From: Synergistaceae bacterium
GTDB lineage: Bacteria; Synergistota; Synergistia; Synergistales; Synergistaceae
Direction of reading: 5' to 3'
DNA length: 35,499 nucleotides
Assembly (NCBI GenBank): GCA_031289955.1
Contig: JAITOL010000167.1
Span: forward strand, 1 to 35,499
Below the pieces are notes generated by a model. That model was not told where the DNA came from and made no database searches. It saw only the letters and a program-made list of their open reading frames with translations. Of this stretch, positions 1 through 35,499 are shown in pieces; the first letter of the stretch is position 1, and every line of letters starts with the position of its first letter. A program made the translations under genes and the position numbers.

Positions 1-471
1 CCCATGTCCTACAACCCCGTATCGAAGCTCGGCCTCATAGAGTTCACCCCCGCCCCCAGGCTCGGCGCGACGGTGGCCGTCATCTCGGCCGGCAGCAGCG
101 ACGTGCCGGTTGCGCTCGAGGCGGCTGAGATCGTCCAGTTTCTGGGGTGCGACGTGAAAAAATTCTTCGATGTCGGGGTCGCGGGGCTGCACAGGCTGCT
201 GGACTCGCTGCCGGAGATACGGGACGCGGACATAGCCATAGTGGCGGCCGGCATGGACGGAGCGCTGCCGACAGTGGTCGCCGGGCTCGTACCGTGCCTC
301 GTGATAGGGCTGCCGACGTCCGTCGGCTACGGCATCGCGTCAGGCGGCAACGTGGCTCTTCAGACGATGCTGGCTTCGTGTTCCCCCGGGCTCGTTGTCG
401 TCAACATAGACAACGGCGTCGGCGCGGGGATAGCCGCCGTGATCGCCGCCCAAAAAACGCGGCGTCGATAG
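1..471 (+). CDS. larB: LarB, nickel-pincer nucleotide cofactor biosynthesis (3' part)
   Basis: This is the C-terminal part of LarB, the enzyme that carboxylates and hydrolyses nicotinic acid adenine dinucleotide in the first step of making the nickel-pincer cofactor of lactate racemase and relatives. The reading frame is open to the left edge, so the ATG at position 4 need not be the real start; about 155 residues of a family near 250 residues are visible. The PurE-like domain shows the family signatures VAAGMDGALP, LPTSVGYG and a C-terminal VVNIDNGVGAG. The stop at 469-471 closes the gene. Neither larC nor larE lies downstream; the next gene is convergent. Identification is strong because the family motifs are nearly intact; the cofactor's user enzyme is not in view. 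Confidence 0.88.
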   Translation, partial: PMSYNPVSKLGLIEFTPAPRLGATVAVISAGSSDVPVALEAAEIVQFLGCDVKKFFDVGVAGLHRLLDSLPEIRDADIAIVAAGMDGALPTVVAGLVPCLVIGLPTSVGYGIASGGNVALQTMLASCSPGLVVVNIDNGVGAGIAAVIAAQKTRRR

Positions 472-539
472 CGCCGGCGCGGCAATCCGGAGCTTAAAAC
501 CAGCGGATCCAATCCCGCCTGAAAACAACGTGGTTTCAG

Positions 540-863
540 TCACCCGTTGATTGCCTTTTTCGTTTTGTAATCCAAACCCCACTCGATCATCGCGTCAAAA
601 ATAGGTTTCAAACTGTAGCCGGTTTCCGTGAGTTCGTACTGAACTCTCGGGGGAACCTCCGCGAACACCTCGCGCGTCACAAGCCCCGCCGCCTCCATGC
701 CTCTCAGGTTCGACGTGAGCACTTTGTGCGATATGCTGCCCACTGATTTTTTCAGCTCGCCGAAACGTTTTTTACCATCCATGAGATCGCGGATGATCAA
801 CACTTTCCATCGGTCCGATATCAGCGTCAACGTCAATTCGATGGGACACGACGGTAACTTCAT
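540..863 (-). CDS. HxlR-family winged-helix transcriptional regulator
   Basis: A 107-residue single-domain DNA-binding protein of the HxlR family, cytoplasmic repressors or activators that often sense electrophiles or redox stress. Family features are the start PIELTLTLISDRWKVLIIRDL, the recognition region KRFGELKKSVGSISHKVLTSNLR and the wing PPRVQYELTETG. Length is normal for the family. One Cys (residue 6) lies before helix 1, where several HxlR redox sensors carry their reactive cysteine, so thiol sensing is possible but unproved. The ATG at 861-863 has a strong AAGGAGG ribosome site. It is divergent from the NAD(P)-binding protein at 1008, and the shared intergenic region holds a palindrome over both predicted promoters, so it most likely controls itself and that gene. 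Confidence 0.92.
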   Translation of the reverse strand: MKLPSCPIELTLTLISDRWKVLIIRDLMDGKKRFGELKKSVGSISHKVLTSNLRGMEAAGLVTREVFAEVPPRVQYELTETGYSLKPIFDAMIEWGLDYKTKKAING

Positions 864-880
864 AGCGCATACCTCCTTTA

Positions 881-936
881 CGGCGCAATAGTTACTCTTT
901 GGAGCCTATTGCACAATTTTGTGCCTACTTTACTAT
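881..936. promoter_or_regulatory. Divergent promoter/operator between hxlR-type gene and NAD(P) reductase
   Basis: A perfect 14-base palindrome, GCACAATTTTGTGC, lies at 911-924. A second inverted pair, GCAATAG (885-891) and CTATTGC (906-912), overlaps its left end. Rightward, TTGCAC (909-914) and TACTAT (931-936) are spaced 16 bases and form a sigma-70-like promoter for the gene at 1008. Leftward, TTGTGC (complement of 911-916) and TAACTA (complement of 889-894) with a 16-base spacer could serve the regulator. The palindrome covers both -35 boxes, which is the expected place for an autoregulating repressor. The operator role is inferred from position and symmetry. Confidence 0.6.
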
Positions 937-1007
937 GCTTATTCTCTGTATTATTTTACTTATATAGGCCGTTAAAAGCAAATACAAATAATCTGGAGGT
1001 ACTCATT

Positions 1008-1643
1008 ATGAAAATCGCGATCATTGGCGCCAATGGTCGAGAGGGCAGGTTACTGGTAAGAGAGGCTTTGAGCAGGGGGCATGACGTGCTTGCGATCATC
1101 CATAAACACAGCGACGCCATTCCTCCGGCCGCGAGGATACTCGTCAAAAACATCTTCGATCTGACCTACCGCGACGTGAAGAATTACGAGGTGATAATAG
1201 ACGCGTTCGGAGCGTGGGAACCGGCTCTCCTGCAGCTGCACGGCACTTCGTTGAAGCACCTGGCCGATATGCTCTCGGGCAAACACAACCGGCTGATCGT
1301 GGTCGGCTGCAACGGAAGCCTCTTTGTGGACAAAGAGCATACGACGCTTATGCTCGACTCGCCAGACATGCCTCTGGCATATGGACCGCTGGCAAGAGCC
1401 ATGAATGACGCTTTTTATGAGCTGCAAAAACGCGGCGACATAAATTGGACATATATGAGCCCGCCGGCCCTGTTCGACGCCGAAGGCCTCAAAACGGGCA
1501 AATACAGGGCGGGCCTCGACGATATAATGTTCAACTCGCGGGGAATGAGCGTCATAAGCTATGCCGACGCCGCCATCGCTCTGATCGACGAGACAGAGAG
1601 CGCGAAACACGTCAAGGAGCGTTTCACCGTCGTCGGCGAATAA
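1008..1643 (+). CDS. NAD(P)-binding (NmrA/SDR-like) oxidoreductase
   Basis: A 211-residue protein with an N-terminal Rossmann dinucleotide site, GANGREG at residues 7-13, typical of atypical short-chain dehydrogenases of the NmrA/NAD(P)-H-binding group. Bacterial members are often flavin or quinone reductase-like or isomerase-like; the substrate cannot be read from sequence. Further family features are LIVVGCNGSLFV near residue 100 and the SPPALFDAEGLKTGKYR segment near residue 145. An upstream in-frame extension to 909 exists, but the ATG at 1008 has a clear GGAGGT ribosome site (995-1000) and starts directly with the beta strand of the fold. It is divergent from an HxlR-type regulator, an arrangement common for stress-induced reductases of this kind. 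Confidence 0.85.
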   Translation: MKIAIIGANGREGRLLVREALSRGHDVLAIIHKHSDAIPPAARILVKNIFDLTYRDVKNYEVIIDAFGAWEPALLQLHGTSLKHLADMLSGKHNRLIVVGCNGSLFVDKEHTTLMLDSPDMPLAYGPLARAMNDAFYELQKRGDINWTYMSPPALFDAEGLKTGKYRAGLDDIMFNSRGMSVISYADAAIALIDETESAKHVKERFTVVGE

Positions 1644-1656
1644 CATCCCGTATACC

Positions 1657-1716
1657 GCCGCTCGCTCGCGCCAATTCGCGTTCAAATGATCGTTTTGGAT
1701 TGGCTCGAGCGACGGC
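1657..1716. repeat. Imperfect inverted repeat, possible transcript-end hairpin
   Basis: The arms at 1657-1675 and 1699-1716 are near-complementary (GCCGCTCGCTCG facing CGAGCGACGGC, then GCCAAT facing ATTGGC) with a loop of about 23 bases. It lies 14 bases after the stop of the NAD(P)-binding gene. No T tract follows, so it would be a poor intrinsic terminator; it may stabilise the 3' end of the transcript. Confidence 0.35.
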
Positions 1717-1770
1717 ATAGCTTAGCGTAAAAATGTTTGTTACGGCGACATCGGAGAAGGGGCGATATTT

Positions 1771-2019
1771 TTGAGATATTTGAGGGCCACAAAAATAAAA
1801 ATTTTTAAGATCATCGTCGTGCTGGCGATCATCGGGGCGGCTTTTTTCGATATAGTCGTCTCGGACGATGACGAGGACGAGCCAAAACCAATCGTCCTAT
1901 ACGACGTGGATCTGGAAAAAGAACTCCCGGAACCGGCAGGCGAGTCGCGTTACGGACGGACGAGCGACGACGCGCGCGTTGGGATTTTATTTTTCCGCCG
2001 GCGAAACGCGAATTTATAA
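1771..2019 (+). CDS. Small single-pass membrane protein, unknown function
   Basis: An 82-residue ORF starting at TTG 1771, with a GAGAAGGGG ribosome site at 1753-1761. A basic N-terminus (MRYLRATKIKIFK) precedes one hydrophobic helix (about residues 14-28, IIVVLAIIGAAFFDIVV), followed at once by an acidic cluster SDDDEDEPKP. The remaining tail is short and charged. The layout suggests an inner-membrane protein with an outward-facing acidic tail. I recognise no family. It stands alone between an inverted repeat and an AT-rich hairpin. The TTG start fits the habit of several other genes here. It could be a non-coding stretch, though the helix plus ribosome site makes translation plausible. Confidence 0.45.
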   Translation: MRYLRATKIKIFKIIVVLAIIGAAFFDIVVSDDDEDEPKPIVLYDVDLEKELPEPAGESRYGRTSDDARVGILFFRRRNANL

Positions 2020-2042
2020 CCCGATAACTGGCAGAACGCCGC

Positions 2043-2068
2043 TTTTTACTGTTGAATAAACAGTAAAA
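2043..2068 (+). terminator. AT-rich hairpin after small membrane ORF
   Basis: TTTTACTGTT (2044-2053) and AACAGTAAAA (2059-2068) pair perfectly around a five-base loop, 25 bases after the stop at 2019. The stem is AT-rich and lacks a following T run in this direction, so termination strength is doubtful. Read from the other strand the hairpin is followed by AAAAAGCGGC, which is no better. Confidence 0.3.
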
Positions 2069-2115
2069 TCAAAGATAATAAATTTACTTCGTACCTATTG
2101 CATTAAAGGCTCAAA

Positions 2116-2149
2116 ACATTTACACTCTCTCTTCAACAAATGTAAATGT
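2116..2149 (+). promoter_or_regulatory. Hairpin just upstream of leader ORF ribosome site
   Basis: ACATTTACA (2116-2124) and TGTAAATGT (2141-2149) form a perfect 9-bp stem with a 16-base pyrimidine-rich loop (CTCTCTCTTC...). The purine tract AAGAGAAAGG directly after it could compete by pairing with the loop. It sits 14 bases before the GGAGGTGA ribosome site of the short ORF at 2179. It may be an operator on DNA or an RNA switch; the sequence does not decide between these. Confidence 0.35.
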
Positions 2150-2178
2150 AAGAGAAAGGACAGGGAGGTGAGATCAAA

Positions 2179-2385
2179 TTGAAAAAAACCCGGGTTGGCG
2201 TACTTCGCCGGGTCCGAGAAATTTTCAAAAATTTTTCGGCAAAATCATTCAGAAAAGAGCTTGAAACCCTCCAAACAACACTTCTTGGAATAAAGTTCGC
2301 ACGAATGACGACTCGTGCGCGTTTTTTTTGCCTCAATCCAGCGGCATATATAGCCCGCAGCCCCTCGACCGATCTCAAACGTTGA
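2179..2385 (+). CDS. Basic short ORF / candidate leader peptide upstream of amino acid ABC importer
   Basis: A 68-codon ORF starting at TTG 2179 with an excellent ribosome site (GGAGGTGA at 2164-2171, seven bases away). Seventeen of 68 residues are Lys or Arg, with clusters LRRVRE (9-14) and ARMTTRAR (41-48). No family is recognised. An intrinsic terminator (2298-2329) lies inside the frame from about codon 40 on, so translation and termination would compete. It precedes the polar amino acid importer at 2459. The simplest reading is a regulatory leader whose translation controls read-through; a small basic protein of its own, or chance, are the alternatives. No experimental or comparative support could be checked. 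Confidence 0.4.
   Translation: MKKTRVGVLRRVREIFKNFSAKSFRKELETLQTTLLGIKFARMTTRARFFCLNPAAYIARSPSTDLKR
2188..2239 (+). promoter_or_regulatory. Two consecutive leader hairpins
   Basis: ACCCGG (2188-2193) pairs with CCGGGT (2208-2213), with a further GGCG/CGCC pairing inside. Directly after it, CCGAGAAATTT (from 2214) pairs with AAATTTTTCGG (ending 2239) with one G-U pair and a small loop. Both lie at the very beginning of the short ORF at 2179. With the terminator at 2298-2329 they make a folded leader before the ABC importer genes. Confidence 0.45.
2298..2329 (+). terminator. Intrinsic terminator / attenuator upstream of ABC importer
   Basis: CGCACGA (2298-2304) pairs with TCGTGCG (2313-2319) across an eight-base loop, and eight T residues follow at 2322-2329. 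It is a textbook Rho-independent terminator, yet it stands 130 bases before the ABC ATPase start with no strong new promoter obvious between them. It either ends a small transcript or works as an attenuator for the importer operon. Confidence 0.75.
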
Positions 2386-2458
2386 TGCCATCGCCTCGTT
2401 ATCCGAGTTACGGCCGCGTTATCGCGACACTACGATTAAACAGGAGGCGACAAGGGCT

Positions 2459-3271
2459 ATGGTCAATCTGCCAGAAGAATCACTCATAGTTGTAAAAAAT
2501 CTCCGCAAAAGTTTCGAGGACACCGGCGACGTAGGGGTGCTCAACGACATAACGATAAATATAAAAGAAGGGGATCTCGTTTCGCTAATAGGACCGTCGG
2601 GCTGCGGAAAATCGACGTTCCTGCGCTGTCTCAACTGCCTGGAGCTGCTGGACTCGGGGCATATACGCATAGGGGATGTGGAAATATCGCGTGCGAGCGT
2701 GTCGCAGAAGCCGGACGAGCATATGCTCGTCACGGCGCACAAGATGCGCACGGAGGTCGGCATGGTGTTCCAGGGGTACAACAACCTCTTCCCCCACAAG
2801 ACGGTAATACAGAACGTCATGCTCGCGCCCATAGTGGTCAAGAAGATGCGCCGTGCCGAGGCGCGCGATATAGCGATGAAGCTGCTCCAAAAAGTGGGCC
2901 TCGAATCGGTGGCAAACAAATATCCGTCCACACTCTCCGGAGGGGAGAGCCAGCGCGCCGCCATCGCCCGTGCGCTCGCCATGAATCCCAAGGTCATGCT
3001 CTACGATGAACCAACGAGCGCGCTCGACCCCGAGCTGGTAGGAGAAGTCCTCCAGGTCATGAAGGATCTCGACTCGGAGGGGATGACCCAGATAATCGTG
3101 ACGCACGAGATGAAATTCGCCCGCGACGCTTCCGACTACATAGTGTTCATCGACAAGGGCGAGATAGTCGAGTACGACGACGGAGACATACTATTCACGA
3201 ACCCGAAGAACCTCAGGACTAAAGAATTCCTGCGGCACTTCACGGGAACGGAAACGGCGGTGAACTGTTAG
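2459..3271 (+). CDS. Polar amino acid ABC transporter, ATP-binding protein
   Basis: A 270-residue ATPase of the GlnQ/ArtP group that powers uptake of polar amino acids on the cytoplasmic face of the inner membrane. Walker A is GPSGCGKS at residues 45-52, a Q-loop follows the MVFQGYNNLFPH segment, the signature is TLSGGESQR near residue 160, Walker B plus catalytic Glu is VMLYDEPTSALD near residue 180, and the switch His is in IVTHEM. The signature reads LSGGESQ rather than the usual LSGGQQQ. The ATG has an AGGAGG site at 2442-2447. The next gene starts directly after the stop codon, so ATPase and permease are co-translated. The substrate (Gln, Arg, His, Glu) cannot be fixed by motif reading. 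Confidence 0.93.
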   Translation: MVNLPEESLIVVKNLRKSFEDTGDVGVLNDITINIKEGDLVSLIGPSGCGKSTFLRCLNCLELLDSGHIRIGDVEISRASVSQKPDEHMLVTAHKMRTEVGMVFQGYNNLFPHKTVIQNVMLAPIVVKKMRRAEARDIAMKLLQKVGLESVANKYPSTLSGGESQRAAIARALAMNPKVMLYDEPTSALDPELVGEVLQVMKDLDSEGMTQIIVTHEMKFARDASDYIVFIDKGEIVEYDDGDILFTNPKNLRTKEFLRHFTGTETAVNC

Positions 3272-4828
3272 ATGAAAAACATTGCGAAAGTTATAGCGTG
3301 CGCCGCCGCTTTCATCATTATCTCCTCCCTCCCGGCTTTGGCCGGCAACGGAGTTCTGAGATGGGGCGGGGATTCCGAGGGCGGGTTTCCGTACATGTTC
3401 CCGAATCCGGCCAACACGGACGAGCTCATAGGCTTCGAGGTCGACATAGTAAAAGAGATGGCGGCCTATCTCGACATGACGCCGGAGTACGTCAACAACT
3501 CGTGGGATAATCTCATACCGGGCCTCGAGCGCGGGCTTTACGACATCTCCATAAACGGGCTCGAGGTGACGCCGGAACACGAGGAGACCGTCAATTTCTC
3601 CATCCCCTACTACAAGACGTTCCTCCAGCTCGCGGTGCGCAGACAGACCCAGGACATAAACAACCTGGACGACTGCCGCGAAAGGATAGTGGGAACGCTC
3701 AAGGAGAGCTACGCTCAGATGGTGCTGGAGGAGCTCGGCGACGTCGACGTCCGCACGTACATCGTCGAGGCGAGCACATACGAGGATCTGGCGAACGGAC
3801 GTCTCGACGCGGCTCTCTTCGACTCGCCGATCGCGATATACTCAGCCGGCTTCAACCCCGAAATAAAGTTCGTCGGGCCGCCCATAGGCGAGATAACATA
3901 CGCGGTCGCCGTCACGAAGGAGAACAAAGAGCTGCTGACGAAAGTGAACGAAGCCATGGTCCACATGCGCGACTCCGGAAAACTGCGCGAGATATATGAC
4001 AGATGGGGCCTGTGGAGCCCGGTCATGGCGGTCGAGTTCAACGACTTCAGCCCGCGAAGGACAGAGATGACGCGATACGACGAATGGGCGGAAAACCACC
4101 GCCCCGAACTCACGTTCTCGAAGAAGATAGAGCGCTACCGGTCGATGCTGCCGACGTTCGGCGAAGCGGCCGCGCTCACGCTCGAGGTCTCCATAACCGC
4201 CATGCTGATAGCCATAGTGTCCGGCCTGGTACTGGCCATAGCTCGTGTGTTCGCCCCCAAGTGGATAGCGCTAATAGCGGCCGCGTTCGTCGAATTCATG
4301 AGGGGTACGCCCCTTCTGATACAGCTGTTCTTCATATTCTACGGGCTGCCCAATATCGGAATAACCCTCGACCGGTTCTGGGCCGGAGCGATAGGACTGG
4401 GTCTCAATTACGCGGCCTACGAGGCCGAGATATACAGGGCGGGGCTCTTCGCCATACAGCAGACGCAGTGGGAGGCGGCGCTGGCGCTCGGGATGACGAG
4501 ATGGCAGGCCATGAAAGAGGTCATTCTTCCGCAGGCGTTCCGCGTCGTCATACCGCCGATAACGAACGACTTCATATCGCTTCTGAAGGACTCGTCGCTC
4601 GTGTCGACGATAACGCTCGTCGACCTGACGAAAGCATACGGGCAGCTCGCCGGAACATATTACGACTACTTCGGAACCGGCATCATGGTAGCTTTCATCT
4701 ACCTGATAATCGGCCTGCCGTTCGTCATGTTCTCCCGCTACGCGGAGCGCAAATTAGCGGAGCAGGACAAGGACGGCAAGAAAGGAATGGCGCATAACTT
4801 CTACAGGACAAGCACGAGGTGGCGGTAA
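3272..4828 (+). CDS. Fused amino acid-binding protein / ABC permease
   Basis: A 518-residue protein joining two transporter parts that are usually separate. Residues 1-24 form a signal sequence (MKNIAKVIACAAAFIIISS then ALA). About 28-265 is a family 3 solute-binding domain, with ELIGFEVDIVKEMA, YDISINGLEVTPE and the C-terminal REIYDRWGLW. About 295-505 is the membrane domain with HisM/GlnP-type start (TLEVSITAMLIAIVSGL), RGTPLLIQLFFIFYG and the EAA coupling loop EAALALGMTRWQAMKEVILPQA. The binding domain is thus tethered outside the inner membrane and the EAA loop docks the ATPase encoded just upstream (zero-base gap). Such binding-protein/permease fusions are known for this transporter class. 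A strong terminator follows. Confidence 0.93.
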   Translation: MKNIAKVIACAAAFIIISSLPALAGNGVLRWGGDSEGGFPYMFPNPANTDELIGFEVDIVKEMAAYLDMTPEYVNNSWDNLIPGLERGLYDISINGLEVTPEHEETVNFSIPYYKTFLQLAVRRQTQDINNLDDCRERIVGTLKESYAQMVLEELGDVDVRTYIVEASTYEDLANGRLDAALFDSPIAIYSAGFNPEIKFVGPPIGEITYAVAVTKENKELLTKVNEAMVHMRDSGKLREIYDRWGLWSPVMAVEFNDFSPRRTEMTRYDEWAENHRPELTFSKKIERYRSMLPTFGEAAALTLEVSITAMLIAIVSGLVLAIARVFAPKWIALIAAAFVEFMRGTPLLIQLFFIFYGLPNIGITLDRFWAGAIGLGLNYAAYEAEIYRAGLFAIQQTQWEAALALGMTRWQAMKEVILPQAFRVVIPPITNDFISLLKDSSLVSTITLVDLTKAYGQLAGTYYDYFGTGIMVAFIYLIIGLPFVMFSRYAERKLAEQDKDGKKGMAHNFYRTSTRWR

Positions 4829-4854
4829 AAAGACGCAAATAAACGTATATTCAA

Positions 4855-4903
4855 ACACAACAACAAGGCGACGAGAAATTCTCTCGTCGCCTTGTTGTTG
4901 TGT
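4855..4903. terminator. Long-stem bidirectional terminator
   Basis: A perfect 22-bp stem (4855-4876 with 4882-4903) closes on a five-base loop. Both outer arms are TTGTTGTTGTG-like, so each strand ends in a T-rich 3' arm. It separates the rightward ABC importer from the leftward toxin gene ending at 4924 and can serve both. Confidence 0.88.
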
Positions 4904-4923
4904 CCATGATATCATAATCCGAT

Positions 4924-5340
4924 CTATCGTATCCAATAAAATTCAATATTATCACTCTGGTCTATCACATCGAATTCATGGTGGTCAGAAGTCACCAAAA
5001 TTCCGCCTGAAACGAATGTTTCCGCCAAAGCTATCGAGTCGGCGAGCGAGATTTTATAAGATACTTTCAGCCGCCCAGCTTCGGCAAAAACAGCGTCACT
5101 GATTTCGGAGACTATCGCGATGGGTAATTTCTTAATTTTATCGAGCGTTTCATCCGCCACTTTCTTTCCATATGAACGATAAGCGTCGTAATATACTTCA
5201 AGCAGGTTTAACTTGTTCATGCGGATTTTCATTTCTCCTACGCAAGCTTCATTTAGAATTGCTCTGACTGTTTGGGCTCCGTCCTCTCCTGTCAACAATG
5301 CGATGAGCGCACAGGCGTCTAAAACATACTCGCGATTCAA
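4924..5340 (-). CDS. PIN-domain toxin, VapC-like ribonuclease
   Basis: A 138-residue PIN-domain protein, the class of metal-dependent RNases that act as toxins of VapBC modules. The acidic active-site residues are in place: Asp8 in YVLDACAL, Glu48 in LNLLEVYY, Asp101 in SLADSIAL and Asp119 in VTSDHHEFD. The frame starts with TTG at 5340, which overlaps the antitoxin stop by four bases (TTGA), so the two are translationally coupled. Length matches VapC. The target RNA cannot be predicted. It lies in an AT-richer segment with an ATPase gene remnant, which suggests a mobile or accessory patch. All catalytic acids are present, so it should be active. Confidence 0.9.
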   Translation of the reverse strand: MNREYVLDACALIALLTGEDGAQTVRAILNEACVGEMKIRMNKLNLLEVYYDAYRSYGKKVADETLDKIKKLPIAIVSEISDAVFAEAGRLKVSYKISLADSIALAETFVSGGILVTSDHHEFDVIDQSDNIEFYWIR

Positions 5341-5564
5341 ATTTCAAGTTCCTTTTCGGTCTGTTTGCGCTCTGAGTATTTATCAGCGGACATTTTACCG
5401 TCCGAGAAAATGCCGAATAAATCCTTAGTGCAATCAATCGGCTCCGAAATCGGAATCAAGCTGATGACCCCTTCTTCTTCCGTATGAACCTTTATCCTGT
5501 CTGTCCGCATAAGTCGGAGCAACGGTTCAGGCAACGTATTTGCTTTTATGATAATATCATTCAT
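5337..5564 (-). CDS. VapB-like antitoxin partner of the PIN toxin
   Basis: A 75-residue acidic protein directly upstream of the PIN toxin, overlapping it by four bases. The frame is open further upstream to 5609, but the ATG at 5564 has an AAGGAG site at good distance and is the better start. The N-terminal half (MNDIIIKANTLPEPLLRLM, EGVISLIPI) looks like a short beta-rich DNA-binding part, and the C-terminal tail (KMSADKYSERKQTEKELE) resembles the toxin-wrapping tails of VapB-type antitoxins that end in a K-x3-E-KE-E pattern. The call rests mostly on gene order, size and this tail. Antitoxins of this kind usually repress their own operon. Confidence 0.78.
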   Translation of the reverse strand: MNDIIIKANTLPEPLLRLMRTDRIKVHTEEEGVISLIPISEPIDCTKDLFGIFSDGKMSADKYSERKQTEKELEI

Positions 5565-5624
5565 GTCACTCAACTCCTTCGCAACTATATGCCCGATATA
5601 TTCACACACATTCTATCTCAAAAC

Positions 5625-6137
5625 TCACCCTCCCGCGTACATTAAAAATTCCCTGATGTTAAAATGCTTTATACCATTGCGGCTCATGTCGAATTCATCC
5701 ATAGAAACGACATATTTGGGAAAATTGTCGCCGATCTTCTCCAGAGCGCCGAATTCTCTTTCGATAGTGCTTTCGGAGGCGAGCAGATAGGCAACCTGCA
5801 CGTACAGCAATTTCCCTTGACGTTCCGCTACAAAGTCCACCTCGGCGTCGCCTATTTTCCCCACAGTGACCTGATAGCCGCGTCGCCTCATCTCCAAATA
5901 GACTATATTTTCCAGGACGATTTCGATGTCCCTCTGATTTTTCCCATAAACCGCCTCTCTCAGGCCGTGATCGGCGGCGTAATATTTCTCGTTTACCGAG
6001 AGCAGTTTTTTCCCGGCCAGGTCGCGCCGTTTGACCCTGTAAAACAAAAACGCGTCCTCGCACGCTTTAATGTACGATAGAACCGTCTCCGGCGACACGT
6101 TTCTCTCCTTAGTTCTGTCGCCCGCAGTATATAGCGG
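5625..6137 (-). pseudogene. AAA/DUF4143 ATPase, 5'-truncated remnant
   Basis: The frame encodes only the C-terminal DUF4143 region of the AAA_14/DUF4143 ATPase family, about 157 residues of a protein normally near 400. Conserved parts are RNVSPETVLSYIKACEDAFLFYRVKR, LENIVYLEMRRRGYQVTVGK, EVDFVA, YVQVAYLLASE and the end SMDEFDMSRNGIKHFNI. The entire N-terminal P-loop ATPase half is missing. A GTG at 6098 has a chance ribosome-like AAGGAGAG before it, but family similarity continues upstream of it (KERN) until a stop at 6138-6140, so the gene was cut, not newly started. The cut falls at an AGCGGTCATAACCG element. The remnant might still make a peptide from GTG 6098, but ATPase function is lost. 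Confidence 0.75.
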
Positions 6138-6146
6138 TCATAACCG
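6132..6146. repeat. Degenerate second copy of the palindrome core
   Basis: TAGCGGTCATAACCG matches the core of the palindrome at 6172-6186 in 14 of 15 bases. The two copies are offset by exactly 40 bases, near four helical turns. It lies at the break point of the truncated ATPase gene. Confidence 0.6.
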
Positions 6147-6160
6147 TCGGTCAATCTCAA

Positions 6161-6200
6161 ATAAATATTTTTAGCGGTTATAACCGCTAAAAATATTTAT
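6161..6200. repeat. Perfect 40-bp palindrome with no spacer
   Basis: Bases 6161-6180 and 6181-6200 are exact reverse complements; the centre reads AGCGGTTATAACCGCT and the flanks are AT-rich. It lies between the stop of the membrane-protein gene (6204) and the ATPase remnant. On neither strand does a T run follow, so it is a poor terminator; an operator or recombination site is more likely. Confidence 0.85.
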
Positions 6201-6203
6201 CGC

Positions 6204-6581
6204 TCAGTCTACCATGTCGTTGTGAAAGCAATAAATAACGAACGCGAATATAAAAGGGAAAACAATTAAAAGCGCTAAGCTGCTTCCACTGGATAGCTGT
6301 CGTCCATAGGATCCATAGCCTTCGGCTCTGAAAATAGCGGTGAAAACCGACAGGAAAACCATATACGCGATAGAGAGCAGAACTCTTCCAGCCGGAGAAT
6401 AATTTGTGTGAAAAAGATTTACATAAATAAGAACGATCCCAGCAAACAGATCGACGACGATGGCGCGCAAAATAGCGGGAAAACTCGATAATCCAAAGAA
6501 ATCGACGACGAACGCGTAAAAAAATGCGCAGGATGCGGCGACGCACGCAATCCAATAGGCTATTTTCAATTTTAGGAGCAT
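6204..6581 (-). CDS. Small polytopic membrane protein, unknown function
   Basis: A 125-residue hydrophobic protein with about four membrane helices: roughly residues 5-28, 34-57, 64-86 and 100-120. No enzymatic or transport motif is visible and I recognise no family. The ATG at 6581 overlaps the end of the radical SAM gene by ten bases, so it is expressed as the last gene of that run by coupling; there is no good ribosome site of its own, and a TTG at 6569 is an alternative start. The perfect palindrome begins four bases after its stop. Base composition is more AT-rich than the genes to its right. Confidence 0.6.
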   Translation of the reverse strand: MLLKLKIAYWIACVAASCAFFYAFVVDFFGLSSFPAILRAIVVDLFAGIVLIYVNLFHTNYSPAGRVLLSIAYMVFLSVFTAIFRAEGYGSYGRQLSSGSSLALLIVFPFIFAFVIYCFHNDMVD

Positions 6582-7546
6582 TTTATCAGAGCGGATGTAC
6601 TAAGTTTGCTTTCCACTTCACGCACGGTCATCCCCGTCAGTTCCGCGAGGCGTTTTATGCCCCTGCGTCCGTGGCCCGTCATGCGCGAGATAAGGCGGCG
6701 CTCTATGCGCCACGGGCCGCTTGGGTTCTCATGTGAAAGTTCCAGCGCGAGTTTCTCGGACAGGGCGAGCTCGCCGAACGCCGGGTGATAAGGGCCTGCC
6801 GTCACTGATTCTTTGAGGCTCGGCGATTCGAGCAGGCCGACTCGGATCGCGTCAAACCCACTCGACTCCGCTTCGGAAAGCAGCATACCGCTCGTTCGCA
6901 CGGCATCTTCGAGCGCGAGCGGACGATATTCCCCCCTGAGAAACATCGCTTCGAGCTCCGTCCCTTTCAAGACAAGGCAGGGATAAAGCCTGAAATCACA
7001 GCGCATACCTCCTCCCATCAGCGAAGCGAGGCGTTTTACGTCCCGCGTGGAGCTCTCATCCGTCTGGCCGGGCAGGCCGATCATCACCTGCACGCCCAGA
7101 TGAAAACCCGCGTCCCGCAGAAATTCGACGACGCGCACAGCGGCGTCCGGGTCGTCCCCCCTCCCGCATGAAGCGAGCGCGTCCGGGTCGAGCGTCGGTA
7201 TGCCGAGCTCTATCGTGCCTATCGGATATTTTTTCAAAATTTCCGCCGTTTCCTCCCCGTACTCCCCTTCGAAATCCCCGGGATACGATGAAAACGTTAC
7301 AGAGCTTCCGGGAGGCGCGGATTTTATCGCGTCCAAAAATCGGGTGAAAAGCCCCCGTTCGAGCCTGGCAAAGCTGCCTCCGAAAAAGCAGAGCTCCACA
7401 GGTTCCGAATATCGCGACAAAAAAGCGCGGACAGAGTCCGGCGTCAATTCGCCGTCTCCGCCCGCGTCCCGCGTTATGGCCCTCTGGTCGCAGTAGACAC
7501 AGCGCCTCCCGCATCCCCGGGCCGGCATGAAGAACGCTACTCGCAT
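6572..7546 (-). CDS. Radical SAM protein, Elp3-like
   Basis: A 324-residue radical S-adenosylmethionine enzyme. The iron-sulfur ligands are Cys12, Cys16 and Cys19 (GCGRRCVYCDQ, CX3CX2C) very near the N-terminus, followed by CFFGGSFARL, the VTFSSYPGDFE segment, TIELGIPTLDPDALASCGRG and LGVQVMIGLPGQ, all typical of the Elp3/MiaB-like fold. The acetyltransferase domain of true Elp3 is absent; the tail (GHGRRGIKRLAELTGM) could bind nucleic acid. The likely role is modification of RNA or a related methyl/sulfur transfer; substrate unknown. The ATG at 7546 lies 44 bases after the XRE regulator gene with no strong ribosome site. It is third in a citG-xre-SAM-membrane run. Confidence 0.85.
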   Translation of the reverse strand: MRVAFFMPARGCGRRCVYCDQRAITRDAGGDGELTPDSVRAFLSRYSEPVELCFFGGSFARLERGLFTRFLDAIKSAPPGSSVTFSSYPGDFEGEYGEETAEILKKYPIGTIELGIPTLDPDALASCGRGDDPDAAVRVVEFLRDAGFHLGVQVMIGLPGQTDESSTRDVKRLASLMGGGMRCDFRLYPCLVLKGTELEAMFLRGEYRPLALEDAVRTSGMLLSEAESSGFDAIRVGLLESPSLKESVTAGPYHPAFGELALSEKLALELSHENPSGPWRIERRLISRMTGHGRRGIKRLAELTGMTVREVESKLSTSALIKCS

Positions 7547-7590
7547 GTCACGTGAGGGAACGCGTTATGCCAGTGTGCGCGTGTGCGCCA

Positions 7591-7998
7591 TCACAGGACA
7601 GAGATCTTCGCCCCTCTGGCCTTTCTGCCGGGCCTGATCTTTATAATCCCGTCGTCCTCTTCGTCCCACTCGGCCAGAACAGCGTCTATGACGCGCTCAA
7701 CTCTGCGCAGATCTCCCTCGGAGAGCTTTTTTTTGCGAAACCAGACGTCGACCTCGCCGCTGGAGAGGAGCTCCTCCAATTGAAGCCGCCCGCCGTGCCC
7801 CGGATATTCGTCCACGATGTCGTTGACCGTCGCGGCGAGCGCGTCCGCCAGACGATAGAGAAGTTTGATCGATGGAACGCGCCGGTTGCTCTCCAGCGCC
7901 TGTATGTAAATACGGCTCACCCCAACGTTATCAGCCAGCTTCTGCTGGGTCAGCGACGCGTTTTTGCGCAGTGTGCGCAGTCTCAGACCAAGGCTCAT
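7591..7998 (-). CDS. XRE-family helix-turn-helix regulator
   Basis: A 135-residue cytoplasmic regulator with an N-terminal XRE/Cro helix-turn-helix (about residues 5-62: LRTLRKNASLTQQKLADNVGVSRIYIQALESNRRVPS followed by LLYRLADALAATVND). The C-terminal half is charged and ends in a basic tail (GRKARGAK), with no known sensor domain. The ATG at 7998 has a doubled GGAGGAGG ribosome site. It starts 20 bases after the citG-like gene ends and is probably co-transcribed with it and with the radical SAM gene below. Its target is not evident; no clear inverted repeat was seen immediately upstream. Confidence 0.9.
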   Translation of the reverse strand: MSLGLRLRTLRKNASLTQQKLADNVGVSRIYIQALESNRRVPSIKLLYRLADALAATVNDIVDEYPGHGGRLQLEELLSSGEVDVWFRKKKLSEGDLRRVERVIDAVLAEWDEEDDGIIKIRPGRKARGAKISVL

Positions 7999-8018
7999 TA
8001 AAAAATTCCTCCTCCAAT

Positions 8019-8960
8019 TTACACGAGCAGACTGTTATCTAATATTTTACTACGATACATGAAAAGTGTACAGGCTAAGAGGTCCGCAGCCCCGCCAGGG
8101 CTTGCACCACGCTGTATCAGAAGATTATCCAGATCCCGCGCCGATTCGTATTTCCCCGGTTCGAGCGGATCGAAATTCCGCATGGCAGCCCTCACGCGCT
8201 TCAGATACTCGCCCCTCCAGAACTTCATGCCGCATCTGTGGATGACGTTGGTGTCCTCGCACCTCTCCATGAGAACGAGAAGCGACATCACGGCCGCGCT
8301 TCTCGCGGAAGCTCCGCGCGCCAGCATGTCCTCCAGCGTGGATAACGCGGCCCGAACGGACGGAAAGCCATCCGAGGCCTCCGCCCTTATCCCGGCAATA
8401 CCGTGTGAAAAATAAATTCTCTCTCCGTGCGTCAGCTCCTCTCCTTTTTGTCCCCTGCTCTTGATTTTCTCCAGTTCTTCGCGCGCGGCGGGTGAAACGA
8501 TATCGCCGGCGGTCCTCAATATGCCGGCGCCCGAAAAATCACCGCGCGCAAAGCACGCTCCCGACGCACCCACAAGGAGCGACAACGCGAATATGAGACC
8601 CTTATGCGTGTTGACTCCGCCAGTCGCGCCGAACATAGCGCGCTCCATTTCGAGTCCCGTATCCCGCAAGCTCTTCATAAGCTCTTCCGATGGTTTATAA
8701 TAGACATGGTGAATTCCTTCGAGCGCTTGAATCCGCCAGAACGGGGCGAGGGCCGACGCCCCCATGAGGAATGTCGTCCAGTTCATGTCGGAGTGGCTGC
8801 CGCTCGAATCGGGGCAGACGAGCCCCGGTTTCGGCGATAGCATGACCTCCTCGAAAGAAGCGGCCGCGGCGATCGCGCCCAGGAAACACGCCAGATGCCC
8901 GCCGTTTTCGGCAGGATATTTGAAACCATCATACCCACAGGAAGGCGGAACAAAATCCAT
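8019..8960 (-). CDS. citG: CitG/MdcB-family triphosphoribosyl-dephospho-CoA synthase
   Basis: A 313-residue protein of the CitG/MdcB family, which joins ATP and dephospho-CoA to make the precursor of the prosthetic group of citrate or malonate lyase. Family motifs are SPKPGLVCPDSSGSHSDM (about 42-59), FGATGGVNTHKG and the C-terminal PGGAADLLA. No citrate lyase, malonate decarboxylase or citX gene is in the window. The ATG at 8958-8960 has a GGAGAG site and shares two bases with the divergent transglycosylase start. No later start keeps the family N-terminus. Regulation by the XRE protein encoded next is possible. Annotation to family is firm; which lyase it serves is unknown. Confidence 0.88.
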   Translation of the reverse strand: MDFVPPSCGYDGFKYPAENGGHLACFLGAIAAAASFEEVMLSPKPGLVCPDSSGSHSDMNWTTFLMGASALAPFWRIQALEGIHHVYYKPSEELMKSLRDTGLEMERAMFGATGGVNTHKGLIFALSLLVGASGACFARGDFSGAGILRTAGDIVSPAAREELEKIKSRGQKGEELTHGERIYFSHGIAGIRAEASDGFPSVRAALSTLEDMLARGASARSAAVMSLLVLMERCEDTNVIHRCGMKFWRGEYLKRVRAAMRNFDPLEPGKYESARDLDNLLIQRGASPGGAADLLACTLFMYRSKILDNSLLV

Positions 8961-11013
8961 GCGCAATCTCTCCAGAAAAATTATTACATTGATTGTAACG
9001 CTTCCGGCGATCTCGTTGATGCTCCAAACGATCGCCTCGGCCGACGGTTCCGGCATGGAGGACGCGTTCTGGGCTCGAAACTGGCAGGCCATGGACGCCA
9101 TTTACGCGAACGCCGCGCCGAAAGACGTCCCCATCGAAACCCCATCGCCGCTATCCACTCGCGAAAAATCCATCTACGTAAACGGCCTCTGGTTGCAGGG
9201 ACGATACGAAGAAGGCGCCGCGATCCTGGAAAGCATACAACAGGATTTCCCAAATGGCCTGCGTGCTTACGCTGATATGTTATTGATACTTGGAGCGGAA
9301 CGTACTGACAGGAAGGAGCTGGCATTCGAAAGAGGCAGGGCGATGTGGGAGATGTCTCCTCCGGACGCGGTCAAATATTATCTCGCCTACGCGATGGCGC
9401 GCGTCACGCGCGACCTGAACATGGACGACGAATCGGTCGTGTGGTACCGAAGGATGTATGAGAACGCCCCCGACAAGAAACGCGGCGCTCAAGCGCTCAA
9501 ATCGCTGCTCGACCTGGGCGGCGCGAATGCCGAGGAAGCCGCGGCCATTCTTTTGAACTCTCCGGACAACGTTCAGGCATTATCCATCATTTCCGCCGAT
9601 TCATCCAGGGTCATCGGTCTCGTCGAATACGCGCTCGGGTACAAAGCGTACGCCAGTCAGCAGTACGGATCGGCCATGGCGCACTTCGAGCTCGCCTCGC
9701 GCGACATCGAGTATGGAGAGGCCGCGCGATATTACGAAGCATTCTCGGCATACAGGCAGAAAAAGGACGACAGGGCGTATTCGCTGTGGTCCGACATAGC
9801 CATGACGGGCTTCGACTATCCGCAGAGATCGGTGCAGCGACTCCAGAACCTGGCGGAAAGGAGCAGGAAGGGCGACATAATAAAATTACTCAAAAAAATC
9901 GCCGCGGCACGGGAGAAGGATTATCCCGAGGTGGCGGCCGACGCGTTGACGGCGCTGATAAAGATCGGGGATCCGAAAACGGCCCGCGAAGCGGAGGGCC
10001 TTCTGTTGTCGGCCCGCCCCACCACGGTGCAGGCGGCCACAATAAGATGGGATCGAGGTTGGAAAGCGTGGAAAAATGGCAAATGGCGCGACGCCTACGA
10101 TCAATGGTCGGCGGGCTACTCGCCGCGGCTCAAAAACGCCGAACTGGCGTCGCGCTTTCTCTATTGGCAATCGCGAGCGCTGGAACGTCTCGAAAGCCCC
10201 GTCGCGTCGGAGAAGGTGAAGCGCGAGCTCATAGAACGCTGGCCTGGGGAGTATCACACATTCCTGACGAGCCCCGACGGAGGCATAAAGGAGACCCCGG
10301 TCCCCGAAAATTTTGTCACGTCGAGCGATCTGGCGGAGTGGGGATTTGTGACCTACGCGCGGCTCGAAGGGTCCGGCGTCAGCTATGAAACGGTCACGAG
10401 CGCGGACGCGCCGGCGCTCTACAGGGCGTCTCGTCTCGCCCTATGGGAGGACGACTATACGGCCGCCGTCCGGACTTTTGCCGTCCTCCGGGGAGCGCTC
10501 GGGCCGGAAGAGCTGGCTTCGAGCGAACTGCTCAAGCTGTCATACCCGAGAGCCTACGAGCGCGACGTGATGGCGGCGGCGAAAAAAACAGGAGTGGCGC
10601 CCGAGATAATATGGGCCGTGATGAGACAGGAGAGCCTGTTCGAGGCCGATGTGACGAGCAGCGCCGGCGCTTACGGCCTCATGCAGCTGATGCCGGCGAC
10701 CGCGAGGCAGGAAGCGAAAAAGATGGCTATGTCGGACGACTCGTACATGAGACCGACCGATAATATTATGCTCGGCGCGAACCATCTCGTCGGGCTGTTC
10801 GCCCGTTTCAAGGAAGCGCCGCTGTCGCTCGCGGCATACAACGCCGGCGGCACGCCGGTGTCGAGGTGGAGCAAGGCGCCGATAACGGACATGGCGGAAT
10901 GGGTTGAGGATATCGGGTACCGCGAGACGAAAAACTACGTAAAAGCGGTGCTCAGAAACATTGGCGTATACAGAACGCTATATAAAGAGGCCGGCGCGGA
11001 CGATGGAAATTGA
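8959..11013 (+). CDS. slt: Secreted soluble lytic murein transglycosylase, Slt70-like
   Basis: A 684-residue periplasmic peptidoglycan-cleaving enzyme. A signal sequence covers residues 1-28 (MRNLSRKIITLIVTLPAIS then ASA). A long alpha-helical, TPR-like region (about 30-530) matches the U/L superhelix of Slt70. The C-terminal SLT domain holds the catalytic Glu558 in WAVMRQESLF, then SSAGAYGLMQLMPATA and LAAYNAGG. It forms 1,6-anhydro-muramyl ends from glycan strands. The frame is open upstream to 8764, but the ATG at 8959 has an AGGAAGG ribosome site (8940-8946 region) and begins the signal sequence. Its start overlaps that of the divergent citG. The YbaK-like gene overlaps its end by 11 bases. 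Confidence 0.93.
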   Translation: MRNLSRKIITLIVTLPAISLMLQTIASADGSGMEDAFWARNWQAMDAIYANAAPKDVPIETPSPLSTREKSIYVNGLWLQGRYEEGAAILESIQQDFPNGLRAYADMLLILGAERTDRKELAFERGRAMWEMSPPDAVKYYLAYAMARVTRDLNMDDESVVWYRRMYENAPDKKRGAQALKSLLDLGGANAEEAAAILLNSPDNVQALSIISADSSRVIGLVEYALGYKAYASQQYGSAMAHFELASRDIEYGEAARYYEAFSAYRQKKDDRAYSLWSDIAMTGFDYPQRSVQRLQNLAERSRKGDIIKLLKKIAAAREKDYPEVAADALTALIKIGDPKTAREAEGLLLSARPTTVQAATIRWDRGWKAWKNGKWRDAYDQWSAGYSPRLKNAELASRFLYWQSRALERLESPVASEKVKRELIERWPGEYHTFLTSPDGGIKETPVPENFVTSSDLAEWGFVTYARLEGSGVSYETVTSADAPALYRASRLALWEDDYTAAVRTFAVLRGALGPEELASSELLKLSYPRAYERDVMAAAKKTGVAPEIIWAVMRQESLFEADVTSSAGAYGLMQLMPATARQEAKKMAMSDDSYMRPTDNIMLGANHLVGLFARFKEAPLSLAAYNAGGTPVSRWSKAPITDMAEWVEDIGYRETKNYVKAVLRNIGVYRTLYKEAGADDGN

Positions 11014-11488
11014 TAAAACGGCCGATCCCGCGGAAAAAGTGAGGGCATTTCTCGTATCGTCGGGATGCGACGCAGTGATTACGCGCGTGGAAGAGACGAT
11101 ATTCACCGTGGATGACGCGTCGCGGACGATTGGAGCGCCTCCTCCGAAAATCCTGAAAAGCATGTTGTTTTTCATAGACGACCGTTGCTGGGCGCTCGCC
11201 CTCATGTCCGGAGCGAACAAAGTTCATGACAAAAAAGTAAAGCGTGCCCTGGGCGCGCAAAAAGTCCGCATGGGCACGGCGGAAGCGATAATGGAGTTCT
11301 CGGGTTTCGCGCCGGGAGGAGTCCCCCCCGTCGGCTATCCCGAACAGCCGACGACGCTGCTCGACGCCGACTTATTCCGGCACGACGTCGTCTGGTCGGC
11401 CGCCGGAACGGATCACGACTTCTTCCCGATAACTCCGGACGAACTGCTTAGGATAACGGGCGGAGTAAAGGCCGACATCAAAAAATAA
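11003..11488 (+). CDS. YbaK/ProX-type aminoacyl-tRNA editing protein
   Basis: A 161-residue free-standing editing domain of the YbaK/INS family, which hydrolyses mischarged tRNA (for example Cys- or Ala-tRNA-Pro). Family features are the conserved Lys in KILKSMLFFIDD, ALALMSGANKVHDKKVKRALG, and the GFAPGGVPPVGY loop with the following TDHDFFPITPDELLRITGG near the end. The best start is ATG 11003, inside the last codons of the transglycosylase gene (11-base overlap), implying coupled translation. It is followed by a convergent gene 18 bases away. Which tRNA it edits is unknown; members with this loop include cysteinyl-tRNA-Pro deacylases. Confidence 0.87.
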   Translation: MEIDKTADPAEKVRAFLVSSGCDAVITRVEETIFTVDDASRTIGAPPPKILKSMLFFIDDRCWALALMSGANKVHDKKVKRALGAQKVRMGTAEAIMEFSGFAPGGVPPVGYPEQPTTLLDADLFRHDVVWSAAGTDHDFFPITPDELLRITGGVKADIKK

Positions 11489-11506
11489 AGTATGCGGCGG
11501 GTCTTC

Positions 11507-12160
11507 TCAGTAGCCCAGATTCTCCCCGACGAGAATTACGTGGGCCTCCCTGCCAAAGGGGACTCGTTCAAGGATCAGAATGGCGCGGCACGAACGCTCG
11601 GGCGCGTTGCAGTCTACGCAGTAGCCGAGCTTCACGCACGGGGTCGTCATTCCGACCCTGATCGTATTGGCGGGGGTGGCGGTATTTCTGGCCCGCGCCA
11701 ACGCCCGGTCGAGATCGCGCTCCACTTTGTTCATCCCTATTATGAAGAGCACCTTGCCAACACCCCACGCCATAGCGGCCACCCTGTTGCCGGTACCGTC
11801 GATGTTCACCATCTTTCCGTCGACGGTGAGGGCGTTGCTGCTCGTCACAAACCAGTCGGCGGCGTTCTCGTCGTGCAGGCGTTTCGGGCGGCCCTTGGGA
11901 GTGAGTTTGGGATCCCAGTGGTGGAATATCCTGCATTTCTTCTCGGACAGCTTCTCCATGAGCCCTATATCGCGAATCGTCACAGTGCCTGGCACCCCGA
12001 CGGACACACCGTCAGGAATGAGAGAAGCGGCCGCAAAGAGCGCCTCCCCTGCGGTATCCACATACTGAGCGGTCTTGTAACCGTTGGCGACGAGAGTCTC
12101 GGTGATCTTTCTGCCGAGCGCCCCGTTGGCCGCTTGCATCGGCGCGTCGAATGAACCCAT
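11507..12160 (-). CDS. LUD-domain (DUF162) protein with C-terminal cysteine cluster
   Basis: A 217-residue member of the LUD superfamily, related to LutB/LutC and to stand-alone DUF162 proteins. Visible features are GVSVGVPGTVTIRDIGLME, the FVTSSNALTVDGKMVNIDGTGNRVAAM core, KVLFIIGMNKVERDLDRAL, and a C-terminal TPCVKLGYCVDCNAPERSC with four Cys that could hold a metal or iron-sulfur centre. Stand-alone members of this type are widespread in anaerobes and their reaction is not settled; a role in lactate oxidation is known only for the LutABC complex, which is not present here. It lies 44 bases downstream of the aminotransferase gene and is probably co-transcribed. The ATG at 12160 has a GGGGGGA ribosome site. 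Confidence 0.87.
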   Translation of the reverse strand: MGSFDAPMQAANGALGRKITETLVANGYKTAQYVDTAGEALFAAASLIPDGVSVGVPGTVTIRDIGLMEKLSEKKCRIFHHWDPKLTPKGRPKRLHDENAADWFVTSSNALTVDGKMVNIDGTGNRVAAMAWGVGKVLFIIGMNKVERDLDRALARARNTATPANTIRVGMTTPCVKLGYCVDCNAPERSCRAILILERVPFGREAHVILVGENLGY

Positions 12161-12204
12161 TAAAACATTCCCCCCAGGTTTTGAAGCCTTTATTTATGGC
12201 TTAT

Positions 12205-13374
12205 TTATAAGGACTCTATAAATTCCTTGACGCGGGATACTCCTTCTCGTATATCGCCCTCCGAACAGGCGTATGACATGCGGACGAATCCCGGCGCGAA
12301 GAAAGCGTCTCCCGGAACTAACGCCACATATTTTTCCTCCAGTACGCGGCGGCAGAATTCCTTGTCGTCCGGAATTTTCGTCCCTCGCACGTCGATGAAC
12401 GCGTAAAAAGCCCCGTCGGGGCACGCGAGGGATATCCCCTTCACTTCGCCGAGCAGAGACAAAAGAATATCCCTGCGTCGTTCGAATTCGGCGCGGCGGC
12501 TTTCCACGTCGTCCTCCGCCTGAACTATGGCGCCAACGGAGGCCCATTGGGATATGGACGAGGGGTTGCTCGCCATGTGGCTCTGCATGTCGTCCATTCG
12601 CGCTATGACTTCCCCGGGACCGAGAGCGTAGCCTATTCTCCAGCCTGTCATGCTGTAAGCCTTGCTGACGCCGTTTATTATGAGCACGCGGTCGCGCAGA
12701 TCCGGGGCGACCTGAAGTATATTCAGGTGCTTCGCGCCGCCGTACACGAGACGTTCGTAAATCTCGTCGTACACTATCCATAGGTCGTTCGAGCGGGCGA
12801 CGTCCGCCAGCATTTCGAGCGTCCGCGCGCCGTACACGGCGCCCGTCGGATTGTTGGGGCTGTTTATTATCATGCCGACCGTCTTCGACGACAGAGCCCG
12901 CTCGACCTCGGGTTTCGCCGGCACGAAACCGGTGTCGGCCGTATCGATCACGACGGCGTTCCCGTGCGCGATCTGAATCTGCTCGACATAGCTGACCCAT
13001 GCGGGCGCGGGCAGCATAACCTCGTCCGAGTCGTCGACGAGCACCTGTATGGCCTCGTAGAGCACCTGCTTCGCCCCGCCCGAGACTATGATCTCCTTCG
13101 GAGCGTACTCGAGACCGAAGCGATTTTTGTAGTAGTCGGCGATCGCTCGTTTGAGCTCCGGCACGCCGGAGTTTGCGGTGTAATGGGTCTCGCCCCGGTC
13201 GATCGCCGAATGTGCCGCGTCGATCGCGCTCTTCGGCGACGAAAAGTCCGGCTCGCCTGCCGAGAATGACAGCACCGGATGTCCGGACGCTTTTAATTCC
13301 CTCGCGAGCGACGCGACCGCAAACGTCGCCGAAGGGCTAATTTTTTCCGCTCTTTTCGATATTTTCAACTTCAT
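12205..13374 (-). CDS. aspC: Class I pyridoxal-phosphate aminotransferase, aspartate type
   Basis: A 389-residue fold-type I aminotransferase that moves amino groups between amino acids (typically Asp, Tyr, Phe) and 2-oxoglutarate. The cofactor lysine is Lys238 in NGVSKAYSMTGWRIGY. Other landmarks are SAGEPDF (38-44), SGGAKQVLY, NSPNNPTGAVY (171-181) and YDEIYERLVY. The N-terminal SKRAEKISPSAT is typical of the Thermus/Bacillus AspB group rather than the Escherichia coli type. Length is normal. ATG 13374 follows a GGGAGAG site. It leads a two-gene run with the LUD-domain protein. Precise substrate range is not readable. Confidence 0.92.
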   Translation of the reverse strand: MKLKISKRAEKISPSATFAVASLARELKASGHPVLSFSAGEPDFSSPKSAIDAAHSAIDRGETHYTANSGVPELKRAIADYYKNRFGLEYAPKEIIVSGGAKQVLYEAIQVLVDDSDEVMLPAPAWVSYVEQIQIAHGNAVVIDTADTGFVPAKPEVERALSSKTVGMIINSPNNPTGAVYGARTLEMLADVARSNDLWIVYDEIYERLVYGGAKHLNILQVAPDLRDRVLIINGVSKAYSMTGWRIGYALGPGEVIARMDDMQSHMASNPSSISQWASVGAIVQAEDDVESRRAEFERRRDILLSLLGEVKGISLACPDGAFYAFIDVRGTKIPDDKEFCRRVLEEKYVALVPGDAFFAPGFVRMSYACSEGDIREGVSRVKEFIESL

Positions 13375-13528
13375 TACCCAATCTCTCCCTATGTCGAATC
13401 AGCCGGTCGAACGACATGCCGCAACGCAAAGACGCATAAATAACATTACCGACTATTCATTAACGATTTGACAAAATGCCTGGATATTATAGATTACTTT
13501 ACGAATGGCGACAACGCTCAATAGCTCA

Positions 13529-13557
13529 TTGCGAGGGAAATTGCGAGATGTTAGAAT
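13529..13557 (+). promoter_or_regulatory. Sigma-70-type promoter for the hibernation factor gene
   Basis: TTGCGA (13529-13534) and TAGAAT (13552-13557) are separated by 17 bases, giving a start near 13564 and a leader of about 53 bases before the ATG at 13617. The -35 lies in a direct repeat ATTGCGAG (13528-13535 and 13540-13547), 12 bases apart, which could be a protein site. Confidence 0.55.
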
Positions 13558-13616
13558 GGTCACTGCAGAAAGTGCGTTGTCAAAATCGCGCCGCTCAAAA
13601 AAGAGGAGGGATTGCC

Positions 13617-14168
13617 ATGGATGTTCGTTTCTTCACTCGTAACGCCGAGGCAACGGATGAACAGAAGGATTTCATGGAAAAAAAGCTGGCCAAGATCGAG
13701 AAATTCTTCAACAAAATTACCGACGTGCAGGTTGCGCTCAATTTCAAGCGCGGCATGAACATAGTTGAAATCACGGCGAACGCGAACGGAATGGTCATGC
13801 GCGGCGAAGATCATTCGCCGGACATGCGCAAGGCGTTCGACAAAGCGCTGAAAAACATCGAGCGTCAGGTGAAGCGCCACAAGGACTATCTGAACGATCG
13901 CACGCACATAAAGACGAAGGATAATATATCGTTCGACCTGCCGGCGGACATATTCGGCGACAGCAGGGACAACGACGACGAAACGTCCACGGACATAGTT
14001 AAGGTAAAGCGCTTCCCGGTGACCACGATGCTGCCCGCGGAGGCCACGCGCCAGATGGATCTTTTGGGACACACTTTCTTCCTGTTCCGCAACGGGGATT
14101 CCGGAAACTTCAACGTCGTCTACAGACGTCACGACGGCGGATACGGACTGCTGGAGCCCCAGGATTAA
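13617..14168 (+). CDS. hpf: Ribosome hibernation promoting factor, long form
   Basis: A 183-residue long-form HPF (YvyD-like) that pairs 70S ribosomes into inactive 100S dimers under stress or starvation. Residues 1-100 are the HPF/RaiA domain (MDVRFFTRNAEATDEQKDFMEKKLAKIEKFF, then IVEITANANGMVMRGEDHSPDMRKAFDKALKNIERQVKRHKD). After a charged linker, residues about 128-180 are the C-terminal dimerisation domain (VKRFPVTTMLPAEATRQMDLLGHTFFLFRN, VVYRRHDGGYGLLEP). The frame is open upstream, but ATG 13617 has a GAGGAGG site (13602-13609) and begins the domain. It has its own promoter and terminator. Confidence 0.95.
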   Translation: MDVRFFTRNAEATDEQKDFMEKKLAKIEKFFNKITDVQVALNFKRGMNIVEITANANGMVMRGEDHSPDMRKAFDKALKNIERQVKRHKDYLNDRTHIKTKDNISFDLPADIFGDSRDNDDETSTDIVKVKRFPVTTMLPAEATRQMDLLGHTFFLFRNGDSGNFNVVYRRHDGGYGLLEPQD

Positions 14169-14204
14169 CCGAGCTTGACGGATTATGCGCGCGGCGTATG
14201 GCGT

Positions 14205-14242
14205 CAGGGGGAGCTGGCGACAGCTTTCCCCTTTTCATTTTT
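14205..14242 (+). terminator. Probable terminator after hpf
   Basis: AGGGGGAGCT and AGCTTTCCCCT flank a GGCGAC loop and are complementary apart from a small bulge; TTTTCATTTTT follows. It lies 36 bases after the hpf stop and just before the ribosome site of the helicase gene. Confidence 0.6.
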
Positions 14243-14262
14243 AGGGAGACGATATTTATAAC

Positions 14263-16230
14263 ATGGCGGAATTTTCCGGGCTCAGGCTAAATCCGGAGCA
14301 AAAAGAGGCAGTCGAATGGCGCGGCGGGCATGAGCTCGTACTGGCGGGGGCCGGCAGCGGCAAGACGAGAGTCCTTGCGGCCAAGATAGCCCACCTCGTA
14401 AAAAACGAACTCGTGATGCCGCACAGGATTATGGCCGTGACGTTCACAAACAAGGCGGCTCGTGAGATGGCTGACCGAGTGCGCTCGCTCGTCGGCGAAA
14501 ACCTCTGCGGAATGCAGGTCTCCACATTCCACTCATGGGGGCTGCGCTTTCTGCTGCGCAATCGGGACGGATTGTCCGACATGGGATATCCTCCTGGTTT
14601 TACCATATTCGACAGGAGCGACTGCAGGAGCCTCGTAAAAAAGCTCGCCAAAGAGCATGGCTTCGAGGCGAAGGAGTGCGGAGAGATTGCCGACAGCATA
14701 TCGAAAACTTACGCGGCATGCGACCCAAGGACGCTCGACGCCCGCATCGACGAGCACATGTACGGGATATACCGGCAATACAGGAATTCGCTCAAAGAAC
14801 AGGGCGCTTTCGACTTCGACGATCTCATGATCCTGCCCCTGCATCTCATGCTCTCCAACGAGGCGCGACTGGCCCGAGAGAGGGCGAATACGGAATGGGT
14901 GCTCGTCGACGAGTATCAGGACGTCAACACGCCGCAATACACTCTGCTCAAGCTGCTCGTCGGAGAAAATTGCCGCATAATGGCGGTCGGCGACCCGGAT
15001 CAGTCCATATATGGATGGCGCGGCGCCGATATGTCGCTGATACTGCGTTTCGAGGATGATTTCCCCGGCGCGCGCGTCGTAGTGCTCGACCGGAACTATA
15101 GATCGACGGGCAACATACTGGACGCCGCCAACTCCGTCATAAGGCACAACTCCATGCGGATGGAGAAGAACCTGCGGACGGAGGAGAAAGAGGGCGCGCC
15201 GGTGTGCCTGACGCTCGCCCGAAACGACATCGAGGAGGCGGAAAATCTCGCGGGCGAGATAGAGCGCCTCGTCGGCGACGGCTACAATTATAGGGACATA
15301 AGCGTTCTCTACAGGATGAACGCGCTGTCGCGCGGATACGAACAGGCGCTCCTCGAACGGGGCATACCGTACAAAATCGTCCGAGGCGTCGCCTACTACG
15401 AACGCAAGGAGATCAAAGACGTGCTGGCGATGCTGCGACTGGCGGTCAACCCTCGCGACGCGGCTTCGCTCGAACGCGTGGCAAACGTTCCCGCAAGAGG
15501 GCTCGGGAAAAAGGCCGTCGCCGATCTCGCACGCTATCTGTCCCTGGCCGAGGGCTCGCCCGCAGAGGTGTGGGACGAACTGAGGGACGCTCCGCCCTTG
15601 AGGGGCAGAGCGGGGGAAGGCGCGTCGCTCCTGGCCGATATAATGGGGACGATAAATCGTACGGATTCTCTTGAGGGCGCCATCGCTTATATAATGTATA
15701 ATGGCGCGTACGCTGATTATATAAGGGAAGAATTTCCTGACGACTGGGAGGAGCGCATCGAGAACATTCAGGAGTTGGCGTCGATAATGCCGGACTCCGG
15801 CGATATAGCGGACGCTCTGGCGGAAGCGGCTCTCTTCACGGATCAGGAGACGATCCTGGACGAAGGGGCGCACGTGAATCTTCTGACGCTGCACGCGGCC
15901 AAAGGGCTCGAATTTCCCGTCGTCTTCATCGTGGGCCTCGAGGAAGGGGTGTTCCCTTCGAGCCGCGCGGTCGACGACGAACGAAATACGGTGGGCGCCG
16001 ATGCCATCGAGGAAGAAAGAAGGCTGTGCTACGTGGGCATGACACGAGCCCGCGAGAGACTTTACATGTCGGGCGTATCGAGCAGGCTGATCTTCGGGGG
16101 AATTAAAAGATCGCCATTCTCGCGTTTCATCCGCGAACTGCCTGACGGTGTAAAGATTGACGACAGGACAAAACGCGGAGGTGGTTCTGATGTTCACCGT
16201 GGCGGTAACAGGAGAAGTTGGCGCTGGTAA
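14263..16230 (+). CDS. pcrA: UvrD/PcrA-like superfamily 1 DNA helicase
   Basis: A 655-residue 3'-to-5' DNA helicase of the UvrD/PcrA/Rep group, which unwinds DNA in repair and removes proteins from DNA. Motifs in order: Q-motif LNPEQKEAV (9-17), Walker A GAGSGKTR (29-36), Ia VTFTNKAAREM, the FHSWGLRFL segment, motif II VDEYQDVN, III GDPDQSIYGWRGAD, IV VLDRNYRSTGNIL, V NLLTLHAAKGLEFPVVFIVGLEEGVFPS and VI EERRLCYVGMTRARERLYMSG. All ATPase motifs are intact. The protein is somewhat shorter than PcrA (about 720) because the C-terminal tail is short. The coaE-cutA frame starts inside its last 41 bases. Confidence 0.92.
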   Translation: MAEFSGLRLNPEQKEAVEWRGGHELVLAGAGSGKTRVLAAKIAHLVKNELVMPHRIMAVTFTNKAAREMADRVRSLVGENLCGMQVSTFHSWGLRFLLRNRDGLSDMGYPPGFTIFDRSDCRSLVKKLAKEHGFEAKECGEIADSISKTYAACDPRTLDARIDEHMYGIYRQYRNSLKEQGAFDFDDLMILPLHLMLSNEARLARERANTEWVLVDEYQDVNTPQYTLLKLLVGENCRIMAVGDPDQSIYGWRGADMSLILRFEDDFPGARVVVLDRNYRSTGNILDAANSVIRHNSMRMEKNLRTEEKEGAPVCLTLARNDIEEAENLAGEIERLVGDGYNYRDISVLYRMNALSRGYEQALLERGIPYKIVRGVAYYERKEIKDVLAMLRLAVNPRDAASLERVANVPARGLGKKAVADLARYLSLAEGSPAEVWDELRDAPPLRGRAGEGASLLADIMGTINRTDSLEGAIAYIMYNGAYADYIREEFPDDWEERIENIQELASIMPDSGDIADALAEAALFTDQETILDEGAHVNLLTLHAAKGLEFPVVFIVGLEEGVFPSSRAVDDERNTVGADAIEEERRLCYVGMTRARERLYMSGVSSRLIFGGIKRSPFSRFIRELPDGVKIDDRTKRGGGSDVHRGGNRRSWRW

Positions 16231-17074
16231 AAGCGCTCTGACACACGTCTGGAGAGAACTCGGAGCGAACGTGTTCGATCTCGATTCCATTGCCAAGAAA
16301 CAGTGGTCGCGCCCGGAGATCATGGAAAAAGTCGTAGAGCGCTGGGGACAGGACATGTACAAAAACGGCGCTCCCGACTTCAAAAAGATCGGCGAGATGG
16401 TCTTTCGGGGAGGGGATGAGTACGAATTTGCCATGCGCGCAACCCATCCCGGCGCCATAGCCGATATAACGAAGGAAGTGCACAATCTCGGCGGATGGAT
16501 AGTTATGGAGATCCCGCTCCTCTTCGAGGTGGGATGGTATGACCTCATAGACTGCATCATCTGCGTCACATCGACGGACGACCTCAGGATAAAGAGAAAC
16601 TCCGCGAGAGGCTGGAATGAGGACGAGATAACAAAGCGCGAGCGTTTTCTAATAGGGTCGCGCAAAAAACAGGCCATGTCGGATATGGTGCTATGCAACA
16701 TCGGCAACATGGAGGCGTGGGAGGCCCGGGCCCGCGAACTGGGGGAGTTCATGCGGAAAATGTCCTCCGTTCACGAACTCGGAACGTTTTGCCGCACTCG
16801 CGAGGAGGCCGAAAACATAGCGCATGCCCTCGTCAGCGGCCGTTTGGCCGCAGGCGCAAATATCGTCCAGGCATCGAGCGTCTACTGGTGGAAGGACAAG
16901 ATGTCACGTGGCACGGAGTGGCATCTGAGGTGTCTCACAATAGAGCGAAACCTCAGACGGGCGATGGAGTGCGTGAGACAGAACCACTCTTACGAATTGC
17001 CGGTGGTGACGGGGCGCGAGGTGCTCCGATCGGATTACCAGACGCTCAGATGGGTAGTGGAGAACTGTTCATAG
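16190..17074 (+). CDS. coaE: Dephospho-CoA kinase (CoaE) fused to CutA1
   Basis: A 294-residue fusion. Residues 1-190 are CoaE, which phosphorylates dephospho-CoA in the last step of coenzyme A synthesis: P-loop GEVGAGKS (8-15), FDLDSIAKKQW, the HPGAI element (86-90), IPLLFEVGWYDLIDCIICV and TKRERFLIGSRKK. Residues about 194-294 are a CutA1 domain, a trimeric signalling-type fold first linked to copper tolerance: TREEAENIAHALVSGRLAAGANI, SVYWWKDK, then the RQNHSYELPVVTG segment. ATG 16190 has a GGAGGTGG site (16177-16184) within the helicase gene's end. No stop, gap or start site separates the two domains. The kinase lengths agree with stand-alone CoaE, so both halves are complete. Confidence 0.88.
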   Translation: MFTVAVTGEVGAGKSALTHVWRELGANVFDLDSIAKKQWSRPEIMEKVVERWGQDMYKNGAPDFKKIGEMVFRGGDEYEFAMRATHPGAIADITKEVHNLGGWIVMEIPLLFEVGWYDLIDCIICVTSTDDLRIKRNSARGWNEDEITKRERFLIGSRKKQAMSDMVLCNIGNMEAWEARARELGEFMRKMSSVHELGTFCRTREEAENIAHALVSGRLAAGANIVQASSVYWWKDKMSRGTEWHLRCLTIERNLRRAMECVRQNHSYELPVVTGREVLRSDYQTLRWVVENCS

Positions 17075-17114
17075 AACAAAACGAGCGTAGCCTCGAAGAA
17101 ACAGGTGAGAAGCA

Positions 17115-17783
17115 ATGTTGGGTTTTTCCTCTTTTAATATTGTGGAGCTGTTGATAAGCATACCCGCGCTCTTGTGGGCGCTCTCGTTTCACGAGTTCTG
17201 CCACGGCTGGGTCGCCTATAAGCTCGGAGACAGGACGGCCGCGATGCAGGGACGGCTCTCGCTGAACCCCATGGATCACCTCGACCCGCTCGGAACGCTC
17301 ATGCTGGTGTTCTTTCATTTCGGCTGGGCCAAGCCGGTTCAGATAGATTCGCGGTACTTTAAAAACCCGCGAAGGGACATCGCCCTGGTGAGCCTTGCCG
17401 GCCCCGGCGGAAACTTCCTTACCGCTCTGGTAACGGCCGTGCTGTGCGGGCTCATAACGAGATTCATGCCTGGAGCGATCTTCGGCGGGAGTTTCGGAAT
17501 ATACACAACGTTCGGCATGATAATGCTGAATATGCTTCTCATCAACGTCGGGCTCGGCATATTCAACCTTATCCCAATACCGCCGCTCGACGGCTCGAAA
17601 GTTCTGTCGCTCTTTCTTCCCATTTCCGCGCTCAGAACATTTTTCTTTCTCGAAAGGTACGGGATGATAATTATCCTGTTATTGGCCGCGACCGGTATTA
17701 TGGGGATCATCATGAACCCTTTTTTCCGCCTGATGACAAACTTCTTCATATCGGTGATCAATATCGTTGGAGGCCTGGGCTGA
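17115..17783 (+). CDS. Site-2 protease family membrane metalloprotease (M50)
   Basis: A 222-residue polytopic inner-membrane zinc protease of the short M50 group (often annotated YwhC-like). The metal site is HEFCH at residues 26-30 in the first membrane helix, and the third ligand Asp159 is in NLIPIPPLDGSK. A third conserved element, AGPGGNFLTAL (95-105), lies between. There is no PDZ domain, unlike RseP. Such proteins cut membrane-spanning regulators, but the substrate is unknown. ATG 17115 has an AGGTGAG site. It sits between coaE-cutA (40 bases) and surE (3 bases), in a housekeeping run. Confidence 0.92.
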   Translation: MLGFSSFNIVELLISIPALLWALSFHEFCHGWVAYKLGDRTAAMQGRLSLNPMDHLDPLGTLMLVFFHFGWAKPVQIDSRYFKNPRRDIALVSLAGPGGNFLTALVTAVLCGLITRFMPGAIFGGSFGIYTTFGMIMLNMLLINVGLGIFNLIPIPPLDGSKVLSLFLPISALRTFFFLERYGMIIILLLAATGIMGIIMNPFFRLMTNFFISVINIVGGLG

Positions 17784-17786
17784 TAG

Positions 17787-18587
17787 ATGAAGATTCTTCT
17801 TTCCAACGACGACGGCGTCATTTCCCAGGGAATACAGATAATGTCGAGGATACTGGCGGACAAGGGCTGGCTGTCGGCCGTAGTGGCGCCCGACCGCGAA
17901 CGCAGCGGCATGGGGCACGCCATAACCGTCGACCGCCCCGTGCGGGTGCGCCCGCTCGACCCAGGAATGTTTTCGCCGGGAGTATCGGCCTATTCGTGCG
18001 ACGGAACGCCGACGGACTGCGTGACGATAGGCCTCTCTCAGCTCTGCCCTTCCTCCGACTTCGTGGTGTCGGGAATAAATCAGGGGCCCAACATGGGGGA
18101 CGACGTCACATATTCCGGAACCGTCTGCGCCGCTATGGAGGGCGCGATAATGGGACGCCCGTCCGTGGCCGTTTCCCTGTGCAGCATGTCCAATGACAGC
18201 TTCAGGCACAACATGACGGCGGCGCTCTCCGCGACGGCCGTTCTGGAACACGTGGAGCGCAACCCGCTTCCGCCCGACGTCCTGCTGAACGTCAACGTGC
18301 CCAACGAGCTGATCAAAAAAATAAAGGGTTTCAAGCTGACCAAACGGGGAAAACGCAGATATCTCGACAAGATAATCTGCTTGAAGGATCCCCACGGCGT
18401 CGACTCGTACTGGATAGCAGGCAAGATAGAGGACTCGCCGGAGGACGGTACGGACGTCACCGCGGTGCGCGACGGCTACGTTTCCGTTACACCGATAAAA
18501 ATGGACATGACCGATTACGCGCTCCTGGATGAAATGCGGTCGAGGGCGTTGGAGGATCTGTTCGCGAAATCGCTGAACCTGGCGTGA
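17787..18587 (+). CDS. surE: 5'/3'-nucleotidase SurE
   Basis: A 266-residue SurE phosphatase that removes phosphate from nucleoside monophosphates and is linked to stationary-phase survival. The metal site is SNDDG at residues 6-10 (Asp8, Asp9); RERSGMGHAIT carries the conserved Ser, DGTPTDCV follows, and VSGINQGPNMGDDVTYSGTVCAAMEG contains the conserved Asn residues. All are intact and length is typical. It begins three bases after the M50 protease stop, so translation is coupled. A terminator 45 bases after the stop ends the helicase-coaE-M50-surE run. Confidence 0.95.
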   Translation: MKILLSNDDGVISQGIQIMSRILADKGWLSAVVAPDRERSGMGHAITVDRPVRVRPLDPGMFSPGVSAYSCDGTPTDCVTIGLSQLCPSSDFVVSGINQGPNMGDDVTYSGTVCAAMEGAIMGRPSVAVSLCSMSNDSFRHNMTAALSATAVLEHVERNPLPPDVLLNVNVPNELIKKIKGFKLTKRGKRRYLDKIICLKDPHGVDSYWIAGKIEDSPEDGTDVTAVRDGYVSVTPIKMDMTDYALLDEMRSRALEDLFAKSLNLA

Positions 18588-18631
18588 CCGCTCTATTACC
18601 ATACCATCATTCTACTCGATAAGAACTCCTG

Positions 18632-18662
18632 GCCGCCGTCGTATCGACAGCGGCATTTTTTT
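18632..18662 (+). terminator. Intrinsic terminator after surE
   Basis: GCCGC (18632-18636) pairs with GCGGC (18650-18654), and inside it GTCG pairs with CGAC around a TAT loop with one mismatch between the two stems. Seven T residues follow (18656-18662). Confidence 0.85.
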
Positions 18663-18744
18663 ACAATTTCGTCACATTCTCCTGACAGACGGGTGACAAC
18701 TGTTTTGAGGTTATTCCGTATCATTCGTCCAGGAGGTGACCGAT

Positions 18745-20124
18745 ATGTCACGCAGGATAAATTTCATAACAACTATTATCATGGCAGCACTGGTTTCAAT
18801 CTCCGCAAACACGGCTTGCGCCGCCGAGTCGGTGATACTGGAAGTAGCTTCGGACTCGCCGGTCGTGGAGACGGGACGCGCGCAGCGCGTAACCGTAAGG
18901 GCGCTCGTCAGGCCTCGCGAGCGCTCGATAAGGGAACGCGCGCCGATAGCTCTCGCCCTCGTCATCGATAAATCCGGTTCCATGGACGCGGACGACAAGC
19001 TGGAAAACGCGAAACGCGGGGCGCTGGAAGCGCTGGAACTTCTCGGGAAAGGCGACATCGCGTCGCTTATAGCGTACGACAGTGAGGCATACGTACTCGT
19101 CAAACCGTCGTCCGCCACAGACATATCGACGTTCAGAAGGGCAATAGCGCGCCTCGAAGCAGGCGGAAACACGGCCCTGTACGATGGGGTCGAGCATGGC
19201 GCAGATGCCATATCGCGTTTCGTTCGGGAAGGCTATGTGCCGCGGATAATACTGCTCTCCGACGGCCTCGCCAATGTCGGCCCGTCGTCGTCGGAAGCGC
19301 TGGCGTCGCTCGGACGGTCGCTCGCCCGCAAAGAGATGACGATAACGACCATCGGCCTCGGGCTCGATTACGACGAGGATCTGATGACGGCCCTCGCCTC
19401 GGAGAGCGGCGGAAATTCGTATTTCGCCCGGACCTCCGGCATGCTGGCCGACATATTCAGGCGCGACATGGAGGACGCGCTGGCGCTCACTGGCCGTCAC
19501 GTAAAGGTGACGCTCACATGCGAGGAGGGGGTGCGCCCGATCCGGGTGATAGGACGCGAAGGCGCATCGGAAAGTGATAAGATAGAGGCATACATAAACA
19601 ACCTGTACGGAGATGAAAAATACGCTATGTTCGAGCTGGATCTTCCGAATCTCTCCGACGAGACGAACTTTCGCGCGGGCGTAGTTACCGTAGAGTACAC
19701 CGACGCATCTAGCGGCAGGAGCGTAACGCTCACATCCCCGCTCGAGGTGAGCTATACGAAGGATTCCGCAAAAGCATCCAAGCTCCGCAACTCCGAGATA
19801 ACGGTCCAGGCGGAGATGGCGAAAAACGCGGAAATCAGGGAAGAAGTCATCAAACTGGCCGACGAAGGCAACGCGGAGGAAGCGGCCTCACTGCTTAGAA
19901 GCCGCGCGGAATATCTGAAGAGCGGGCCGTTGGCGAGCGCGCCGATGCCGATGCAGGGCGAGGTTACATCGGAAATAGATAGTTTCAACGATCTGGCCGC
20001 CGAGATGGAGTCGACCGGAGAGATGTCGAACGAACAGCGCAAATCGAACACACAGCATGTTTACGCGACGAAAAATCAACAGTCGAACGCGGCGACGTCC
20101 GAGGACGAGACCGAAAAAGACTGA
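18745..20124 (+). CDS. Secreted von Willebrand factor A domain protein
   Basis: A 459-residue exported protein. A signal sequence spans residues 1-27 (FITTIIMAALVSISANTACA). Residues about 68-240 are a vWA domain with a complete metal-ion-dependent adhesion site: DKSGS (75-79), Thr143 in GGNTALYDG and Asp173 in LLSDGLANVG. A beta-rich stretch (240-350) follows, then a charged alpha-helical tail (360-459) ending in a Gln/Asn/Glu-rich region. It resembles the secreted calcium-channel-type (YfbK-like) vWA proteins but function is unknown. ATG 18745 has AGGAGG at 18731-18736. It is the first gene of a run with a sensor kinase and response regulator, suggesting a periplasmic partner or target of that signalling pair. 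Confidence 0.88.
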   Translation: MSRRINFITTIIMAALVSISANTACAAESVILEVASDSPVVETGRAQRVTVRALVRPRERSIRERAPIALALVIDKSGSMDADDKLENAKRGALEALELLGKGDIASLIAYDSEAYVLVKPSSATDISTFRRAIARLEAGGNTALYDGVEHGADAISRFVREGYVPRIILLSDGLANVGPSSSEALASLGRSLARKEMTITTIGLGLDYDEDLMTALASESGGNSYFARTSGMLADIFRRDMEDALALTGRHVKVTLTCEEGVRPIRVIGREGASESDKIEAYINNLYGDEKYAMFELDLPNLSDETNFRAGVVTVEYTDASSGRSVTLTSPLEVSYTKDSAKASKLRNSEITVQAEMAKNAEIREEVIKLADEGNAEEAASLLRSRAEYLKSGPLASAPMPMQGEVTSEIDSFNDLAAEMESTGEMSNEQRKSNTQHVYATKNQQSNAATSEDETEKD

Positions 20125-20198
20125 ACGGGGCGAGTGTCACGAGAAAAAATCCGAAAGGGGTATTCCCCCGCACTCTGATAATAATATTCGTTCTGGCG

Positions 20199-22061
20199 GT
20201 GCTCGCTCCGGGCATCGCTCTTTCCATGCTGGCGCTGCGCGCTGCCGAACGGGAGTCCGTTTACGTGGAGCGCCGGATGGAGGCCTCGCTTATGGCGGAA
20301 GTGGGCCTCGCCGCCGAAAGAATTGATCTGCTGACGAGGGATATTTACGACTCCCTCCTGGTCTCCTCGGGAGTTTTCCGGGACGGCACATCGGGCGAAG
20401 AAGCCGCCACGCGCTGGAGAACTTCCGACGCCATGGTGAACGTGCCGTTCATGCTGGACTTCGAGCGGCTGGACGTATTCGGCAACGCGGAGGATAGCGC
20501 GCGTTTCAGGGAGGCATTCGGGGAATTCCTGGTGGGACGTGGCCGCATTCCGACATACGACCTCGTAACGAGGATATATCTGGCAAGCGCCTCAATGGAG
20601 GCGCCCGGCGCCGTTATGGACGACACCGCCAGCTCATCGGTCAGAAAAACAGGCATCGGGAGACAGATGATGGAAAGCCGCATGATCGCGGACCCGGAGA
20701 CCGATGAAGCGGTCTTCAGACAGGCGGAGGACGAGGGCTTTGAGACATACGCGCGCAACGTCGCCCCTCAGTCGAAACTATCCCAAAAATACGAGATGGA
20801 ACCGGCGGCGACAATGGCTGCCGAAATCGCCGTACCGGCACAGGCACAACCAGCACCGGCGGCCGCCCGAACCGCCGAAACCCCCGAGGCGCCTGCGCGT
20901 TCGCGAATCGTGTCCCGCAGCCATTCGTTCGACGAACTCTATACCGCTTATAACCACGGATGGCTGCCCTATATAACGGGCGAGGGGCTCGAGATACTGT
21001 TCTGGCAAACTATACCAAACGACGGGCGTGTCGTGGGCTGTACCCTCCGAGTCGACATCCTGAAGGACAGAATCGCCGACGCCATCCCTCAAATCCTCTC
21101 GGATGCCCGCGTGCTGACCGTGTTGGACGAATCCGGGACTCCAATCGTGAAACCGGCTCTCGAATCGCCCGAACCCGACTGGATGAGGCCGTTCGTCGCG
21201 CGCGAGATATCCGCGACGCTGCCGCGCTGGGAGGTCGGGGCGTGGCTGGTGGATCCCGGCTCGCTCGCGTCGCGCGCTGATTACACCCGAACGTTAATAT
21301 GGATTCAGGTTGCCATACTGGCATCTGTCATAATCGTCGGAAGCGTAGTCGTTATACGCATGCTCTCCTATGAGATGCGCGTCGCCTCACAAAAGACGAC
21401 GTTCGTTGCGAACGTATCGCACGAACTCAAGACGCCGCTCACATCGATACGGCTATTCGCCGAGCTGCTGCTCTCGGGAAAGCAGGAGAGCGAGGAACGA
21501 AGGAGAGAGTATCTTCGAACGATGATGTCGGAGGCCGACCGCCTCTCGCATCTCGTCAGCAATGTGCTCACGTTTTCACGGCATGGCGGGGAATACGGCA
21601 TGAAATCCATCTCGTTATCGGAAGTGGCCCGCGACACACTCTCGCAGCTCGAGCCGCACCTGTCGAGGCAGGGATACGCCGTGAGCTATTCGGGCGACGA
21701 CGCTCTTCCGATACGAGGCAACAGGGAGGCGCTGAAGCAGGTTATCATGAACCTGCTCTCTAATGCCGAGAAATATTCGGACGACGCGCGCGAAATATCC
21801 CTCGATTGCGCCGCCCGGGACGGCTTCGCCGTAGTCGACGTCCTCGACAGAGGACGCGGAGTCGACCCTGGGATCGCGGGGAAAATTTTTCAGGAATTTT
21901 TCCGCGCGGACGATTCCCTCACATCCCCGAAAAGCGGAACGGGGCTCGGGCTCTCGATAGCCCGCGACATAGCCAGACGCCACGGCGGAGACGTGAGATA
22001 CCGCCCGAGGGAGGGCGGCGGCAGCGTATTTTCCCTGACGCTGCCTTTAGCGGATCGCTGA
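20199..22061 (+). CDS. Membrane sensor histidine kinase
   Basis: The in-frame ORF gives 620 residues. An N-terminal membrane helix, a periplasmic sensor region of about 340 residues with an Ala/Pro-rich linker, a second helix (IQVAILASVIIVGSVVVI) and the kinase core follow in order. Kinase motifs: His408 in NVSHELKTPL, NLLSNAEKYS, DRGRGVDPG, FQEFFRADD and GTGLGLSIARDIARRHGG. The start is uncertain: GTG 20199 has no ribosome site and falls inside the first helix. A GTG at 20134 followed by one extra base in the A6 run at 20144-20149 would give a normal N-terminus (MSREKNPKGVFPRTLIIIFVL). It pairs with the response regulator 36 bases downstream. Confidence 0.9.
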   Translation: MLAPGIALSMLALRAAERESVYVERRMEASLMAEVGLAAERIDLLTRDIYDSLLVSSGVFRDGTSGEEAATRWRTSDAMVNVPFMLDFERLDVFGNAEDSARFREAFGEFLVGRGRIPTYDLVTRIYLASASMEAPGAVMDDTASSSVRKTGIGRQMMESRMIADPETDEAVFRQAEDEGFETYARNVAPQSKLSQKYEMEPAATMAAEIAVPAQAQPAPAAARTAETPEAPARSRIVSRSHSFDELYTAYNHGWLPYITGEGLEILFWQTIPNDGRVVGCTLRVDILKDRIADAIPQILSDARVLTVLDESGTPIVKPALESPEPDWMRPFVAREISATLPRWEVGAWLVDPGSLASRADYTRTLIWIQVAILASVIIVGSVVVIRMLSYEMRVASQKTTFVANVSHELKTPLTSIRLFAELLLSGKQESEERRREYLRTMMSEADRLSHLVSNVLTFSRHGGEYGMKSISLSEVARDTLSQLEPHLSRQGYAVSYSGDDALPIRGNREALKQVIMNLLSNAEKYSDDAREISLDCAARDGFAVVDVLDRGRGVDPGIAGKIFQEFFRADDSLTSPKSGTGLGLSIARDIARRHGGDVRYRPREGGGSVFSLTLPLADR

Positions 22062-22097
22062 ATAGTTAAAAAACGTTTATTATTGGAGAGGGTAAAG

Positions 22098-22814
22098 ATG
22101 AACGAAAAAATTCTGGTAGCGGAGGACGATCCGGCCATATTGACCGGAGTTGCGGATCTGCTCGAGATCGAGGGATACGACGTCGTCAGAGCTACGGACG
22201 GCGCCTCTGCGGTCGAACTTTACAAAACACACGCTCCCGACCTCGTGCTGCTCGACGTCATGATGCCGGCTATGAGCGGCTACGACGTATGCCGCGCCAT
22301 CAGGCGGACGGACTCAGTCACCCCGATACTCATGCTCACGGCAAAGGGCGAAGAGGTGGACAAGGTGATCGGGCTGGAGCTCGGCGCGGACGACTACATA
22401 GTAAAACCGTTCGGCATGGCCGAGCTCACAGCCAGGGTGCGCTCAGCCCTGCGCCGCGGCGCCTTGGCTAAAAATCCAAACGGCAACGACAGCGGCGGGC
22501 AAACTCTCCATGTCGGGGGCGTCACCATAGACTTCGATGGCATGACCGGGCAGTGCGGATGGGGAACGACCTTCTCGCTCACTCCCAGGGAAACGGCGCT
22601 TCTCAAATATCTCGCCGCCAATCCCGGCAAGGTCATATCGCGCGAGACTCTGCTTCAGATCGTGTGGGGCATAGACCCGGATTGCGACATAACCACACGC
22701 TCGGTGGATCAACATGTGGCCCGTCTCAGGCAAAAAATGGAGCAAAACCCGTCATCTCCGAGGATAATACACACCGTTCACGGCGCGGGCTACAGGTTCG
22801 AGAACAACCCGTAG
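22098..22814 (+). CDS. OmpR/PhoB-family response regulator
   Basis: A 238-residue two-component response regulator. The receiver domain (1-115) has the acidic pair Asp10/Asp11, phospho-acceptor Asp53 in LVLLDVMMPAMSGYD, MLTAKGEE and the conserved Lys in IVKPFGMAEL. The C-terminal winged helix (about 140-236) has FSLTPRETALLKYLAANPGKVISRETLLQIVWG and TRSVDQHVARLRQKME ending VHGAGYRFE. It is the cognate partner of the histidine kinase directly upstream and probably controls the vWA operon and unknown targets. ATG 22098 has GGAGAGG at 22085-22091. A strong terminator follows. Confidence 0.95.
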   Translation: MNEKILVAEDDPAILTGVADLLEIEGYDVVRATDGASAVELYKTHAPDLVLLDVMMPAMSGYDVCRAIRRTDSVTPILMLTAKGEEVDKVIGLELGADDYIVKPFGMAELTARVRSALRRGALAKNPNGNDSGGQTLHVGGVTIDFDGMTGQCGWGTTFSLTPRETALLKYLAANPGKVISRETLLQIVWGIDPDCDITTRSVDQHVARLRQKMEQNPSSPRIIHTVHGAGYRFENNP

Positions 22815-22870
22815 CCCGCGCCCCCATAAATTATGACGATGCCAACCGCCACAAGGCGCACACCGTTAGC

Positions 22871-22904
22871 AAGAGCGCCCGGCTTGAAAGCCGGGCGCTC
22901 TTTT
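22871..22904 (+). terminator. Strong intrinsic terminator after response regulator
   Basis: A 14-bp GC-rich stem (AGAGCGCCCGGCT with AGCCGGGCGCTCT) closes on a TGAA loop and is followed by TTTT. It stands between two convergent operons; read leftward it lacks a good T run, so it mainly serves the rightward operon. Confidence 0.9.
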
Positions 22905-22915
22905 AACTCACCGAA

Positions 22916-24781
22916 TTACTTGAGCGAAGTCTTCTGCAGGTCGAACGTTTCAATCGTGTCGTTTGGAACATCAAGAATATAAGGTATCACTATCATCGCG
23001 ACTTCCGTCTTGCGGTGGATGTCATTCCTGATCGTGAAGAGATCCCCGAGAAGCGGGATACTCCCGAATACAGGTATTCTGTTGCGGGAAGTAGTCTTGT
23101 TATCCTGGAAGAGGCCTCCGACGACGAACGGCTCGCCATTTCGCACCCTAACCGTCGTCTGAACGCGCCTTGACGATGTTTCAGGCGCCTGAGCGCCCAT
23201 ACCGGCGGCCCTCCAGTTCAATATTTCTCCCGTTTCAATCTCTATCCTTATCGTGACAACGCCGTCGCGTCCCACTACCGGAAGGAAATTCAGTCGCGGG
23301 CCGCTTTGAACCTGGCTGAAGGTGACATTTCCGTTTGCGTCGACCCCCGAAGCGTACTGAACGTTCTGGGTGAGAGAAACATTGGCCTCATGGCCATCCA
23401 ATGTGATTACAGAGGGGCTCGCAAGGTTTTTGCCCTTTCCGTTCGTCTCGAGCGCCCTCAGACCGGCAGAGAGCAATAACCCTTCGTCCATGAACGGTAT
23501 GTTCTCCCATACCGGGCTGCCTCCTATGGAGCCGCCCACCGGCAGAGCCCAGTCTCCATCTACATCGAGCACCGTCCGGTTGACGTAGTTATAACCCGCG
23601 TTGAGACCGGAACTCGTGAAGCTGGCGAGCCAATGGTTGTATACTGCGGTCACGAGCGATTCGAGATCCTGCGTGGCGTTGTCCGAGACCTCGAATATTC
23701 TGGCCTCGATCATAACCTGACGACCGGGATGATCCAGTTTTTCGAGAATAGCCGCAACTTCTTTGTGCTGCTCCTCCGTCGCCGTCACATAGAGCTGACG
23801 GTTTCTGGCGTCGAGCGTAGGGGGCTTTGAAAGCGAAATAAGACCGGTTAAAACCGCCGTAATGTCGCCAGTTACCTGACCGCCGCTGTCGACGGCGTAA
23901 GACAGCTGATATGAGCGCACAACTTCCGTCCCGAGCGTTTCTCCCAAACTTTCGGGCTTTCCGACCACGAGCATTCCCTTAACCACTTTATAAGAAAGAC
24001 CCGCATTGCGGAGCAGATAAGAAAAAGCCTCGTTGTAAGGCACTCCGTTGAAAGAAAACGTGATATTCATTCCATCGGGAACAGACTTGTCGAGCAGCAG
24101 GTTCAGCTTCTGCATGTCGGCCAGCATACTGAATACGGATTTTATATCCGCTTCCCGCAACTGTAAAGTGACGGGCGCGTTTATTCCCATCGGATCGCCT
24201 TTTTCGTACGGAACCGGCCTCGCGGGGAGGGGGGCAGGTTTTTCCGGCGCGTATACCTTGAGACGAATGGCAATTTCATCGGCTCCGCCAATGCCCTCTA
24301 TTTTGTCTATTACGAGCGGCTGCCCCGAGGTGATGGTCATCCTCATGCTGTCCGCGTCGACCGCTTCCACGTTTATCCTGCTTACAAGGGGCAGGTCGTA
24401 CTGTTTCCACCATGTATCCGAAGACGACCCGGGGAGAGAGAAGATATCCCAGTCGTAATCGCTCCACCAGTCGAGTTTATCGGTCGATTGAGGAAAGCGA
24501 GCCCCGTCCCAGTGAAGCACGAGCTTCGATTCGCCGGGAGCGGAAGCGACACGGGGAACCGGCATTTCAAAACCGCGCACCCTTATGACGACTCCGGTTC
24601 CTCCAAGCTGAGTGACCTGCATACCGGCCAGCACGGGAACGATTTGCGTTTTCATCGTGAGCCCGGGCGGAATGTCTCGCTTCGCGGCGTCAGCCGGCGT
24701 GCCAGACACGACGGAACACAAGATCATGATGACGAACACGGCATAAAGCACGGGATAAAATCGTCTAAGCATTCCAGTCAT
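22916..24781 (-). CDS. pilQ: Type IV pilus secretin PilQ
   Basis: A 621-residue outer-membrane secretin that forms the exit channel of the type IV pilus. After a signal sequence (about residues 1-32, RFYPVLYAVFVIMILCSVVS) comes a beta-rich AMIN-like N-terminal region (about 40-190), then a secretin short N domain (VTLQLREADIKSVFSMLADMQKLNLLLD), a secretin_N repeat (RSYQLSYAV, LDARNRQLYVTATEEQH, IEARIFEVSD), and the C-terminal channel ending in RRVQTTVRVRNGEPFVVGGLFQDN and RIPVFGSIPLLGDLF. The frame is open to 24817, but ATG 24781, two bases after the pilP stop, gives a proper signal sequence; ATG 24772 is also possible. It is last in the pilMNOPQ order. Confidence 0.92.
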   Translation of the reverse strand: MTGMLRRFYPVLYAVFVIMILCSVVSGTPADAAKRDIPPGLTMKTQIVPVLAGMQVTQLGGTGVVIRVRGFEMPVPRVASAPGESKLVLHWDGARFPQSTDKLDWWSDYDWDIFSLPGSSSDTWWKQYDLPLVSRINVEAVDADSMRMTITSGQPLVIDKIEGIGGADEIAIRLKVYAPEKPAPLPARPVPYEKGDPMGINAPVTLQLREADIKSVFSMLADMQKLNLLLDKSVPDGMNITFSFNGVPYNEAFSYLLRNAGLSYKVVKGMLVVGKPESLGETLGTEVVRSYQLSYAVDSGGQVTGDITAVLTGLISLSKPPTLDARNRQLYVTATEEQHKEVAAILEKLDHPGRQVMIEARIFEVSDNATQDLESLVTAVYNHWLASFTSSGLNAGYNYVNRTVLDVDGDWALPVGGSIGGSPVWENIPFMDEGLLLSAGLRALETNGKGKNLASPSVITLDGHEANVSLTQNVQYASGVDANGNVTFSQVQSGPRLNFLPVVGRDGVVTIRIEIETGEILNWRAAGMGAQAPETSSRRVQTTVRVRNGEPFVVGGLFQDNKTTSRNRIPVFGSIPLLGDLFTIRNDIHRKTEVAMIVIPYILDVPNDTIETFDLQKTSLK

Positions 24782-24783
24782 CG

Positions 24784-25395
24784 CTACAACGAGACCTGAT
24801 AACTTTTTTTCATCCATGTAAAAGTCACACCCTTCGCATCTATTTTGGTTATTCTTGCCGTACTTGCCGTCCCGCCTGTGAATTTGCTGCCCTGCCTGAC
24901 TAGAACCCCTTCTTCTCCGTCAATGTTCAGCAACGCCACTTTGTCGCTATCCGTTATCATTATGGCAACGACCGTAACCATCGGAGGATCGGGCTCGGCG
25001 ATAACTTCCCCGCCCGGGGCGATCGATACCACCTGGGGAATCACCTGCGTCGGAGGACCGATAGGGTAGTTGCCCTGAGACTCCGCAATGGACGCGATAC
25101 GCATCGCCTGACTGGAGGCTTTGTTCAAGTTAGCCAGCCCAACCTCCGCAGCGGCTATCACCTGCTTTTCCTGCTCAACTTCAGGATCGGGCGTCATTCC
25201 TTCCGACTGAACATTGACAATATTATTTTTCGTATCATCAAGCATCTGCATGGTCGTCAAGAAAAAATAAACGCTGCCGGCACAACAAGCTATCAACAAA
25301 ACGATTCGAATCAGTTTCCTTGAAGCTGGCTCCCCCATCCTTTGCGTCTGTTTGCTTCTGGATGAGGCCGCCGTCGTTTTTTTTACTTCAGCCAT
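24784..25395 (-). CDS. pilP: PilP-like pilus assembly protein
   Basis: A 203-residue protein with one N-terminal membrane helix (about residues 27-47, IRIVLLIACCAGSVYFFLTTM), a Gln/Ala-rich helical linker and a C-terminal beta domain (about 130-203: PPMVTVVAIMITDSDKVALLNIDGEEGVLVRQGSKFTGGTASTARITKIDAKGVTFTW) like the secretin-binding domain of PilP. In the pilus machine PilP links the inner-membrane PilNO complex to PilQ. Classical PilP is a lipoprotein; no lipobox is seen here, so the anchor is a helix instead. Position between pilO and pilQ supports the call. ATG 25395 has a GGGGAGG site. Confidence 0.78.
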   Translation of the reverse strand: MAEVKKTTAASSRSKQTQRMGEPASRKLIRIVLLIACCAGSVYFFLTTMQMLDDTKNNIVNVQSEGMTPDPEVEQEKQVIAAAEVGLANLNKASSQAMRIASIAESQGNYPIGPPTQVIPQVVSIAPGGEVIAEPDPPMVTVVAIMITDSDKVALLNIDGEEGVLVRQGSKFTGGTASTARITKIDAKGVTFTWMKKSYQVSL

Positions 25396-25409
25396 AAAAA
25401 GAACCTCCC

Positions 25410-25922
25410 CTAGCTGCTCTTTGCCGTACTGAATATGTTCATGGAGCCCCTTACTGTTGTGCCTTCGGCGGCGCTGATCCTTATGTCCGATATTCTCATT
25501 ATGTACTGACTCTCTCTTATGGCGGCAAGAGCCTTTATGACGTTGTAGTACGATCCGGTAAACGATACCGAAAGGGTAAAATTCCCGCTGCCCTGATTGT
25601 TCGTATCGTTGTTGGTGAACTCTATCGAATAGTGCTTCATGACGGCGTCAAGCGCCGCATAGAGCTCGCGCCCATTGACCGGAAACTGTCGCTCCGTGCC
25701 GTTATGTCCGGTCGCGAGCGACTTGAACGGTTGATAGCGCTCATTGAGCGTGCGCTGGGATGAGAATTTTTTCTGATCCTCCGCCAGACTCGTACGGATG
25801 GACACCAGCTGCTCGCTCGCGCCCTTCAGCGTATACTGCAGCATGACTTGGGCCGCCAGCAGAAGAACGACTACAAAAAACATCAACACTCCATACATTT
25901 TATGCTGTTTCTCAGGCGTCAT
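25410..25922 (-). CDS. pilO: PilO-like pilus assembly protein
   Basis: A 170-residue bitopic protein: a short cytoplasmic N-terminus, one membrane helix (about 11-30, GVLMFFVVVLLLAAQVMLQY), a coiled-coil (LKGASEQLVSIRTSLAEDQKKF) and a periplasmic ferredoxin-like domain with VSFTGSYYNVIKALAAIRESQYIMRISDIRIS, the usual PilO signature. PilO pairs with PilN to form the alignment subcomplex. Its start overlaps the pilN stop by four bases (ATGA), so translation is coupled. Confidence 0.85.
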   Translation of the reverse strand: MTPEKQHKMYGVLMFFVVVLLLAAQVMLQYTLKGASEQLVSIRTSLAEDQKKFSSQRTLNERYQPFKSLATGHNGTERQFPVNGRELYAALDAVMKHYSIEFTNNDTNNQGSGNFTLSVSFTGSYYNVIKALAAIRESQYIMRISDIRISAAEGTTVRGSMNIFSTAKSS

Positions 25923-26548
25923 TGACCGCTCACCCCTTCAGGAGAAACCGTCGTTATTTGATTCAGGCTTGGGTCGTTGGCGGCTATATCAAGTATTGCC
26001 CTGATTGCGCAGCTCACCCTGAAATCAGCTATCTGCTTCGAGCCTAACACCGACTTCGTAGTGGTGGGCGAACCGACCGTCGTTATGATGTATTTCATCG
26101 CGTCAGTGTCGAGGTTCGCGATGAATGTGTTTATCTCGTTATCCGAAGCGGCGGAACCGGACAAGACCACATTGCCTGGCCTCACATCGAGGTTAGCTAT
26201 CTTGAGTCCTGGCGGAACCGTGTCCTCCAGCGCTTTCATGAACTCGACAACCGGCAGTTCCTCCCTGGAAAAATTGAGATATACCACAACGCTGTCCTTG
26301 ATATTCCGCGCCTGTTGGATTGAATCAGCGAGGCCCGCCAACTGATCCCTTACGGACATCTGCTCCCCCGTCGCGTCGGTGAGATCTCTCCTCACATCCA
26401 GATAATTTATCGCGGTGTAGCCTATGTTATAGAAGGAGAATATGATAAAAACCAGAAAAAGCACCACGCTCAGGACTCTGGCTATATCCACCCTCTGTGC
26501 CTGATGCTGTACCAGAAATGGCGGCCTTAGATCGAAAATAACCTGCAT
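25919..26548 (-). CDS. pilN: PilN-like pilus assembly protein
   Basis: A 209-residue bitopic protein. The N-terminal MQVIFDLRPPFLVQH is the cytoplasmic segment that in PilN binds PilM (typically INLLP near the start). A membrane helix (about 24-46) is followed by a coiled-coil and the periplasmic domain with VVEFMKALEDTVPPGLKIANLDVRPGNVVLSGSAASDNEINTFIANL, typical of fimbrial assembly PilN. The consensus INLLP is replaced by a FDLRPP sequence, as in several distant members. It lies five bases after pilM and overlaps pilO by four bases. Confidence 0.85.
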   Translation of the reverse strand: MQVIFDLRPPFLVQHQAQRVDIARVLSVVLFLVFIIFSFYNIGYTAINYLDVRRDLTDATGEQMSVRDQLAGLADSIQQARNIKDSVVVYLNFSREELPVVEFMKALEDTVPPGLKIANLDVRPGNVVLSGSAASDNEINTFIANLDTDAMKYIITTVGSPTTTKSVLGSKQIADFRVSCAIRAILDIAANDPSLNQITTVSPEGVSGQ

Positions 26549-26552
26549 TGCG

Positions 26553-27518
26553 CTATCTCACCTCCGACGGCCTGAGAGCCAGGCCAAGCGCGGCTTCCCA
26601 GCCATAGGTCTGTTTTGGTTGATTCCCTATGGTCCATAACTCCCATGGATTTACCGTTTCCACAGGCGAGTTCACCATATCCTCCACGCTCGCCTTAAGA
26701 GACTGGGAGTGGGTAAGGCCATAACCGCCTATGTATACCTTGTCGGCCACAAAACCCCGCATCTGAGTGGTAGCGAATTTTATCGTGGCCTGAAGGTCAC
26801 GAGTGAAGTTCGCCACGTTTCGTCCGGATGGGTCGTCGGCCGCGAAAGCCTGAGTCGTGTTTCTGTAAACAATCCCATTATCTCTGTAACTCGCTATTAT
26901 GACGCTGCTTACGAGGCCCGCGAGAGCATAGACGTTAAAACCCGACGGGAAACCGGGCCCCATCAGACACCTGAGCATGGCGACAGGGGATGGCTCTATG
27001 CCGCTGAGCTTGAGACCATGCTTGAAAGCCGCCATCATGAGGTTCTCGACGGTCGCGACACGAACGGCCGACGCGATGCACTGGGTCAGAGCGCTCGCCA
27101 CGACGTCGTCTTCGCCTCCTGGCCGATCCACTAGCGCCACATCATAAATCGCCTCGTCCACTGGGATGGGGAAAAATTTATCGAACTCGAAGCGGAATGA
27201 CTCCTTCACATCCGCCAGATCCATCTGAGGCAGCTCGACGGTTCGCAGGAGGACATCCTTCGACTGGATGGCGGCATAGACGCGATCAGCCCACTTCCGG
27301 CCAACCTGCTTCTTCAGGACTTTAAGGTTATCCTCGATAACCTCCTGATTGGAAAATATTTCCCCTCCCATGGCGCCGGTATCGTATGGGGCGTCTATAC
27401 ACTCCTCAAGCCGATATGTCTTTCCGCTCTGCCTCGAGAGTACAACATACTGCATCATTCCCCCAAAGATAAAGAGGCCAGCTCTAGTTTTACCCTCTTT
27501 CCCTCCCAATAATGCCAT
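26553..27518 (-). CDS. pilM: PilM-like actin-fold pilus assembly ATPase
   Basis: A 321-residue cytoplasmic protein with the PilM actin-like fold. Family landmarks are the AAIQSKDVLLRTVELPQMDLADVKESFRFEFDKFFPIPVDEAIYD segment (residues about 80-125), which is the standard PilM subdomain, and GIEPSPVAML. The nucleotide-binding loops are less conserved than in FtsA. PilM recruits the PilN N-terminus. It is first in the pilMNOPQ operon. ATG 27518 has a GAGGGGG ribosome site and a promoter about 75 bases upstream. The motor ATPases, prepilin peptidase and pilins are not in the window and must be elsewhere. Confidence 0.87.
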   Translation of the reverse strand: MALLGGKEGKTRAGLFIFGGMMQYVVLSRQSGKTYRLEECIDAPYDTGAMGGEIFSNQEVIEDNLKVLKKQVGRKWADRVYAAIQSKDVLLRTVELPQMDLADVKESFRFEFDKFFPIPVDEAIYDVALVDRPGGEDDVVASALTQCIASAVRVATVENLMMAAFKHGLKLSGIEPSPVAMLRCLMGPGFPSGFNVYALAGLVSSVIIASYRDNGIVYRNTTQAFAADDPSGRNVANFTRDLQATIKFATTQMRGFVADKVYIGGYGLTHSQSLKASVEDMVNSPVETVNPWELWTIGNQPKQTYGWEAALGLALRPSEVR

Positions 27519-27593
27519 CTTTGTGCCCCCTCGGTCGTAGTGTATCTGCGTAACAGCGCGTCAGCGCTTTCAATTATTTTCTATTATACTATG

Positions 27594-27623
27594 GATATAA
27601 CCACGATGCACTGATCTTGTCAA
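27594..27623 (-). promoter_or_regulatory. Promoter of the pilMNOPQ operon
   Basis: On the minus strand TTGACA (complement of 27618-27623) and TTATAT (complement of 27595-27600) are spaced 17 bases, or TATATC with 18. A second TATAAT (complement of 27583-27588) lies just downstream. The leader of about 65-70 bases holds an AGCGC/GCGCT hairpin near 27554-27567. Confidence 0.6.
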
Positions 27624-27696
27624 GAAATCTCCCGAGCAAAATAAAAAAAATCGATAAAAGACTAATCAAATATATAAACAACACGAAAATTAAACT

Positions 27697-29301
27697 TCAC
27701 CACGTCTCGACGCATCCGTCCGTCCTGGGTTCCGTAGCGCCGATCAGACCACCGGATTGCGTCCTCCAAACAATCTGCCCTCTGCCAAATTCATAAGAAT
27801 CTGACGCCACAGTCACATCATGCCCCATTTCCCCAATGCTCCGCACTGCGGAATTTGAAAATCCCGGCTCGAACGAAACGCCGAGATTGCCGGTCCATTG
27901 CCATCTCGGCGCGTCGAGGGCCTCCTGAGGATTCATGCCGAAATCGACGCAATTCATCACGACCTGCACATGTCCCTGCGGCTGCATATACGCGCCCATG
28001 ACGCCGAACGGGCCCAGCGGCGCGCCGTCTTTAGTGATGAAACCAGGCATGATCGTGTTATAGGGACGGCGACCGCCCGCCAATTCGTTCGGATGCCCCG
28101 GCGCAAAAGAAAAACACAATCCTCTGTTGTTGAAGGATATACCGGAACCCGGCGCCACTATGCCGGCCCCGAACCCCCTGAAATTGCTCTGTATATATGA
28201 AACCATGTTTCCCTCTCCGTCCGCCGTACAGAGATAAACGGTGCCCCCGGAGTGCGGATCGCCGGACGCGAATGACGAGGCGCCTGAACCAATCTCATTT
28301 CGCCTTGCCTCCGCGTATGAAGCCGACAACAGATCATCTATAGGCATATCGGCGGACGAGGGATCGGCGACATACCGGGCCGCGTCCGCAAAGCCCATCT
28401 TAAGGGCCTCCACCTGCTTGTGCACGGTATCGGGCGAGTCGTGGCGCGAAAAATCGAACCCGCTCAATATATTGAGCGCCAACAGCGCGACGATTCCCTG
28501 CCCGTTCGGAGGCATCTCCCACACGTCATAACCCTTGTAATTGACGCGTATCGGCCGCACCCACTCGGGCTTGAACGCCCCGAGATCCTCACGCGAGAAA
28601 AAGCCTCCGGTCAGGTCGGAAAACTTTATTATCTCTCCGGCCGTTTCTCCCGAGTAAAAATCTGCGGAGTCAGTAGCCCCAATGGCCTCGATGGTACGGG
28701 CCATATCGGGAGAACGGAACAGCTCGCCAGGCTCCGGAGCGTTTCCTCCGTGACCGAACAAGCCATGCCACCCCGCGTGTTCCGCTCCGACGAGACCCGC
28801 AAACTCCCGGCAGGCTCTCTTCCAGAATCGCGATACGTTGACCGATACGGCATATCCTCCCCGCGCATACTCGACCGCCGGAGCGAGCGCCTCCGCGAGA
28901 GGCACGCGCCCCATTCGCGACGACAACTCGGCCCACGTCCCGGGCGCCCCCGGGACAGTAGCGGCCGGCCAGCCGAAGCGAGGCACGCCGTCAAAACCTT
29001 TCGACTTCAGCATTTTCCTGCTGAGCGAAGCGGGCGAACGTCCGCTTCCGTTTATGCCGTGCAGCCGGCCTCCGTTCCAGATTATGGCGAAAGCGTCGCT
29101 CCCCAGTCCGTTGGATATCGGCTCAACGACAGCCAGAGCGGCAGCCGTAGCTATAGCGGCGTCGATGGCGTTGCCGCCCCGTTTTAAAATATCCATCCCG
29201 GCCGCCGCGGCGAGAGGGTTGGAGGTAGCCACCATACCGCGTGAACCGTACACGAGATTCCTGCTGGAAGTATATCTGTAGATGAAAGGATCGTAGTTCA
29301 A
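27697..29301 (-). CDS. ggt: Gamma-glutamyltransferase
   Basis: A 534-residue N-terminal-nucleophile hydrolase that cleaves gamma-glutamyl bonds (glutathione, gamma-glutamyl peptides) after cutting itself into two subunits. The catalytic Thr354 is in DPHSGGTVYLCTADGEGNMVSYIQSN; upstream are RGMVATSNPLA, GGNAIDAAIAT and the FYSGETAGEI region, and the GGRRPYNTIMPGF and GAYMQPQGHVQV segments lie in the small subunit. No signal peptide is visible at the TTG 29301 start (GGGGAG ribosome site), so it may be cytoplasmic like YwrD-type members rather than periplasmic. Its own transcription start lies in the 230-base gap before the SRP RNA. Substrate is unproved. Confidence 0.9.
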   Translation of the reverse strand: MNYDPFIYRYTSSRNLVYGSRGMVATSNPLAAAAGMDILKRGGNAIDAAIATAAALAVVEPISNGLGSDAFAIIWNGGRLHGINGSGRSPASLSRKMLKSKGFDGVPRFGWPAATVPGAPGTWAELSSRMGRVPLAEALAPAVEYARGGYAVSVNVSRFWKRACREFAGLVGAEHAGWHGLFGHGGNAPEPGELFRSPDMARTIEAIGATDSADFYSGETAGEIIKFSDLTGGFFSREDLGAFKPEWVRPIRVNYKGYDVWEMPPNGQGIVALLALNILSGFDFSRHDSPDTVHKQVEALKMGFADAARYVADPSSADMPIDDLLSASYAEARRNEIGSGASSFASGDPHSGGTVYLCTADGEGNMVSYIQSNFRGFGAGIVAPGSGISFNNRGLCFSFAPGHPNELAGGRRPYNTIMPGFITKDGAPLGPFGVMGAYMQPQGHVQVVMNCVDFGMNPQEALDAPRWQWTGNLGVSFEPGFSNSAVRSIGEMGHDVTVASDSYEFGRGQIVWRTQSGGLIGATEPRTDGCVETW

Positions 29302-29497
29302 ATTAATCTCCCCGGTTATATGGAAAACTCAAAATAAATTTGACATCGACGGAAACCGCCCCATTACTCTTATAATAGCACAATGAGACGCCATTTGCAC
29401 ATTTTTATTGAATTTCGGCGCCATGCGTAATAAAAAATCATTCAAGCGAAAAATTATGTGGTCGAAGTCCGTCTCGCGCGAATAGCTTTTTCTCCGC
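29302..29497. other. AT-rich intergenic region upstream of ggt
   Basis: About 195 bases between the ggt start and the SRP RNA promoter. It must hold the leftward ggt promoter, for example around the AT-rich stretch at 29330-29460. I could not single out one -35/-10 pair with confidence. No ORF with a ribosome site was seen here. Confidence 0.4.
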
Positions 29498-29526
29498 TTG
29501 CAATGACCGGTAAAGAGTGTTAGGAT
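29498..29526 (+). promoter_or_regulatory. Sigma-70-type promoter of the SRP RNA
   Basis: TTGCAA (29498-29503) and TAGGAT (29521-29526) are spaced exactly 17 bases and would start transcription at about 29533, where the RNA's closing stem begins. Confidence 0.7.
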
Positions 29527-29532
29527 AGCAAC

Positions 29533-29670
29533 GTCCCGGCTTTCAGCCGGAGGCTCAGTCCCGTGCGGCGAAGAATTGTGAATCCCGTCAGGTCCGGAAG
29601 GAAGCAGCGGTAAACAAACCTCTTCGGGCGCCATGGGGGAGCTGGGTCTCCCGCAGAAGGCCGGGGTTTT
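29533..29670 (+). ncRNA. ffs: Signal recognition particle RNA, small bacterial type
   Basis: The conserved SRP helix 8 signature GTCAGGTCCGGAAGGAAGCAGC lies at 29587-29608, including the GGAA tetraloop and both symmetric and asymmetric loops that bind Ffh. Flanking strands pair: CCCGTG (29560-29565) with CATGGG (29632-29637), GCTC with GAGC further out, and CCCGGC (29535-29540) with GCCGGG (29660-29665) as the closing stem. Four T residues at 29667-29670 end the RNA. An internal hairpin CCGGCT/AGCCGG (29536-29550) may compete with the closing stem. The length of about 135 bases and the lack of an Alu domain indicate the small (4.5S-like) form. The exact ends are estimated. Confidence 0.9.
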
Positions 29671-30730
29671 ATATCAGGGGCTCTCCGGTCTCGGGAAAAT
29701 AAATCCTCAGATGAGTCACGGACTTCAGGGCGTCATCTATTTTACCGCGCTCTTCCGGCAATTTCGTCCATCCGCCGCCGTCAATCCGCGCCAATACCAG
29801 CGACTTTCTGCCGTAGGTCGACCAAACATCCCACAGTTTTTCGCCCCGCGATGGGCCAGGAACGAGTCCTCCCGCAAAGAGAGGCTCAGTGCCGCCCATC
29901 ATGGATTCGGCATCGGACGGGCCTATGATCATCCATTGCGTCATATTCCACGCGCCCTGCATTTCTTTCGATTTAAGCGCGTGATCCCACGGGATTATCT
30001 GAAACCCTCCGATAACGCCGTAATTCGATGTGCTGATGTCTATCACTCCGGAATGATTCGCGCGAATCCTGCTGTCCCATTGATACAGGGTTCCCTCGAA
30101 TCGCCCGACGCCTCCGAGCGGCCTTATGACGCGCGCTATCGCTCGAGCTCCGGAAGAGCTCCACGCTATGACGCGTCCCCCGGGCCTGTTTTCGAAGTCG
30201 ACCATATAGGGCGTATCCTCCTCGATCACCTTGAACACCAGCACATCGCCCTCTTCAGGCAGGCGCTCTTCGAGCGGACGCGACGACCCGTCGGGCGACT
30301 CGACGGTGATTTTCGTCCCGGCCGGAGGCGCCCACGCACCGAAAAACGATGTACCGCCCCCGCAATCGAGCACGACAGCCGCGCCGGGTCCGGCGGCCGG
30401 AGCTATCGTTTCACGCGGCAGCACGCTCATCGTTCGCCCCTGTCCCGATTCCACGCTTATCAATATGTGCACGGCATTCACCGCCGAAGCGGTCACTGAA
30501 CCAGGATGGCCCCATGCGCTCGCCGTGTAGCTCGGCCATCTCGTGCGCTCCGGCAGATCGACGACGCGCCCGAGCGTGTTTTCCGATCCGTCCGGCATCA
30601 CCGCCCGCACTTCGGCGCCTCTCTCGAACGGTATATAAATATTGTAAAGATGGCGAGGCGAAGACGCGGAAGCGGGAGCGGACAATAATGCAAACGCCAC
30701 CGCGGCTGACGCGATAATTTTATTGATCAT
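29669..30730 (-). CDS. Secreted protein of unknown function
   Basis: A 353-residue protein with a signal sequence (MINKIIASAAVAFALLSAPASA, residues 1-22). The mature part is predicted beta-rich (for example GAAVVLDCGGGTSFFGAWAPPAGTKITVESPDGSS and IAWSSSGARAIARVIRPLGG) and ends with KSVTHLRIYFPETGEPLI. No catalytic motif is visible, nor a family I recognise. The frame is open to 30763, but ATG 30730 begins the signal sequence and follows a GGTGAT site seven bases after the CPBP gene stop, so it is the last gene of the fur run. Its final codon abuts the terminator of the convergent SRP RNA. Confidence 0.72.
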   Translation of the reverse strand: MINKIIASAAVAFALLSAPASASSPRHLYNIYIPFERGAEVRAVMPDGSENTLGRVVDLPERTRWPSYTASAWGHPGSVTASAVNAVHILISVESGQGRTMSVLPRETIAPAAGPGAAVVLDCGGGTSFFGAWAPPAGTKITVESPDGSSRPLEERLPEEGDVLVFKVIEEDTPYMVDFENRPGGRVIAWSSSGARAIARVIRPLGGVGRFEGTLYQWDSRIRANHSGVIDISTSNYGVIGGFQIIPWDHALKSKEMQGAWNMTQWMIIGPSDAESMMGGTEPLFAGGLVPGPSRGEKLWDVWSTYGRKSLVLARIDGGGWTKLPEERGKIDDALKSVTHLRIYFPETGEPLI

Positions 30731-30737
30731 CTTTAAA

Positions 30738-31313
30738 TCACCCCCATGAGGACAGTTTGCCAATCAACTCCTGAAGCGCGGGGAAATTGAGAGGCACAAA
30801 CCACACAGCCCAGAGGTTGCCCGAAGCGTGAAACAACGTGGACGTGGCTATATTTCCGTGACGTTCCCTTAAAATACCCATGACGCAACCGGGGAAAAAT
30901 ACGGCAAATATAAAAACCGCCCGCGCTACAAAAACGTGCGAGGCGGCGAATATGGCGCTCGTCAAAACTATGGACGCCACCGCGCCCATAGTTTTGCGAA
31001 ACATCGGCTGCAGCCAGCCGCGAAAAAATATCTCTTCTATCACCGCCGCCGCGATTCCCGAGGACGCCAGATCGAGCGCGTTTCGCATCGGCAGGCGCCT
31101 CGGAAGATATTCTCCCGGCCAATTTAGAGATATTACGGTAAGAGAGGCCAGAATTACAACCGTCGCGACGAAGCACTCGGCAAAATTATGCCGCGAAACC
31201 CTCCACGAAATGCCGTATTCCTCCGGATCCTCTCCCCTTCGGCGACACCATAAAAACGGGACGGAAACCATCATCACTCCCGCCGCAGCGAGAATGACAG
31301 AAATCACGCGCAC
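30738..31313 (-). CDS. CPBP-family intramembrane metalloprotease
   Basis: A 191-residue polytopic membrane protein of the CPBP/Abi (Rce1-like) family of intramembrane glutamate proteases. Conserved elements are EEIFFRGWLQ (Glu93, Glu94, Arg98), ASHVFVARA with its His, and the third motif STLFHASGN. These residues match the active-site pattern, so it should be an active protease. Substrate unknown; members process bacteriocins or membrane proteins. The GTG at 31313 overlaps the Fur-type repressor's end by ten bases, so it is coupled to it and likely under the same iron or peroxide control. A second GTG at 31307 is an alternative start. Confidence 0.87.
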   Translation of the reverse strand: MRVISVILAAAGVMMVSVPFLWCRRRGEDPEEYGISWRVSRHNFAECFVATVVILASLTVISLNWPGEYLPRRLPMRNALDLASSGIAAAVIEEIFFRGWLQPMFRKTMGAVASIVLTSAIFAASHVFVARAVFIFAVFFPGCVMGILRERHGNIATSTLFHASGNLWAVWFVPLNFPALQELIGKLSSWG

Positions 31314-31714
31314 TTTGAACAGAGGCCGTAGTAAAATATCTCCCCGTACTCGACCGACGCGACCTCGCCCGGCATCTCGGTTTTCATTAAATTAAAACTG
31401 ACCGGTATGTCGAACACACGCTTGCAGCTCCTGCACATGAAATGACCATGGGCCTCCATGTTGGGATCGAAATAAACCTTCTTTTCGTCGATGGAGAGGA
31501 TGCGGAGCATCGAACCCCTGGCCAGCAACTGTGCCGTACTGTAAACCGTGGCGATTGAAAGAGTGGGGTAAAACGGCTTCAGCTCCAAAAAGAGCTGCTC
31601 CGCCGACGGATGATCCTTCCGATTCTCGAGCGACCTCATGATCGCAATACGAGTCGCTGTAACCTTGGCGCCGGCGCCCTGCAAATATTGGATTCCCATA
31701 TCTACTGTAAGCAA
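31304..31714 (-). CDS. Fur/PerR-family metal-dependent repressor
   Basis: A 136-residue Fur-superfamily regulator. The winged helix includes VTATRIAIMRSLENRKDHPSAEQLFLELKPFYPTLSIATVYSTAQLLARGSMLRIL. The metal domain has FDPNMEAHGHFMCRSC (regulatory His and the first structural CXXC) and the second CXXC in GLCSKCA at the end. The D-N-x-x-x-H-x-H pattern resembles PerR-type sensors, but Fur or Zur cannot be excluded. The TTG at 31714 has GGGGGAG six bases before it and is a better start than ATG 31738, which lies inside the operator region. A perfect palindrome at 31737-31767 indicates self-repression. It is first in a run with the CPBP protease and a secreted protein. Confidence 0.87.
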   Translation of the reverse strand: MLTVDMGIQYLQGAGAKVTATRIAIMRSLENRKDHPSAEQLFLELKPFYPTLSIATVYSTAQLLARGSMLRILSIDEKKVYFDPNMEAHGHFMCRSCKRVFDIPVSFNLMKTEMPGEVASVEYGEIFYYGLCSKCA

Positions 31715-31736
31715 GTGAACTCCCCCAAAACATACC

Positions 31737-31767
31737 ATAAATGAGAATTATAATAATTCTCATTTAT
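31737..31767. promoter_or_regulatory. Perfect 31-bp Fur/PerR-type operator
   Basis: ATAAATGAGAATTAT (31737-31751) and ATAATTCTCATTTAT (31753-31767) are exact reverse complements around one central base, the 7-1-7 geometry of Fur-family boxes. It lies 23 bases upstream of the repressor's TTG start. On the minus strand a GATAAT-like -10 lies just upstream, so a bound repressor would cover the promoter or start site. Confidence 0.85.
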
Positions 31768-31818
31768 ATTATCATATAGACTCCTCGATTTGTACAGTGA
31801 GGATTTCTATAAAATCGT

Positions 31819-32031
31819 TTATTTTTCCAATTCATCCATCAACGCGTCAATTTCGCGCGTCATTTCGCCCTTCTTATCGAGGTCGATCTCGAACGACGCG
31901 CGCAGCCAGTCGCCCTCTTTTGCGCCGGGAAGACAAAAGAGCGGTATCGTCACCGAACCTTCCCCGTCTCCCGGCAGGAGAGTCGCCAAGCCGCCCATTA
32001 TCCTGTCCACAAAAAATATCGCATACCGCAT
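31819..32031 (-). CDS. DUF3006-family small protein
   Basis: A 70-residue protein matching the DUF3006 pattern: FFVDRIMGGLATLL near the start, a middle LPGAKEGDWLRASFEIDLD and an acidic helical end MTREIDALMDEL. Function of the family is unknown; such genes often sit next to ComEC-like metallo-hydrolase genes, as here (36 bases apart). The frame is open upstream to 32070, but ATG 32031 has a GAGGGGG ribosome site and starts the domain. It is the last gene of the PEP-binding/secreted/MBL/DUF3006 run. Confidence 0.8.
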   Translation of the reverse strand: MRYAIFFVDRIMGGLATLLPGDGEGSVTIPLFCLPGAKEGDWLRASFEIDLDKKGEMTREIDALMDELEK

Positions 32032-32066
32032 ACAATGCCCCCTCGAAGATATGAAGGCAACCACCA

Positions 32067-32933
32067 TCACTGTTCCACTGTAACAGTGCGCCCGTCTGTC
32101 TTGATTTTTATCTCCCCATCAGAGGTGTTGAAACTGTGAGGTTTATATTTTTGCACCAGGCTCATGGCCTCGCGATGAGGATGTCCATATGAGTTGCCCT
32201 TTCCGTAGCTGAAAATGACGATATCAGGGGATACTTCACGCATCATCCGCTCGTCGATGCCGTTCGAGCTGCCGTGATGGGCCATCTTGAGAACCGAAGC
32301 CCTGGGAAACCGCGCGATGGTTCGGCGCTCATCGCGCTCCATGTCGCCGGTCATCAAAAAAGAGACTCCGCCATACGTCACGCGCAAAACGATCGAATTG
32401 TTGTTGGCGTCGCTCGCGGTTCCCCTGATAACTTGAGCCGGCGCGAGCACTTCCACAGCCACATCCCCAAACAACTCGCCGTATCCCGCCTTCGGACGCT
32501 CGAACGGTATGTGGCCGTTGCGCAGGCGGTCGAGCATGGAGCGCTGCGCCTCGGAACCGTGATTATATCCGCTGTCCCAGAAACGCCCAACCTCGAACGC
32601 ATTTATGACGTCGACCATGCCTCCTATGTGATCCTCGTGAGGGTGGGTCGCGACCAATACGTCTATTTTCCTTACGCCGAGATTTCGAAGGCGGGACACA
32701 AGGGTTGCCCCCGATTTTTTGGTTCCGGCGTCGACGAGCACATTCTCTCCGCCCGGCAGACGAAACAGAAAGGAATCCGCCTGTCCCACATCGAAGGCGT
32801 ACATGACAAACCCGTCGTCGCCTGAAAAAAAACTCGGTATCTCGACGGCCGACAGCAGAACGGCCGCAGTGATGAGAATGGCGCGTATGAGAAACGTTAT
32901 TCTGTTATTTTTATTGCGACGCGCTCCGCTCAA
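32067..32933 (-). CDS. ComEC-like metallo-beta-lactamase-fold hydrolase
   Basis: A 288-residue protein with one N-terminal membrane helix (about 13-30) and an exported-facing metallo-beta-lactamase fold similar to the C-terminal domain of ComEC/Rec2. Metal ligands are in THPHEDHIGG (His97, His99, Asp101, His102); other landmarks are YAFDVGQADSFLFRLPGGENVLVDAG, NNNSIVLRVTYGGVSFLMTGDME and MAHHGSSNGIDERMM. ComEC itself has a large channel domain that is lacking. The likely activity is hydrolysis of phosphodiesters (DNA end or nucleotide) outside the inner membrane. TTG 32933 overlaps the preceding stop by four bases (TTGA). Confidence 0.85.
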   Translation of the reverse strand: MSGARRNKNNRITFLIRAILITAAVLLSAVEIPSFFSGDDGFVMYAFDVGQADSFLFRLPGGENVLVDAGTKKSGATLVSRLRNLGVRKIDVLVATHPHEDHIGGMVDVINAFEVGRFWDSGYNHGSEAQRSMLDRLRNGHIPFERPKAGYGELFGDVAVEVLAPAQVIRGTASDANNNSIVLRVTYGGVSFLMTGDMERDERRTIARFPRASVLKMAHHGSSNGIDERMMREVSPDIVIFSYGKGNSYGHPHREAMSLVQKYKPHSFNTSDGEIKIKTDGRTVTVEQ

Positions 32934-33406
32934 CGACGCTTCAGAAAACCTATATACTGATAGAACAGCACGGACTGGTCGTCCGGCTCAGGGCTGAACA
33001 TTATCGCCACATCGGTGAAGCGCCACATGTAGTCGTCTCCGTTGAGCAATGTCTCACGGCCAAACATCTCGTGGGCGCTATCCAAAAGAGCCGCCTTGTT
33101 TTTGTCGCCCTTCGCCACGACCGCCACCATCGACAGCTTTCCGTCGACGAAGATATATTCTATATTATCGAGCTCCGCGCTGCCAAACGTCAGATCCTCG
33201 TTTTTTCTTCGGCACGTTATCCGGCTCCCGTCCTCTTCCCGGTACTGCTCCACCATATCCGGCAGGCCGATCAGAGCCTGCTGCCACTTTATACCCCTGA
33301 AATCGGCGGGTTCCGCGCCCGGATCCGCCATATACTCCTCGCCGGCATAGGCAAACGATACTTGCGGCAACAATGACAACAAGAGAAAACATATTATTTT
33401 TTTCAA
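32930..33406 (-). CDS. Small secreted protein, unknown function
   Basis: A 158-residue protein. The frame reaches 33448, but TTG 33406 has a GGAGG ribosome site and starts a signal sequence (MKKIICFLLLSLLPQVSFAYA, residues 1-20). The mature domain (about 130 residues) shows ADFRGIKWQQALIGLPDMV, NIEYIFVDGKLSMVAVVAKGD and MWRFTDVAIMFSPEPD, a short alpha/beta pattern seen in small periplasmic proteins with no assigned function. It is between the PEP-binding protein gene (80-base gap) and the metallo-hydrolase gene (4-base overlap), so it is probably made with the hydrolase. Confidence 0.7.
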   Translation of the reverse strand: MKKIICFLLLSLLPQVSFAYAGEEYMADPGAEPADFRGIKWQQALIGLPDMVEQYREEDGSRITCRRKNEDLTFGSAELDNIEYIFVDGKLSMVAVVAKGDKNKAALLDSAHEMFGRETLLNGDDYMWRFTDVAIMFSPEPDDQSVLFYQYIGFLKRR

Positions 33407-33486
33407 TAACAGGCGCCTCCGGGCAAAATTTTCCACAACATTTACCATATTAATATATAGCTGAAAGAAACAATTCGATCAGATAT

Positions 33487-35199
33487 TCAGGACGAAATAA
33501 TTATGCCCGATTCGATCTCTCCGTCGAGATAGGCGGAGAAAGAGCCCTTGTATATGCGAAGGGCAGGATGTCCTCCCACTTCATAGGGCATCGAGTCGAG
33601 CCATGCCGTGTTATATCTGTTGCCGCCCTGCCTGCCGAACACGGGCAGATATAGAATGCCGTCGCAGTCCATATCCAGGAAAAAGTGGGTTCCGAACGAC
33701 AGCTCCGGCGAAAAATTGAGATCCGGCACGCTTATTTCGGCGAGAACGCCGCAGTTGCATATCTCGTCATACCTGATCGGCACGCCCAGCGCCGGATTAC
33801 GGCTGCCCCATCTGCCCGGGCCGGCCAGAATATACTTCGTTCCGGCGAGTTTTTTGTTTATCTCCCCAACGGCGCGGGCCGCGCCGGAGGGATCCCAGTT
33901 GCTCTTGTAGAGTTTGGCGTCGACATATACGAGACGCGTCACGCCTTCGAGCATGCCGTTGCTCACCATCCGGTCGCCCATGAAAATCACCCGCTCATCG
34001 GGAACGTCCGGCAGTTCCACCTTGCCCAGCTCATCATACGATGCCAGCGGGCGCATCTGAAGGACGCGGAGCCGCTTCTCCGGTTCCGTCTCGTACGTGA
34101 ATTCTATGTCGACGGGAAATCCCGCCGTGCCCTCCATATGCCTCAGAAGCGCCTTGGCGGTATCGAACAGCCCGCGCTCCCGCACATGCAGCTCCGGGAA
34201 CGAAAATATCGGGCGCACAGGAACCTCCGGATCGGCCATCGTCGAGTACAGAAAGTCGTCGCCGTAGTTCTGCACGTATACGCCGTAATTTTTGTGTTCT
34301 TTCTGCAGAAACCGACCGAACATGGAAAGGGATCCCGTGAGGAACGCGCCATGCTCGGTGTCTATGTAATCGAAATACTCCTGGCTCGCCTCGGCTATCC
34401 GGGACGGGAGACTGCCTTCGGGGCGCAGCGACGGATTTGTGAGGTAAAATGTCCGGGCGGCGCAACGATCGACCGTCCTGGTGCCAAGCCCGAAACAGAG
34501 CCTCATGAGCCCGTCCTCTTTTTTTATCCTCGGGTTCGGGCGTCTGAAGACGCGCGAAAAGAGCGTGCCCGCCAGCTCCGGATAGAAATAACCCCCATGT
34601 TTTTTCCCGGAGACGGACTGGATCATCACAGCCATAGATTCCTCTCTGTGGGCTTTGCCGTGTTTATCGCGATATGCCCTGGCCGACGGATTGAAGACGG
34701 AGGCGAACACATTTCGGATCGCCCGTTCGAGCGCGTCGTAGCGTTCGCCCCTCGATCCGCAGTTTGGGGAAAAACACGTCTGGTATTTGCCGGCGAAAGC
34801 GAGGGTCGTCGAATCCTCCAGCAGAGAGCTCGACCTGATGGCGAGCGGCGGCGAGCCTATGGCGTCGAAGCGGTCGAGCAGGCGTTCCAATTCAAACTTT
34901 ATCGGGGGAGAAAACAACGTCTGGTCGAGCGCGTCGCGCGCGCGATCCCAGTCGTCTTCGTCATAGAGCGATAAAAGGCCGCTATGCGCTATGTGATCGT
35001 CGAATATCTCGGTCGACAGCACTATGGTGAGATCGGGGAAACCTATGACTTCTTCGAGCGGCGAACCGGCCAACGCGAGACTGGCGTAAGCGAGTCCCTT
35101 CGCTTTACCGCCGCAGCGCCCCGCCCCGATTATGGTATCATTCCCGCGGAAATAGCCCTCGGCAGAGAAAGTTCCGTAATCTTCGGCCGGCAGATTCAA
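33487..35199 (-). CDS. PEP/pyruvate-binding domain protein (PPDK/PEP synthase N-terminal-like)
   Basis: A 570-residue cytoplasmic protein with the ATP-grasp nucleotide-binding part of PEP synthase/pyruvate phosphate dikinase: GAGRCGGKAKGLAYASL (about 25-41), LAIRSSSLLEDSTTLAFAGKYQTCF and, later, FPVDIEFTYETEPEKRLRVLQMRPL. The phospho-histidine and PEP-binding domains of the complete enzymes are absent. Instead a C-terminal part of about 180 residues contains KYILAGPGRWGSRNPALGVPIRYDEI and HFFLDMDC. It is probably a kinase or transferase with an unknown partner. The start at TTG 35199 (GAAGGGGGA site) is favoured over GTG 35220, which lacks a ribosome site. Divergent from the gene at 35300. 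Confidence 0.8.
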   Translation of the reverse strand: MNLPAEDYGTFSAEGYFRGNDTIIGAGRCGGKAKGLAYASLALAGSPLEEVIGFPDLTIVLSTEIFDDHIAHSGLLSLYDEDDWDRARDALDQTLFSPPIKFELERLLDRFDAIGSPPLAIRSSSLLEDSTTLAFAGKYQTCFSPNCGSRGERYDALERAIRNVFASVFNPSARAYRDKHGKAHREESMAVMIQSVSGKKHGGYFYPELAGTLFSRVFRRPNPRIKKEDGLMRLCFGLGTRTVDRCAARTFYLTNPSLRPEGSLPSRIAEASQEYFDYIDTEHGAFLTGSLSMFGRFLQKEHKNYGVYVQNYGDDFLYSTMADPEVPVRPIFSFPELHVRERGLFDTAKALLRHMEGTAGFPVDIEFTYETEPEKRLRVLQMRPLASYDELGKVELPDVPDERVIFMGDRMVSNGMLEGVTRLVYVDAKLYKSNWDPSGAARAVGEINKKLAGTKYILAGPGRWGSRNPALGVPIRYDEICNCGVLAEISVPDLNFSPELSFGTHFFLDMDCDGILYLPVFGRQGGNRYNTAWLDSMPYEVGGHPALRIYKGSFSAYLDGEIESGIIISS

Positions 35200-35299
35200 T
35201 ATTATTCCCCCTTCTCCCACAGTCGTCGCGTGTGACGCGTTTGATTATGTGGTAAACTATACCATCATATCATTTTTTGTGGAACCAGGAGGCGTAATC

Positions 35300-35499
35300 T
35301 TGAATCTCCCGCGACTCATAATTGCCGACGAACAACGTCCAGGAAAAATAATGTCAGGAGTGCTCATAGCTGCGGCGTTGAGGAATATGGGCTACAAACT
35401 GAGGCTGTTTTTGGGCAACGTCGATGAAATATCCCTCCGGCTGCTCCAATTGATCTGCAATCAGCCGGTCACGCTCCTGGATCCAACGCTGTGCGACGG
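35300..35499 (+). CDS. CbiA/CobB-like cobyrinate diamide synthase homologue, 5' part
   Basis: The frame runs off the right edge. TTG 35300 has a perfect AGGAGG site (35287-35292). The visible 66 residues align in order with the N-terminus of CbiA/CobB ATPases: RLIIADEQRPGKIMSGVL where they have a Gly-rich P-loop (SGxGKTT), then AAALRNMGYKLRLFLGNVDEI and PVTLLDPTLCDG, matching the usual LDPxL. CbiA amidates cobyrinic acid in cobalamin synthesis. Here the P-loop Gly-Lys is kept but the following Thr-Thr and the Gly-rich turn are not, so nucleotide binding may be altered. ATG 35351 is a possible later start but would remove the first strand. Only the N-terminus is seen, so family assignment is moderate. 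Confidence 0.5.
   Translation, partial: MNLPRLIIADEQRPGKIMSGVLIAAALRNMGYKLRLFLGNVDEISLRLLQLICNQPVTLLDPTLCD

Follow-up and report, generated by a model that had tools for sequence, protein, structure and literature searches.

PDC-S01 is listed in PADLOC as a single-gene phage-defence candidate, covered by models PDLC04786-04792. It has been described as the fusion of an ATPase to a PD-(D/E)-X-K member and ranked fourth by abundance among the defences of prokaryotes, with 29,494 bacterial and 9,986 archaeal instances, experimental validation being pending for most PDCs (PMC12988326). Thermus thermophilus TT_P0211 (AAA_14, DUF4143), which by description has the same domain pair, is among the genes changing expression with plasmid DNA (value 6.6), in a work where its regulation was not studied (PMC4406477). 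The literature that we searched on DUF4143, COG1373 and PDC-S01, with few subscription papers in scope, mentioned no operator or regulation and described no mechanism for PDC-S01, which is still a candidate.

Tandem operators have long been known to mediate autoregulation. Lambda CI and the C proteins of restriction-modification systems are phage or plasmid repressors with autoregulatory tandem operators of this kind, while archaeal Orc1/Cdc6 initiators recognise origin boxes, with no promoter dyads and no PD-(D/E)XK-like domain. Here, we describe a locus from a Synergistaceae bacterium, within a window (the whole stretch of DNA analysed) of 35,499 nucleotides (GenBank assembly GCA_031289955.1, contig JAITOL010000167.1, positions 1 to 35,499). 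As in the lambda CI and C-protein operators, its dyad sites stand at a fixed spacing and one of them overlaps the core promoter of the linked gene; unlike in those systems, the protein presumed to bind them combines an AAA+ ATPase with a PD-(D/E)XK-like domain, and the box of the half-site changes from one gene to the next. What appears to be new is the presence of tandem operators in PDC-S01, where the frame is conserved, the boxes are private and the spacing depends on the branch. The features of the locus are the following:

5625 to 6098, minus strand: C-terminal fragment of an AAA_14-DUF4143 (PDC-S01) ATPase, starting at about residue 247 of a 404-residue orthologue
6105 to 6110, minus strand: Shine-Dalgarno-like AAGGAG, 6 nt before the GTG at 6098 and near the deletion junction
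6126 to 6131, minus strand: -10 hexamer TATACT, with a 17-bp spacer to the -35
6132 to 6146, minus strand: putative proximal operator O1, CGGTTATGACCGCTA, inside the -35/-10 spacer
6149 to 6154, minus strand: -35 hexamer TTGACC, in ungapped alignment with TTGATT, TTGAAA or TTGTTT of orthologues
6161 to 6200, no strand: putative distal operator O2, dyad axis at 6180/6181, centre GGTTA/TAACC, flanked by A/T tracts

Palindrome, core copy and promoter

The two halves of O2 (6161-6180 and 6181-6200) are exact reverse complements with zero loop, and form the perfect 40-bp palindrome that the preliminary description had reported. It is by far the longest zero-loop palindrome of the window, the runner-up having arms of 9 bp, and perfect palindromes with arms of at least 20 bp are expected by chance about 4e-8 times per window and about 3e-6 times per 2.65-Mb genome. 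The second element of that description, a 14/15 match to the palindrome core at an offset of 40, was reproduced at O1, and the axes of O1 and O2 are 40 bp apart. The same-face arrangement drawn from this offset holds only approximately, because, with 10.5 bp to a helical turn, 40 bp correspond to about 3.8 turns and not 4.0.

On the minus strand, the region carries a single sigma-70-like promoter (TTGACC-17-TATACT), with O1 within its spacer and O2 40 bp upstream of O1. This complete promoter, to which the pair of sites belongs, was absent from the preliminary description. As a match alone it is not significant (1 found against 1.9 expected in shuffles), and its weight comes from conservation in orthologues. 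When the window was anchored on the -10 hexamer, its promoter aligned without gaps to those of eight intact orthologues (L158-L161, L187-L189 and L204), one from Lachnospira eligens (L189) and three from viral contigs (L187, L188 and L204). The same columns hold in all of them the upstream dyad GTTATAAC, the -35 hexamer and the 17-bp spacer, in which a second dyad is often degenerate. In another record of the L160 gene (L021; protein 64% identical), three TATAAC cores follow each other at exact 40-bp intervals. The ungapped alignment and the recurrence of the 40-bp spacing across the subfamily thus support the earlier proposal, in which the palindrome and its core copy, as putatively cooperative operators, are what is left of the promoter-operator region of a truncated DUF4143 ATPase gene, as far as sequence comparison can tell.

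Literal searches for the core were uninformative, since the operator sequence is not common between genes. The 16-mer core occurs once in the whole 2.65-Mb draft genome at up to 1 mismatch, and its sole other genomic place has 2 mismatches. Across 52 family genomes, one 1-mismatch match was obtained (L003), among secretion-type genes and with no DUF4143 gene nearby. The exact 18-mer core has 7 matches in GTDB for an estimated chance number of about 4, and those inspected include terminators or coding sequence. The genome search that had been proposed beforehand thus returned no further copies at up to 1 mismatch, whereas the layout recurs at the promoters of relatives; a motif occurring only here had been regarded as counter-evidence to an operator, which does not apply since the sequence is gene-private and the architecture conserved. 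The alternative of a recombination or transposition end, also raised earlier, fell with the same search, which revealed no second genomic copy at up to 1 mismatch. A transposon or MITE end and a REP-like repeat were rejected on this single copy as well.

Instead of binding a protein as DNA, the palindrome could act as an RNA hairpin, which would terminate the upstream ORF (6204-6581) or be part of a 5' leader. Its predicted fold is very stable (z = -6.4), and exact core matches elsewhere in GTDB (L012, L013 and L014) resemble bidirectional terminators with T-tails. However, the palindrome lies upstream of the -35 and therefore outside the transcript of the gene, no terminator is called and the stem is followed by AAAAATATTTATTT. 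Mismatches in the inverted repeats of the family have no G-U excess (12 G-T against 12 A-C), and no Rfam family was matched at gathering score, with two sub-threshold miRNA-precursor matches only. We thus consider an RNA hairpin very improbable. The absence of a T run at 6161-6200 agrees with the earlier judgement that a terminator was unlikely, and an intrinsic terminator was discarded there because a GC stem with a T run is lacking and none was called. More generally, for ALTERNATIVES, readings as an RNA structure, a terminator or a mobile-element end were unsupported. In L012, L013, L014 and L016, which come from unrelated bacteria, the 18-bp core arose by convergence in hairpins with A/T tails located beside or between genes, like bidirectional terminators.

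Decay of the DUF4143 gene

The fragment matches PF13635 (DUF4143; E 4.4e-10, profile 44-158) and the PADLOC model PDLC04787 (E 1.3e-62, positions 250-407), the latter being matched over its full length by the intact orthologues (E about 1e-162). In 53 genomes from the same family, the proteins closest to it are intact, 404 residues long and of the AAA_14-DUF4143 type, with 64-71% identity over the fragment. The N-terminal AAA_14 ATPase domain, present in these orthologues, is absent from the window copy. Homology to the orthologue starts at about 6113 (residue 242-247), so that the AAA+ domain and the first two winged-helix helices are missing, and these homology limits would place the deletion junction at about 6108-6120. 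Downstream of the -10, the leader resembles that of orthologues until about ACAGAA and is then replaced by coding sequence. An AAGGAG precedes the GTG at 6098 by 6 nt, and the leader thus seems to have been fused by the deletion to an internal codon: an internal loss of about 246 codons would have joined the promoter, the operators and the ribosome-binding site to the C-terminal part. This deletion could also be an artefact of the draft assembly. As read from its sequence, the window copy is a remnant and not a functional PDC-S01 member: it matches PDLC04787, but its AAA+ domain is deleted, and the anti-phage role of the family is itself a candidate one.

No intact member of the window's subfamily was found in its own genome, where the operators have therefore probably lost their binder and the promoter is probably derepressed. 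The genome contains four intact DUF4143 paralogues, all in other PDC-S01 models (L004, L005 and L006 in PDLC04790; L007 in PDLC04786). The subfamily protein gave no tblastn match to them at E 1e-3, which makes them distant branches. In addition, the genome holds an incomplete DUF4143 copy that matches the family from profile position 174 on only (L008, C172) and a short DUF4143 piece with an in-frame TAG (L010, C36). With the window copy, three of its seven DUF4143 loci look decayed, which suggests a rapid turnover. Two close relatives of the window's subfamily (L162 and L163; G170 and G171) have an in-frame TAG within an otherwise full-length match, a further sign of decay.

Downstream of the fragment, the minus strand encodes a PIN-domain protein (PF01850, 4924-5340). 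Immediately before it comes an ORF of at most 90 aa that matches no family (5337-5609, minus strand). Together (4924-5609), they look like a VapBC-type toxin-antitoxin pair.

Putative operator layout across the family

A survey of inverted repeats was conducted on 135 DUF4143 genes of the phylum, with 141 control genes and dinucleotide shuffles for comparison. An upstream score of at least 10 was reached by 37.8% of the DUF4143 genes, against 10.6% of the controls (Mann-Whitney p 3e-11) and 0.15% of the shuffles. The upstream direct repeats displayed preferred offsets of 32-33, 40-41 and 46. Within the subfamily of the window, 23 of 40 loci have their best upstream direct repeat at 39-41 bp (binomial 1e-22), for a background of 0-4 in shuffled sets and 5/141 in control genes. 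The same offset was found in half (10/20) of the non-redundant held-out viral loci from IMG/VR, gathered after the 39-41 bp rule had been stated. A score combining dyads and repeats exceeded the control 95th percentile in 46 of 62 subfamily loci, the other 16 not exceeding it.

The spacing class tracks the protein tree, with 18 changes against 39.8 when shuffled (FastTree; some forks are weak). Among representatives, a spacing of 39-41 corresponds to PDLC04787, 32-33 to PDLC04786 and PDLC04789, and 46 to PDLC04790. The layout was seen in Bacillota, Fusobacteriota, Bacteroidota and viral contigs. The operators have a common frame, composed of a TA/TA centre, a variable box at +/-3-6 and A-richness (A-tract) at +/-7-11, and their agreement fades past position 11. 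Agreement of the box reaches 0.25-0.34 between loci and 0.59-0.70 within a locus, the latter partly by construction.

Some upstream hairpins have the look of terminators or dispersed repeats and not of operators, including one with 29-bp arms at -153 to -87 of a DUF4143 gene (L044) and those of the AACAGGAACC family at two others (L042 and L031). Long hairpins of this type inflate simple inverted-repeat counts. In the PDLC04786-like branch (L142, L131-L133, L146 and L147; mostly 32-33 bp), a recognisable motif, approximately TAAAA-TGTGATA, is common to several genomes; the operator sequence is therefore more conserved there than in the branch of the window.

Candidate binder

Operators are private to their gene: the window core is unique in its genome, and a second operator tested elsewhere has two genomic copies, both at its own gene. 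In 13 plasmid contexts from several phyla, the neighbouring genes differ each time and the gene is an orphan, leaving the ATPase as the only conserved candidate binder. In many intact relatives, this two-operator layout with private sequences suggests that the protein controls its own promoter.

These sites could alternatively be operators of an unlinked or host transcription factor repressing these genes; bacterial defence genes can indeed have separate repressors, such as RptR (PMC12255303). This is unlikely given that each gene has an operator sequence of its own, different even among paralogues, and that the layout, which tracks the protein tree, is found again in Bacillota, Fusobacteriota, Bacteroidota and viral contigs without a conserved neighbour.

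The orphan status of the gene, whose neighbourhoods differ widely among plasmids and viral contigs, would also suit a self-moving gene whose array serves as a recombination, mobility or segregation site, for instance a cruciform processed by the PD-(D/E)XK-like domain or an iteron- or centromere-like array, and arrays of two or three dyads are iteron-like. On the upstream side, which was the side examined, the arrays nevertheless sit on the core promoter; the core is unique in the genome, and in the close subfamily Gln347 occupies the position of the catalytic Lys. Such a site is accordingly a highly unlikely explanation. All the evidence combined is most economically read as autoregulation by the encoded protein, which we judge probable, with binding of the operators being deduced from sequence.

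The AlphaFold model of an intact viral orthologue (L187; pLDDT 90) is consistent with such a binder. We read from its secondary structure the order of elements of an AAA+, a winged-helix and a PD-(D/E)XK-like domain, the latter with Gln347 for the usual catalytic Lys in the close subfamily. The winged-helix region (residues 213-287) consists of helices at 213-225, 233-242 and 249-261 followed by strands at 265-287; since the window fragment starts near residue 247, its own copy is broken. A PDB sequence search gave no match at E up to 1. The best PDB fold matches are DNA-bound Orc1/Cdc6 initiators, with low TM-scores of 0.3-0.45; those of archaeal Orc1/Cdc6 on origin DNA (PDB 2v1u and 2qby; TM-scores about 0.3) share the combination of AAA+ and winged helix.

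The variable box couples most strongly to residue 250, which stands at the beginning of the recognition helix and ranks third of 356 among pairs below 50% identity. This coupling is exploratory and phylogenetically confounded, its p of 0.0025 concerning a column picked after inspection. Mean coupling to the box is barely higher for the whole helix-turn-helix region (0.24) than for the rest of the protein (0.19), residues 249-250 alone standing out.

Proposed mechanism and significance

Under autoregulation, O1 and O2 would be the two operators of a promoter that once drove a full AAA+/winged-helix/PD-(D/E)XK-like ATPase. The encoded protein, as a dimer or a larger AAA+ oligomer, would bind its gene-private dyad via the winged helix. 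Occupancy of O1 would block RNA polymerase between the -35 and the -10, and would be stabilised by O2, about four turns upstream. Expression would thereby be low and self-limiting, rising once the protein is titrated, displaced or activated. The DNA and its predicted proteins document the dyads and the distance between them, the overlap of one with the promoter, a layout conserved across genomes and phyla, the private sequences and the N-terminal loss; that the sites are bound, cooperatively and with repression as the outcome, is inferred, as is the trigger.

Beyond this, we tentatively propose, as a possible but doubtful extension, that PDC-S01 ATPases are self-insulated DNA-bound switches. 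The N-terminus of the recognition helix (around residue 250) would read the variable box of a private operator, within the shared frame of TA/TA centre, A-tracts and branch-specific spacing (32-33, 39-41 or 46 bp). Paralogues could thus coexist without cross-regulation, and phage activity would release or arm the complex.

The conserved operator layout may offer a handle on PDC-S01, providing a predicted DNA ligand for each protein and the basis of a reporter assay. It predicts that residues of the winged helix set operator specificity, and would account for the long perfect palindromes left behind by decayed copies.
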